Below, in pieces: positions 1 to 52,356 of a DNA stretch of 52,356 bases. The notes under the pieces are model-generated. The model was not told where the DNA came from, did no database searches, and saw nothing but the letters and a program-made list of their open reading frames with translations. Origin of the DNA: Acidobacteriota bacterium. GTDB lineage: Bacteria > Acidobacteriota > Vicinamibacteria > Fen-336. How positions within the stretch are numbered: position 1 is the stretch's first letter; the number at the start of each line of letters is the position of its first letter. The position numbers were made by a program, and so were the translations under genes. The stretch is taken from contig JACQGI010000029.1 of the NCBI GenBank assembly GCA_016199625.1, positions 1 to 52,356 of the forward strand. The letters are read 5' to 3'.

Positions 1-1232
1 CCCCGCGGCGGCACGTTCACGATCCGGCGCAGGGCCACGCCGTCTTGCGGGTTCAGGACCAGGCGCAGGTAGGCCAGGACGTCCTTCACCTCCTTGCGCT
101 CGTAGAAGCCCACGCCGCCGACGACCAGGTACGGGAGCCCCGCGCGGCGCAGCGCCTCCTCGAAGAGCCGGCTCTGGGAGTTGGTCCTGTACAGGACGGC
201 GGCACGCCCTTCGTGCCGGTGGGCAGCGATGCGCTCGACGACCCAGGCCGCCTCCTCGAACTCGTCGCCGGCCAGGTGAAGGTGAACGGGCACGCCGACA
301 TCGCGCACGGCGCGGAGGCTCTTGCCCTTGCGTCGGACGTTGTGCGAGACGAGGGCGGAGGCGGCGTCGAGGATCGCCTGGCTGCTTCGGTAGTTCTCCT
401 CGAGGCGCAGAATCCGGGCGCCGGGGAAGTCGTGCTCGAAGTCCAGGATGTTCTGGATGTCCGCCCCCCGCCAGGAGTAGATCGACTGGTCTTCGTCACC
501 CACCACCGTGACGTTCCCGGACCTGCCGGCGAGGTGGCGGATCAGTTCGTACTGCGCGCGGTTCGTGTCCTGGTACTCGTCCACGAGGACGTAGCGGAAG
601 CGCCGTTGGTAGCGCTCCCGGACGCCGGCATCCTCCAGGAGCGCCACGGCCTCGAGCAGGAGGTCGTCGAAGTCCAGAGCGTGAGCGGCGTCGAGGGCCT
701 GACGGTAGCGCTCGGCGACCCGGGCCAGCGTCGCGGCCGCCGCGGACTCGCCCTCCACCGCCTCCGGGTCGCGCCCGGAGTTCTTCCGCGCGGAGATCCT
801 CGATAGGATGCGGCGGGGCGGGTGGAGCTTCTCGGAGAGGTCCAGGGCGCGCAGGGTCTCACGGACCACCGCGAGCTGGTCGTCCTCGTCGTAGATGACG
901 AAGTCACGGGGCAGCCCCGCCGCCTCCGCCTCGCGGCGCAGCAGGCGCACGCAGAGGGCGTGGAACGTCATGATCCAGCTCCCCAGGGACCCGCCCAGGA
1001 GCGCCTCGACCCGGGCCTTCATCTCCTGAGCCGCCTTGTTGGTGAAGGTCACAGCCAGGATGGAGTCGGAGGCCGCGCCGCGGTCGCGGACCAGATGGGC
1101 GATGCGGTGTGTGATCGCACGGGTCTTGCCACTGCCCGCACCGGCCAGGATCAGGACCGGACCCTCGGTCGCGAGAACGGCTTCGCGCTGCTGCGCGTTC
1201 AGTCCCTCGAGAAGCGACGAGCCGTCGGACAT
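1..1232 (-). CDS. uvrD: UvrD/PcrA-type superfamily 1 DNA helicase (C-terminus outside window)
   Basis: ATP-dependent 3'-5' DNA helicase of the UvrD/PcrA family, acting in nucleotide excision repair and removal of replication blocks. Reading minus from ATG 1232 gives about 410 codons with the ordered SF1A motifs: Q motif NAQQREAV near residue 12, Walker A AGAGSGKT near 30, FTNKAAQEM (motif Ia), LVDEYQDTN (motif II) and VGDEDQSIYSWRGAD (motif III), then the 2A region. The family is usually 650-750 residues, so about the last 40 % lies outside the window. The ATG was chosen because it directly precedes the helicase core and sits 7 nt from a -10 element. UvrA lies 4 kb away on the other strand but is not in the same operon. 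Confidence 0.95.
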   Translation of the reverse strand, partial: MSDGSSLLEGLNAQQREAVLATEGPVLILAGAGSGKTRAITHRIAHLVRDRGAASDSILAVTFTNKAAQEMKARVEALLGGSLGSWIMTFHALCVRLLRREAEAAGLPRDFVIYDEDDQLAVVRETLRALDLSEKLHPPRRILSRISARKNSGRDPEAVEGESAAAATLARVAERYRQALDAAHALDFDDLLLEAVALLEDAGVRERYQRRFRYVLVDEYQDTNRAQYELIRHLAGRSGNVTVVGDEDQSIYSWRGADIQNILDFEHDFPGARILRLEENYRSSQAILDAASALVSHNVRRKGKSLRAVRDVGVPVHLHLAGDEFEEAAWVVERIAAHRHEGRAAVLYRTNSQSRLFEEALRRAGLPYLVVGGVGFYERKEVKDVLAYLRLVLNPQDGVALRRIVNVPPR

Positions 1233-1239
1233 TCGATAC

Positions 1240-1250
1240 ACCCTAGCACA
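1240..1250 (-). promoter_or_regulatory. Extended -10 promoter of uvrD, leaderless spacing
   Basis: The minus strand reads TGTGCTAGGGT, an extended -10 with hexamer TAGGGT at 1245-1240. Exactly 7 nt (1239-1233) separate it from the ATG, so transcription would begin at or within a base or two of the start codon. No Shine-Dalgarno sequence fits in that space. No good -35 is visible, as is common for extended -10 promoters. Confidence 0.5.
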
Positions 1251-1295
1251 GCCACCGGTGCCCCCCGGCGCGCGGTGTTCCTCCGCGATGCCTGG

Positions 1296-3137
1296 CTACT
1301 CGACGGTGACCGACTTGGCCAGGTTCCTCGGCTGGTCCACGTCGCGCCCGGCCCGCACGGCAACGTGGTACGCGAGGAGCTGGAGCGGGAGGACCATCAC
1401 GAGGGGCGAGAACACCTCCTCGATGGCGGGGACCTCGAGTACGGCGTCGGTGGCGGGGTCGAGGATCCGCCGCACCTCATCGTCACCGGAGAAAGCCACG
1501 GCGATCACCCGGCCGCCGCGCGCCTTCACCTCCTGGACGTTGGACAGCATCTTGTCGTAGACGCGCCCCTTCGGGCAGAGCGCCACGACCGGGAGCCGCT
1601 CGTCGATGAGGGCAATGGGACCGTGCTTCATCTCGCCGGCGGGATACCCCTCGGCGTGGACGTACGAGATCTCCTTGAGCTTGAGGGCCCCCTCGAGAGC
1701 GATGGGGTAGTGGATCCCGCGCCCCAGGTAGAGGAAGTCCGTCGCGCTCGCGACCGAGCGCGACAGGTCGTCGACGGTCGCCTCGGCGCCCAGGGCCTGT
1801 TCCATGAGATGGGGCACGCGGGTCAGGCCCTCGAGGAGCTCGCGGCAGGCCGCGGGGGTGAGGGCACCCCGGAGCCGGCCCAGATGCAGCGCGAGGAGCA
1901 TCAGGGCGACGAGCTGGGCGGTGAAGGCCTTGGTGGACGCGACGCCGATCTCCGGACCCGCGTGGGTGAGGAGGGTCCCGGCCGCCTCCCGGGTGAGCAT
2001 GGAGCCTTGAACGTTGCAGATGGCCACGGGGAGGGCGCCCCGGCGCTTCGCCTCTCGGAACGCCGCGAGGGTATCCGCCGTCTCCCCGCTCTGGCTGATG
2101 GCCACTGCGAGGGTCCCGGGTCCGACCAGGGGCGTCCGGTAGCGGAACTCGCTGCCATAGTCCACCTCCGTGGGGATCCCGGCCACCTGCTCGAGGAGGA
2201 ACTTGCCGACGAGCGCCGCGTGCCAGCTCGTGCCGCAGGCGATGAGCACGACGCGCTGTGCCCCCTTGAGGCCCTCCGCCGCCGGGCCCAGCTCCTCGAG
2301 GTGGACCTCGCCCTCCTCGAGGCCGATACGCCCGAGCAGCGTGTCGCGCACAGCCCGGGGCTGCTCGTGAATCTCCTTGAGCATGAAGTGGCGGAAGCCC
2401 CCCTTCTCGGCCTGGACGGGATCCCAGGTGATGCGCTGGGGCGCGCGCTCCAGGGGAGCGCCTGCCGCGCTCGTGATCCGCGTCGAAGCCGGGGTGACGG
2501 TCACGACGTCACCATCGTCGAGGAAGAGGAAGTCGCGTGTGTAGGGGAGCAGCGCGGGGACGTCCGACGCGAGGAAGTGCTCGCCGTCGCCCAGCCCGAC
2601 GACCATGGGCGGGCCCATGCGGGCCGCGACGAGGGTCTGGGGCTCGTCGCGGTGGAGGAACACGAGGGCGTAGATTCCCACGAGCTCGGCCACCGCCTTC
2701 CGCACGGCCGCCTCGAGGCTGCCGCGATAGTGGGACTCCACGAGGTGCGCGATGACCTCGGTGTCGGTCTGCGTCACGAATCGATGGTCCTGGGCGATCA
2801 GGCGCGTCTTGAGGCTCAAGTAGTTCTCGATGATCCCGTTGTGGACGACGACGATCCGCCCGTGGCAGTCGATGTGGGGATGGGCGTTCTCCTCGCTCGG
2901 CCGGCCGTGGGTGGCCCACCGCGTGTGGCCGAGGCCGAAGGCGCCGGAAAGAGGTTCGTCGCGGAGGACGTCCTCGAGGTTGCCGAGCTTGCCGGCCGAG
3001 CGGCGGCGGAGGAGCTGCCCCTCGTGGACGACCGCGATGCCCGCCGAGTCGTACCCGCGATACTCGAGGCGCCGGAGTCCCGCGAGGATCACCGGGACCG
3101 CGTCACGACGCCCCACGTAGCCGACGATGCCGCACAT
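1296..3137 (-). CDS. glmS: Glutamine--fructose-6-phosphate aminotransferase (isomerizing)
   Basis: Converts fructose-6-phosphate and glutamine to glucosamine-6-phosphate, the first committed step to UDP-GlcNAc for peptidoglycan and lipid A. The 613-residue protein starts MCGIVGYVG, so Cys2 is the N-terminal nucleophile of the class II glutaminase domain (about 1-230, with GHTRWATHG). Two SIS sugar-isomerase domains follow (CGTSWHAAL near 304 and YLGRG near 475), and the end [13 protein letters not shown] is the family's conserved C-terminus. Length matches the usual 600-610. The ATG directly abuts the glmU stop codon, so the two are one operon. No glmS ribozyme is possible here, since there is no leader between glmU and glmS. 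Confidence 0.97.
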
Positions 3138-4550
3138 TCAGCCCTTCCCCGCCTCCTTGTCCGCCTTCTCCCGTGCCAAACGTTCTCGACGGGCGCGCGC
3201 CCAGCCCTCCTTCGAGACCTGTCGCGCGCGGGCCACGGCCAGCGCGTCGGGGGGCACGTCCTCGGTGATCGTGCTGCCGGCACCCACGTACGCCCCCGGC
3301 CCCACGGTCAACGGGGCGACGAGGGTCGTGTTGCTCCCCACGAAGGCCCCGGCCCCGATCCGCGTGGGGTGCTTCGAGGTCCCGTCGTAGTTGCAGGTGA
3401 TCGTCCCCGCCCCGACGTTGACCCGCTCGCCAATCTCGGCGTCCCCCAGATAGCTGAGGTGCGGGGCCTTGGCGCCGGCCCCGAGCCGGGTCTTCTTGAG
3501 CTCCACGAAATTACCCACCCGGGCCCCCGCCCCGATCACCGTCTCCGGCCGCACATGGGCGAAGGGCCCCACCGAGGCGCCGGACGCCACCACCGCCTCG
3601 CGCAGCAGGCAGTGGTCGAGGATCTGCGCCCCGGGGCCGACCTCGGTATCCACGAGACGCACGAAGGGCCCCACCGCGGCTCCCGAGCGGACGGTCGTGC
3701 GTCCCTCGAGGAACGTGAAGGGCCGGATCACGGCGTCGGGCTCCACCACCGCATCGGGCCCTACGTGGATCGTCGTGGGGTCCTCGAGTACCACGCCGGC
3801 GGCCAGGAGCACCCGGGTGCGACGCTCCCGGAGCAGGCGCGAGACCGCCGCCAGCTCCTCGAGGGTGTTGACGCCGAGGGCCTCGCTCGGGTCCGGGGTG
3901 GCGAACGCAGCGACGGGCCGACCCGCAGCGACCATCGAGGCCACGACGTCGGTGAGATAGTACTCGCCCTGGGCGTTGCGGGGCGAGAGAGCCTCGAGGG
4001 GCCCGACGAGTGCCGCGACGTCGAAGGCGTACACCCCGGCGTTGATCTCCCGGACCGCGCGCTCCTCGGCCGACGCGTCCTTGGCCTCCACGACCGCTCG
4101 GACGGCGCCGCTCGGGTCGCGCAGGACGCGACCGTAGTCCCCGGCGTCGGTCAGCACGGCCGTGAGGAGAGTGGCTGCGGCCCCCCGGGAGCGATGGGTC
4201 TCGAGCAGGGCGGCGAGGGTCTCGCTCCGCAGGAGGGGCAAGTCGCCGTTCAGCACCAGGAGCGTGCCGGCGTGGCGGGACCAGGCGTCCTGCGCTGCGC
4301 GGACGGCGTGGCCGGTCCCGAGAGGCGGGACCTGGCGGACGAAGGCGAGCCCCCGACCCTGGAAGGCGGCTTCCACGTCCTCCGCCCGATGACCCACGAC
4401 CACGGTCGGGGTCCGGAGACCGAGCGTCTCGAGGGAGCGGAGGAGGTGTTCGAGGAGGGGCAGGCCGAAGGCCTGATGTAGCACCTTGGCCCGGGCGCTC
4501 TTCATCCGCGTCCCCTTGCCCGCAGCGAGGACGAGCGCATGCACCGTCAT
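3138..4550 (-). CDS. glmU: Bifunctional GlmU: GlcN-1-P acetyltransferase / GlcNAc-1-P uridyltransferase
   Basis: Makes UDP-GlcNAc from glucosamine-1-phosphate in two steps. The 470-residue protein opens with the nucleotidyltransferase signature LVLAAGKGTRMKS (residues 6-18), continues with a Rossmann-like pyrophosphorylase domain to about 230, then a left-handed beta-helix of hexapeptide repeats, including NFVELKKTRLG, HLSYLGDAEIG and the GAGTITCNYDG block of the acetyl-transfer site. The C-terminus is rich in Lys, Arg and Glu. It is first in the glmU-glmS operon; phosphoglucosamine mutase (glmM) is not in the window. The ATG at 4550 is 7 nt downstream of a -10 element, as in uvrD. Confidence 0.97.
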   Translation of the reverse strand: MTVHALVLAAGKGTRMKSARAKVLHQAFGLPLLEHLLRSLETLGLRTPTVVVGHRAEDVEAAFQGRGLAFVRQVPPLGTGHAVRAAQDAWSRHAGTLLVLNGDLPLLRSETLAALLETHRSRGAAATLLTAVLTDAGDYGRVLRDPSGAVRAVVEAKDASAEERAVREINAGVYAFDVAALVGPLEALSPRNAQGEYYLTDVVASMVAAGRPVAAFATPDPSEALGVNTLEELAAVSRLLRERRTRVLLAAGVVLEDPTTIHVGPDAVVEPDAVIRPFTFLEGRTTVRSGAAVGPFVRLVDTEVGPGAQILDHCLLREAVVASGASVGPFAHVRPETVIGAGARVGNFVELKKTRLGAGAKAPHLSYLGDAEIGERVNVGAGTITCNYDGTSKHPTRIGAGAFVGSNTTLVAPLTVGPGAYVGAGSTITEDVPPDALAVARARQVSKEGWARARRERLAREKADKEAGKG

Positions 4551-4557
4551 GACGAGG

Positions 4558-4568
4558 ATCCTAGCACG
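4558..4568 (-). promoter_or_regulatory. Extended -10 promoter of glmU-glmS, leaderless spacing
   Basis: Minus strand CGTGCTAGGAT, with the -10 TAGGAT at 4563-4558. The gap to the ATG (4557-4551) is 7 nt, identical to the uvrD case, which points to a leaderless transcript. No -35 hexamer at a normal distance is convincing. Confidence 0.5.
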
Positions 4569-4614
4569 CCCCCCCGGAGCGGCCGTGAATCCGCCCCGGG
4601 GCGAAGGCGAGGCG

Positions 4615-5139
4615 TCAGGAGGCCGCGGAGTAGACGAGGGCCACGAACTCGTCCTCTTCGCGGATGGGGTCGAAATCCGAGTCGCTGCGGGCCTGGGCCC
4701 GACTGGCCGGGCTCACCGCGATCGCCGAGCGGAGCGACTTCAGGGCGGTGGCGTTGTCGCCCGCCCGCGCAGCCGCCGCAGCGAGGCAGTAGAGGACGTG
4801 CTCGTTCTTGGGGTGGATCTCGGCGGCCTGGTGGAAGAACCTCAGCGCCTCCTGGTATTCGCCCCGGTTGTGGAGGAAGACGCCGTAGTTCAGGAGGTCC
4901 TCGAAGCTCTTGGGCTTGTACGCCGGACGCCGCTCGACGGCCCGCTCACAGAGCGTTCGGTAGGTCCGGGCGCGCTCGAGGACGTCACGCTCGTCGGGGT
5001 GGGCAGCGATCAGCTCGTCCAGGATCTCGGCTGCCTTCTCGTAATCTTTCTTTCCGAAGGCCTTCATGGCCCGATCGAAGGCCTCCACGGCCTGGCTCAT
5101 GCGCCGGTCGTTGGAGACGGCGCCCCTCTTCCCGCTCAT
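4615..5139 (-). CDS. Small cytoplasmic TPR-repeat protein
   Basis: 174-residue protein with tetratricopeptide-type helices: AVEAFDRAMKAFGKKDYEKA near residue 17, then NYGVFLHNRGEYQEALRFFH and YCLAAAAARAGDNATALKSL, each spaced like a 34-residue TPR unit. There is no signal peptide or membrane segment. The ATG at 5139 was chosen over longer forms because a good ribosome binding site (AGGAGG, 8 nt upstream) precedes it and the promoter lies just beyond. It diverges from uvrA and is followed by glmU, which has its own promoter. TPR proteins are scaffolds; no specific partner can be named. Confidence 0.8.
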   Translation of the reverse strand: MSGKRGAVSNDRRMSQAVEAFDRAMKAFGKKDYEKAAEILDELIAAHPDERDVLERARTYRTLCERAVERRPAYKPKSFEDLLNYGVFLHNRGEYQEALRFFHQAAEIHPKNEHVLYCLAAAAARAGDNATALKSLRSAIAVSPASRAQARSDSDFDPIREEDEFVALVYSAAS

Positions 5140-5185
5140 CCGGCTGCCTCCTGGGATCGGCCCCCGAACGTCGGCCGAGCCCGCG

Positions 5186-5196
5186 AGTCTAGCACG
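5186..5196 (-). promoter_or_regulatory. Extended -10 promoter of the TPR gene
   Basis: Minus strand CCGTGCTAGACT contains the TGnTAnnnT extended -10 (hexamer TAGACT at 5191-5186). It gives a leader of roughly 40 nt carrying the AGGAGG site of the TPR gene. Confidence 0.45.
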
Positions 5197-5218
5197 GCTG
5201 GCCCGACGGCGCCAGCAC

Positions 5219-5246
5219 GTGACAGCCGCCGCGGCTTTGCTAAAAT
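5219..5246 (+). promoter_or_regulatory. uvrA promoter
   Basis: GTGACA at 5219-5224 (five of six -35 consensus bases), a 16-nt spacer, and TAAAAT at 5241-5246 with an extended TG at 5238-5239. The predicted start is near 5253, leaving a leader of about 14 nt before GTG 5267 with no Shine-Dalgarno sequence. It lies about 25 bp from the divergent TPR promoter. Confidence 0.55.
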
Positions 5247-5266
5247 AGTGTTTTGGTCTTCTGCCC

Positions 5267-8089
5267 GTGACGCGAGAAAGAGGCGAGCCGATCTCCATCC
5301 GGGGGGCGCGGGTCCACAACCTCAAGGGAGTGGACTGCGACCTGCCCCGGAACGGCCTCGTGGTCATCACGGGGCCCTCGGGGTCAGGAAAGTCCAGCCT
5401 GGCCTTCGACACGCTGTATGCCGAGGGGCAGCGACGGTACGTCGAGAGCCTCTCCGCCTACGCCCGGCAGTTCCTGGAGCAGATGGAGAAGCCGGACGTC
5501 GAGTCGGTGACGGGCCTCTCGCCGGCCATCGCCATCGCCCAGCGGACGACCGCAAGCCACCCGCGGTCCACCGTGGGAACCGTCACCGAGGTCTACGATC
5601 ACCTCCGCGTGCTCTTCGCGGCCCTGGGGCGGCCCCACTGCCCGCGCTGCCGGGAGCCCATCGCCTCGCAGACGGCCGAGCAGATCGCCGAGGCGCTCCT
5701 CCGGGAACCCGAGGGCCGCCGCCTCGCCATCCTGGCGCCCGTGGTGCGGGGCCGCAAGGGCGCCTACCGGAAGGAGCTCAAGGAGCTCGCGGGCCAGGGC
5801 TTCCTCCGCGCGCGGATCGATGGCCGCCTGCGGTCCCTCGAGGAGCCCGTGGTCCTGGACCCCCGCCGCAATCACCACGTGGACGTGCTCGTGGACCGGG
5901 TCCAGCTGCGCTCCGGCGTCGAGCGTCGGCTGCTGGCGGGCGTCGAGCGGGCCCTGGCCCTGGCCCGGGACGTCGTGCTCGTCTCCGTCGAGGGCGGCGG
6001 CGAGCGGATCTTCAGTCGGCGTCTCGCCTGCGTGAACTGCGACTTCTCACTCCCCGAGCTGTCCCCGCGCGCCTTCTCCTTCAACTCCTCCTACGGCGCC
6101 TGCCCCGCCTGCGACGGGCTCGGGCGGCGCTGGGCCGTGGACCCGCGGAAGGTCGTTCCCGATGCCGGTCGTTCCCTCCTCGAGGGAGCGATCCACCCCT
6201 GGCAGCGTCACGGCCCCCGCCTCGTGAGGGAGGCCCTCGTGGAGCTTGCGGAGCGCCACGGCTTCTCCCTGGAGGCGCCGTTCCGCGAGCTTCCCCGTAA
6301 GGGTCAGAAAGCTCTCCTCGAGGGGGACGACGGCTTTCCCGGCGTCCTGCCCGACCTCACGCGACGCGTGGAAGCGCTCCTCCTCATGGACCCCCACGGC
6401 GGCGAGAGGGACCGCGCCGTACGCGAGGCCGGCCTCGCCTGGGACGACCTGCGCGCGTACCTGACCGAGGTGGTCTGCGAGGAGTGCCGCGGGGCACGCC
6501 TGCGCCGGGAGAGCCTGGCCGTGCTCCTGGGAGAGCGCTCGATCGCCGACTACTGCGCGCTGCCGGTCACCGCCGCGCGGACGGCCTTCAGAGATCTCTC
6601 GTTCGGCGAGCGCGAGCGCCCGGTGGCCGATCGCTTGCTCCACGAGATCGCGAGCCGCCTCGATTTCCTCGACGCCGTGGGGGTGGGATATCTGACCCTC
6701 GACCGCCCCACCACGACGCTCTCGGGGGGCGAGGCCCATCGCGTCCGGCTGGCCACGCAGATCGGAGCGCGGATGCAGGGGATCCTGTACGTCCTCGACG
6801 AGCCCTCGGTGGGCCTTCACCCCCAGGACAACCAGCGCCTTCTCGCCACCCTCAAGTCCATCCGCGACCTCGGCAACACCGTCGTGGTCGTGGAGCACGA
6901 CGAGGAGACGATCCGCTCCGCCGACTGGATCGTGGACCTGGGGGAGGGGGCTGGACATTGCGGCGGTCGGGTCATGTACCAGGGGCCGCCGGACTCCATG
7001 GACGGCAGCCTCACGGGCCGCTACCTTCGCGGAGAGCTGCGCATCGACGTGCCCCCGATACGCCGCAGCCCCAAGGGGACGCTCCGCATCGTGGGAGCCC
7101 GAGAGCACAACCTCCGCGACGTGGACGTGGAGGTGCCGCTCGGGGTCCTGACGGCCGTGACGGGGGTGAGCGGCGCGGGCAAGTCCACCCTCGTGGACGA
7201 CATCCTCCACCGGGCCCTCGCCCGGCGGCTCTACGGGGCCGCCGCCGAGCCCGGACGGCACGACGCCCTGCTGGGCGTCGAGGCGGTCGACAAGGTCATC
7301 GCCATCGATCAGAGCCCCATCGGCCGGACGCCTCGCAGCAACCCGGCCACGTATACCGGGGCCTTCGCCTTCGTGCGGGACCTCTTCAGTCTCGTGCCCG
7401 AGGCGCGGGCGCGGGGCTACAAGCCGGGCCGCTTCTCCTTCAACCCCCGAGGGGGGCGATGCGAGGCGTGCCAGGGCGACGGCGTGCGATCCATCGAGAT
7501 GCACTTCCTCCCCGACGTCTACGTGATGTGCGACGCCTGCCGGGGCAAGCGCTACAACCGGGAGACCCTCGAGATCCTCTACAAGGGGCGGACGGTCGCC
7601 GACGTTCTCGACATGACCGTCGCCGAGGCCCAGGCGCTTCTCGAGGCCCACCCGCGCCTCAATCGCATCCTCCTGACGCTCATGGACGTCGGCCTCGGCT
7701 ACCTGCGCCTGGGCCAGAGCGCCACGACGCTTTCCGGGGGCGAAGCGCAACGCGTCAAGCTGGCGCGGGAACTGGCCCGGCGCGAGACCGGGCGGACCCT
7801 CTACATCCTCGACGAGCCCACGACGGGGCTGCACTTCGACGACATTCGCAAGCTGCTCCACGTGCTTTCGCGTCTCGTGGATGCGGGGAACAGCGTGCTC
7901 GTGATCGAGCACAACCTCGACGTCGTCAAGACCGCCGACCACGTCATCGATCTCGGCCCCGGCGCCGGCGCCGAAGGGGGGCGGCTCGTGGCCCAGGGGA
8001 CCCCCGAGACGGTGGCCCGCAGCCGGCGCAGCGCGACGGGCCGTTGTCTGCGCCGGGTGCTGGACACCGGGAAGGGAGGGCCTCCGTGA
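5267..8089 (+). CDS. uvrA: Excinuclease ABC subunit A
   Basis: Damage-recognition ATPase of nucleotide excision repair, working with UvrB and UvrC (not in the window). The protein is 940 residues, the typical length. The first ABC module has Walker [10 protein letters not shown] near residue 38, zinc modules with CPRC and CVNC, the signature [12 protein letters not shown] and Walker [13 protein letters not shown]. The second module has GVSGAGKST, the zinc finger CEACQGDG plus [22 protein letters not shown] and [15 protein letters not shown] 5267 is the start: it is the only one between the promoter and the conserved [13 protein letters not shown]. The stop overlaps the next gene by 4 bp. Confidence 0.97.
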
Positions 8090-9276
8090 CGGATCCGCTT
8101 CTCGCCTGGCGTTCCGAGTTCCCCATCCTCGAGAGGTCCACGTACCTGGTCAGTCACTCGCTCGGGGCCATGCCTCGCAGCGCCGCCGAGCGCCTGCGCG
8201 AGTACACCGACACCTGGGCCTCCCGTGGCGTCCGCGCCTGGGCCGAGGGGTGGTGGCGGATGCCGCTCACCGTGGGGGACCACGTCGGACGCCTGATCGG
8301 CGCCGCGCCGGGGTCCGTTGTGATGCACCAGAACGTCTCGCTCTGCCAGTCGCTGGTGCTGTCGTGCTTTGACTTCAACGGGCGGCGCACCAAGGTCGTC
8401 TACGAGGACCTGAATTTCCCCTCGGTCATGTACGTTTACGAGGCACAGCGCGCCCTCGGGGCGCGAGTCGAGATGGTCCCGAGCGCCGACGGAGTCACCG
8501 TGCCCCTCGATCGCCTCCTCGCGGCCATCGACGAGGAGACGCTCCTCGTGCCGATCTCCCACGTGATCTTCAAGAGCGGCTTCGTCCAGGACGTGGCCGC
8601 CATCGTGCGACGAGCCCACGATGTCGGAGCCCTGGTCGTCGCGGATCTGTATCAGTCAGCGGGGACGGTGCCCGTGGACGTCACCGCCTGGGACGTGGAC
8701 TTCGCCACGGGCGGTTCGGTGAAATGGCTCTGCGGCGGGCCCGGCGCGGGCTACCTGTACGTCGCGCCCCGCCTGCGGGAGGGCCTCGCGCCGCGCCTGA
8801 CGGGGTGGATGGCCCATCGCCAACCCTTCGCCTTCGAGACGGGTCCCGTCGCCTACGCCGACGACGCGACACGATTCCTCCACGGCACACCCGCCGTGCC
8901 GGCCCTCTACGCCGCCCAGGCCGGCTACGCGATCGTGGAGGCGGTCGGAGTGGAGGCCATCCGCGCGAAGTCCGTTCGCCAGACGCAGCTCCTCGTCGAC
9001 CACGCCCGGGAGCACGGCTTCACGCCGCGCTCCCCCAATCGGAGCGACGAGCGGGGAGGGATGGTGATCCTGGATGTCCCTCACGGTGAGGCCGTGGCCC
9101 GGGAGCTTCTCCGCCGCGAGATCCTCGTGGACTATCGGCCCGGAGCGGGGATCCGTCTCTCCCCCCACTTCTACACGACCGACGACGAGCTGCGCCAGGC
9201 ACTGGCCGAGACCCGCCGCATCCTCGACAGCGGGTCCTATCGCGAGCACCTTTCAGCTGGCGGCCCCGACTTCTAG
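8086..9276 (+). CDS. Class V aminotransferase-fold PLP enzyme, kynureninase-like
   Basis: 396-residue PLP enzyme. The segment ADLYQSAGTVPVDVTAWDVDF followed by GGSVKWLCGGPGAGYLYV matches the kynureninase/class V pattern: Asp that pairs with the pyridine nitrogen, then the Schiff-base Lys in SVKW. The N-terminal FPILERSTYLVSHSLG and the late RPGAGIRLSPHFYTTDDEL are also typical of this group. The GTG start overlaps the uvrA stop (GTGA). No other tryptophan-degradation genes are nearby, so true kynureninase activity is not supported by context; a cysteine desulfurase/lyase-like or other class V reaction is possible. It is followed by lpxC, which has a separate promoter. Confidence 0.8.
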   Translation: MTDPLLAWRSEFPILERSTYLVSHSLGAMPRSAAERLREYTDTWASRGVRAWAEGWWRMPLTVGDHVGRLIGAAPGSVVMHQNVSLCQSLVLSCFDFNGRRTKVVYEDLNFPSVMYVYEAQRALGARVEMVPSADGVTVPLDRLLAAIDEETLLVPISHVIFKSGFVQDVAAIVRRAHDVGALVVADLYQSAGTVPVDVTAWDVDFATGGSVKWLCGGPGAGYLYVAPRLREGLAPRLTGWMAHRQPFAFETGPVAYADDATRFLHGTPAVPALYAAQAGYAIVEAVGVEAIRAKSVRQTQLLVDHAREHGFTPRSPNRSDERGGMVILDVPHGEAVARELLRREILVDYRPGAGIRLSPHFYTTDDELRQALAETRRILDSGSYREHLSAGGPDF

Positions 9277-9312
9277 GCGTGGTGGGCGGGCCACACCCGT
9301 GGCCGCAGCGCC

Positions 9313-9329
9313 TGTGGCTGGTTGCCACA
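9313..9329. promoter_or_regulatory. Perfect 17-bp dyad upstream of lpxC, candidate enhancer site
   Basis: TGTGGC-N5-GCCACA is a perfect inverted repeat centred about 75 bp upstream of the -24 element of the lpxC promoter. A further half-site-like TGTGCC lies at 9336-9341. The position suits an upstream activator site for a sigma-54 enhancer-binding protein. Binding is inference. Confidence 0.4.
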
Positions 9330-9389
9330 AGCGTCTGTGCCAGTGCAGATAAGCGGTTTGCTATCAACGCATTAGTACGCAGGACGGCA

Positions 9390-9405
9390 TGGCACAGGGC
9401 TTGCT
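9390..9405 (+). promoter_or_regulatory. Sigma-54 (-24/-12) promoter of lpxC
   Basis: TGGCAC at 9390-9395 and TTGCT at 9401-9405 give the invariant GG-N10-GC spacing and match the consensus TGGCACG-N4-TTGCW at 11 of 12 positions. Transcription would start near 9416, about 40 nt before the lpxC ATG. The surrounding 9277-9455 is an intergenic stretch visibly richer in A and T than the flanking genes. Confidence 0.65.
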
Positions 9406-9455
9406 CCTGCCGAAGCAACCGGACGGTACCGTGTCTTCCGGCGAGTAAAAACACC

Positions 9456-10367
9456 ATGGGCTATCGACGGACGCTCAGACGCGAGGTCGGCTGCACGGGG
9501 ATCGGGCTCCACTCGGGAAAGCCCGTGCGGTTGCTCCTCAAGCCCGCGGCGGCCGAGCACGGGATCCGCTTCCGGCGGACGGACGTCGGAGTCGAGATTC
9601 CCGCGACGCTCGCCCACCTTGCGCGCCTCGACCACGCGACGACGCTGTCCCGGGACGGGGTCTCGATCGACACCGTCGAGCACCTGCTCTCGGCCCTGAC
9701 CGCGTTGGGTGTCGACGACGTACAGGTGGAGGTGGACGGGCCCGAGGTCCCCATTCTCGATGGCAGCGCGGCGCCCTTCGTGATCCTCATCCACGAGGCG
9801 GGCCTCCGGCCCCTGAGCGTCCCCCGGCGCTACCTCAAGGTCCTGAAGCCCGTTGAGGTCGTTCGCGGCTCCAAGACCGTGCGGCTCTCCCCGGCCGACC
9901 ACCTCGAGGTCACGTACACGATCGGCTTCGACCACCCGCTGCTCCGCCACCAGCAGGCCGCGTTCCGGGTGTCGCCCGAGACCTTCAGCGACGAGATCGC
10001 CCCGGCCCGAACCTTCGGGTTCCTCCGCGAGGTGGAGACGCTTCGACGGAACGGCTTGGCCCTCGGGGGCAGCCTCGAGAACGCCATCGTCATCGGGGAG
10101 AGCGGCGTCCTGAACAACAAGCTGCGCTTCGAAGACGAGTTCGTGCGCCACAAGATCCTCGACGCCATCGGTGACTTGGCGCTCCTGGGTCGTCCCGTGG
10201 TGGGCCATCTCGAAGCCGTCAAGGCGGGTCACGCCCTCCACGCTGCCCTCGCCCAGAAGCTCATGGCCACGCCGGACGCGTGGGCGTTGGTCGCCCATCC
10301 CCAGCTTCCGGTGCTCGACCTGCCTGCGGCGCAGCCGGCCCCCGGCTTCGCCCTCGAGGCCTCCTAG
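9456..10367 (+). CDS. lpxC: UDP-3-O-acyl-N-acetylglucosamine deacetylase
   Basis: Zinc deacetylase for the first committed step of lipid A synthesis in the cytoplasm. The 303-residue protein has the family landmarks: GIGLHSGKPV near residue 15, zinc ligand His76 in TVEHLLSAL, zinc ligands His232 and Asp236 in RHKILDAIGDLALLG, and the catalytic-base region GHALHAAL (His259). ATG 9456 is chosen because the protein then begins at the conserved N-terminus; the in-frame extension upstream runs through the sigma-54 promoter and has no family similarity. The Shine-Dalgarno sequence is weak. It converges on the DUF1573 gene with a hairpin between them. Confidence 0.96.
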   Translation: MGYRRTLRREVGCTGIGLHSGKPVRLLLKPAAAEHGIRFRRTDVGVEIPATLAHLARLDHATTLSRDGVSIDTVEHLLSALTALGVDDVQVEVDGPEVPILDGSAAPFVILIHEAGLRPLSVPRRYLKVLKPVEVVRGSKTVRLSPADHLEVTYTIGFDHPLLRHQQAAFRVSPETFSDEIAPARTFGFLREVETLRRNGLALGGSLENAIVIGESGVLNNKLRFEDEFVRHKILDAIGDLALLGRPVVGHLEAVKAGHALHAALAQKLMATPDAWALVAHPQLPVLDLPAAQPAPGFALEAS

Positions 10368-10386
10368 CCCCGACTCCTGTCGGGGC
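10367..10386. terminator. Hairpin between convergent lpxC and DUF1573 genes
   Basis: CCCCGAC (10368-10374), loop TCCT, GTCGGGG (10379-10385), with one more G-C pair at the base, starts at the lpxC stop codon. There is no clear U-run on either strand, so it may be a weak bidirectional terminator or mRNA end-stabiliser. Confidence 0.5.
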
Positions 10387-10392
10387 GACGCT

Positions 10393-10806
10393 TCACTCGC
10401 CCTTGACGACGGTCGCTTCGACCTTGAGCTCGTAGGTCCGTCGCTGGGCATCGTTCGACCGGATGAGGACCGTTTTGGCGACCTTTCCTTCGAAGGCGCG
10501 GGTCTGGAGCTCCACGCGCAAGGGAGCGCTGCCTCCGGGCTTGACGATCTTGTCCTTGTCCCTCAGCAGCGCAGCCGTGCAGCCGCAGCTCGAGGCGACG
10601 GCCTCGATCACCAGGTCCGCGTTGCCGAAGTTGCGGATGCTGAACTCCTTCGTCAGGGATCGATGCTGCAGCGCCTTTCCGAAGTCGAAGCCGGCCGGCT
10701 CCACCGCGATCCGGGGCCCCTGAGCTGCGGGAGCGGCCTTGGGCTCCTCGGCCCGCACGGGAGCGAGGAGCACGAGTGCCAGGAACGCGAGAGAGGCGGT
10801 CTTCAT
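10393..10806 (-). CDS. Exported DUF1573 domain protein
   Basis: 137-residue protein with a Sec-type signal peptide (MKTASLAFLALVLLAPVRA) and an Ig-like DUF1573 domain: AGFDFGKALQHRSLTKEFSIRN, then ASSCGCTAALL with the conserved Cys-Gly-Cys, then an RSNDAQRRTYELKVEATV strand. The family's function is poorly known; it is periplasmic or surface-exposed. Its ATG overlaps the stop of the upstream 101-residue gene (ATGA), so it is the last gene of the sigma-STAS operon and may be a target or output of that module. Confidence 0.8.
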   Translation of the reverse strand: MKTASLAFLALVLLAPVRAEEPKAAPAAQGPRIAVEPAGFDFGKALQHRSLTKEFSIRNFGNADLVIEAVASSCGCTAALLRDKDKIVKPGGSAPLRVELQTRAFEGKVAKTVLIRSNDAQRRTYELKVEATVVKGE

Positions 10807-11108
10807 GCGGTCCTCCCTGCGGACCGCCCCCGCCCCTTCTTTTTCCCTGCGGTGAGCCTCCGCATGTATGCGTCGAGCATCTCGTTCTCGTAGGTCACCG
10901 TGTTGAGGAAGAGGCTCTCGACGAGGTAGCGCCTGCGGTCCCCCTCGTCCATCTGCTCGACGATCCCCTGGATCTCGCGCATCATCTCCTCGAAGGAGAC
11001 GCGCAGGTGCTTCCGGAGAGTGACCTCGCGGTAGAGCGTCTCGAGGACCGACAGCAGATCCCCGTCGAGGGCCAGCTCGTGTCCCGTCGTGAGGCGCACC
11101 CTACGCAT
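10803..11108 (-). CDS. Conserved small protein of unknown function in a sigma/STAS operon
   Basis: 101 residues, no signal peptide and no membrane segment. I do not recognise the family. The N-terminus (RRVRLTTGHELALDGDLLSV) looks like a short beta element; the middle is strongly helical and charged (SFEEMMREIQGIVEQMDEGDR, RRYLVESLFLNTVTYENEML); the tail is basic (GKKKGRGRSAGR). It overlaps the STAS gene by 8 bp and the DUF1573 gene by 4 bp, so the three are translationally coupled. Because no kinase or anti-sigma factor is encoded here, this protein is a candidate partner of the STAS protein or the sigma factor, by position only. Confidence 0.7.
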   Translation of the reverse strand: MRRVRLTTGHELALDGDLLSVLETLYREVTLRKHLRVSFEEMMREIQGIVEQMDEGDRRRYLVESLFLNTVTYENEMLDAYMRRLTAGKKKGRGRSAGRTA

Positions 11109-11466
11109 CGCCTTTCCCCCGCCGCTTGACGCCGAAGGCTGCGAGCGCCTCGGCCTCTTCCCTGTGGATGTCCACGATCTTGTGGACGCCCGTCATGGAG
11201 ATCATGGTCTCGACGCGTGGCTGGAGGCCGGCCAGGCGCACCGCTCCTTCCTTCTCACGAAGGAGGCGGTGGATGTCCATGAGGCACCCGATCGACGCGC
11301 TGTCGATGTAGGTCACCGCCGAGAGATCGATGACCACCTTGCGCGTCCCGTCCTCCACGAGCTGACGCACCTCGGCGAAGAAGGAGGCGAGTACGGGGTA
11401 GGTGAGCTTAGCCTCCTGGACCCGGACGATCCGGACGTCGCCTCTCTGCTCGACGGAGAGCTGCAT
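11101..11466 (-). CDS. STAS-domain anti-anti-sigma factor
   Basis: 121-residue single STAS domain of the SpoIIAA/RsbV type, in which a phosphorylatable Ser controls binding to an anti-sigma kinase. The segment VVIDLSAVTYIDSASIGCLM carries the site, Ser56 (Asp-Ser-Ala-Ser), followed by the expected helix and RLAGLQPRVETMISMTGV. No RsbW/SpoIIAB-like kinase or PP2C phosphatase is adjacent, so a partner must be elsewhere or differ. It sits directly downstream of an ECF sigma factor, an uncommon pairing because partner switching normally serves sigma-B-type factors. Confidence 0.88.
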   Translation of the reverse strand: MQLSVEQRGDVRIVRVQEAKLTYPVLASFFAEVRQLVEDGTRKVVIDLSAVTYIDSASIGCLMDIHRLLREKEGAVRLAGLQPRVETMISMTGVHKIVDIHREEAEALAAFGVKRRGKGDA

Positions 11467-11472
11467 CCCACT

Positions 11473-12084
11473 CTACCTCCGTGCTGCCCGGACGGGCCCC
11501 CGGCCCCCCCGGGACGGCTGCTGGGCCTTGAGGAGAAGGCGCGCCAGCTCCTCACGCCCGCGGTTGATCCGGCTCTTGACGGTGCCCTCGGGGAGCGCCA
11601 GCCGTTCGGCCATTTCCTGGTAGCTCAAGCCCGCGAGATCCCTCAGCACGACCGCCTCCCGGAGCTTCTCGGGGAGCTGGTCGAGGCCCTTCCGGACGAA
11701 GCTCTGCCGATCGCGGTCCTCGAGGGCGCGGTGCGGATTGCCCGAAGACGCCGGCGCCGTGTCGAAGGCCAGCAGGTCTTCGACGAGCACCTCGCGCTCG
11801 CGCTTGTTGGCCCGGTACCGGTCGATGCAGTAGTTGCGCGCGACGCTGGAGAGCCACGTGGAGAAGTCGGCATCACGGTTGAACTTGTCGAGGCTCCGGA
11901 AGACCTTGAGGAAGATCTCCTGGGTGAGGTCCTCGGCCTCGTCGTGCTTCCCGGTAAACTTGTACGAGATGTGAAAGACCTTCCGCCGGAACCGAGCGAC
12001 GATCAGGTCCCACGCCTCGTTCTCCCTCCGCAGGCATCGCTCGATGAGCTCCGCGTCGGAAGGCCCTGCGCCGCCCTCTTGCAA
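11473..12084 (-). CDS. ECF-type RNA polymerase sigma factor (start at TTG 12084)
   Basis: Sigma-70 family extracytoplasmic-function sigma factor. Region 2 is at the N-terminus (AWDLIVARFRRKVFHISYKFTG, DEAEDLTQEIFLKVFRSLDKF, DADFSTWLSSVARNYCIDRY); region 4 follows (LPEKLREAVVLRDLAGLSYQEM, LPEGTVKSRINRGREELARL). The open frame extends to ATG 12153, but a good promoter has its -10 inside that extension, so the ATG would lie upstream of the transcription start. TTG 12084, with GGTGA upstream, is the first usable in-frame start and gives 203 residues. The basic proline-poor tail (GGRGPVRAARR) is variable. First gene of the operon with STAS, the 101-residue protein and DUF1573. Confidence 0.88.
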   Translation of the reverse strand: MQEGGAGPSDAELIERCLRRENEAWDLIVARFRRKVFHISYKFTGKHDEAEDLTQEIFLKVFRSLDKFNRDADFSTWLSSVARNYCIDRYRANKREREVLVEDLLAFDTAPASSGNPHRALEDRDRQSFVRKGLDQLPEKLREAVVLRDLAGLSYQEMAERLALPEGTVKSRINRGREELARLLLKAQQPSRGGRGPVRAARR

Positions 12085-12140
12085 CGGGCTTTCACCCCGA
12101 GGTGTGACCGTGTCCGGGCGCGACCGGCCGCCAGCATCCG

Positions 12141-12169
12141 ATGATAGTGGCATGGTCCCGGAGGGTCAA
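12141..12169 (-). promoter_or_regulatory. Promoter of the ECF sigma/STAS operon
   Basis: Minus strand TTGACC (12169-12164), 17-nt spacer, TATCAT (12146-12141): a good housekeeping-type promoter. Its start near 12134 rules out the ATG at 12153 as the sigma-factor start codon. Confidence 0.65.
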
Positions 12170-12176
12170 ACCCCTC

Positions 12177-13010
12177 TCACCGGACAGCGGGTCGCCCCGC
12201 TGCCGTCCAGGCGGTGTACCAGTAGCTGCCCACGTCCCCGGCGGCCTGGCTGAGCCTCCCCTTCAGGATGTCGCCGGCGCGGGCCGCGAGGTCGTCGTAG
12301 TAGATCTCCGTGTAACCCGCCTTCCCACGGCGGGCCAGCTCCTCGTGGTAGAGGAGGTTGTCCAACCAGACGTACGTCGCGTTCATCATGGCGAAGACGT
12401 ATTCCTTCGGCTCGTCGAGGAAATGGGCCGCGCCGGGGCCGAGCTTCAGGCGTCCTCCCATGACCTCCGGGAGTTTCACGGAGAAGCGCACCCACAGACC
12501 GTGCTGTTCGGTCTTCTGACCGTCGGCGTTCTCGGCGAGGGCGAGGGGGTTGTGGAGATCGGTGACCAGGCCCGCGAGGGCGTCGGACTCCGCGAGGATC
12601 CGCGCCTTGTCGCCCGAGCGGAAGGCCTCGACGAGGCGGTCGTACGCGGTGTGGACGAGCCAGGGAAGCCGACCCGCTCCCGTGGCGGCGTCCCCGAAGC
12701 GGCTCCGGAGCGCCTCTTCACCGCGGGGCAGGTCGAGGAACGGGAACGGAAGCAGCCGATCGACGGCGAAACGGCGCTCCTGCCCCTCCTCGGGCAGCGT
12801 CGGCTCCGGGGCCAGCGTCGGCATCTCGAGGCGGTGGGACTTGTAGAACGACTTGAGGGGCGACGGCAGGGTGTCGACCGCCTTCGCGGTGACCGCCTGG
12901 TGGACCACGGGCCCGTAGGCCGATGCGGGCGTGGCGACCCACGCGACCGCGGCGGCTGCCGCGAGCGCCGCGCGTCCGATGATCCCGAGCGCCGTGCGTC
13001 GATTCCCCAA
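12177..13010 (-). CDS. Exported protein of the zinc phospholipase C / S1-P1 nuclease fold
   Basis: 277-residue exported protein: signal peptide with a long Ala/Val core ending ATPASA, then a mature start YGPVVHQAVTAKAVDTLP. Histidine/aspartate segments resemble the trinuclear-zinc phospholipase C/S1-P1 nuclease superfamily: WLVHTAYDRLVEAF, then LAGLVTDLHNPLALAEN and TEQHGLW. In that fold such His and Asp residues bind zinc and hydrolyse phosphodiesters or phosphomonoesters. The substrate is unknown. Start is TTG 13010, chosen for the strong GGAGG 8 nt upstream. Last gene of the long rplU-to-comF run; 34 bp after comF. Confidence 0.6.
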   Translation of the reverse strand: MGNRRTALGIIGRAALAAAAAVAWVATPASAYGPVVHQAVTAKAVDTLPSPLKSFYKSHRLEMPTLAPEPTLPEEGQERRFAVDRLLPFPFLDLPRGEEALRSRFGDAATGAGRLPWLVHTAYDRLVEAFRSGDKARILAESDALAGLVTDLHNPLALAENADGQKTEQHGLWVRFSVKLPEVMGGRLKLGPGAAHFLDEPKEYVFAMMNATYVWLDNLLYHEELARRGKAGYTEIYYDDLAARAGDILKGRLSQAAGDVGSYWYTAWTAAGRPAVR

Positions 13011-13044
13011 CGCCGTCCTCCTCTCCGACTACGAACGTCCCAGC

Positions 13045-13782
13045 CTACACGACCCGGGCAGCGGTCACTAGGCGGACCTCGAGGGCGCCCGCCTCGCGGA
13101 GGGCCACGGCGCAGGCTCGCGCCGTCGCTCCCGTCGTCGTCACGTCGTCCACCAGGACCACGATCCGGCCGGCCACTTGCGCACGGCGGCGAACGGCGAA
13201 TGCGCCATGGACGTTCCTCCGGCGCGCAGCGGCCGGGAGGCCCGTCTGGGGGGGCGTATCTTTGCGCCGGACGAGGGCCAGGGGGGCGACGTCGCAGCCA
13301 GCCCGACGGCCGAGTTCCACAGCCAGGAGCTCCGCCTGGTTGAACCCGCGTTCGCGCCGGCGCCGCGGGTGGAGCGGGACCGGAACGAGGACAACGCCCG
13401 GTGCGACGAGCGCGCGCGCCGCCGGTTCGGCCGCCAGGGCCTCGGCGAGCCGCGAGGCGACCGCACGTCGACCCCGGAACTTGAGCTCGTGGACGAGGGT
13501 CCGGAGAACTCCATCGTACGGGCCGAGGCTGAAGCCCGCATCCACGGGGCTCCTCCTGCGCCGGCAACGAGGACACGCGGGGGAGGATCCGGCGATCGGC
13601 GCGCCACATCCGCACCGAGGCCCAGCGTGACGGGGCAGGGTGCCCCAACAGCCCTCGCACAGGGGCCCACGGGTGGGGTGGTCGACGGGCCCTTTGCAGG
13701 CCGGGCAGCGGGACGGAAACACCACGGCCAGCACCGGGTCCAGGAGCAGCCGAGCCGTGGCCGCCCTCGAGGCGAGGCTCAC
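13045..13782 (-). CDS. comF: ComF family phosphoribosyltransferase-like protein
   Basis: 245-residue ComF protein. The N-terminus has the double zinc ribbon (CPACKGPVD, CEGCWGTLP, CGCGAPI, CPRC). The phosphoribosyltransferase domain follows, with VPVPLHPRRRRERGFNQAE and the PRPP loop VVLVDDVTTTGATARAC. ComF proteins assist DNA uptake in competent bacteria, probably on the cytoplasmic side of the ComEC channel; dprA, another transformation gene, is 8 kb away. GTG start 10 bp after the dksA stop. Confidence 0.93.
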   Translation of the reverse strand: MSLASRAATARLLLDPVLAVVFPSRCPACKGPVDHPTRGPLCEGCWGTLPRHAGPRCGCGAPIAGSSPACPRCRRRRSPVDAGFSLGPYDGVLRTLVHELKFRGRRAVASRLAEALAAEPAARALVAPGVVLVPVPLHPRRRRERGFNQAELLAVELGRRAGCDVAPLALVRRKDTPPQTGLPAAARRRNVHGAFAVRRRAQVAGRIVVLVDDVTTTGATARACAVALREAGALEVRLVTAARVV

Positions 13783-13792
13783 AGGCGTCGGC

Positions 13793-14146
13793 CTAGAGAA
13801 GCCCCTGCTCCTGCTTCTCCTGGCAGGAGATGCAGTGCTTGGCCCACGGCACGGCCTCGAGGCGCTTCTTGTCCATCTCTCCCTCGCAGGCGACGCAGAA
13901 GCCGTAGCGGCGGTCGCCGATGCGGTTCAGGGCCTCGTCCACGAGCTGCAACATGTCGCGCTCGGAGTTCGAGAGGCTGAACAGGAACTCCTTGGTGTAG
14001 GAGTTGGACGCCTTGTCGGCGATGTCCTGGGCCCCCTCCTCGTCGGCCTGCTTCCCGTAAGCCTTGTTCTTGTTGTACGCCTCCAGGATCTCCTGCTTCT
14101 TCTGCATGAGTCTCTCCCGGAAGGCCTTGAGCTTCTTCTGGTCCAT
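13793..14146 (-). CDS. dksA: DksA/TraR-family zinc-finger transcription factor
   Basis: 117-residue DksA-like protein that would bind the RNA polymerase secondary channel and work with ppGpp. It has a coiled coil (LKAFRERLMQKKQEILEAYN, then KEFLFSLSNSERDMLQLVDE) and a C4 finger, Cys-Val-Ala-Cys and Cys-Ile-Ser-Cys, in the conserved context RIGDRRYGFC. Start at ATG 14146 follows GAGGAGA about 11 nt upstream and begins MDQKKLKAFR; the longer open frame overlaps the activator gene and is not DksA-like. The short acidic tip typical of DksA (Asp-x-x-Asp-x-Ala) is seen as DIADKAS, with only the first Asp and Ala region conserved. Confidence 0.9.
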   Translation of the reverse strand: MDQKKLKAFRERLMQKKQEILEAYNKNKAYGKQADEEGAQDIADKASNSYTKEFLFSLSNSERDMLQLVDEALNRIGDRRYGFCVACEGEMDKKRLEAVPWAKHCISCQEKQEQGLL

Positions 14147-14207
14147 TCTCGCGCCGTCTCCTCTCGTCTCTTCCGACGTCAATGGAACTCCCCGGTGTGC
14201 CGGAGCC

Positions 14208-15157
<950 letters not shown>

Positions 15158-15161
<4 letters not shown>

Positions 15162-15502
15162 CCGGCCACCTCCACCCGCGCCGCGCCGCCCCACAGCCGC
15201 TCGAGGTCGTAGAAGCTCCGCGTTCTGGGGGTGAAGATGTGCACGACGAAGGCCCCGTAGTCCATCAGGATCCATTCCTGGCGCGGATAACCCTCGACGT
15301 GGTCCGGGCGCAGGTGCAGAGCCCGGAGAGTCTCCTCGACGGCGTCGGCGATGGCGAGGATCTGCTTCTGGTTGGACCCCGAGGCGAGGAGGAAGAAGTC
15401 TGTGAAAGAGCTCGAGCGGCGGAGGTCGAGGATCACGACCTCGGTCGCCTTCTTCGCCAGCGCCGCGCGAGCCGCCTGCTCCACAGCCGGCGGGACCTTC
15501 AC
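15158..15502 (-). CDS. rsfS: Ribosomal silencing factor RsfS
   Basis: 114-residue RsfS/Iojap protein, which binds L14 and blocks subunit joining in starvation. Conserved features: VVILDLRRSSSFTDFFLLASG, QILAIADAVEE, EGYPRQEWILMDYGAFVVHIF and the closing FYDLERLWG. GTG start overlaps the nadD stop (GTGA) and its own stop overlaps the activator gene start. The nadD-rsfS pair is a widely conserved arrangement. Confidence 0.96.
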
Positions 15503-16080
15503 TGGTAGAGGCTCCTTCGTGCGATGTAGTCCGCCACCGTGTCGGGGACGAGATAGCGGACGCTCCGTCCCTGCCGCACACGTTCGCGGATCGACGTGGC
15601 GGAGACCTCGATGGCGGGTCCCTCCACGCGCCTAACGCCGCGGGCGCCGGCCGCCGGCGGCGCCTCGGGCAAAGGCGGCGCACCCGGCCGTTCCACGACC
15701 GCGACGAGGCAACGGGCGAAGATTCCCGCCGGGTCCCTCCAGTCGGCCATCTCGGGGTAGGTGTCGCTGCCGACGATGAGGACGAGCTCGTCGCCGGGGC
15801 GCTCGGCCTCGAGAGCGGCCAGGGTGTCCACGGTGTAGCTGGGGCCTTCGCGCCGCAGCTCCGCGTCCGAGGGAACGAAGGCGGGGTGGTGCGCCGTGGC
15901 GAGACAGACCATCGCCCACCGGTCCAGGGGCGCCGAGAGCGGCCCCCTGCGATGCGGTGGAACGTGGGAGGGGACGAAGGCCACGACGTCCAGACCGAGA
16001 CCCTCTCGGGCGGTCTCCGCCGCCCGCAGGTGACCGAGGTGGATGGGATCGAAGGTCCCGCCCATGATCCCGAGCCTCAC
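15499..16080 (-). CDS. nadD: Nicotinate-mononucleotide adenylyltransferase
   Basis: 193-residue NadD, making deamido-NAD from nicotinate mononucleotide and ATP. The nucleotidyltransferase signature GGTFDPIHLGHLRAAE (residues 7-22) has the (H/T)xGH motif; VPSHVPPHR, ELVLIVGSDTYPEMADWRDP and the ISxTxxR equivalent SATSIRERVRQG follow. GTG 16080 overlaps the obgE stop and gives the standard start immediately before the signature. The open frame runs farther upstream only as an antisense artefact over obgE. Confidence 0.95.
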   Translation of the reverse strand: MRLGIMGGTFDPIHLGHLRAAETAREGLGLDVVAFVPSHVPPHRRGPLSAPLDRWAMVCLATAHHPAFVPSDAELRREGPSYTVDTLAALEAERPGDELVLIVGSDTYPEMADWRDPAGIFARCLVAVVERPGAPPLPEAPPAAGARGVRRVEGPAIEVSATSIRERVRQGRSVRYLVPDTVADYIARRSLYQ

Positions 16081-17099
16081 GCCCGCTGCTCCGTCGGGGC
16101 CCGCCCGGCCTCGGCCACGAGGCGGAGAAGGGCCCGCTCGAGCTCCGCGAGGCCCGCGCCCGTCACGGCCGAGATCGGGAACACGTCGAGGCCGAGGGCC
16201 CCGGCCTCCTCGCGCAACGCCGTGAGCGGATCCGCGGGACCCACGGCATCGCGCTTGCTGGCGGCCACGATCTGCGGGCGCGAGAGCAGTCCTCCGTCCC
16301 ACTGCCGCACCTCCTCGAGCACCGCCCGCAGGTCCGCCACAGGATCGCGTCCGAAGCTGCCGGAAGCGTCGACCACATGGACGAGGGCGCGTGTGCGCTC
16401 GACGTGGCGGAGGAAGTGGAGCCCCAACCCCGCCCCCTCGTGGGCCCCTTCGATGATCCCGGGGATGTCGGCGACCACCAGGGTCGCGTCGTCGACCTCC
16501 ACGACACCGAGGACCGGCGTCAGCGTCGTGAACGGGTAGTCTCCGATCCGCGGCCTGGCCGCCGAGATCCGCGAGAGCAGCGTAGACTTGCCCGCGTTGG
16601 GCGCCCCCAGGAGTCCCACGTCGGCGATCAGCTTCAGGTCGAGCCGCAGCCAACGCTCTCCACCGGCCTCCCCGGGCTCCGCCTCCTGAGGGGCGCGGTT
16701 CCGGTTCGAGAGGAAGGCGCGGTTCCCGCGCCCGCCCCGTCCGCCCTTGGCGACGAGCAGGCGCTCGCCGTCGGCGAGGACCTCGCCGAGCCGCGCGTTC
16801 GTGCCTTCGTCGAGAGCCTCGGTGCCGGGCGGCACGGGGATCAACAGGACCTTCCCCTCGCGCCCGGTGCGATTGCCGCCGCGCCCATGGCGCCCGCGCT
16901 CCGCCCTGTATTCCGTGTGGTATCGGAGGGGCAGGAGGGTGTTCTGGTGGGAGACGGCGACGAGGAAGACGTCGCCCCCCTTGCCACCCGTACCGCCATC
17001 GGGTCCACCCCGAGGGACGTGGGGCTCGCGGCGGAAGCTGACGCAGCCCCGCCCGCCATCGCCCCCCTTGACGAAAATCTTGACCCGGTCGACGAACAT
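16077..17099 (-). CDS. obgE: GTPase Obg/CgtA, short form
   Basis: 340-residue ribosome-assembly and stress GTPase. The glycine-rich Obg fold is at 1-158 (FVDRVKIFVKGGDGGRGCVS, GGPDGGTGGKGGDV), then the G domain with G1 GAPNAGKST, G2/switch I ending FTTLTP, G3 DIPG, ASKRD in place of NKxD, and SAVTGAG. It lacks the C-terminal OCT domain found in Bacillus Obg, ending soon after the G domain. Downstream of rpmA by 33 bp, the classic rplU-rpmA-obgE order. The G4 motif SKRD (usual NKxD) is a variation to note. Confidence 0.95.
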   Translation of the reverse strand: MFVDRVKIFVKGGDGGRGCVSFRREPHVPRGGPDGGTGGKGGDVFLVAVSHQNTLLPLRYHTEYRAERGRHGRGGNRTGREGKVLLIPVPPGTEALDEGTNARLGEVLADGERLLVAKGGRGGRGNRAFLSNRNRAPQEAEPGEAGGERWLRLDLKLIADVGLLGAPNAGKSTLLSRISAARPRIGDYPFTTLTPVLGVVEVDDATLVVADIPGIIEGAHEGAGLGLHFLRHVERTRALVHVVDASGSFGRDPVADLRAVLEEVRQWDGGLLSRPQIVAASKRDAVGPADPLTALREEAGALGLDVFPISAVTGAGLAELERALLRLVAEAGRAPTEQRA

Positions 17100-17132
17100 G
17101 GCCCACCGCCCGCGGGCGGCGTCGCGGTTTCC

Positions 17133-17393
17133 CTAGCTCGCCGCGGGCAGCACGCTCACGCGGAGGCCACGAGCCCCGTGGTCCTCGAAGCGAACGACCC
17201 CGTCCACGAGGGCGAAGAGTGTGTGGTCCTTGCCGAGGCCCACGTTCCTCCCCGGTCTCCATTTGGTGCCGTGCTGCCGGAGGATGATCGTCCCGCCCCT
17301 GACCTCCTGGCCGCCGTAGCGCTTCACTCCCAGCCGCTGGGAGTTGCTGTCGCGGCCGTTCCGGCTCGAGCCCTGCCCCTTCTTGTGCGCCAT
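17133..17393 (-). CDS. rpmA: 50S ribosomal protein L27
   Basis: 86 residues, the usual length. The N-terminus [20 protein letters not shown] has the basic tail that reaches the peptidyl transferase centre, without the cleavable extension found in Firmicutes. [10 protein letters not shown] and [12 protein letters not shown] are the conserved core. It is separated from rplU by a terminator-like hairpin. Confidence 0.97.
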
Positions 17394-17410
17394 GGCGTTC
17401 GTCCTGCCTC

Positions 17411-17452
17411 AAAAAACAGTGGAGCGGCCGCCGGGTCGTCCCGGAGCCGCTC
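17411..17452 (-). terminator. Terminator-like hairpin between rplU and rpmA
   Basis: On the minus strand GAGCGGC-t-CCGGG, loop ACGA, CCCGG-cg-GCCGCTC (17452-17422) folds into 7 + 5 base pairs with a small internal bulge, followed at 17416-17411 by six T. This is the form of an intrinsic terminator, yet it lies between two genes that are normally co-transcribed. It may attenuate rpmA-obgE and the long operon behind it. Confidence 0.6.
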
Positions 17453-17474
17453 GCGAGATTACCGGGGACGCCTC

Positions 17475-17786
17475 CTAAGCCTGGACCCTGTCGATCCTCA
17501 CCGCGGTGAAGGGCTGGCGGTGGCCCCTGGTCCGCCGATAGTGCTTCCTCTTCTTGGACTTGAAGACCCTGACCTTGGAGTCGCGGCCCTGCTCGACGAC
17601 CGTGGCCACCACCGTGGCCTTCTCGAGGCGCGGCATGCCCACGCGCGTCTCACCCTCGCCGCCCACGAGGAGAACCTCGTCGAAGGTCACCGTCTCGCCC
17701 GCGTCGGCGGGAAGACGCTCGAGGTAGATCGTTTCGCCCGGCTCGACCCGGTACTGCTTTCCCCCGCTCCTGATGATCGCGTACAC
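17475..17786 (-). CDS. rplU: 50S ribosomal protein L21
   Basis: 103 residues, the usual length: VYAIIRSGGKQYRVEPG at the start, FDEVLLVGGEG in the middle, and KVRVFKSKKRKHYRRTRGHR near the C-terminus, which is the L21 signature region. GTG 17786 is chosen because AAGGAGG lies 9 nt upstream and the protein then begins as L21 normally does; the frame extends 22 codons upstream into the promoter. First gene of the long translation/NAD/regulation operon. Confidence 0.97.
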   Translation of the reverse strand: MYAIIRSGGKQYRVEPGETIYLERLPADAGETVTFDEVLLVGGEGETRVGMPRLEKATVVATVVEQGRDSKVRVFKSKKRKHYRRTRGHRQPFTAVRIDRVQA

Positions 17787-17823
17787 CGTCCGTGCCTCCT
17801 TGGGAGACCTACTGAAACTGAAG

Positions 17824-17852
17824 ACGTTAGCACAGGCCCCGCGGACCGTCAA
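17824..17852 (-). promoter_or_regulatory. rplU operon promoter
   Basis: Minus strand TTGACG (17852-17847), 17-nt spacer, TAACGT (17829-17824) with the extended TGTGC in front. The leader is about 30 nt and carries the AAGGAGG site of rplU. This is the best-formed member of the TGTGCTAnnnT group. Confidence 0.7.
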
Positions 17853-17876
17853 ACCCCGCGAGCCCGCGTGAGGGAA

Positions 17877-20828
17877 TCAGAAGTCGTAGCCGATCCAGAA
17901 ATCGAACCGGGTGTTGCGCGACGTCACCTTGAGGTCCGTGAGCTTCGACCAGTCGAAGTGGAGGGGATAGCCGAGAAAGAAGAACTGCAGCCCGACGCCG
18001 TACGAGGCGCGCCCGTCCACCAGGTGGAACCCCGAGACCGGCTCGCCGAAGACCGGGTCGTTGACGTAGGAGATCCCGTCCCCGCTCGAGGAGAATCGGA
18101 ACCGCTCGCCCTTGAAGCGGGCGCCGCCCACGCCGGCGTACAACGTTCCCCGCACGGGTCCCAGGATGCCCAACGGCGTCTTCATCACGTCGATGATCGG
18201 CACCCGGAGCTCGGCATTGGCGAAGAAGCCCTCGTGGCCCGAGAACGAGAGATAGGGAAAGCCCCTGAGCTCCATGTTGCCGCCGAAATAGAAGATCGCC
18301 GGGTCGTCGCCCATGGACTTGAAGCCGCGCACCCGGGTGGCCAGAACGGCCGTGGTTCCACCGAGGCGGAGGTACTTGCGGGCGTCCAGCTCGACGGTCC
18401 TGCGCGAGAGGCTAGTCTCGCCGAGGCTCGGAGACAGCTCGAAACCCAGGAGGACCGTGCTCCCCGCGAGCGGCCCGAACTCGCGGAAGCGCGTCGTCTC
18501 TTGGACCAGGTTCACGGCGAGCGGGGCGAGGGTGCCGTCGTTGAGGAAGAACCGCACCCCCAGGAGGGCGGCCTGCTCGCGAGCGAGGGCCTCGGCTTCG
18601 GGGTTTTCGAACCGCTCCTTGAGCTTGAAGATCCCGGCGGAGAACTCGAGGCGTCGGAACTTGTCGAAGGGGTAGCGTGCGATGAGGTTGGCGCCGCTCA
18701 GGCGTTGGGTCGCGAAGGCGCCCTGGCGGTCGAAGATCCCGCGCTGCAGGCCGTACGGGGAAGCGTAGAAGAAGCGCGTGGTGTCGAAGGCCGTGAGACC
18801 GTACTGGAGCCGCTTGGCGAGGTTGACGTAGGTGCCCTCGTAGCTGCGGAACTCCCGGAGCGAGATCGCCGTCAGCACGAAGTTCTGGTCCCCGAGGACG
18901 TCGGAGAGCGCCACCTGACTGCCGCCGAAGAAGTCGCCGCCCGACGTGACCCCCACGTTGATGGGAGGCCGACCCTCGAGGAACAGTTTCTCGAAGACCC
19001 GCTTCTTGCGCTTGTTCTCCGCCACGACCCGGTGCTCGACCTCGGGCTGGAAGTCCACGGGTCCGTCGTCGGCCACCCGGACCTCCTGCTCCACCTCCTT
19101 CACGGGCTCCGTGGTCTCGAGGGCGTGGAGGCGGTACTCCCCCTTGAAGTAGCTGATGAAGCCGATCCGGTCGCCGCTCTTGCCCTTGAGGACCGCGGGC
19201 GCCATGTTCCCCCCGAGGGCGTCGGTGTACTGCCGCACGACACCCGTCTGGAGGTCGAGGCTTCGCAGGTTGTAGATCTCGCTGTCCTCGTTGGACGCGT
19301 AGTACACGAGGCCGCCGTCGGGGGAGAAGGCCGGTGAGACGTCGTCGTGGGTACCGAACGTCAGCTGGGTCTTCTGCGACGGGCTCGCGAGGGGAAAGGC
19401 GTAGAGCTTGCTGTAGCCGCTCACCCGGCGGCTGTAGACCACGAGGTCGCCTTTGGGCGAGGCCTGGGGGTCGGCGTCGGCGAAGGAGTCCTGGGTGAGG
19501 TTGCGGTACTCCCCCGTCTCGAGGTCCATGAGGAAGATGTCGGAGACGCCGTCCTTGAGCGCCGTGAAGACCACGCGCCGGCGGTCCGGAAGCAGGTGCG
19601 GGGCGTTGGCCTCGTCGAGGTCCAGGGGCACCTTGCGGACGACCTCGCCGGTCAGGACCGAGACGAGGAGCAGGCTCCGACGCTTGCCGGTCCGGGCGAA
19701 GAAGGCCACGGCGTCGCCGCCGGGATCGAAGGCGATGGAGCGGCCGATGTTCCGCGCGTTGAAGTTGACCGTGATGTCCTCGAACGCGTTGCTGTAGCCC
19801 GAGGTGAGGTTCCGGATGACGCCGCGGTCCCGGGCCGAGAGCAACACGATGTCGAGCTCCCCGTCGGAGCGGTTGGCCGTCACGGCCGCCACGACCTCCC
19901 CCGATGGACTCGGGGCGAAGGCGATGACCTGGGTGTAGCGCGTCCGCTCGGCGTCGGGGGAGAGATCCCGTCCGTAGTCGCTCGGGCGCTGCTTGTCCCG
20001 GAACGGCTTGAAGCGTTCCTTCAGCCACTTCTCGAAGGCCTCGTCGAACTCCTCGGGCTTGATCCGGAAGGCCTGCTGGTAGATGTCGTCGGCGCTTCCC
20101 CCCACGATGTTCTTGCGCAGCGTGTAGAGGAACTGGCGGATGCCCTCCTTGCCATACCGCGCCTCTATGAACTCGAAGGCCGCATGGCCGAGGTTGTAGA
20201 CCACCCGCGGGTTGAAGCCGCCGTACTCCTCGAAGCGCGAGAGCTTGGGGATCTGCTCCGTCACCGCGGCGTCGCGGATCGTCATGAGGTCCAGGGGATC
20301 CCAGAGGCCCCGCTCGTAGTCGGCCAGGCCCTCGTCGACCCACAGGGGGACGCTCCGCTGGATCAGATTGCGGGGGATCAGGTCGAACTCGAAGATGTGG
20401 GTCAGCTCGTGGGTGATGAGGCCCTGGAGCAGATCGGGCGGCTCGTCGATGGGGAGCACCATCCGGTCGCGGGAGGGCTCGGCGAAGGCCAGGATGCCCT
20501 CCGAGATGAAGTCGGGGAACAGGTTGGTCTGCTCGAACTCCGAGTGGGTCTTGTAGAGGATCAGCGGTACGGCGAAGTTGAGCTCGTGCTTGAGGTCAGC
20601 CGAGACCTTCTGGTAGGCGCTCTCGGCGTAGGAGGCGATCCGGGCGAGGTGCTGCTCGAACTCGGGGTAGTAGTAGACCTCGAAGTGCGGGCTCTTGTAG
20701 ACCCGCCACGCGAAGTCGTCGTACTTGACCTTGTTCTTGCCGTAGTACGGGATGAACTGCGCGCGTGCGGGCTGCGGAAGGGCGAGGACGACGGCGAGGA
20801 GCAACCCGGCGGATCGGAGCGTTCTCAT
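17877..20828 (-). CDS. Peptidase MA-like / beta-propeller / Omp85-type barrel fusion protein
   Basis: 983-residue exported outer-membrane protein. After a signal peptide (cleavage near ARA-QF, residue 23) comes a gluzincin-type zinc peptidase domain with H140-E-L-T-H144 and the downstream glutamate E166 in VPLWVDEGLADYE. Residues about 295-590 are PD40/TolB-like propeller blades (YTQVIAFAPSPSGEVVA, DADPQASPKGDLVVYS, DVSPAFSPDGGLVYYAS). From about 630 to the C-terminal Phe (FWIGYDF) it is a beta-barrel with FGGNMELRGFPY, matching the L6 motif of Omp85 proteins. No POTRA domain is present. It follows the lipoprotein gene by 8 bp. Proteolysis, assembly or surface anchoring are all possible; no function can be named. 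Confidence 0.85.
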   Translation of the reverse strand: MRTLRSAGLLLAVVLALPQPARAQFIPYYGKNKVKYDDFAWRVYKSPHFEVYYYPEFEQHLARIASYAESAYQKVSADLKHELNFAVPLILYKTHSEFEQTNLFPDFISEGILAFAEPSRDRMVLPIDEPPDLLQGLITHELTHIFEFDLIPRNLIQRSVPLWVDEGLADYERGLWDPLDLMTIRDAAVTEQIPKLSRFEEYGGFNPRVVYNLGHAAFEFIEARYGKEGIRQFLYTLRKNIVGGSADDIYQQAFRIKPEEFDEAFEKWLKERFKPFRDKQRPSDYGRDLSPDAERTRYTQVIAFAPSPSGEVVAAVTANRSDGELDIVLLSARDRGVIRNLTSGYSNAFEDITVNFNARNIGRSIAFDPGGDAVAFFARTGKRRSLLLVSVLTGEVVRKVPLDLDEANAPHLLPDRRRVVFTALKDGVSDIFLMDLETGEYRNLTQDSFADADPQASPKGDLVVYSRRVSGYSKLYAFPLASPSQKTQLTFGTHDDVSPAFSPDGGLVYYASNEDSEIYNLRSLDLQTGVVRQYTDALGGNMAPAVLKGKSGDRIGFISYFKGEYRLHALETTEPVKEVEQEVRVADDGPVDFQPEVEHRVVAENKRKKRVFEKLFLEGRPPINVGVTSGGDFFGGSQVALSDVLGDQNFVLTAISLREFRSYEGTYVNLAKRLQYGLTAFDTTRFFYASPYGLQRGIFDRQGAFATQRLSGANLIARYPFDKFRRLEFSAGIFKLKERFENPEAEALAREQAALLGVRFFLNDGTLAPLAVNLVQETTRFREFGPLAGSTVLLGFELSPSLGETSLSRRTVELDARKYLRLGGTTAVLATRVRGFKSMGDDPAIFYFGGNMELRGFPYLSFSGHEGFFANAELRVPIIDVMKTPLGILGPVRGTLYAGVGGARFKGERFRFSSSGDGISYVNDPVFGEPVSGFHLVDGRASYGVGLQFFFLGYPLHFDWSKLTDLKVTSRNTRFDFWIGYDF

Positions 20829-20836
20829 GGGACTTC

Positions 20837-21616
20837 CTATCGCAGCAGGACCCGGGTGCCCCGGATCCTCTGCGGCGTGATCACGCCGAGGAAGTTGGGG
20901 AGCAGGCGGTCCATGAGCTCGAAGTACGCGGAGAGCGGCGAGATCTTCTGCTCCTCGCCGTAGAGGACCTCCTCGGTGAACTTCTCCTTGTGGAGGGTCT
21001 GGCCCGTGCGGCCGTCGATGAAGTAGAAGTCGGCGGACAGGCTGAAGCCCTTGCGCTCGAGATACCGACTGCCGCGGACGAGACGCGGCCGGTTCGTACC
21101 GGGGTCGCGGACGACCCGCTCCTCGGCCTGGAAGCCCGACCGGTTCTGCACGTCGAACCCGACGCGCCCGGTGACGATCAAGGGCGACTGGAACTCCTCG
21201 CCCACCTTGCGCCAGAAGTCGCCGTCCTGCAGGACTCGGTCGGTCTCCAGGCGATACTGCTCCTTCTCCTGCTTCGTGTACTTGCCCCCCTCGCCCAGGT
21301 TCTCGAGGATCCGCTCGAGGGCGTCCTGGATCGGCGGCCGGTCGGGCTCCAGGACCTGGAGCCGGGTGCTGGAACGGAGCTGGTTCTGCAGCAGCCGGAC
21401 CGACTCCGCGGAGAGGTCCACGTCGGACTCCGCCAGCTCGGTGGCGAAGCCGGCGAGGAGGATGCGCCTGAAGGGCGCCACGTCGAGCTTCGACTGCAGC
21501 GGCGTCTCCACCGGCACCTCGACGAAGGAGGCACAGCCGCCGAGGAGGAGCGGAACCACAGCCGCCGCGGCCCTAGGGACTCTTCTTGCTCTTGGTGCGG
21601 CGGTTGCGCTTCTCAT
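20837..21616 (-). CDS. Lipoprotein of unknown function
   Basis: 259 residues with a basic, Ala-rich N-terminus and a lipobox LLLGGC, Cys28, so probably an outer-membrane lipoprotein facing the periplasm. The rest is soluble alpha/beta: ILLAGFATELAESDVDLSAES, then FQSPLIVTGRVGFDVQNRSGF and SADFYFIDGRTGQTLHKEKF, a shape reminiscent of CsgG/LpoB-like lipoproteins, though I cannot assign it. Its start overlaps the upstream TPR gene by 44 bp, and no later in-frame start leaves a complete signal, so the long overlap seems real. It probably works with the peptidase-propeller-barrel protein. Confidence 0.75.
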   Translation of the reverse strand: MRSATAAPRARRVPRAAAAVVPLLLGGCASFVEVPVETPLQSKLDVAPFRRILLAGFATELAESDVDLSAESVRLLQNQLRSSTRLQVLEPDRPPIQDALERILENLGEGGKYTKQEKEQYRLETDRVLQDGDFWRKVGEEFQSPLIVTGRVGFDVQNRSGFQAEERVVRDPGTNRPRLVRGSRYLERKGFSLSADFYFIDGRTGQTLHKEKFTEEVLYGEEQKISPLSAYFELMDRLLPNFLGVITPQRIRGTRVLLR

Positions 21617-21938
21617 CCGCCTCCCTGAAGAGGTCGTAGTTCTGCTGGACGTAGAGATTGCCCGGCTCGAGCTTCAAGGCCTTCTCGTAGGCCGCCCGGG
21701 CCTTCTCGAACTCCCCCTGCTGCTCGAGGGCCACCGCCAGATCGTTCAGGGCCTCGGCGTTGTCGGGGTCGAGGGCGACGGCCTTCTCGAAACGGAAGCG
21801 CGCCTCGCCCCAAAGGCCTCTGCGGGCCACGTCGATCCCGAAGCGCAGTTGCTCGCCGGCCGTCGCCCCCCTCGCGTCGGCCGAGCGGGAGGGGAGCAAC
21901 GCGAGGACAAAGAGGGAGAGGAAGAAGGCGGACCGCAT
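21573..21938 (-). CDS. Exported TPR-repeat protein
   Basis: 121-residue protein with a signal peptide (FFLSLFVLALLPSRSADA) and two to three TPR units: ARRGLWGEARFRFEKAVALD, NAEALNDLAVALEQQGEFEK, ARAAYEKALKLEPGN. The tail is highly basic (KRNRRTKSKKSP). GGAG lies 8 nt before ATG 21938. First gene of the operon, driven by a -24/-12 element about 50 bp upstream. Likely a periplasmic scaffold for the lipoprotein and the barrel protein, by context only. Confidence 0.85.
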   Translation of the reverse strand: MRSAFFLSLFVLALLPSRSADARGATAGEQLRFGIDVARRGLWGEARFRFEKAVALDPDNAEALNDLAVALEQQGEFEKARAAYEKALKLEPGNLYVQQNYDLFREADEKRNRRTKSKKSP

Positions 21939-21986
21939 CGCGGGCTCCAGTGAGGCCTCCGATCTTATCTGCCGTCTCGTGGCAAA

Positions 21987-22002
21987 AGCAAGGGTGGTGC
22001 CA
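21987..22002 (-). promoter_or_regulatory. Sigma-54 (-24/-12) promoter of the TPR-lipoprotein-peptidase/barrel operon
   Basis: Minus strand TGGCAC (22002-21997) and TTGCT (21991-21987) with the required GG-N10-GC spacing; 11 of 12 consensus positions match. Predicted start near 21975 leaves a leader of about 37 nt, nearly the same as for lpxC. The dyad at 22081-22106 is at a usual enhancer distance. Confidence 0.65.
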
Positions 22003-22178
22003 GGGGCCCGCGTGGGCGCCAGCGCGCCCCGCCGCGCCCGCGAGCACCCCCCGGCTCACGTCTGTCCCGCCTGACGGACACCCTGTGCCCCCCTGCGGAT
22101 ACAGGGTACTCTGAAGGAGGAGGCCGGGGACGTGACCCCGGTGACAATGGGCCGGCCGAGGCGGCCGAGGGCCGGACC

Positions 22179-22206
22179 TTGACAGCGGGGGGGCCACCCT
22201 TACAAT
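22179..22206 (+). promoter_or_regulatory. dprA-topA promoter, near consensus
   Basis: TTGACA (22179-22184), 16-nt spacer, TACAAT (22201-22206). Transcription from about 22213 excludes the GTG at 22209 as start codon and supports GTG 22251. Confidence 0.75.
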
Positions 22207-22250
22207 GAGTGCCCTTTTGGGCTGCCCGGCGAGGGGCTCGGAGAGCAGGC

Positions 22251-23306
22251 GTGGACTCGACCTTTGATCTCCTGACCGCGATGCTGCTGCCCGACGTGGG
22301 GCCCCGGACCGTGCGGGACCTCTCGGAGGGTGGCCCGCTCGCGGACGCCCTCGCCCGACCCGAGGAGCACGAAGACCTCCTCTCCGGGCGAGCCCGAGCC
22401 GCGCTGCGCTCCGGGGAAGCGCGCCGCGCGGCGGCCGAGGAGCGCGACCGGGCCGAGGCCCTGGGGGTGAGCATCGTCGGGCGGGACGACGCGGAGTATC
22501 CGCCCCTCCTGCGCCGCGTCTACGACCCCCCGCCGGTCCTCTACGTGCGCGGGTGCCTCGAACCGGGTGAGGGCGGGGAAGCCGTGGCCGTGGTGGGCGC
22601 GCGGGCCGCCTCGGCCGAGGGGCGAGCCCATGCCCGCGCGCTGGCCCGCGACCTCGCCCGGGCCGGCCTCACGATCGTGTCGGGGCTGGCTCGCGGCATC
22701 GACACCGCCGCCCACGAGGGAGCCCTCGACGCGGGCGGGCGGACGGTGGCCGTCCTGGGCAGCGGCCTCGATCGCGTTTATCCGCCGGAGAACGCGGGCC
22801 TCGCGGCCCGGATCGCCGCCCGTGGCGCCGTCGTCTCGGAGTTCCGCCTGGGCATGGCGCCCGCCCCCGGGCACTTCCCCCGCCGCAATCGCGTGATCGC
22901 CGGGTGGGGCCGCGCCGTCGTCGTGGCCGAAGCCGCGGCCCGCAGCGGAGCCCTGGTCACGGCCCGCTGCGCACTCGAGGAGGGGCGTGAAGTCCTCGCG
23001 GTGCCCGGACATCCGACGCGGCCGGGCGCCGAAGGGGTCAACCAGCTCCTGCGGGACGGCGCGGCCCTGGTGCGTCACGCGTCGGACGTGGCCGAGGAGC
23101 TGGGCCTGGTGACCCCGCTCACGGCGGCGCTGGCCCCGCCGGCGGACGACGTGTTGGGCGCCCTGCGCCCCGACGCCCCCGCGAGTCTCGACGACCTCGT
23201 CGAGCGCTGCGGCCGTCCTGCCGGGGAGCTCCTCGGACGGCTCGCGGAACTCGAGCTCGAGCGCCGCGTGCGCCGGCTGCCCGGGGCGCTGTTCGTGCGG
23301 AGTTAG
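22251..23306 (+). CDS. dprA: DNA-processing protein DprA/Smf
   Basis: 351-residue DprA, which loads RecA on incoming single-stranded DNA during transformation. An N-terminal helical region is followed by the Rossmann-like DprA fold: VAVVGARAASAEGR, GLTIVSGLARGIDTAAHEGAL, VAVLGSGLDRVYPPEN, FPRRNRVIAGWGRAVVVAEA and VPGHPTRPGAEGVNQLL. A DML1-like winged helix ends the protein. The frame begins at GTG 22209, but the sigma-70 start lies after that codon, so GTG 22251 with GGAGAG upstream is preferred. One base separates its stop from the topA start. Confidence 0.95.
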   Translation: MDSTFDLLTAMLLPDVGPRTVRDLSEGGPLADALARPEEHEDLLSGRARAALRSGEARRAAAEERDRAEALGVSIVGRDDAEYPPLLRRVYDPPPVLYVRGCLEPGEGGEAVAVVGARAASAEGRAHARALARDLARAGLTIVSGLARGIDTAAHEGALDAGGRTVAVLGSGLDRVYPPENAGLAARIAARGAVVSEFRLGMAPAPGHFPRRNRVIAGWGRAVVVAEAAARSGALVTARCALEEGREVLAVPGHPTRPGAEGVNQLLRDGAALVRHASDVAEELGLVTPLTAALAPPADDVLGALRPDAPASLDDLVERCGRPAGELLGRLAELELERRVRRLPGALFVRS

Positions 23307-23307
23307 C

Positions 23308-25767
23308 GTGGCGAAGAACCTCGTCATCGTCGAGTCGCCGGCCAAGGCCAAGACGATCAACAAGTACCTCGGCCGCGACTTCCAGGTGAAGGCGTCCATG
23401 GGCCACGTGCGCGACCTCCCCAAGAAGAGCCTGGGCGTCGACGTGGCCAAGGGCTTCGCTCCGCAGTACGAGGTCCTGCCCACACGGAAGAAGGTCCTCG
23501 ACGAGCTCAAAGCCGCCGCCAAGGACGCGACGGCGATATACCTCGCCGCCGACCCCGACCGCGAAGGCGAGGCCATCTGCTGGCACCTCGCCGAAGAGCT
23601 CGGTGCACGGGCGCGCAAGAAGGTCCGGCGCGTCGTCTTCAACGAGATCACGAAGAAGGCGATCGCCGAGGCGTTCAAGACCCCCGGCGGACTCGACGAG
23701 AAGAAGGTCGACGCCCAGCAGGCCCGCCGCATCCTCGACCGCCTGGTGGGCTACAAGGTGAGCCCCATCCTCTGGGACAAGGTGCGCCGCGGCCTCTCAG
23801 CGGGGCGCGTCCAGTCCGTGGCGCTCCGGCTCATCTGCGACCGCGAGCGGGAGATCCGCGCGTTCGTCGCCGAGGAGTACTGGACGGTGACGGCCCATCT
23901 CGGAGCCGCCCAGCCGCCCGCCTTCTCCGCGAACCTCCTCAAGAAGGACGGCAAGAACGTCGAGATCGGGAGCGCCGAGGAGGCGGCGAAGGTCCGGGCC
24001 GATCTCGAGGCGGCCGTCTACCGCGTCGAGAAGGTCGTCGCCAGGGAGCGCCGACGCCATCCGGTCCCGCCGTTCATCACGTCCAAGCTCCAGCAGGAGG
24101 CCTTCAAGAAGCTCCGCTTCTCCGTCAGGAAGACCATGCAGGTGGCGCAGCGGCTCTACGAAGGCGTCGAGCTCGGGCCCGACGGGAGCGTGGGCCTCAT
24201 CACCTACATGAGGACCGACTCGACCCGCGTCTCAGACGACGCCCTTCTCGCCGTGCGGCAGCACGTCGGCGCGACCTACGGCGAGGACTTCCTGCCGGAG
24301 AAGCCCGTCGTCTACAAAACCAAGAAGGACGCCCAGGACGCCCACGAGGCGATCCGGCCCACCGACCTCGCGCACGACCCCGAGGCGATCAAGCGCTACC
24401 TCTCCAAGGAGGAGTACGCCCTCTACAAGCTCATCTGGAACCGCTTCGTGGCCTCGCAGATGCGTCCGGCGGTCTACGACGAGACCGTGGTGGACGTCGT
24501 CGCCGGGAGCTACCTTCTCCGGGCCAAGGGCTCGACGCTGAAGTTCAAGGGCTTCCTCGCTGTTTACGAGGAGACGCCCGACGAGAAGCGCGAGGCCCGG
24601 CCGGGCTCGGCCGAGGCGACGGCGAAGGAGGACTCCACCGAGCCCGAAGACGCGACGGACCAGCTCCCGCCCCTCGCCGAGGGGGACGTCGTGGCGCTCC
24701 GGAAGCTCGACACCGACCAGCACTTCACCCAGCCGCCGCCCCGCTACTCCGAGGCGAGCCTCGTCAAGGAGCTCGAGGAGAACGGCATCGGGCGCCCATC
24801 CACGTACGCCTCGATCATCTCCACCATAGAGACCCGCGAGTACATGGAGAAACGTGAGGGCAAGCTCTACCCCACCGAGTTGGGCTTCCTCGTCACCGAC
24901 CTCCTGACGGCCCACTTCCAGGACATCATGAACGTCGAGTACACGGCCGCCATGGAGGCCGAGCTCGACGAGATCGAGGAGGGGCGTGACAACCTCCTGA
25001 ACACCCTGAACCAGTTCTGGAAGAAGTTCGAGAAGGACCTGAAGAAGGCCCAGAAGGAGATGAAGGACGTCAAGGCGATGGAGGAGGCGACCGATCAGGT
25101 CTGCGACAAGTGCGGCTCGCCCATGGTCCTCAAGTGGGGCCGGTACGGGAAGTTCCTCGCGTGCAGCAACTACCCCGAATGCAAGAACACGCGCCAGATG
25201 CCCGGGGGCGAGGGAGCCGACAGCGCCGAGCTCCACGACGACGTCGCGAAGGAGGTGTGCCCCAAGGACGGCCAGCCCATGATCCTGAAGAAGGGGCGCT
25301 ATGGGCCGTTCCTGGCGTGCAGCAACTACCCCGAGTGCAAGACCACCAAACGGCTCGTCCGGGGCGAGGGCGGGAAGCTGCAGGTCGAACAACTCGCCCC
25401 CATCGACGAGAAATGCCCCGACTGCGGCAGCGACCTCATGTGGCGCCGGGGACGCTTCGGCCCCTTCATCGCGTGCAGCAGCTATCCCAACTGCAAGTAC
25501 ATCAAGAAGAAGGAGGCGCGTGAGATCGGCCTCCTCTGCCCCGACTGCGGTCAAGGGCAGGTGGTCGAGCGTAAGGGCCGCTGGGGACGCTTCTTCTACG
25601 GCTGCCGGCGCTATCCCGAGTGCCGCTTCACCGCCTACCACAAGCCCCTCGCAGAGGCCTGTCCCGACTGCGGACGCCCCTACCTCCTGGAGAAGGAGAC
25701 CAAGAAGGAGGGGAAGGTCGTCTTCTGCGGGAACGAGAGCTGCCACTACAAGCGAGAGGCGGCCTAG
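23308..25767 (+). CDS. topA: DNA topoisomerase I with five zinc-ribbon repeats
   Basis: 819-residue type IA topoisomerase that relaxes negative supercoils. Toprim domain at the N-terminus (NLVIVESPAKAKTINKYLG, YLAADPDREGEAICWHL), catalytic Tyr in GLITYMRTDSTRVSD, and the GRPSTYASIISTI block. The C-terminus carries five Toprim-type zinc ribbons, beginning CDKCGSPM, CPKDGQPM, CPDCGSDL, CPDCGQGQ and CPDCGRPY. The second has Asp where the second cysteine should be (CPKD), so it may not bind zinc. GTG start one base after dprA; the operon with trmFO and xerC is the conserved arrangement. Confidence 0.97.
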   Translation: MAKNLVIVESPAKAKTINKYLGRDFQVKASMGHVRDLPKKSLGVDVAKGFAPQYEVLPTRKKVLDELKAAAKDATAIYLAADPDREGEAICWHLAEELGARARKKVRRVVFNEITKKAIAEAFKTPGGLDEKKVDAQQARRILDRLVGYKVSPILWDKVRRGLSAGRVQSVALRLICDREREIRAFVAEEYWTVTAHLGAAQPPAFSANLLKKDGKNVEIGSAEEAAKVRADLEAAVYRVEKVVARERRRHPVPPFITSKLQQEAFKKLRFSVRKTMQVAQRLYEGVELGPDGSVGLITYMRTDSTRVSDDALLAVRQHVGATYGEDFLPEKPVVYKTKKDAQDAHEAIRPTDLAHDPEAIKRYLSKEEYALYKLIWNRFVASQMRPAVYDETVVDVVAGSYLLRAKGSTLKFKGFLAVYEETPDEKREARPGSAEATAKEDSTEPEDATDQLPPLAEGDVVALRKLDTDQHFTQPPPRYSEASLVKELEENGIGRPSTYASIISTIETREYMEKREGKLYPTELGFLVTDLLTAHFQDIMNVEYTAAMEAELDEIEEGRDNLLNTLNQFWKKFEKDLKKAQKEMKDVKAMEEATDQVCDKCGSPMVLKWGRYGKFLACSNYPECKNTRQMPGGEGADSAELHDDVAKEVCPKDGQPMILKKGRYGPFLACSNYPECKTTKRLVRGEGGKLQVEQLAPIDEKCPDCGSDLMWRRGRFGPFIACSSYPNCKYIKKKEAREIGLLCPDCGQGQVVERKGRWGRFFYGCRRYPECRFTAYHKPLAEACPDCGRPYLLEKETKKEGKVVFCGNESCHYKREAA

Positions 25768-25845
25768 GACTCCATCGGCAGCCCCGCTCTATACCGCGAA
25801 CGTCGGTGCCCGGGCCTGCCGGCCTGCGGGCCGAACGCTGACGGC

Positions 25846-25851
25846 TATAAT
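25846..25851 (+). promoter_or_regulatory. Consensus -10 box immediately before trmFO
   Basis: TATAAT, a perfect -10, ends 9 nt before ATG 25861, so the transcript would be leaderless or nearly so. No -35 is evident. It would give trmFO-xerC a second promoter inside the dprA-xerC block. Confidence 0.45.
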
Positions 25852-25860
25852 CTCTTGGAG

Positions 25861-27210
25861 ATGGTGCGCGTGACGGTGGTCGGCGGGGGTCTCGCGGGCA
25901 CCGAGGCCTCGTGGCAGCTCGCGCAGCGCGGGATCGGCGTCGACCTCTACGAGATGCGGCCGGTCGTCCGGACGCCGGTCCACCAGACCGATCGCCTGGC
26001 GGAGCTCGTCTGTTCCAACAGCCTGCGGGGCAACGCCCTCGACCAGGCCGCGGGACTCCTGAAGGAGGAGATGCGTCGGATGGGGTCCATCGTGCTCCGG
26101 GTGGCCGACGAGGTACGAGTCCCTGCGGGCAGCGCCCTCGCCGTGGACCGCGGCCTCTTCGCCCAGCGGGTCACCGACGCCATCGAGACGCTCCCGGCGG
26201 TGCGGATCCACCGGCGGGAGATCCAGCGGATCCCCGAGGATCCGGTGGCGATCGTGGCCACCGGTCCGCTCACGTCGGAGTCCCTCGCGGCCGAGATCGC
26301 CGCCTTCGTCGGCCAGGACCACCTGTACTTTTACGACGCCGTCTCGCCGGTGGTGGACGCCGACACCATCGACTTCACCCGGACCTTCCGCGCCTCGCGC
26401 TACGGCAAGGGGGGCGAGGACTACGTGAACTGCCCGCTCACCGAAGAGGAGTACCGGGCGTTCTTCGAAGCCCTGACTACCGCCGAGTGCGCCAGCGTCC
26501 ACGAGTTCGAGCGCGAGAAGTTCTTCGAGGGGTGCCTGCCCGTCGAGGTGATCGCGAGCCGCGGGCCGGAGACCCTCCTGTTCGGGCCCATGAAGCCCGT
26601 GGGCCTCAAGGACCCGCGCACGGGGTGCCGGCCGTTCGCCGTGGTCCAGCTGAGGCAGGACAACCTCGCCGCAAGTCACTACTCCATGGTGGGCTTCCAG
26701 ACGCAGCTCAAGTGGGGCGAGCAGAAACGCGTCTTCCGCATGATCCCGGGTCTCGCCGACGCCGACTTCGTCCGACACGGGATGATCCACCGCAACACCT
26801 ACGTCAACGCCCCCTCGACCCTCGAGCCCACTTTCGAGACACGGCGGCGCCCGGGCCTGTTCTTCGCTGGCCAGATGTCCGGTGTCGAGGGCTACGTGGA
26901 ATCCGCCGCCTCGGGGATCCTGGCGGGCCTCGGCGCGGCATTCCGGGCTCGCGGCCTCGCCCCCGTGGCGTTCCCCGAGGACACGGCCCTGGGCGCCCTC
27001 GGGCGCTACATCGCCCGCAGCGACCCCGCCCACTACCAGCCCGCCAACATCGCCTTCGGACTGCTGCCCGAGCTCCCCCGGCGCGTCCGCGACAAGGCGG
27101 GCAGGCGCCTCGCGCTCTCCCATCGGGCCCTCGAGAGCCTCGACGGCTTTCGGACGCGACTCTCGGCACTCGAGGGTGCGCTCGATCCTCGAGCCGCGAC
27201 GACGGGCTGA
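25861..27210 (+). CDS. trmFO: Folate-dependent tRNA (m5U54) methyltransferase TrmFO
   Basis: FAD flavoprotein that forms 5-methyluridine at position 54 of tRNA using methylenetetrahydrofolate. About 449 residues: FAD-binding start VTVVGGGLAGTEASWQLAQR, then DLYEMRPV, ELVCSNSLRGN, KGGEDYVNCPLTEEEY, and the C-terminal GLFFAGQMSGVEGYVESAA. The frame opens at a TTG at 25855; ATG 25861 is preferred, and a GTG at 25870 (GGAG 9 nt upstream) is a realistic alternative. Sits between topA and xerC as in many Firmicutes and Proteobacteria. Confidence 0.96.
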   Translation: MVRVTVVGGGLAGTEASWQLAQRGIGVDLYEMRPVVRTPVHQTDRLAELVCSNSLRGNALDQAAGLLKEEMRRMGSIVLRVADEVRVPAGSALAVDRGLFAQRVTDAIETLPAVRIHRREIQRIPEDPVAIVATGPLTSESLAAEIAAFVGQDHLYFYDAVSPVVDADTIDFTRTFRASRYGKGGEDYVNCPLTEEEYRAFFEALTTAECASVHEFEREKFFEGCLPVEVIASRGPETLLFGPMKPVGLKDPRTGCRPFAVVQLRQDNLAASHYSMVGFQTQLKWGEQKRVFRMIPGLADADFVRHGMIHRNTYVNAPSTLEPTFETRRRPGLFFAGQMSGVEGYVESAASGILAGLGAAFRARGLAPVAFPEDTALGALGRYIARSDPAHYQPANIAFGLLPELPRRVRDKAGRRLALSHRALESLDGFRTRLSALEGALDPRAATTG

Positions 27211-27215
27211 GGGCC

Positions 27216-28100
27216 GTGAAGAAGGCCATCGCCGCCTTCCTCCGCCACCTGGCGCGCGAGCGCAACGCCTCGGCCCACACCGTCAGGGCATACGGCGAGG
27301 ACCTCGCCCAGTTCTCCACGCATCTCCGCGAGGAGCTGGGCCGCGAGGCCACGCCTGCCGACGTGGACCACCTCATGATCCGGGCCTTCCTCGCCCGGCT
27401 GCACCGCGCACGCCTCAAGAAGACCTCGGCGGCCCGGAAGCTCGCGGCGCTCCGAACGTTCTTTCGCTTCCTCTGCCGCGAGGGCGTCCTCGAGAGCAAC
27501 CCCGCGCGGCCGCTGCTCTCGCCCCGAACGGAACGCCGGATGCCGACCCACCTCGACGAAGGCGAAGTGAGCCGACTCCTCGACATCCGGCCCGAGAGTG
27601 ACGCCGATCTCCGCGCCCGCGCGGCCCTCGAGCTCCTCTACGCCACAGGAGTCCGCTGTGCCGAGCTGGTCCGCCTCGACCTCGCGGAGGTGGACCTCGA
27701 GGCCCGCATGATTCGAGTTCTGGGTAAAGGCAGCAAAGAGAGGATCGTCCCGTTTGGGGGACGAGCTCTCGAGGCCCTGACCGCGTACCTGCCCGCCCGT
27801 CTTCGAGCGGCGCCTCGAACCGATGCGCTCTTTCTGAACGCGCGTGGTGGGCGATTGACAGATCGGAGTATCCGGCTAATCCTTCGGCGACAGCTCCAGA
27901 AGGCCGCTCTTGCCCGCCGTGTCAGCCCCCACACACTGCGGCACAGTTTCGCGACGCATCTCCTTGAAAAAGGGGCCGATCTTCGCGCGATCCAGGAGCT
28001 GCTCGGTCACGCGAGCCTCTCGACAACCCAACGGTATACGCATGTCGACACGCGCCACATTCTAGAAGTTTACAATAAGGCTCATCCCAGGGCGCGCTAA
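27216..28100 (+). CDS. xerC: Tyrosine recombinase XerC
   Basis: 294-residue site-specific recombinase of the XerC/XerD pair that resolves chromosome dimers at dif. N-terminal SAM-like core-binding domain (SAHTVRAYGEDLAQFSTHL), then the catalytic domain with the active-site set Arg (TGVRCAELVRL), Lys (GKGSKERIVPFG), His-x-x-Arg (SPHTLRHSFATHLLE), His (LGHASLSTTQRY) and the nucleophile Tyr (YTHV). GTG 27216 starts 5 bp after trmFO. No dif-like 28-mer is recognisable nearby. Normally hslV follows; here a 2.7-kb module intervenes. Confidence 0.95.
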   Translation: MKKAIAAFLRHLARERNASAHTVRAYGEDLAQFSTHLREELGREATPADVDHLMIRAFLARLHRARLKKTSAARKLAALRTFFRFLCREGVLESNPARPLLSPRTERRMPTHLDEGEVSRLLDIRPESDADLRARAALELLYATGVRCAELVRLDLAEVDLEARMIRVLGKGSKERIVPFGGRALEALTAYLPARLRAAPRTDALFLNARGGRLTDRSIRLILRRQLQKAALARRVSPHTLRHSFATHLLEKGADLRAIQELLGHASLSTTQRYTHVDTRHILEVYNKAHPRAR

Positions 28101-28165
28101 GTCTGTTGATAGATAGATTCAAGGCCGCGGACCGACCCGCCGCGTCTCAATTGACGATAGGCAGC

Positions 28166-28759
28166 ATGCAGCCGGCCGACGAAGAGCTGGTGGCGGCGTT
28201 CCAGGGCGGCGACGTGTCCGCCTTCGACGTCCTGCTTCTCCGATGGGACCGCAAGATCCAGGGGGCGATCTACCGGATCATGGGCTCCGAGGAGGAATCG
28301 CGCGACCTCTGTCAGGAGACCTTTCTCAAGGCGTACCGCTCGCTCCGAGGGTTCAAGGGGGAGGCGCGCTTTTCCTCGTGGCTCTACCAGATCGCTCTCA
28401 ACGTCTGCCGCGACCGCATGCGGCGGCGCAAGGGCAAGACTCTGGTCAGCCTGGACGAGCTCGACGAGGCGGGTGGCCTGCCCCCCGGGCCCGCGGCGCC
28501 CAGCGCCCTCGAGCTCGTGGAGAGCCGTGATCTGGCGCGGGCGGTGGCCGCTGCGGTGGCGGCCCTGCCCGGGGAACAGCGCGAGGTGATCGTGCTGAAG
28601 GAGTACCAGGGCCTCACGTTCCTGGAGATCGCCGAGGTGCTGGGCCTGCCCACTTCGACGGTGAAGACCCGGCTCTACCGCGGGCTCGGCCAGTTGCGTG
28701 AGCACCTCGAGCGCAAGGGGATCAGGGGCACCGCACCGGTGCCCGCCCCCTCGCCCTGA
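28166..28759 (+). CDS. ECF sigma factor (RpoE-like)
   Basis: 197-residue sigma factor. Region 2: AFDVLLLRWDRKIQGAIYRI, ESRDLCQETFLKAYRSLRGF, EARFSSWLYQIALNVCRD; region 4: LPGEQREVIVLKEYQGLTFLE, LPTSTVKTRLYRGLGQLREHL. ATG 28166 is chosen over a TTG 20 codons upstream, since the upstream residues are not sigma-like and a short AGG lies before the ATG. The next gene encodes a zinc-finger anti-sigma factor 22 bp downstream, the standard ECF pair. Confidence 0.92.
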   Translation: MQPADEELVAAFQGGDVSAFDVLLLRWDRKIQGAIYRIMGSEEESRDLCQETFLKAYRSLRGFKGEARFSSWLYQIALNVCRDRMRRRKGKTLVSLDELDEAGGLPPGPAAPSALELVESRDLARAVAAAVAALPGEQREVIVLKEYQGLTFLEIAEVLGLPTSTVKTRLYRGLGQLREHLERKGIRGTAPVPAPSP

Positions 28760-28781
28760 GGATCGACGAGGAGAGCGAACC

Positions 28782-29438
28782 ATGCCGTGCACGATGCTGC
28801 GTGAAGAGATGGTGGCGGTGCTCTACGGCGAGGCCGACGCCGAAACGGTCCGTCGCGTGGGGGAGCACCAGGCCGCCTGTGCAGACTGTCGCGACGAGAT
28901 GGCCGCGCTGCGCGGCCTCAGGCGACAGCTCACCGCCTGGCGGGCCCCGGAGCCCGCCCGGGGTGTTCGGCGTCCTCGACCGCGTCCCTGGGCGGCGCTG
29001 GCCGCGGCGGCCGCGATCGTCTTCGCCCTGGGGGCGGGGTGGGGCCTGGCCGGCGCCGAGCTGCGGTACGAGAAGGGCCGCGTGAGCTTCCGGCTGGGGG
29101 GCGGGGACCAGGAGATCCGGACGGTCCTCGACCGGGAGCGCGCGCGACTGCAGGAGGAGATCGCCGCGCTACGGGCGGCGGTGGCGGCGCGCCCGTCGGG
29201 AGGCGACGCGGCGTTCCTCGAGCGTGTCGCCGCGATGATCCGCGAGAGCGAAGCCCGTCAGGCCGTGCTCATGAGCGCGAGCCTCCAGGAGATTGGCGAG
29301 CGGAACGAGGCCCAGCGTCGCTACGATCTGGCGCGCGTGAGCGCAGGCCTCTCGTATCTCGACGGGCGGACCGGCGAGCAGGTGGCCCGGACCAACGAGC
29401 TCATGGGCTACGTGCTCCAGGTCTCGCAACAGAGGTGA
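28782..29438 (+). CDS. Membrane-anchored zinc-finger anti-sigma factor
   Basis: 218-residue anti-sigma factor of the ZAS type. His29-x3-Cys33-x2-Cys36 with an upstream Cys3 forms the sigma-binding zinc site. One transmembrane segment (WAALAAAAAIVFALGAGWGL, about 69-90) leads to a periplasmic part with a long coiled coil (ERARLQEEIAALRAAVAA) and a second helical stretch. ATG 28782 follows a GAGGAGAG site. By analogy with RseA-type factors, envelope signals would release the upstream sigma factor. Confidence 0.88.
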   Translation: MPCTMLREEMVAVLYGEADAETVRRVGEHQAACADCRDEMAALRGLRRQLTAWRAPEPARGVRRPRPRPWAALAAAAAIVFALGAGWGLAGAELRYEKGRVSFRLGGGDQEIRTVLDRERARLQEEIAALRAAVAARPSGGDAAFLERVAAMIRESEARQAVLMSASLQEIGERNEAQRRYDLARVSAGLSYLDGRTGEQVARTNELMGYVLQVSQQR

Positions 29439-29440
29439 CG

Positions 29441-30340
29441 ATGCGCGTCCTCGCCCCGATCCTCGCGGCTTCGGTCGCGCTGCCCGCCGCAGCCCAGACG
29501 TCGGCGCCGGTCCAGGAGCTCCAAGTCCTCGAGCAGGCCCTCGAGGGGGCGGTCCGCCGCGTCAGCCGCGCCAGCCTCGCCCATCAGGGACCGGCCGAGC
29601 GCTGCCGCAGCTATCCGCTTCGCGGGTACGGCGTCGTGTTCGTCCTCCCGCCCCGGGCGATCCCCGCGCGCCCGCGCCCCCGGGTCCTCGAGCCGAGCGA
29701 CGAGCTCCTCGAGCGGGCGATCCGCTCCCTCCGGGAGAGCCTCAAGACGGTCCAGCAGCCCGAGCTGCGCGCTCACGTGGAGCGGCGGATCGAGGCGCTG
29801 GAGCGCGTCCTCGCCGCACGGCGCTTGCCGGGGCTTCCGGAGGAGACCCTGTTGCGCGCGGCCGAAGCCCAGGCCCGCGTCTTCGAGCTCCAAGCCGCGG
29901 CGGCGCGGGCGGCCGCCGAGCGCGCCATCGCCGAGGTGAGCCGTGAAGTCCAGAAGGGGCTCGTGCCGCCCGAGCCACCGCCCCCGTCCGCCCCGGAGGC
30001 GGTCCTCGCCCCCCGCTCGCCCGCGGAGTCCGGCCCCCCGTGGCGCTCGTGGCTCGACACCGAGGAGGACGGGGCCCGGCCCCCCGACGCCGTCATCCGG
30101 GACGTGGGCGCCGCTGTCACCGAGGTTCTGGAGGCCCACGGCGCGAGCCTACGGTCTCTCAAGCCCGAGGAGTTCGTCGTCGTGGCGGTGGATTTCTTTC
30201 CGCGGGGCGGGTTCCTCCCGCGGGAGCGGCCGGAGAGGACGCTCGTGGTGCGGGTCCGCAAGAAGGAGCTGGACGAGCGCCATGCCGGCCGCCTGCCCTC
30301 CGAAGAGTTCCGAGGGAAGGTGGAGCTCGTGGAGTACTAG
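29441..30340 (+). CDS. Exported protein of unknown function in the ECF module
   Basis: 299 residues, signal peptide MRVLAPILAASVALPAAAQ, then a helical N-terminal part (VQELQVLEQALEGAVRRVSR, ELLERAIRSLRESLKTVQQ, RVFELQAAAARAAAERAI), a proline-rich linker (PPEPPPPSAPE), and a short alpha/beta end domain (FVVVAVDFFPRGGFLP, RTLVVRVRKKELDE). No family recognised. Starts 2 bp after the anti-sigma stop, so it is co-translated and probably belongs to the same envelope-sensing circuit. Its stop shares a CTAG with the convergent gene. Confidence 0.75.
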   Translation: MRVLAPILAASVALPAAAQTSAPVQELQVLEQALEGAVRRVSRASLAHQGPAERCRSYPLRGYGVVFVLPPRAIPARPRPRVLEPSDELLERAIRSLRESLKTVQQPELRAHVERRIEALERVLAARRLPGLPEETLLRAAEAQARVFELQAAAARAAAERAIAEVSREVQKGLVPPEPPPPSAPEAVLAPRSPAESGPPWRSWLDTEEDGARPPDAVIRDVGAAVTEVLEAHGASLRSLKPEEFVVVAVDFFPRGGFLPRERPERTLVVRVRKKELDERHAGRLPSEEFRGKVELVEY

Positions 30341-30702
30341 CGCGTGCGGAGGAGCACCGCCAGGGTCAGAACGGCGAGGGTCCCGTCGCTGGCCGCGAAG
30401 ACGAGGAACGAGGCCGGGGACCCCTGGCTCAGATGATCCGCGACGAAGAGCGCCGCTCCGAGCCCCTTGGCCAGAACCCCCGCCACCCAGAGGTAGCCCC
30501 GCCGGGCCTCGGGTGCCGCCGCCGCCCAGAAGTACCCTGCCGCCAGGGTGAGGGTGAAGACGCCGTTCAGCTGGGCGTTGACGAGCGGTACCGGCGCCGG
30601 CGCGCCGAACACCCGGGCCAGCTGTGGCGCCGCCAGGAGCATCGGCAGTGCCAGCATCAGGTCGTACACGCCCGAAACGACGGCGAGGGTCTTCAAGCTC
30701 AT
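30337..30702 (-). CDS. Small four-helix membrane protein
   Basis: 121 residues with four predicted transmembrane helices: [59 protein letters not shown] and [20 protein letters not shown]. The family is not certain; small membrane proteins of this shape are often named DUF only. AAAGG precedes ATG 30702. It is convergent with the exported protein (4-bp stop overlap) and divergent from hslV, so it is an isolated minus gene in a plus cluster. Confidence 0.75.
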
Positions 30703-30715
30703 GCGGGGCCTTTCG

Positions 30716-30745
30716 TTGACCCCCCGCGGGGGCCGCTCCTATACT
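30716..30745 (+). promoter_or_regulatory. hslVU promoter with a palindrome in its spacer
   Basis: TTGACC (30716-30721), 18-nt spacer, TATACT (30740-30745). The spacer contains the perfect 12-bp palindrome CCCCCGCGGGGG (30721-30732), which could be an operator. The same region must also serve the divergent membrane-protein gene; a TAGTAT on the minus strand overlaps the -10. Confidence 0.6.
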
Positions 30746-30775
30746 AAGCTCTTCCACCCGGTGGACCGAAGGCCG

Positions 30776-31315
30776 ATGAAGAGCGCGATCCTGCACGGCA
30801 CCACGATCCTCGCCGTCCGGCGAGAGGGGCGCTGTGCCCTCGCCGGCGACGGTCAGGTCACACTGGGGGCGACCGTGGTCAAGCACGGCGCCCGCAAGAT
30901 CCGCCGCCTCCACAACGGTCAGGTCCTGGCCGGCTTCGCGGGCTCCACGGCCGACGCCATGGCCCTCTTCGCGAAGTTCGAGGCCAAGATCGAGGAATAC
31001 CGGGGCGGCCTCGAGCGCGCGGCCGTGGAGCTGGCCCGGGAGTGGCGGACCGACCGGATCCTGCGCCGCCTCGAGGCCTTCTTGGTCGTGGCCGATCGCG
31101 AGGCCGCCTTCCTTCTCTCCGGGGCCGGTGACGTCATCGCCCCCGACGACGGGATCGTGGCGGCGGGGAGCGGCGGGCCCTACGCCCTGGCGGCGGCCCG
31201 CGCCCTCCTCCGCCACACGAGCCTCGACGCCCCCGCCCTCGCCCTCGAGGCCATGCGGATCGCCTCCGAGATCTGCGTCTACACCAACGACGCGATCGTG
31301 GTGGAGAGCCTCTAG
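30776..31315 (+). CDS. hslV: ATP-dependent protease peptidase subunit HslV
   Basis: 179-residue Thr protease of the HslUV complex, forming double hexameric rings in the cytoplasm. An 8-residue propeptide (MKSAILHG) precedes Thr9-Thr10, so Thr9 is the mature nucleophile after self-cleavage. Conserved segments: [54 protein letters not shown] and [20 protein letters not shown] 30776 was picked over upstream in-frame starts that precede the promoter. hslU starts on the base after its stop. Confidence 0.96.
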
Positions 31316-32704
31316 ATGCCCATCCACCTCCCCGCGGCCAGCGAGGAGCTCCGGACCCTCGAGAGCCTGACGCCCCGGGAGATCGTCGCGGAGCTGGACC
31401 GTCACGTGGTGGGTCAGGCGGCCGCCAAGAGGGCGGTGGCCATCGCCCTCAGGAACCGCGTCCGCCGTCAGCGCCTGGCCCCGGAGGTCGCCTCGGAGAT
31501 CACGCCGAAGAACATCCTGATGATCGGACCCACGGGGGTTGGCAAGACCGAGATCGCCCGCCGCCTGGCCCGCCTCGCCGGCAGCCCCTTCCTGAAGGTG
31601 GAGGCGTCCAAGTTCACCGAAGTCGGCTACGTCGGGCGCGACGTGGAGTCCATCGTGCGGGACCTCGTCGAGGGCGCCTACGACATGGTGCGGCGCGAAA
31701 AGCAGGCAGAGGTGCGCGCCAAGGCCGACCGCCTCGCCGAAGAGCGCCTCCTCGACCTGCTGCTCCCGCCGCCGCAGGCCGCTGGCGAAATCCCCGAGGC
31801 CGCCGAGGAGGCGCGCCAGCAATTCCGAGTGACCCGTGAGAAGCTCCGGGACCAGCTCCGGGCCGGCCGACTCGAGGAGCGCTCCGTGGAGGTCGAGACC
31901 CGCGAGCGCAGCTTTCCCTCCTTCCAGATCCTCACGTCGCAAGGTGTCGAGGAGATGGACGTCAACGTGAAGGACCTGCTGCCGGGCCTCTTCGGCGGAC
32001 GCACGAGGCGCCGGACCGTCCCCGTGGCCGAGGCGCGCCGGATCCTCCTACAGGAAGAGGAGGAGAAGCTCGTCGACGCCGACGAGGTCGCCCGCCTCGC
32101 CGTGGAGCGCGCGCAGTCCTCGGGGATCGTCTTCATCGACGAGATCGACAAGATCGCCGGGCGCGAGACGAGCCACGGCCCCGACGTCTCCCGCGAGGGG
32201 GTGCAGCGCGACATCCTGCCGATCGTCGAGGGGACGACCGTCGCCACCAAGTACGGGCCCGTCCGCACCGACCACATCCTGTTCATCGCCGCCGGCGCCT
32301 TCCACGTCAGCAAGCCCAGCGACCTCATCCCCGAGCTGCAGGGGCGGTTCCCGATCCGCGTGGAGCTCACCCCCCTGGGTGAGGAGGACCTGGTGCGCAT
32401 CCTCACCGAGCCCCAGAGCGCGCTCCTCTCCCAGTACCGGGCCCTCCTCGCCACGGAGGGCATGGACCTGGAGTTCACCGACGAGGCCGTGCGCGAGATG
32501 GCCCGGTTCGGCATGGAGGTCAACGAGGCGACGGAGAACATCGGCGCTCGCCGCCTCGCCACGATCCTCGAGACGGTCCTCGACGAGGTTTCCTTCGAGG
32601 GGGGGGAGCACGGCCCGCGCTCCGTGCGGATCGACGTCGCAGAGGTTCGCCGGAAACTCGGGCCCCTCGCCCAGGACCGCGACCTTTCGCGCTTCATCCT
32701 CTGA
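31316..32704 (+). CDS. hslU: ATP-dependent protease ATPase subunit HslU
   Basis: 462-residue AAA+ unfoldase. [17 protein letters not shown] at the start, Walker [16 protein letters not shown], pore-loop segment [11 protein letters not shown], a long I domain, Walker [26 protein letters not shown], and the C-terminal RDLSRFIL tail that inserts into HslV. Length is slightly above the usual 443, the excess being in the I domain. It directly follows hslV with no gap. Confidence 0.97.
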
Positions 32705-32706
32705 AC

Positions 32707-33867
32707 GTGCGGCCTCTCCCGCGTGTTCCCCTCGTCGCCCTGTGCGCCTTCGTCCCCCTCTCTCTCGCCTGCGGCAAGCGGGGCGACCCGCTGCCTCCGC
32801 TCCGCCGGGCGCCGCAGCCCGTGTCGGGCCTCCGCGTGGCCCAGCGCGGCGACCGTCTCGAGATCGCCCTCGCGGCACCCCGAGCGATGAGCGACGGCGA
32901 GCGCCTCACGCTCCTCGATGTCGAGTTCCTCCGGGCCGACGGCCCCGGCGAGTTCCGACAGGCGGCCCGCCGCGAGACCCGCAGGGCGGCCGCAGGGGAG
33001 CTGCTCGTCCTCGACGAGGCGCTCCCTCCTCAGGGCACCACCGTCCGCGTCGCCGCACGAGCGATCGCAAAGGGCCGACCCTCGGCCTTGACCACGATCG
33101 CGTCTCTGATCGTTCTCGAGGCCCCCGGGGCCCCCGCGGACCTCGTCGCCCGCCCCGGCGTCGAGGGGCTGGTCCTCGCCTGGACGCCGCCCGCGCGCAT
33201 GCCGACGCCTCGTCCTCCGGCATCGCCCGTTCCGTCGCCGGCCCCGGAGCCGAGCCCGACCGCCCGCGTGATCCCGGGCGGCGACGAGCCGCCGGCCGAG
33301 GCCTCTGCCCCCGTCCCGCCCGTGCCCGAGGCGGAGGAGGCTGCGCCCGCGCCGTCGCCCACGCCTCCACCGGTGACCACGGGCTTCTGGGTGTACCGCC
33401 GCGCCCCCGAGGGTGCGTACGCCCGGCCCCTCGGCCGGGAGCCGCTCCAGGTACCCGGGTTCGAGGACGCGACCGCGGCCCGGGGCGAGCGCTGGTGCTA
33501 CGTCGTACGCACGGTGGCCTCGACGGACCCTGTGGTCGAGAGCGAGGCCAGCGGCGAGGCCTGCGCCACCATGGAGGACGTCACGGCGCCTGCGCCCCCC
33601 ACCGGCGTCACGGCTCTCGCCAGGGCAGGGGTCCCGGAGGTGTCGTGGAGCCGATCACCGGAGCCCGACCTCGCCCACTACCGGATCTACCGCGCCTCGC
33701 GTCGCGGCGTCCCGAAGCTCCTGGCCGAGCTGCCGCCCTCGGAGACGCTCTTCCGCGACACGACCGCGGCTCCGGGCGAGACCCACGTCTACACGATCAC
33801 CGCCGTCGACGGCGCGGGGAACGAGAGCGCACCGTCGGCGTCGGTCCGCGCGGGGTTCGAGCCGTGA
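32707..33867 (+). CDS. Lipoprotein with fibronectin type III-like domains
   Basis: 386 residues. Signal peptide and lipobox LSLAC (Cys22), then CGKRGDPLPP, the same short motif that opens LptM/YifL-type outer-membrane lipoproteins. Two Fn3-like domains (about 38-160 and 225-386, with VSGLRVAQRGDRLEIAL and GVTALARAGVPEVSWSRSPE, HYRIYRASRRG) flank a proline/alanine-rich linker near 160-225. GTG 32707 begins 2 bp after hslU. The stop overlaps the start of the decayed FAH gene, showing that gene was once coupled to it. Confidence 0.8.
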   Translation: MRPLPRVPLVALCAFVPLSLACGKRGDPLPPLRRAPQPVSGLRVAQRGDRLEIALAAPRAMSDGERLTLLDVEFLRADGPGEFRQAARRETRRAAAGELLVLDEALPPQGTTVRVAARAIAKGRPSALTTIASLIVLEAPGAPADLVARPGVEGLVLAWTPPARMPTPRPPASPVPSPAPEPSPTARVIPGGDEPPAEASAPVPPVPEAEEAAPAPSPTPPPVTTGFWVYRRAPEGAYARPLGREPLQVPGFEDATAARGERWCYVVRTVASTDPVVESEASGEACATMEDVTAPAPPTGVTALARAGVPEVSWSRSPEPDLAHYRIYRASRRGVPKLLAELPPSETLFRDTTAAPGETHVYTITAVDGAGNESAPSASVRAGFEP

Positions 33868-34171
33868 GGTCGTACCGAGTCGGGCCTCCCGGCGGGCCAC
33901 GCTGGGCCCGGGAGGACCCGGCTGCGCCTCCTGCGTGGCGATCCCTTCGTGGAGACCGAGCGGGTGAACGGCGTCGGCGCCAGCGGAGCACCACGGCCCC
34001 GCCGACCTTTCCGCCGAGTACCTGGGCTGGTTCGTTTCTCGGGTCATGACGCCGCGTCCTGGGGATATCATCTCGACGGGGACGCCGGCGGGGATCGGCC
34101 TCCTCCTCCCGGGCGACGTCGTGGAGGTGAAGGTCGAGGCGGTGAGCGCCCTCCGGAACCCGGTGATTTGA
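33864..34171 (+). pseudogene. Remnant of a fumarylacetoacetate hydrolase-family gene
   Basis: Three frames must be joined. From GTG 33864: RSYRVGPPGGPRWARED; one frame over from about 33919: [20 protein letters not shown], the usual FAH-family N-terminus; and in the third frame from about 33986 to the TGA at 34169-34171: [20 protein letters not shown], then [18 protein letters not shown] and SALRNPVI, the signature of the FAH C-terminal catalytic barrel. The middle of the protein (well over 100 residues) is deleted. Full-length family members are 210-280 residues. The gap between the FN3 lipoprotein and the transaldolase gene holds nothing else. Confidence 0.8.
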
Positions 34172-34190
34172 GAAGCGAAGGAAGGAAGCC

Positions 34191-34859
34191 ATGAAGATCT
34201 TTCTCGATACCGCGAGCCTCACGGAGATCCGCGAGGGGGCGGCCCTCGGCGTCGTGGACGGCGTCACGACGAACCCGACACTCCTCGCGAAGGAGAGCGG
34301 GGACCCCGAGGAGATCCTCCTGGAGATCTGCCGGACCGTGGACGGCCCGATCTCGGCTGAAGTCGTCGCCACCGACGCCGAGGGCATGGTCCGCGAGGGG
34401 CGTCACTGGGCGGGGCTCCACAAGAACATCGTGGTCAAGTGCCCGTGCACCGCGGAGGGTCTCAAGGCCACGAAGATCCTCTCGGGCGAGGGGCGCCGGG
34501 TCAACATGACCCTGATCTTCTCCCCGACCCAGGCGCTGCTCGCCGCCAAGGCCGGCGCCCGGTTCGTGAGCCCCTTCGTGGGCCGACTCGACGACATCTC
34601 GACCCCCGGTATGGAGCTCGTGGCCGACATCCTCCAAATCTTCGAGAACTACGACTTCGACTGCGAGGTCCTCGCGGCGAGCCTCCGGCACCCGATGCAC
34701 GTCGTCGAGGCGGCCAAGATGGGCGCCCACATCGGCACGATGCCCTACTCGGTCTTCGCGGGGCTCCTCAAGCATCCACTCACCGACATCGGGCTCAAAC
34801 GCTTCCTCGACGACTGGGAGAAGGCCAAGAAGGAAATGGGAGCCAAGGCGAGCCGCTGA
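34191..34859 (+). CDS. fsa: Transaldolase / fructose-6-phosphate aldolase family (TalC/FSA type)
   Basis: 222-residue single-domain TIM barrel. [16 protein letters not shown] and [13 protein letters not shown] at the start, Schiff-base Lys83 in [15 protein letters not shown], then [33 protein letters not shown] and [20 protein letters not shown]. The short length is that of the TalC/FSA subgroup (about 215-220); transaldolase (sedoheptulose-7-P plus glyceraldehyde-3-P) is as likely as fructose-6-P aldolase, and sequence alone does not decide. AAGGAAG precedes the ATG. The genes on both sides are decayed. Confidence 0.92.
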
Positions 34860-34861
34860 CC

Positions 34862-34885
34862 ATGCCGATCTACGAGTACGTCTGA
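34862..34885 (+). pseudogene. Stub of an FmdB-type zinc-ribbon gene
   Basis: ATG 34862 encodes MPIYEYV then TGA. MPIYEYVC is the invariant start of FmdB-family zinc-ribbon proteins, which often sit beside acyl-CoA carboxylase genes. The stop takes the place of the first Cys codon, and the next codons (GAG ACG CGT) read as E-T-R where E-x-C is expected. The rest of the roughly 70-codon gene is gone and the carboxylase gene begins 8 nt later. A chance seven-residue frame is the alternative. Confidence 0.55.
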
Positions 34886-34892
34886 GAGACGC

Positions 34893-36437
34893 GTGAGCAA
34901 GCAGCTCGATGCCCTTCGCGACAAGGTCCGCCGCGCCGAGGCCGGGGGCGGGCCGGAGCGGCACGAGCGCCAGCACGCCGAGGGGAAGCTCACCGCCCGA
35001 GAACGCGTCGAGCTCCTCCTCGACGAGGGCTCCTTCGAGGAGCTCGACAAGCTCGTGGAGCACCGCTGTCTGGACTTCGGCATGGCGGAGCAGAAGATCC
35101 CCGGCGACGGGGTGGTCTCCGGCCACGGGCGCGTCGACGGGCGGCTGGTCTGCGTGTTCGCCCAGGACTTCACGGTCTTCGGCGGCAGCCTCTCCGAAAC
35201 CAACGCTCAGAAGATCTGCAAGGTCATGGACCTCGCGGTGAAGATGGGCGCCCCCGTCGTGGGGCTCAACGACTCGGGAGGGGCGCGCATCCAGGAGGGG
35301 GTCGCCTCCCTGGGCGGCTACGCGGACATCTTCCTGCGCAACACCATGGCGTCGGGCGTCGTGCCCCAGATCTCGGCCATCATGGGCCCCTGCGCCGGCG
35401 GCGCGGTGTACAGCCCCGCGATCACCGACTTCAACGTGATGGTGAAGGACACGTCCTACATGTTCGTGACGGGCCCCGACGTCATCAAGACCGTCACCCA
35501 CGAGGAGGTCAGCAAAGAGGACCTGGGCGGCGCCATGACCCACAACGCGAAGTCGGGGGTGGCCCACTTCGCCGTGGACGACGACCGCGCCTGCCTCGCC
35601 CTCATCCGCGATCTCCTCTCCTACCTACCCTCGAACAACGTCGAGGAGCCGCCGGTCCACCGGACCGACGACCCACCGGACCGCGAGGATCCCGCCCTCG
35701 ACGCGCTCATCCCCGCCGAGCCGACGAGGCCCTACGACATCAAGGCGCTCATCCGAGCCGTCGTGGACGAAAGCCGCTTTCTCGAGGTCCACGAACACTT
35801 CGCCCCGAACATCGTCGTGGGGTTCGCACGCTTCGGGGGGCGGAGCGTCGGGATCGTGGCCAACCAGCCGGCCGTCCTGGCCGGCTGTCTGGACATCGAC
35901 GCCTCGGTGAAGGGGGCGCGCTTCGTCCGCTTCTGCGACGCCTTCAACGTGCCCCTCGTGACCCTCGAGGACGTGCCGGGCTTCCTCCCCGGCACCGGCC
36001 AGGAGTTCGGGGGGATCATCCGCCACGGGGCGAAACTGCTCTACGCCTTTGCCGAAGCCACGGTGCCGAAGATCACCGTCATCACACGCAAGGCCTACGG
36101 CGGGGCGTACTGCGTCATGGCCAGCAAGCACATCCGCACCGACCTCAACTTCGCCTACCCCATGGCCGAGATCGCCGTCATGGGGCCGGAAGGGGCGGTG
36201 AACGTCCTCTACCGTCGCGAGCTGCAGAAGTCCGCGGACCCCGAGCTGCTGCGGCGCCAGAAGGTCGACGAGTTCCGCGAGAAGTTCGCGAACCCCTACG
36301 TGGCCGCCGACCGCGGCTTCGTCGACGAGGTCATCGAGCCTCGCCAGACCCGGAGGAAGATCATCGCCGGTCTCGACATGACCCGCACCAAGCGCGACAA
36401 GAACCCTCCGAAGAAGCACGGCAACATCCCGCTGTGA
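34893..36437 (+). CDS. Acyl-CoA carboxylase carboxyltransferase (propionyl-/methylmalonyl-CoA type)
   Basis: 514-residue carboxyltransferase beta-type subunit that moves CO2 from biotin to an acyl-CoA, most likely propionyl-CoA. N-terminal [78 protein letters not shown]-terminal half with [18 protein letters not shown] and [17 protein letters not shown]; ends with the usual [11 protein letters not shown] start follows the FmdB stub. Biotin carboxylase and the biotin carrier are separate genes downstream. Methylmalonyl-CoA decarboxylase alpha is a close alternative, but the linked biotin carboxylase favours carboxylation. Confidence 0.93.
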
Positions 36438-36445
36438 GCCTCCCC

Positions 36446-36525
36446 AAGACCACGGAGGCACAGAGACACAGAGACCACACAGAGGCTCTGTGCCTTCTCC
36501 GTGCCTCTGTGTTTCTGTGGTTGTG
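36446..36525. repeat. CACAGAG-type imperfect palindrome
   Basis: About 76-80 bp inverted repeat whose arms contain CCACGGAGGCACAGAGACAC on the left and TGCCTCTGTGTTTCTGTGG on the right; about 29 of 37 arm positions pair. RNA would form one long hairpin with a short loop near 36485. This CACAGAG/CTCTGTG family is scattered between genes in many high-GC bacterial genomes (general knowledge). Here it fills the gap between two genes of one operon and reaches into the initiation region of accC. Confidence 0.8.
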
Positions 36526-36530
36526 CAGTC

Positions 36531-38039
36531 GTGGTTGAGCGCAGCTTCAAGAAGGTCCTGGTCGCGAACCGCGGTGAGATCGCCGTGCGGATCATCCGTG
36601 CCTGCCGCGAGATGGGTCTCCCCACGGTGGCGGTGTACTCCGAGGCGGACCGGCCCGCGCTCCACGTGCGCCAGGCCGACGAGGCCTACCTGCTGGGCCC
36701 CGCCCCGTCCCGGGAATCCTACCTGCGCATCGACCGCGTCCTCGACGTGGCGAAGAGCAGCGGCGCCGACGCCGTCCACCCCGGTTACGGCTTCCTGGCC
36801 GAGAACGCCGAGTTCGCGAGGGCGTGCGAGGAGGCGGGGATCACCTTCATCGGGCCCCGCAGCGAGACCATCGCCCTCATGGGGGAGAAGACCTCGGCCC
36901 GCCGCGCCGCCGTCGAGGCCGGCGTCCCCGTCGTGCCGGGCACCCTCGAGGCTCTCGCCGACGACGCCGCGATCCGGCGCGAGGCCGAGCGGATCGGCTT
37001 CCCCCTGATGCTCAAGGCCGCGGCCGGGGGGGGCGGCAAGGGGCTCCGCTTCGTCGCTCGTCCCGAGGATCTCCCCTCGGCGGTCGCCCGAGCGCGCAGC
37101 GAGGCCGCCAGCGCCTTCGGAGACGACAGCGTCTACCTCGAGAGGGCCATCGAGCGGCCCCGCCACGTGGAGATCCAGGTGCTCGCCGACGCCCATGGAC
37201 ACGCGGTCCACCTCTTCGAGCGCGAGTGCTCGATCCAGCGCCGGCACCAGAAGGTCATCGAGGAGAGTCCGTCTCCCTTCCTGACGCCGGAGCTGCGCCA
37301 GCGGATGGGATCCCTCGCCGTGGCCCTCGTGGCCAAGGCCGGCTACGTGAATGCCGGAACCCTCGAGTTCCTCGTGGATGCGAACCGCAACCCGTACTTT
37401 CTCGAGATGAACACGCGCCTCCAGGTCGAGCACCCCGTGACCGAGATGGTGACCGGCGAGGACCTCGTGAAGCTCCAGATCCGCATCGCCCAGGGGGAGA
37501 GGCTCCCGTTCCGGCAGGAGGAGCTGAAGCAGCGGGGCCACGCCATCGAGTGTCGCGTCTATGCCGAGGACCCCGACGCCGGCTTCCTCCCGAGTCCGGG
37601 GCGGATCGTGGCGCTGCGGGTGCCGGGGGGCCCCGGCGTGCGCGACGACTCGGGGATCTACGAGGGCTACGAGGTGCCCATCCACTACGACCCGTTGCTG
37701 AGCAAGCTCGTGGCCTACGGGTACAGCCGGCGCGATGCTCTCCTGCGCATGCGGCGGGCCGTCTCCGAGTACAAGATCCTCGGTATCAAGACGACGCTGC
37801 CCTTCTTCGAGCGCGTCCTGCACCACCCCGCCTTCGTCGCCGGGGAGTTCGACACGTCTTTCGTCGAGAAGGTCTTCGCCGAAGCCGACCGCGTCCGCGA
37901 GCGGCCCGTGGACGTGGCCGTCGCCGCCGCCGCGATCCGGGCGTTCCGCGAGCGCCAGGCGGCGCGGCTCCAGGGGACGGCTCCGGGCGGCTCCCCCTGG
38001 TGGCGCGCCGGGCTCGCCGAGGCCCAGAGGCGTCTCTAG
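36531..38039 (+). CDS. accC: Biotin carboxylase subunit of acyl-CoA carboxylase
   Basis: 502-residue ATP-grasp enzyme that carboxylates the biotin carrier. FKKVLVANRGEIAVRIIRAC, DAVHPGYGFLAENAEFARAC, glycine loop AAAGGGGKGLRFV, HVEIQVLADAHGHAVHLFER, YFLEMNTRLQVEHPVTEMV and the B-lobe end EGYEVPIHYDPLLSKLVAYG. GTG 36531 is the first start outside the palindrome; the frame continues into the repeat, which is not protein-like. No Shine-Dalgarno is visible, so translation may depend on the repeat hairpin or on coupling. Confidence 0.94.
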   Translation: MVERSFKKVLVANRGEIAVRIIRACREMGLPTVAVYSEADRPALHVRQADEAYLLGPAPSRESYLRIDRVLDVAKSSGADAVHPGYGFLAENAEFARACEEAGITFIGPRSETIALMGEKTSARRAAVEAGVPVVPGTLEALADDAAIRREAERIGFPLMLKAAAGGGGKGLRFVARPEDLPSAVARARSEAASAFGDDSVYLERAIERPRHVEIQVLADAHGHAVHLFERECSIQRRHQKVIEESPSPFLTPELRQRMGSLAVALVAKAGYVNAGTLEFLVDANRNPYFLEMNTRLQVEHPVTEMVTGEDLVKLQIRIAQGERLPFRQEELKQRGHAIECRVYAEDPDAGFLPSPGRIVALRVPGGPGVRDDSGIYEGYEVPIHYDPLLSKLVAYGYSRRDALLRMRRAVSEYKILGIKTTLPFFERVLHHPAFVAGEFDTSFVEKVFAEADRVRERPVDVAVAAAAIRAFRERQAARLQGTAPGGSPWWRAGLAEAQRRL

Positions 38040-38048
38040 GAGGACCGG

Positions 38049-38543
38049 GTGCACTTCGACGCCACCATCGACGGCCGCACGCTCCGGGTCGAAGTGCGCG
38101 GCCGGGACGGCCGGTACACGGTGAGCCTGGACGGGCGGGTCCTCGAGGTCGACCTCCAGGACACGGGGCGCGACTTCGTGAGCCTCCTCATCGGCGGGCG
38201 CAGCTACGAAGTGGGGCTCGAGAGGCGCCCCTCGGGCTTCGTCGTGGCGTTTCCCGACGACACCCTCACCGTCGACCTCGCCGACGCGGCCCGTGGGGCC
38301 GGGACCACCCTGAGGAGGGCGGCCTCGGGACCCGCCCGGATCACCGCACCCATGCCCGGCAAGATCGTGCGGGTCCTGGTCGGGGCCGGTGACGAAGTGG
38401 GTGCGGGCCAGGGCCTCGTGGTCATGGAGGCCATGAAGATGGAGAACGAGCTGCGCGCGCCCCGGGCCGGCCGGGTCCGGGAACTGCCCGTCCGGGAGGG
38501 CCAGACTGTCGAGACGGGCGCCCTCCTCGCGCTGGTGGAGTGA
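38049..38543 (+). CDS. Biotin carboxyl carrier protein
   Basis: 164-residue carrier. The C-terminal biotinyl domain has PAPMPG-like ITAPMPGKIVRVLVGAGDEV and the biotinylation motif EAMKMEN with Lys130. The N-terminal 90 residues resemble the linker/BT region of propionyl-CoA carboxylase alpha subunits (GRYTVSLDGRVLEVDL, SLLIGGRSYEVGLERR), which supports a propionyl-CoA type enzyme split into two genes. Strong AGGAGG 6 nt before GTG 38049, 9 bp after accC. Confidence 0.93.
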   Translation: MHFDATIDGRTLRVEVRGRDGRYTVSLDGRVLEVDLQDTGRDFVSLLIGGRSYEVGLERRPSGFVVAFPDDTLTVDLADAARGAGTTLRRAASGPARITAPMPGKIVRVLVGAGDEVGAGQGLVVMEAMKMENELRAPRAGRVRELPVREGQTVETGALLALVE

Positions 38544-38568
38544 GAGGGCGGCGGGGGGAGCCTCTCCC

Positions 38569-41500
38569 GTGACCCGCCGCCTGCGCCTCGCCCTGACCGC
38601 CGCCCTCCTCCTCGGGGGCCTGAGCCTCCTCCTCCTCCCGCAGCTCGCGCGGGTCGTCCTCGTCCAGCGGCTCTCGTCTCTCTTCCGCCGGGACGTCACC
38701 GTCCGGGCGGTACGCTTCTACGTGGTCCCCTTCCAGGTGGAGGTCACGGGCCTCCGTGTGGCGGGGAGCGCTCCCGGCGGGCCGCCGTTCCTAGAGGTGC
38801 CGCGGGCCGAGATCGTCCCGAGCTTCGCATCCCTGGTCGGGCCCCACGTGGCCCTCGCACGCCTCCGGCTCCAGGGCCTCGTCCTCCGCATCAACGCCTT
38901 CCCCCAGGGCGGCGACGACATCCCGAAAGTGGGCGGGAGGAGCGGCGGGGGCGGCGAGCTCAGGATCCGCCGTCTCGTGATCGAGGACGGTGCCTTCCTG
39001 CTCAACCACGCCCGGGTACCCCTCGAGTTGGACCTGCCCGAATTCCGCGGCCGGCTCGCCGCGCGGCGCGGCGGGGCCCTCGCGGGGACCGTCCACTTCG
39101 GCGGCGGCACGCTGCAGTTCGGCACGGCCCCGCCCCTGGGGGTCGGGGCCGACCTCGACCTCGTCCTCGAGGGCTCGTTCCTGACCCTCGAGTCGGGCCA
39201 CCTGCGCAGCGCGCGGGCCGACCTGGCTGCCAGCGGGAGGCTCAAGCTGCAGAAGGACCCCGTGGGAGAGTTCGCTCTCAGGGGCCCTCTCGACCTCGAC
39301 GAGCTCGAGCGCCACGTGATGCGCACCGGCTTCGGGATCAAGGGCGACGCCCGCTACGACGGGACGCTGGAGATCGAAGGGCCTCGCCTGCGCTTCAAGG
39401 GCCGTCTCACCGGGACCGCCGGCGAGTTCGACGGTGTGCCCGTGCCACGTTACGCCGGCTTCGTCGCCAAGGACGAGAACGGGACCCATATCCAGGGGCT
39501 CGAGGTCGAGACCCTGGGGGGCGCCGGCGTCCTGGACATCGAGGTGCCTCCCGCCCCATCCATCGCCACCCTCGACGCCCGGTTCGACCGCGTCGACGCC
39601 GAAGGGGCCGTGAGGGCGATCTTCGACCTCGGTCCCTTGGGGGTGGGTGCCGCTTCGACGGGCACCGCGTCGATCCGCTGGCCGCGGGGGCGCATCCGTC
39701 ACCTCTCCGGCGCGATCGCCTTCGACATGTCGCCGCGGGAGGACGGGCGCACGCCTCTCGAAGGGCGCTTCGAGTGGACCGCCAAGGACGGGCTCCAGAA
39801 GATCGGGAAGGCGGATCTCCGGACCCCCGCGACGTGGGTGCGCCTCGCCGGCAGCGTCCAGGTGGACGACCGGACCGACATGCGCGTGGACGGGGAGAGC
39901 CGCGATCTCGCCGCGAGCGACGACCTCTTCCTGCGCCTCCGCCGCGCCCTCGGGACGGCCGAAGCCCAGCTCTTCGAGATCTCCGGCTCGGGGCTCTTCC
40001 GTGGCCGCTGGACGGGAACCCTCGCGGTGCCCGTGTTCACCGGGCGGTTCACGGGGGTCGACGTGGGCTACCTGGGCGTCGTGTGGGGGCGTGCGGAGTG
40101 GGCGGGTACCGCGGACCCCTTGGTGATCGAGTCGCGCTCCCTCGTGGTGCGCCGGCCGGGGGGCGAGATCTGGTTGGACGGCCGCACCGAGACCGGGCTC
40201 TACGGCGAGCGTGACGGTATCGACGTCCGCGTGCGCTTCCAGGGCTGGCCAGCGCCCGACTTCATCCGCGCCCTGGAGTGGCGCGTGGACGTGACCGGGC
40301 TGGTCTCCGGCGAGGCGACGGTCACCGGGCGCCGGAGCGCGCCCTTCGGGACGGCCCGCGTCTCCTGTCCGGAGGGGCGGTACTACGGCATCCCCTTCGA
40401 GGACCTCGACGTGACCACGCTGCTCGAGGGCGACCTCGCCCAGGTGCCCGAGGGACGAGCCCGCGTCGGCGGCGGCGACGTCGTCTTCGAAGGGACGCTG
40501 ACCGACGACGAGGTCTTCGATGGGACCGCCACCGCGCGGGACGTGGAGGTCGGCGAGGTGCTGCCGGCGCCAGCCCCCGAGGTGCCCTGGGGCGGACGCG
40601 TCTCGGGGGAGGTGACGCTGCAGGGGACCCTCGAGCGTCCGCGGGTCCTGGGGCGCTTCACGTCGCCGCGCCTGTTCCTGGGAGACGAGGGGCTCGGCGC
40701 CCTCACGTCCCGGGTGCGGGGCGTCGGAGACGGCCGCGTCACCCTGGAGGCCGAGTGCCGCTCCCACCGGGTCGCCCTGACGCTCTCGGGGAGCGTCGGG
40801 GCCGCCGTTCCTCACGAAGCCGCGCTCCGCCTGAGCGCCGACGACACGAGCGTCGATCCGTTCCTGCGGAAGCTCTTTCCGGCGGTGCCCATCGCGGTGG
40901 GCATCGTCGCCACCGGCACGGCCCGCCTCGACGGCCCCCTCGCGACGCCCGAGAGGCTCCACTTCGACGCCGATCTCCCCCGGTTCGAGCTGCTCCTTCC
41001 GGAATACCCCATCCGGAACCGCGAGCCCGTCCGCCTCTCCCTCGACGAGGGCCGGCTCAGCCTGCGCGAACTGCGCCTGGCCGGGGAAGGGACCGACCTC
41101 GCGGTCCGGGGCAGCGTGGGGCTCCTCGGCGCGGGCGTCCTCGACCTCGCGGCGAGTGGCGCCGCCGACCTCCGGGCGCTCTCGGCGGTGACCCGCCGGC
41201 TGCGCGGCCAGGGCGCCGCACGACTCGGCCTGACCGTCTCCGGGACGCGGGCGGCTCCGGCGGTCGAGGGGACCCTCGACCTCGAGGGCGCCGGACTCCG
41301 CGTGCGCGGATTCCCCCACGGGCTCGAAGGCGTGCACGGCCGGGTCCGCTTCACCGAAGCGGCCGCGGAGTTCGCGGGGGTCACGGGCACGCTGGGGGGC
41401 GGGACCGTGGAGCTCGAGGGCCAGTCCGCCCACGCCGCAGGGCGCCTCACGTCCTTCGACGTCCACGGCACGGGGCGAGGGCTCACCCTCCGGTACCCCG

Positions 41501-42429
41501 AGGGGCTGCGCAGCGTGGTGGACGCGGACCTGCGGCTCTACGGCGACGCGGCCCGCCAGTGGCTGGCCGGCGCGGTCGACGTGCGCCAGGCCCTCTACAC
41601 GCGTCGCTACGACGTGGCTTCGGAGCTGCTCGCCACGCGGGAGGCGTGGGAGGCCCGAGGCGGGGCGTCCCTCGCCGAGGGGCTCCACTACGGCGTGAAG
41701 CTGCGCGTGCCCGGGACGCTGCGCATCGACAACAACCTCGCGACGCTCCAGGCGCGGGCGGACCTCACCCTCCAGGGGACCTACGACTCCCCGGCGGTCC
41801 TCGGCCGTGCCCAGATCGAGCGGGGGCGGATCTACTTCCAGGGGAACACGTACGTCATCCGCCGGGGCACCATCGACTTCGCGAATCCCCAGAGGATCGA
41901 CCCGCTCTTCGACATCGAGGCGGAGACGCGCCTGCGGAGCTACCGCGTCACCCTCAAGGTGAACGGGACCCTCGAGCGCGTCTACCCCACTCTGTCCTCG
42001 GACCCGCCGCTCTCTGCCGTCCAGATCCTGAACCTGCTCGCCGGCGCCGACGAGAGCACCGTTGCGAGCCTCCAGGCGGCGCAGGCCGACCAGGCGCGAC
42101 TGGCGGCCACGGGCGCGGCGACCCTCGCCGCCGGCAAGATCGCCGAGGAGGTGGGTCTCGAGCGCGGAGCCGAGCGCCTCTTCGGCTTGAACCGCTTCTC
42201 CATCGACCCGTCGGTGGTCAAGGGAGGCGTCACGAACCCGACGGCGCGACTCACCGTGGGCAAGCGCATCACCCCGGACCTGAACGTCCTCTACTCCGTG
42301 GACCTCCGGGGGACGGAGGAGCGCCTCCTGTCGGTGGAATACACCCTCTCGGACCGCCTCTCCGTGCTCCTCACCCGCACCGAGCCCGGCGGCTTCGGGT
42401 TCGACCTGCGCCTGCGGCGGTCCTACTGA
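38569..42429 (+). CDS. tamB: TamB/AsmA-like protein (DUF490 C-terminus)
   Basis: 1286 residues, similar to Escherichia coli TamB (about 1260). An N-terminal signal anchor (LALTAALLLGGLSLLLLPQL) is followed by long amphipathic beta repeats of the bridge-like lipid-transfer/AsmA superfamily, with AsmA-like segments LSSLFRRDVTVRAVRF. The last about 300 residues match DUF490/TamB: GRAQIERGRIYFQGNTYVIR, IDFANPQRIDPLFDIEAETR, LLAGADESTVAS, TVGKRITPDLNVLYSVDL. It would span the periplasm and move phospholipid or aid outer-membrane proteins. It abuts the Omp85 gene (TGA then ATG). Start GTG 38569 has GGGGGAG upstream. Confidence 0.9.
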   Translation: MTRRLRLALTAALLLGGLSLLLLPQLARVVLVQRLSSLFRRDVTVRAVRFYVVPFQVEVTGLRVAGSAPGGPPFLEVPRAEIVPSFASLVGPHVALARLRLQGLVLRINAFPQGGDDIPKVGGRSGGGGELRIRRLVIEDGAFLLNHARVPLELDLPEFRGRLAARRGGALAGTVHFGGGTLQFGTAPPLGVGADLDLVLEGSFLTLESGHLRSARADLAASGRLKLQKDPVGEFALRGPLDLDELERHVMRTGFGIKGDARYDGTLEIEGPRLRFKGRLTGTAGEFDGVPVPRYAGFVAKDENGTHIQGLEVETLGGAGVLDIEVPPAPSIATLDARFDRVDAEGAVRAIFDLGPLGVGAASTGTASIRWPRGRIRHLSGAIAFDMSPREDGRTPLEGRFEWTAKDGLQKIGKADLRTPATWVRLAGSVQVDDRTDMRVDGESRDLAASDDLFLRLRRALGTAEAQLFEISGSGLFRGRWTGTLAVPVFTGRFTGVDVGYLGVVWGRAEWAGTADPLVIESRSLVVRRPGGEIWLDGRTETGLYGERDGIDVRVRFQGWPAPDFIRALEWRVDVTGLVSGEATVTGRRSAPFGTARVSCPEGRYYGIPFEDLDVTTLLEGDLAQVPEGRARVGGGDVVFEGTLTDDEVFDGTATARDVEVGEVLPAPAPEVPWGGRVSGEVTLQGTLERPRVLGRFTSPRLFLGDEGLGALTSRVRGVGDGRVTLEAECRSHRVALTLSGSVGAAVPHEAALRLSADDTSVDPFLRKLFPAVPIAVGIVATGTARLDGPLATPERLHFDADLPRFELLLPEYPIRNREPVRLSLDEGRLSLRELRLAGEGTDLAVRGSVGLLGAGVLDLAASGAADLRALSAVTRRLRGQGAARLGLTVSGTRAAPAVEGTLDLEGAGLRVRGFPHGLEGVHGRVRFTEAAAEFAGVTGTLGGGTVELEGQSAHAAGRLTSFDVHGTGRGLTLRYPEGLRSVVDADLRLYGDAARQWLAGAVDVRQALYTRRYDVASELLATREAWEARGGASLAEGLHYGVKLRVPGTLRIDNNLATLQARADLTLQGTYDSPAVLGRAQIERGRIYFQGNTYVIRRGTIDFANPQRIDPLFDIEAETRLRSYRVTLKVNGTLERVYPTLSSDPPLSAVQILNLLAGADESTVASLQAAQADQARLAATGAATLAAGKIAEEVGLERGAERLFGLNRFSIDPSVVKGGVTNPTARLTVGKRITPDLNVLYSVDLRGTEERLLSVEYTLSDRLSVLLTRTEPGGFGFDLRLRRSY

Positions 42430-45099
42430 ATGACGGCGACGCTCCTGGCCCTCGTCCTGCTCGCGGCCCCGGCCGTGTACGAGGGCGAGACCGTGGCCTC
42501 GGTGCGCCTCGAGGGCGAGGGCGTCGACGTGGCCCGCTACGAGCGCTACGTGGAGATCCCCGTGGGGCAGCCCTTCCGCGCCACCGTCGTGCGCCACGTC
42601 GTCGAGCTCCTCCACGCCACCGGTGCGTTCGAGGACGTCGTGGTCGAGGCGGAGCGCACGCCGGCGGGCGTGGCTGTGGTCGTCCGGCCCGTCCCGGCGC
42701 CGCTCCTGGCCGACGTCCGGCTCGAGGGCGACCGCATCCTCGACGCGGGGGCGGTGCGCCGCACGGCCCGCCTCGAGGACCGCGAGCCCCTCTGGCTCGA
42801 GCGGCTGGAGCGCGCGGCCCGCGACGTGGCGTTGCACCTGGCGGCGGACGGGTACCTCGAGGCCCGTGTGACCGCCGCGGCCCGACCGAAGGCCGGCGGT
42901 GCGGACGCCGTCTTCAGCGTGCGTGCGGGCCCACGAGCGCGGGTCGGTTCCGTTGCCGTCGACGGCGTGCCGGACGCCCGGGCCCGGTCCCTCGTGAGCG
43001 TCGTACCCGTGCGGCCCGGCGACGTCTACAGGAGGCGCAGGGCGGACGCCGCCGCGGAGCGCGTGCGCCGGCGGCTGGTCGCCGGAGGCCACTGGCGCGC
43101 GGCGGTCGAGGTGCGGGAGGCGTACGACCCGGGGCGGGCTCGCGTGGGCCTGATCCTCGAAGTGCACCCGGGCCCGCTCACGTCCGTCGCCTTCGACGGG
43201 GCCCGGGTCCGCGGCGGCCTGCGCGCAGCCCTCGAGGCCATGCTCCGCGAGGGGCGCCTTCGCGGCGACGTCCTCGAGGAGGCGAGCGAACGACTCGAGG
43301 ATGCGTTCCGCCGCCGCGGCCACCGCGACGTCGCCGTCTCGTACCGCGAGGAGTCGCGGGGCTCCGGTCTCGCGGTCGTGTACCAGGTCCGGGCCGGGCC
43401 GGTGACCCAGGCCGCGTCGGTGGCGGTCCGAGGTGCGCCGGCCGGAATCGAGGGCCTCGTCCGTCTCCGCCCGGGCGATCCCGTCGACGACCGGCGCCTC
43501 GAGGAGGACGCGCGAGCCCTGACCCGCGTCCTCGAGGAGAGCGGCCACGCCGAGGCCCAGGTGGAGGTGGACCTGCCCGACGGCGGCGGCCTCGTCCCCG
43601 TCGCCCTCGTCGCCCGACCCGGCCCGCGGACGATGGTCGCCGCCCTGGCCGTGGAGTCCGCGCGCCCCGGGGAGGCTCTCCCCGAGGTCGCAGGGGCGCG
43701 CGCACACCGGCTGCGCCCTGGGGAGCCGTACCGGCTTCGGGATCTCGCCCTGGACCGCAACGACCTGCTGGCGGCGCTCCGCAACGCGGGCCATCTCCAG
43801 GCCGAGGTCTCCCCCGAGGTGACGTTCTCCGAGGGCCGCTCGGAGGCCCGCGTCACCCTCCGGGTGACGCCGGGCCCGCGGACGCGCGTCGACCACGTGA
43901 TCCTCGCGGGCCTCGAGAGAACGCGGCCCCAAGTCGTGCGCCGGGAGCTTCTCCTCGGCGAGGGGGAGCCCCTCGGCCTCCAGAACGTCCTCGAGAGCCA
44001 GCGGCGGCTGGGGGCCCTCGGCATTTTCGAGCGCGTGGCGGTCACCGAGATGGACCCCGAGTCGGTCGAGGCGCGCAGCCTGGTGGTGCGCGTGGACGAG
44101 GCGCCCCGGACCACCGTCGCGTACGGGGTCGGGTACGCCGAGCGGGACCTCCTGCGCGCCAGCGCCGAGGTCACGCGGCGCAACCTCTCGGGGCTCGACC
44201 GCAGCGTCTCCACCTTCGTGCGTGCCAGCTTCCGCGGCAACCGCTTCCTGACCACCTACAGGGAGCCCTACCTGTTCGGTAGGCGGCAGGAGCTCTTCCT
44301 CACGGGCTTTCGCGAGGAGGAGGAGCGCGAGAGCTTCTCGTTCCTGCGTTACGGGGGCCTCGTACAGACCGCCCGCAATGTAGGCGGGCGCTGGAGCCTC
44401 GTGGTGCGCTACACCTTCCAGAAGACCGGCATCTTCGACGTCCAGGTACCCCTCGACGATGTGGACCGGCAGTTCCGGAACACCACAACCTCGGGCCCCG
44501 CGGCCTCGATCATCCGCGACACGCGCGACGACCCCCTGGACCCCCGGCGGGGAGGCTTCCTGGGCGCCGACGTGCAGCTCTCCCACCGCCGCCTCGGGGG
44601 CGACGGCTTCGTCAAGGGCTTCCTCCAGGCCTCGGCGTACCGCCCCCTGGGCGGCGTCGCCGTCCTCGCCTTGGCCGGACGCGTGGGCCTCGGGCGGACG
44701 CTCGGGGTCGGCGTTCCGGAGCGCCTTCCGCTCCCCGACCGCTTCTTCGCCGGCGGCGACTACAGCCTCCGCGGCTTCAAGCTCGACACCGCCGGTCCCC
44801 TCGAACTCTCCACGACCGGCGAGCTCGTCCCCACCGGGGGCAACGCGCTCGTCCTCGGCGGGGCGGAGCTGCGCTTCGACCTCGGCCGGTTCCTCTCCGC
44901 CGCGGCCTTCGGCGAGGCCGGCACCGCATACCGCCTGGTCTCCGACGTCGATCTCGGCGCCCTGCGCCTCGCCGCCGGCATCGGCCTCCGCTACCGCAGC
45001 GCCTTGGGCCCCCTGCGCATCGACTGGGGCTACAAGCTGGGCCGTGAGCCGGACGAGTCGCCCTCCCGGTTCCATTTCACCATCGGCCATGCGTTCTGA
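42430..45099 (+). CDS. Omp85 outer-membrane assembly protein with seven POTRA repeats
   Basis: 889 residues, with a short signal peptide (about 1-18). I count seven POTRA-like repeats with the V-x-V-x-G start: about 22, 94, 170, 250, 328, 402 and 487, each about 75 residues; the barrel runs from about 560 to the C-terminal Phe (HFTIGHAF). The barrel has the Omp85 signature GGDYSLRGF and RDDPLDPRRGGFLG. Because it directly follows tamB it is probably the TamA partner, but TamA normally has three POTRAs and BamA five, so a BamA role is also possible. The SurA-like gene overlaps its last 11 bp. Confidence 0.9.
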   Translation: MTATLLALVLLAAPAVYEGETVASVRLEGEGVDVARYERYVEIPVGQPFRATVVRHVVELLHATGAFEDVVVEAERTPAGVAVVVRPVPAPLLADVRLEGDRILDAGAVRRTARLEDREPLWLERLERAARDVALHLAADGYLEARVTAAARPKAGGADAVFSVRAGPRARVGSVAVDGVPDARARSLVSVVPVRPGDVYRRRRADAAAERVRRRLVAGGHWRAAVEVREAYDPGRARVGLILEVHPGPLTSVAFDGARVRGGLRAALEAMLREGRLRGDVLEEASERLEDAFRRRGHRDVAVSYREESRGSGLAVVYQVRAGPVTQAASVAVRGAPAGIEGLVRLRPGDPVDDRRLEEDARALTRVLEESGHAEAQVEVDLPDGGGLVPVALVARPGPRTMVAALAVESARPGEALPEVAGARAHRLRPGEPYRLRDLALDRNDLLAALRNAGHLQAEVSPEVTFSEGRSEARVTLRVTPGPRTRVDHVILAGLERTRPQVVRRELLLGEGEPLGLQNVLESQRRLGALGIFERVAVTEMDPESVEARSLVVRVDEAPRTTVAYGVGYAERDLLRASAEVTRRNLSGLDRSVSTFVRASFRGNRFLTTYREPYLFGRRQELFLTGFREEEERESFSFLRYGGLVQTARNVGGRWSLVVRYTFQKTGIFDVQVPLDDVDRQFRNTTTSGPAASIIRDTRDDPLDPRRGGFLGADVQLSHRRLGGDGFVKGFLQASAYRPLGGVAVLALAGRVGLGRTLGVGVPERLPLPDRFFAGGDYSLRGFKLDTAGPLELSTTGELVPTGGNALVLGGAELRFDLGRFLSAAAFGEAGTAYRLVSDVDLGALRLAAGIGLRYRSALGPLRIDWGYKLGREPDESPSRFHFTIGHAF

Positions 45100-45670
45100 G
45101 CGCCGCCTCGTCTTCGCCGTCTGCGGAGTCCTGGGGGCTCTCTCCGGATCGCTCACCGCCGCCGAGGTCGTCGAGCGGATCCTCGCCGTCGTGAACGACC
45201 GGCCGGTCATGCTGAGCGAGGTCGCGCTCCTCGGGGCCGTGCGCGGCCTCGACCGCGCGACGGCCGTCGAGGCGGTGATCGACGAGCGCCTCATGTTCGA
45301 GGAGGCGGCCCGGCTGCCCCAGGCGGTCGTCGGCGCCGAGGACGAGGAGCGGGCCTATCAGAGCCTCCTTGGACGCGGGAGCGCCCGCGGGGCGCTCGAG
45401 GCGGATCTCCGGCGCCTGGCCCGCCGCGAGACCGCGATCCTCAGGTACGTGGAGTTCCGCTTCCGCCAGCAGGTCCGCGTCACGGACGAGGCCGTGCGCG
45501 CCGCCTACGAGGCGGAGCACGCCGGACGCGAGGACGCGGCCGCCTACGACGCCGTGGCGCCCGCACTGCGGGAACGGCTCGAGGACGCCGCCCTCGACGC
45601 GCGGATCGAAGCGTGGGTCAAGGAGCTGCGCGGGGCGGCGCGGATCCGCTACAACGCCGGGGGCTCGTAA
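45089..45670 (+). CDS. SurA N-domain-like periplasmic chaperone without PPIase domain
   Basis: 193 residues. Signal peptide ending LTAAEVV, then the SurA N-terminal signature VVERILAVVNDRPVMLSEV, followed by helices (GLDRATAVEAVIDERLMFEE, RYVEFRFRQQVRVTDEAVRA) of the chaperone core. No parvulin (PPIase) domain follows; family members usually have one or two. ATG 45089 overlaps the Omp85 gene by 11 bp. Expected role is to deliver barrels across the periplasm to the adjacent Omp85 protein. Its last 22 bp also encode the end of the convergent glycosyltransferase. Confidence 0.82.
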   Translation: MRSERRLVFAVCGVLGALSGSLTAAEVVERILAVVNDRPVMLSEVALLGAVRGLDRATAVEAVIDERLMFEEAARLPQAVVGAEDEERAYQSLLGRGSARGALEADLRRLARRETAILRYVEFRFRQQVRVTDEAVRAAYEAEHAGREDAAAYDAVAPALRERLEDAALDARIEAWVKELRGAARIRYNAGGS

Positions 45671-46380
45671 CGGCCCAGGGTCGCCCTCGCGCGGATCCGC
45701 AGCAGGTCGACGAACGCCAGGAAGCCGCGCAGCGTTCCCACTCGCGTGGCGGCGTCGTTGCGCCACGTCACCGGGACCTCGGCGACCCGTCGACCCCGGC
45801 GTAGGGCGAGGAAGAGGACCTCGACGTCGAAGGAGAAGCCGTCGAGGCGCGCTGCTCCGAAAGCCTCCTCAGCGGCGCGGGCGGTGAAGAGCTTGAAGCC
45901 GCACTGCGTGTCCTTGAGACCGGGCAGGAGCAGGGCCCGCACGCACAGGTTGAAGACGCGGCCCATGTTCTCCCGGTACCAGGGCTGGTGAACCTCGATC
46001 CGCGCTCCGGCGACGGCCCGCGAGGCGACCACGACGTCGTAGCCCTCGTCCATCTTCGCCATGAGCGGCTCGATCTCCTCGATGGGCGTCGACAGATCGG
46101 CGTCGGTCATGAGCCGGCGCTCACCGCGGGCGAGGAGCATCCCGCGCCGCACCGAGTAGCCCTTCCCGCGGTTCCCTTCGTTGCTGACGACCGCGACGCG
46201 GGGCCCACCGGCCTCCCGCGCCCTCTCGGCGGTTCCATCGGTCGAGCCGTCGTCCACGACGATGACCTCGTGAGGATGGCCCCGTCCCTCCAGGTACCCG
46301 AGGATCCGCGCCAGGGACCCGGGGAGACGGCCGGCCTCGTTGTAGGCGGGGATCACCACCGAGAGCGCCGGGGCACTCAC
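45649..46380 (-). CDS. GT2 glycosyltransferase, dolichyl-phosphate glycosyl/mannosyltransferase type
   Basis: 243-residue GT-A enzyme of the ALG5/DPM1 group: LSVVIPAYNEAGRLPGSL, EVIVVDDGSTDGTAERA, NEGNRGKGYSVRRGMLLA, the metal-binding TDADLSTP, and DTQCGFKLF, the hallmark segment of this subgroup. It would charge a polyprenyl phosphate with a hexose. GTG 46380 overlaps the stop of the upstream GT4 gene (GTGA); the longer frame is not GT-like. No C-terminal transmembrane helix is visible. Confidence 0.9.
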   Translation of the reverse strand: MSAPALSVVIPAYNEAGRLPGSLARILGYLEGRGHPHEVIVVDDGSTDGTAERAREAGGPRVAVVSNEGNRGKGYSVRRGMLLARGERRLMTDADLSTPIEEIEPLMAKMDEGYDVVVASRAVAGARIEVHQPWYRENMGRVFNLCVRALLLPGLKDTQCGFKLFTARAAEEAFGAARLDGFSFDVEVLFLALRRGRRVAEVPVTWRNDAATRVGTLRGFLAFVDLLRIRARATLGRYEPPAL

Positions 46381-47714
46381 TTCGCCTCCCGCGTCAGGCC
46401 CAGGAGGAGGGGCTCGACGCCCGGCGGAACGCTCGCGAGGCCCAGGTCCAGGGCTCCCCAACGCACCTCGTCGGCCAGGTAGCCGAGGAGGCTCCCCTCG
46501 GGCACTCTCCGTCGCTCCACCTCGGTCGCGAGCACGTCCCGACGCTCCAGGACCTCCTCGAGAAAATCCGCGAGACGCGCCACCGTGGCGCCCAGGTCGT
46601 GGGCCGTCGCGACGTGCTCACGCGCCAGACGGCCGATCGTCTCGCGCAACGCCGCGTCGGCGAGGAGGCGCGCCAGGAACGCCTCGATCTCGGCCTCCTC
46701 GCCCACGCCGGGGTCCACGGGGACGACGCAGCCCTCGGGGAACTCCTCCTCCGCCGGAGTCCCAGCAGTCACGAGGGCCGGGCGGCCGACCCCCAGGGCA
46801 CGCACGAGCGCCCCCGAGATCTCACCGTGGGTGGGGAAACGCAGGGAGAGGACCACGTCGGCCGCGGCGAGGTGGCGGGTAAAGTCGGGGAGGGGGAGCC
46901 GCCCCGTGACCACGAGGGCGTCGCCCAGCCCGGCCTCGCGTGCCCAGGCCGCAAGGGGCAGCGCCGCGTCGACGCCGCCCGCCACCACGAGGCGCAGGGT
47001 CGCGTGGCGCCGCCGCAGCCGGGCGATTGCCCGGACGGCCACGCCGAGGCGCTTCGAGACCGTGGCCAGACCCGGAGCGGTCACGACGAGCGCCTCGGGG
47101 GAGAGCCCCAGAGCGCGCCGGGCCTCGTCCCGCGAGGGTACGGGGTCGAGGGGCAGCGAGACGTGGTGCGGGAGGTGCAGCACGGGCCGCTCGCGGAGGC
47201 GCAGCGCGGCGCGCGACGTGACGTGGCGCGTGAGACCGACCAGGGCCAGGCACGAGTCGAGGACGCGGTCGTTCAAGGGGTAGAGGGCGGGGAGCAGGTC
47301 GCCGCCGAGGGCGCGCGCCACCTGACGGCCCACGAACGTGCCCGCTTCCCCGTGGGCCCGCCGCATCTCGCGGAGGTAGGCTGCTCGGTCGCCGCTCTCC
47401 ACGGTCTCGTGCAGGACCAGGTGATGGAGGCAGAAGTCGTGGAGGACCACGACGCCAGGGCGCGCGAGGGCCGCGCGGTAGACGTAGGCGTGGGCGGGGG
47501 AGTTGCCCAGGTGGTAGAGATCGAGGTCGGCCTCCACGGGAGCGCCGGCCGCGACCACGGGCACCCCTGCGACCGACCCCGCCTCCACGGCCGCCGGGTC
47601 CTCCACGACGACGCGGACGTCGCAACGCCGGGTCAGGGCGCCGAGCTGCTCGGCCACGTAGTCGGCGATTCCCGAGGACGACGGAGGCAGCGGGCTCCAG
47701 ACCGCGAGGCGCAT
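46377..47714 (-). CDS. GT4-family glycosyltransferase
   Basis: 445-residue GT-B protein. MRLAVWSPLPPSSSGIADYV at the start, DLYHLGNSPAHAYVYRAALA, a histidine-rich HDFCLHHLVLHETV, and in the C-terminal domain LRLVVAGGV, VVTGRLPLPDFTRHLAAADV and LRFPTHGEISGALVRALGVGR, the usual E-x7-E type donor-binding helix in weak form. The ATG at 47714 overlaps the preceding stop by one base. The last about 40 residues (GYLADEVRWGALDLGL) are variable. Substrates unknown; sits in an O-antigen or capsule-type cluster. Confidence 0.86.
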   Translation of the reverse strand: MRLAVWSPLPPSSSGIADYVAEQLGALTRRCDVRVVVEDPAAVEAGSVAGVPVVAAGAPVEADLDLYHLGNSPAHAYVYRAALARPGVVVLHDFCLHHLVLHETVESGDRAAYLREMRRAHGEAGTFVGRQVARALGGDLLPALYPLNDRVLDSCLALVGLTRHVTSRAALRLRERPVLHLPHHVSLPLDPVPSRDEARRALGLSPEALVVTAPGLATVSKRLGVAVRAIARLRRRHATLRLVVAGGVDAALPLAAWAREAGLGDALVVTGRLPLPDFTRHLAAADVVLSLRFPTHGEISGALVRALGVGRPALVTAGTPAEEEFPEGCVVPVDPGVGEEAEIEAFLARLLADAALRETIGRLAREHVATAHDLGATVARLADFLEEVLERRDVLATEVERRRVPEGSLLGYLADEVRWGALDLGLASVPPGVEPLLLGLTREAK

Positions 47715-48760
47715 CACCGGATCGACTCCGTGAGACGGTCGATGACGTGGTCCCAGGTGATGTCGGCGACCCGGGCGCGACCCGCCTCGCCCATCTCCCG
47801 CAGCCGGGCCTCGGGGAGGGCCCACAGCCGATCGATCCCTGCGGCGATCGCGTCGGGGTCGGGGCTGGTCACGACCCCCGTCTCGCCGTCGGTCACGAAC
47901 TCGAGGGGGCCACCCGCATCGTTGGTCGTCACCACCGGCTTCGCCGAGAGGAAGGCCTCCACGGTCACGTACCCGTAGTCCTCGTTCAGTGGGTGGTAGA
48001 GGGCCGCGCGGCACGAGGCGTACAGCGCGACGAGGTCCTCGGCCGACACGAAGCCCAGGAGCTCCACGCGGTCCTCGATTCCGAGCCGGGCGATCTGCTT
48101 GCGCAGCTCGGGCTCGAGGGGCCCCGAGCCGGCGACCTTGAGGCGCGCCCCGCCCCGGACCCGCGCCAGGGCGTCCACGGCGAGGTCGAGCCTCTTGAGC
48201 CGGTCGAGCCGCCCCGCATAGAAGAGGAAATCGCCGTAGGCCTCGACGCGGTAGCGACCCTGGTGGTGGGGCGGCGGATAGAGCGGCGTCCCGGGCAGCC
48301 CGTTGTAGCGCGCGAGGCGGTCGGCGACGTTCCGGGAGATCGTGAAGATGGAGCGGCACTCCGAGAGCGACGACGTGTCCATGGCGTGGATGGCCTCGCG
48401 CACCTGCCGATCCTCGGGGGCCTCGGTGAAGGAGCAGTAGGCCGTTCCGAAGAGGTCGTACGCCTCGCGGTGCTGGTGGAAGAGCCACGTGACCTTCCGG
48501 GGGTGGCGGACCAGGTACGTGGGGAACTTGGTGGGGATCACCAGGTCGATCGGCGTGCCGTTGCTCTCCGTGACGTCCAGGAGCCGCCACGCCAGCGCCT
48601 GGCGCACCAGCTCCGAGACCGGGTACCACTTGAACGGGACGTTCGCCACGTCCACCTTGAAGCCCCGCCGCTCGAGGTTCTCCTTGAGCTCGGAGACCAG
48701 GATCTCGGCCCCGCCCACGATGAACGGGGCCTGCGCCGCGCAGACGAGGACCGTCCTCAT
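47714..48760 (-). CDS. GT4-family glycosyltransferase, paralogue of the gene at 49430
   Basis: 348-residue GT-B enzyme: VLVCAAQAPFIVGGAEILVS, TKFPTYLVRHPRKVTWLFHQ, SIFTISRNVADRLARYNGLP, YAGRLDRLKRLDLAVDALAR, KVAGSGPLEPELRKQ, and the donor-site helix NEDYGYVTVEAFLSAKPVVT with the EAF-x4-KP motif. It is clearly homologous (about half the residues identical by eye) to the plus-strand gene at 49430-50479, in inverted orientation. The ATG overlaps the upstream stop (ATGA). Confidence 0.92.
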   Translation of the reverse strand: MRTVLVCAAQAPFIVGGAEILVSELKENLERRGFKVDVANVPFKWYPVSELVRQALAWRLLDVTESNGTPIDLVIPTKFPTYLVRHPRKVTWLFHQHREAYDLFGTAYCSFTEAPEDRQVREAIHAMDTSSLSECRSIFTISRNVADRLARYNGLPGTPLYPPPHHQGRYRVEAYGDFLFYAGRLDRLKRLDLAVDALARVRGGARLKVAGSGPLEPELRKQIARLGIEDRVELLGFVSAEDLVALYASCRAALYHPLNEDYGYVTVEAFLSAKPVVTTNDAGGPLEFVTDGETGVVTSPDPDAIAAGIDRLWALPEARLREMGEAGRARVADITWDHVIDRLTESIR

Positions 48761-49335
48761 CCGCGGGCGAGGCGCTCCTCGAGGCGGACGAGACGGGCCC
48801 GGAGCTCCCGCAGGGCGAACTCCAGCGAGAGCCGGCCGCGCTCCGCCTCGGAGAGGACGAGGTCGATCCGCTTGACGAGGTCGTGGACGTGGGCGACGAG
48901 CTCCTCCTGGAGGATCAGATGACGCTCGTCGACGTCCTGCATGTGCCGGCCGTGGACGCCCAGGACCGCGTCGTAGTGGCGGTGCGTGGCCTCGATCCGG
49001 GCGTCGAGGTACGCCAGGATTTCGTTGTCCAGCTGCACCTGCCGGGAGTTGAAGGCGACCTGCGCGTCGAGGACCGGTCCCAGGAGCCGGCGCGCGACGC
49101 GGACCAGCCAGCCCCTGAGGCCCGCGGGGACGGGCACTCGCCCCACGTCCCAGAGGGCGTTGACCGCGGCCCCGTCGGGACGGGGCGGGGGCGGCCCGGC
49201 GAGGGGCGCGGCCTCGAGCGGCGGGACCCCGGGGACGCGGACGGCGGGGTCCGGGCCGCGCACCTCCTCGGGGCGGCGCTCGAGGAGGGCGCGCTCCCGC
49301 ACCGCCTCCCGTATCCGCCGCAGCTCCTCGGCCAC
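48757..49335 (-). CDS. Coiled-coil protein of unknown function at the head of the glycosyltransferase operon
   Basis: 192 residues from GTG 49335. Charged helical start (RIREAVRERALLERRPEEV), a proline-rich linker, an amphipathic segment WLVRVARRLLGPVLDAQVAF, then a long coiled coil (NSRQVQLDNEILAYLDARIE, DVDERHLILQEELVAHVHDL, EFALRELRARLVRLEERLA). Similar LLxPxLxxQxxFN plus coiled-coil segments are often joined to methyltransferases or glycosyltransferases in polysaccharide clusters. The start is unsure: CTG 49356 has a better GGGAG site 6 nt upstream but is a rare codon. No family named. Confidence 0.65.
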   Translation of the reverse strand: MAEELRRIREAVRERALLERRPEEVRGPDPAVRVPGVPPLEAAPLAGPPPPRPDGAAVNALWDVGRVPVPAGLRGWLVRVARRLLGPVLDAQVAFNSRQVQLDNEILAYLDARIEATHRHYDAVLGVHGRHMQDVDERHLILQEELVAHVHDLVKRIDLVLSEAERGRLSLEFALRELRARLVRLEERLARG

Positions 49336-49387
49336 GCGCTGTCTGTCGTCGCTCAGGACGGGCTCCCTTCCCCGGCTCGGCCCCTGA

Positions 49388-49418
49388 ATTGTACCCGCAT
49401 CACCGACTTGACTAAGAT
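49388..49418. promoter_or_regulatory. Overlapping divergent promoters of the glycosyltransferase cluster
   Basis: On plus, TTGTAC (49389-49394), 18-nt spacer, TAAGAT (49413-49418) upstream of ATG 49430, again a very short leader. On minus, TACAAT (49393-49388) is a near-consensus -10 for the coiled-coil gene. The plus -35 and minus -10 share bases, so the two promoters should compete. Confidence 0.5.
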
Positions 49419-49429
49419 TCGGCCCTCCC

Positions 49430-50479
49430 ATGCGCCCCCGGACCATCGTCGTCGCCGCGACCCAGGTCCCTTTCCAGCGCGGCGGGGCCGAGTGGCACGC
49501 GGCCGCGCTCGTCGGCGAGCTCGAGGCGCGGGGCTTCCGCTCCGAGGTGGTCCGGCTCCCGTTCCGATGGGATCCGCGGGAGGAGGTGGTCCGGAGCGCC
49601 CTGGCGTGGCGGATGCTCGACCTCTCCCGTGCTGGCGACGCCGACGTGGACCTGCTCGTCGGCACGCGCTTCCCGTCCTACGTGGTGCGCCACCCCAACA
49701 AGGTCGTCTGGCTCTTCCATCAGTTCCGGCAGGCCTACGACCTCCACGACGCGGGCATCGACGGCTTTCCGACCACCCCCGAAGGTCGGGCGCTCCATCA
49801 GCACGTCGTGGAGCTGGACACCCGCGCCCTGAGGGAGTGCCGGCGGATCTTCACCACGTCCCAGAACAACGCCGCGCGCCTCCAGAAGTACAACGGTCTC
49901 CGTGCCGAGGTCCTGCGCCTGCCGCTCCTCCACGCGGGGAGCTGGCGCACCGAGGCCTTCGATCCCTTCGTGCTGTCCGTCGGCCGCCTGGAGGCGCTGA
50001 AACGCGTGGATCTCCTGGTCCGTGCGGCGGCGCAGCTGCCGGCGCGGGTCCGGGTCGTGGTCGTGGGTGAGGGTTCCCAACGGGACGCCCTCGCGGCCCT
50101 GGCCCGCGAGAGCGGCGTCGAGTCGCGCGTGGAGTTCCGCGGCTACCTGGACGACGCGGAGGTGAAGGCGCTGTACGCCCGCTGCGCCTGTGTCTTCTAC
50201 GCCCCGTGGGACGAAGACTACGGCCTCGTGACCCTCGAGGCGTTCCACTCGGGCAAGCCCGTGGTCACCACCTCCGACGCCGGCGGGGTGCTCGAGTTCG
50301 TCCGTCACGGGGAGACGGGCTTCGTGGCCGCACCGGAGCCGGGCGACGTCGCCGCGTGCCTCGTCCGCCTCCTCGAGCGCCCCGCCGCGGCGCGGGACAT
50401 GGGCGCCGCCGGTCGCGCCTCGATCCGGGGGATCTCGTGGGACGCCGTGATCGAGGCGCTCACGGGCGCGGGCTCTTGA
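49430..50479 (+). CDS. GT4-family glycosyltransferase, divergent paralogue
   Basis: 349-residue GT-B enzyme: IVVAATQVPFQRGGAEWHAA, TRFPSYVVRHPNKVVWLFHQ, RIFTTSQNNAARLQKYNGLR, SVGRLEALKRVDLLVRAAAQ, VVVGEGSQRDALAAL, and WDEDYGLVTLEAFHSGKPVV with the EAF-x4-KP donor motif. Same architecture and many identical residues as the gene at 47714-48760. ATG 49430 is the only start after the promoter. The next gene's TTG overlaps its stop. Confidence 0.93.
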   Translation: MRPRTIVVAATQVPFQRGGAEWHAAALVGELEARGFRSEVVRLPFRWDPREEVVRSALAWRMLDLSRAGDADVDLLVGTRFPSYVVRHPNKVVWLFHQFRQAYDLHDAGIDGFPTTPEGRALHQHVVELDTRALRECRRIFTTSQNNAARLQKYNGLRAEVLRLPLLHAGSWRTEAFDPFVLSVGRLEALKRVDLLVRAAAQLPARVRVVVVGEGSQRDALAALARESGVESRVEFRGYLDDAEVKALYARCACVFYAPWDEDYGLVTLEAFHSGKPVVTTSDAGGVLEFVRHGETGFVAAPEPGDVAACLVRLLERPAAARDMGAAGRASIRGISWDAVIEALTGAGS

Positions 50480-52356
50480 GGGCCCACGGACCGGTCGGTA
50501 GCGCCCTCGCGATCCTGGGCGTGCTGCTCTCGGCCATCGCACTCCTCGATCCCCAGCGCCCAGCCCTCCAGCCGTTGGGGCCGGGGATCGCCGTGGCGGG
50601 GCTCCTCCTCCGGCGGCGAGGAGGCCATGGCGACGCCCCGACGGTCCTCGCGGTCGTCCTCTCCGCGGCGTTCGCCACGGGCGCCGCCGTGGGTCCCGAG
50701 TTCGGAGCGGACTCCCCCAGCTACTACGTCTACCTGCGCTCGGCCGCCTTCGACCGCGACCTCGACTTCACCAACGAATGGGTCCACTGGGACTATCGCC
50801 TGCGGCGGCTCACGCCCACGGGCCTGCGGCGCAACGTGCAGTCGGTGGGCCCGGCGGTGCTCTGGAGCCCGTTCTTCCTTGCGGCTCACGTCTACGTCCT
50901 CGCCGACGGCGTCCTGGGAGGCCACCGCTACGCGGCCGACGGCTACAGCGCGCCGTATCGGCGCTCGACGGCCCTCGGGACCCTCACCCTGGTCGTCCTC
51001 GGCGCCGGACTCCTCTTCCACGCCCTCGCGGCGCGCCACGGTCCGGGGGTGGCCCTCGTGGCCGTAGTGGGCGCGAGCGCCGCGTCCCCGATCCTCTACT
51101 ACGCCTTCGTCATGCCCACGATGGCCCACGGCCCCGCCTTCGCCGTGGCCGCAGCAGCGGTGGCGGCGCTCCTGGCCGTGCGGGACGTGCCGTCGCTGCG
51201 GGGATGGGTTCTCGTGGGCGCCGCCCTCGGCGCCCTGGCGCTGGCCCGCTGGCAGGCGGTCGTCTTCGCCCTCCTCGTCGGCCTGGTGGCAGCCGAGGGG
51301 CTCGTGCGCCGCACCGTGCGGCCGGTCTTCGTCGCCGCCGCGGCGGCGGCGGCGCTCCTGGCCTTCGCGCCGCAGCTCCTCGCCTGGCAGGCATTGTTCG
51401 GCCGGGCCCTGACGATGCCGCAGGGCGGCGGGTTCGTGGACTGGTCCTCCCCCCACTTCCTCGACACCCTCGTGGCCGCCGACCACGGCCTCTTCTCCTG
51501 GACGCCCGTCCTGCTGGTTGCGCTCCTCGGCCTCGTGGCCGCGCTCCCCCGGGACCCGCTGCTCCACGGCGGCGCGATCCTCGTTCTCCTCGCCACGGCC
51601 TGGGTGAACGGGGGCGTCTCGACCTGGACCGGCGGCGACGCCTTCGGGGCGCGCCGCTTCGACGCCGTGATCCCCCTCCTGGCCCTGGGCCTCGCCGTGG
51701 CCGTCGAACGAGCGGCGGCCCTCGCGCGGCGCCGGCCCCTGCTCGTGCCCGCCGCCGGCGTCGGGCTCCTCGTCCTCTGGAACGTGGGGCTCCTCGTCTC
51801 GTTCCGGGAAGGGCTCTATCCAGAGGCGGCGCCCCTCGATCGCGTGGCGGGCACGCAGGGACGGAATCTCCGCCGCGGCCTCCAGACCCTCGCCGGAACC
51901 CTCGGGGGCGCCCGGGCGCGCGCCCTCGTGTACCGCGCCCTCGGGGGCGAGTACGTCTACACGCATCGCGTCAAGGACGGAGTGATCGACCTGGGCGGCG
52001 AGGACGCGGAGCTGCTCCACGGCGAATGGTCCCCGCCACGGCGCAAGCCCGGCGAGCCGAGCTTTCGGTGGGCGCTCCATCCCGCCGCGTGCGTCCGCCT
52101 TCCCCTCGAGTCGCCCCGGGAGCTGCCCGTGGCCGTGACGCTCAGGGCGCCCCTGGACGCGCAGCCCCAGCGCGCCACCGTGTCCCTGAACGGACGCGAT
52201 GTCGGGCCACTCGACGTGCCCGTCGAGTGGGGTGAGATCCGTGCGACCTTCCCGGCCGAGGCGGTCCTCCCGGGAGAGAACGACCTCTGCCTGCGCTTCA
52301 CCAGTGCCCTGCCCAGCGAGAACGAGGGGGTGCGCCTCGCGGCCCAGGTCGCGCGG
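50476..52356 (+). CDS. Polytopic membrane glycosyltransferase-like protein (C-terminus outside window)
   Basis: From TTG 50476, overlapping the GT4 stop (TTGA), one open frame runs 627 codons to the window edge. The first about 450 residues have roughly ten hydrophobic helices (LAILGVLLSAIALL, LAVVLSAAFATGAAVG, LVVLGAGLLFHALAA and others). An early acidic loop EFGADSPSYYVYLRS and a later STWTGGDAFGARRFD resemble GT39/GT-C polyprenyl-sugar glycosyltransferases, with WTGG-FG-R like the WWGG-FGxR loop of that group. The last about 130 residues look like a periplasmic beta domain. It would use the lipid-linked sugar made by the GT2 enzyme, by inference. Confidence 0.75.
   Translation, partial: MRAHGPVGSALAILGVLLSAIALLDPQRPALQPLGPGIAVAGLLLRRRGGHGDAPTVLAVVLSAAFATGAAVGPEFGADSPSYYVYLRSAAFDRDLDFTNEWVHWDYRLRRLTPTGLRRNVQSVGPAVLWSPFFLAAHVYVLADGVLGGHRYAADGYSAPYRRSTALGTLTLVVLGAGLLFHALAARHGPGVALVAVVGASAASPILYYAFVMPTMAHGPAFAVAAAAVAALLAVRDVPSLRGWVLVGAALGALALARWQAVVFALLVGLVAAEGLVRRTVRPVFVAAAAAAALLAFAPQLLAWQALFGRALTMPQGGGFVDWSSPHFLDTLVAADHGLFSWTPVLLVALLGLVAALPRDPLLHGGAILVLLATAWVNGGVSTWTGGDAFGARRFDAVIPLLALGLAVAVERAAALARRRPLLVPAAGVGLLVLWNVGLLVSFREGLYPEAAPLDRVAGTQGRNLRRGLQTLAGTLGGARARALVYRALGGEYVYTHRVKDGVIDLGGEDAELLHGEWSPPRRKPGEPSFRWALHPAACVRLPLESPRELPVAVTLRAPLDAQPQRATVSLNGRDVGPLDVPVEWGEIRATFPAEAVLPGENDLCLRFTSALPSENEGVRLAAQVAR

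Follow-up and report, generated by a model that had tools for sequence, protein, structure and literature searches.

The window analysed here is a 52,356-nucleotide stretch from a metagenome-assembled Acidobacteriota genome (class Vicinamibacteria, 63% complete). Its minus strand carries a gene for a 983-residue protein that is predicted, from sequence and modelling, to unite a gluzincin-type zinc peptidase, a TolB-like propeller and an Omp85-type barrel in one chain. Two partner genes adjoin it, and the features of the locus are as follows:

17877–20828, minus strand: gene for the 983-aa peptidase-propeller-barrel protein (single ORF, ATG start, orthologues)
20760–20828, minus strand: Sec signal peptide, residues 1–23 (LPQPARA/QF), read by eye from the sequence
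19974–20717, minus strand: predicted zinc-peptidase domain, residues ~38–285 (Peptidase_MA_2 match, helical domain in the model)
20331–20411, minus strand: zinc site H140-E141-x-x-H144 ... E166 (invariance in orthologues, two paralogues and a Salinibacter homologue)
19092–19937, minus strand: predicted six-bladed TolB-like beta-propeller, residues 298–579 (PD40, partial TIGR02800, model, Foldseek match to TolB)
17880–18983, minus strand: predicted Omp85-type barrel, residues ~616–983, with C-terminal Phe (model, Foldseek match to BamA, PF01103)
18252–18284, minus strand: loop-6 type motif GGNMELRGFPY, residues 849–859 (conservation; between predicted strands 11 and 12)
20837–21616, minus strand: partner lipoprotein, 259 aa, lipobox LGGC28 (model, Foldseek, FlgT_M/LpoB Pfam matches, synteny, co-occurrence)
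21573–21938, minus strand: small TPR protein, 121 aa, signal peptide (Pfam TPR_2 E 3e-15, synteny)

A chance ORF or annotation artefact can be ruled out for the 983-residue protein, because orthologues of equal length and architecture occur throughout the class and the phylum. Pfam searches detected PD40 repeats (E 1e-8), in keeping with the PD40-type blades that the initial annotation had placed at about residues 295–590. Two further profiles suggested there matched the window protein under their curated cut-offs: Peptidase_MA_2 (PF13485) over residues 70–263 (E 4e-5, 24.0 bits against a cut-off of 32.4) and Omp85 (PF01103) over residues 782–983 (E 7e-5, 22.9 bits, slightly under the cut-off of 24). 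When 25 orthologues were scanned one by one, PD40 was present in all 25, Peptidase_MA_2 in 24 (best E 7e-10) and the Omp85 profile in five (best E 6e-9), while a paralogue (L101) scored 37 bits on PF01103. No Pfam match was found in the protein to POTRA (PF07244) or patatin profiles, nor to the M48 peptidase profile at E 0.1. The NCBIfam TolB model TIGR02800 matched in its propeller part only (E 1e-19, 70.9 versus 343 bits). Identity with TolB itself was ruled out, given that this match scores far under the cut-off and lacks the TolB N-terminal domain, and that long TolB matches are found elsewhere in the genomes.

An AlphaFold2 model built from a 25-row alignment without templates (mean pLDDT 75.6, pTM 0.59) displays a helical domain at residues ~42–285, with the HELTH motif within helix 131–150 and E166 within helix 162–173. 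The propeller comprises six four-stranded blades (298–340, 365–402, 405–443, 450–488, 496–533 and 542–579), and is followed by a linker (583–613) modelled with low confidence, yet holding conserved residues among near relatives. The barrel has ~16 predicted strands, counted from the C-terminus where the barrel ends, the first of these (616–627) being weakly predicted. Counting back in the same way, GGNMELRGFPY falls between the 11th and 12th strands, which we take to be the place occupied by loop 6 in BamA. The motif is of the (V/I)RG(F/Y) type, as ELRGF at 853–857; its GG pair is invariant and R855 is kept in at least 95% of 61 orthologues, with RS replacing RG in some distant members. Comparison of the whole model with the PDB using Foldseek returned TolB (E 3e-11) and many BamA barrels (E 5e-10, TM 0.6 by target (barrel) length, ~400 columns); the matches listed were propellers and barrels, with none for the peptidase domain. 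The three-domain fusion originally read from the sequence is correct at the level of sequence and prediction, with a predicted barrel beyond residue 630 and an intact HExxH plus E166 carried on two helices.

The zinc ligands are found where the initial annotation had located them, with HELTH at 140–144 and E166 within WVDEG. Together, H140, E141, H144 and E166 make up the gluzincin signature of HExxH and a downstream Glu ligand. In an alignment of 61 orthologues, the most distant sharing 34% identity, the first 290 residues include 20 invariant positions; H140, E141, H144, W163, E166 and G167 belong to these. The four signature residues remain invariant once two paralogues and the Salinibacter homologue are added, so the loss of ligands in homologues that would have spoken against a zinc peptidase is not seen. 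Such invariance across the 61 orthologues implies an enzyme site under selection and argues for catalysis.

Both partner genes lie upstream of the barrel gene in the order TPR protein, lipoprotein, barrel, and neither had been noted in the initial annotation. The TPR and lipoprotein genes overlap by 44 bp, and a gap of 8 bp separates the lipoprotein from the barrel gene. Downstream are rplU, obgE and nadD, while dprA, topA and a tyrosine recombinase gene are located divergently upstream of the cluster. The TPR-lipoprotein-barrel cluster is retained in near families and at nearly all loci examined from other families of the phylum, down to ~34% identity. Six members of the class have the barrel gene elsewhere (G020, G024, G035, G047, G052 and G056), and these keep the adjoining TPR and lipoprotein genes between dprA and rplU. 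A functional tie to rplU-obgE-nadD was also considered; this adjacency is limited to near families and lost elsewhere, and is thus probably incidental. In one relative (L004, 878–4624) the lipoprotein and barrel genes form a single open frame of 1249 codons, representing either a genuine gene fusion or a frameshift introduced by sequencing.

By profile search, the lipoprotein is present in 107 of the 109 phylum genomes with a barrel orthologue versus 3 of the 138 without (Fisher P ~1e-63, shared ancestry not corrected for). The two genomes with a barrel and no lipoprotein match (G077 and G259) are from a family in which the remaining members score close to the limit of detection, and the lipoprotein may therefore have been missed there. 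All three genomes with the lipoprotein and no barrel orthologue come from one family (f47). The AlphaFold model of the lipoprotein (mean pLDDT 89.9) matches HpaA, FlgT, PelC, GNA1162, LptE, CsgG, LpoB and TolB in Foldseek (E 5e-5 to 2e-2, ~10% identity), weakly so for TolB and the N-terminal domain of that protein. Pfam scans of 32 members gave matches to the FlgT middle domain in ten and to LpoB in two. The predicted fold is that common to outer-membrane accessory lipoproteins of the PelC/GNA1162/CsgG/LpoB/LptE type.

The distribution of the barrel protein was determined in two genome sets. Every one of the 60 genomes in the relatives search, the window genome among them, gave a match, in most cases a full-length orthologue with 48–73% identity; four (G001, G021, G038 and G057) gave weaker or partial matches only. 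Nearly all sampled Vicinamibacteria have an orthologue. Within a sample of 247 Acidobacteriota genomes, 125 match and 109 hold an orthologue (defined as E < 1e-100). A second group of peptidase-propeller-barrel proteins is present in the phylum (L101, L102 and L120–L122; ~1020 aa, 25–28% identical to the protein described here). Most occur in genomes that lack the partner lipoprotein or accompany a first copy. No homologues were found in IMG/VR viral contigs or in PHROGs. Plasmid homologues were confined to TolB-like propellers and a single protein on Salinibacter ruber plasmid pSR116 (L103, 4908–6809; WP_118831798.1, annotated 'basic secretory protein-like'), which contains the peptidase and propeller and stops before the barrel.

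POTRA proteins were present in all 14 genomes searched, and long TolB matches in 12 of 13, the exception being the 63%-complete window genome. As these genomes also hold POTRA proteins and TolB matches, the barrel protein is an additional device. It is not the sole BamA of its genome, a role ruled out by one five-POTRA protein within the window and a second one on contig C42. The former is part of a TamA/BamA-TamB type pair on the plus strand (38569–45096), in which a TamB-like 1286-aa protein (PF04357 E 6e-47) immediately precedes an 889-aa five-POTRA Omp85 protein.

We propose that the protein is an outer-membrane-anchored zinc endopeptidase acting with its TPR and lipoprotein partners, and that it likely serves to mature proteins of the outer membrane or periplasm or to control their quality, a reading to which we would give about an even chance. 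The peptidase and propeller domains would hang in the periplasm from the Omp85-type barrel, in a putative complex with the small periplasmic TPR protein and the outer-membrane lipoprotein of PelC/LpoB/LptE-type fold. Propeller and TPR partner would bring substrates to be cut at the zinc site, with the barrel holding the enzyme at the membrane and possibly sensing or taking in barrel proteins. A periplasmic orientation is the most likely one for the N-terminal domains: the partners carry lipoprotein or signal peptides typical of that compartment, Omp85 proteins whose N-terminal part is periplasmic show the same order of domains, and PlpD, an enzyme-Omp85 fusion and the nearest analogue to have been tested, holds its enzyme domain on the periplasmic side (PMC11116518). 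A proteolytic quality-control role is favoured by the invariant zinc site together with a working precedent in E. coli, where BepA, a zinc peptidase of the periplasm, either promotes LptD or degrades it at the BAM machine (PMC8423444, PMC7950410).

It is possible, if rather unlikely, that the protein is instead a BAM-like assembly factor, with a barrel that inserts outer-membrane proteins, a propeller comparable to BamB, a TPR protein comparable to BamD, the lipoprotein as a further subunit and a peptidase that clears failed substrates. A BamA-like role combined with that of BamB was suggested for WD40-Omp85 proteins in the survey by Heinz & Lithgow (PMC4104836), and both the BamA-like barrel with its conserved loop-6 motif and the set of TPR, propeller and lipoprotein fit such a factor. 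The absence of POTRA domains from the window protein does not. POTRAs receive the substrates in BamA, and the 14 genomes searched all encode POTRA proteins; the window genome itself has two five-POTRA proteins, of which the one in the window is an Omp85 protein. The system is also missing from about half of the phylum sample, so it is not the essential insertase. A bolder reading, which we regard as doubtful, is a phylum-level, POTRA-less machine for assembly and proteolysis of outer-membrane proteins. A single chain would combine an insertase-type barrel, a substrate-binding propeller and an active zinc protease, the TPR protein and the LptE/LpoB-fold lipoprotein would be subunits, and outer-membrane proteins would be assessed and then cleaved or inserted in the same place.

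The initial annotation left the choice between a surface and a periplasmic protease, and the periplasmic option fits the data better than secretion through the protein's own barrel. Self-export resembling type Vd secretion, whereby the barrel would pass or display the peptidase-propeller outside to cut polymers or foreign proteins, is improbable in our estimation. An N-terminal enzyme with a C-terminal Omp85 barrel does recall how PlpD was first read, as type Vd, and the barrel-less Salinibacter plasmid protein suggests that the peptidase-propeller module can be exported on its own. However, PlpD itself retains its enzyme domain in the periplasm (PMC11116518), both conserved partners have the look of periplasmic or lipid-anchored proteins, and a folded enzyme and propeller of 550 residues is a large cargo for a 16-strand barrel. 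Least probable of all, and very unlikely, is a dead peptidase domain that binds peptides or cell wall, with the protein serving as a structural or sensory envelope anchor. The weak Pfam peptidase score could be taken that way, as could the fact that LpoB, which activates a peptidoglycan synthase, is among the proteins with the fold of the lipoprotein; against this, neither the metal ligands nor the catalytic Glu vary at all in the 61 orthologues, two paralogues and Salinibacter. We therefore retain the periplasm-facing endopeptidase as the preferred reading.

Outer-membrane biogenesis centres on Omp85 proteins, and to our knowledge POTRA domains are a feature of those characterised in bacteria. 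PF00149 is a metallophosphatase-type profile, and the 'Metallo' group of Omp85 proteins that it defines is different from the peptidase-propeller-barrel protein. In the 2014 survey by Heinz & Lithgow, PF00149 was called a metalloprotease domain there, and ten Omp85 subfamilies were distinguished, of which noNterm and WD40-Omp85 lack POTRAs, the latter being a propeller plus barrel likened to a BamA-BamB fusion (PMC4104836). The metalloprotease label may have hidden true protease-Omp85 fusions. With POTRA-less WD40-Omp85 proteins published, the initial view of POTRAs as the norm and of the fusion as unprecedented was too strong. Among open-licence papers, a fusion of Omp85 with PD40, a metallopeptidase or a propeller was found only in this survey. 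The broad propeller-Omp85 architecture is therefore already known, while neither the peptidase domain nor the two partners were found in that literature.

If the proposal is true, it would show that an outer-membrane barrel can itself incorporate proteolytic quality control. The widely conserved variant would carry a propeller and an intact zinc protease in place of POTRAs, plus two dedicated partner genes. The conserved barrel-lipoprotein-TPR set suggests a widespread, uncharacterised machine handling outer-membrane proteins, and offers genetic work a defined set of three genes to target in a phylum with little-studied envelope biology.

Several known systems come close. Like the present protein, WD40-Omp85 proteins place an N-terminal WD40/TolB-like propeller directly before the Omp85 barrel with no POTRA; the 2014 text mentions neither a peptidase domain nor partner genes for them (PMC4104836). 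PlpD and other patatin-Omp85 proteins likewise have an enzyme domain N-terminal to the barrel, whereas PlpD is a homodimer made of a patatin lipase and one POTRA, has no propeller and is linked to phospholipids (PMC11116518). BepA also joins a zinc peptidase to TPRs and acts on barrel proteins at the outer membrane, but is a soluble M48 protein without propeller or barrel (PMC8423444, PMC7950410). The six-bladed PD40 propeller is shared with TolB, which in contrast has its own N-terminal domain on the same chain and neither peptidase nor barrel. The partner lipoprotein resembles LptE, PelC, CsgG, LpoB and GNA1162 in general fold, at ~10% identity and with homology to no single one of them established; LptE, for its part, pairs with the barrel protein LptD.
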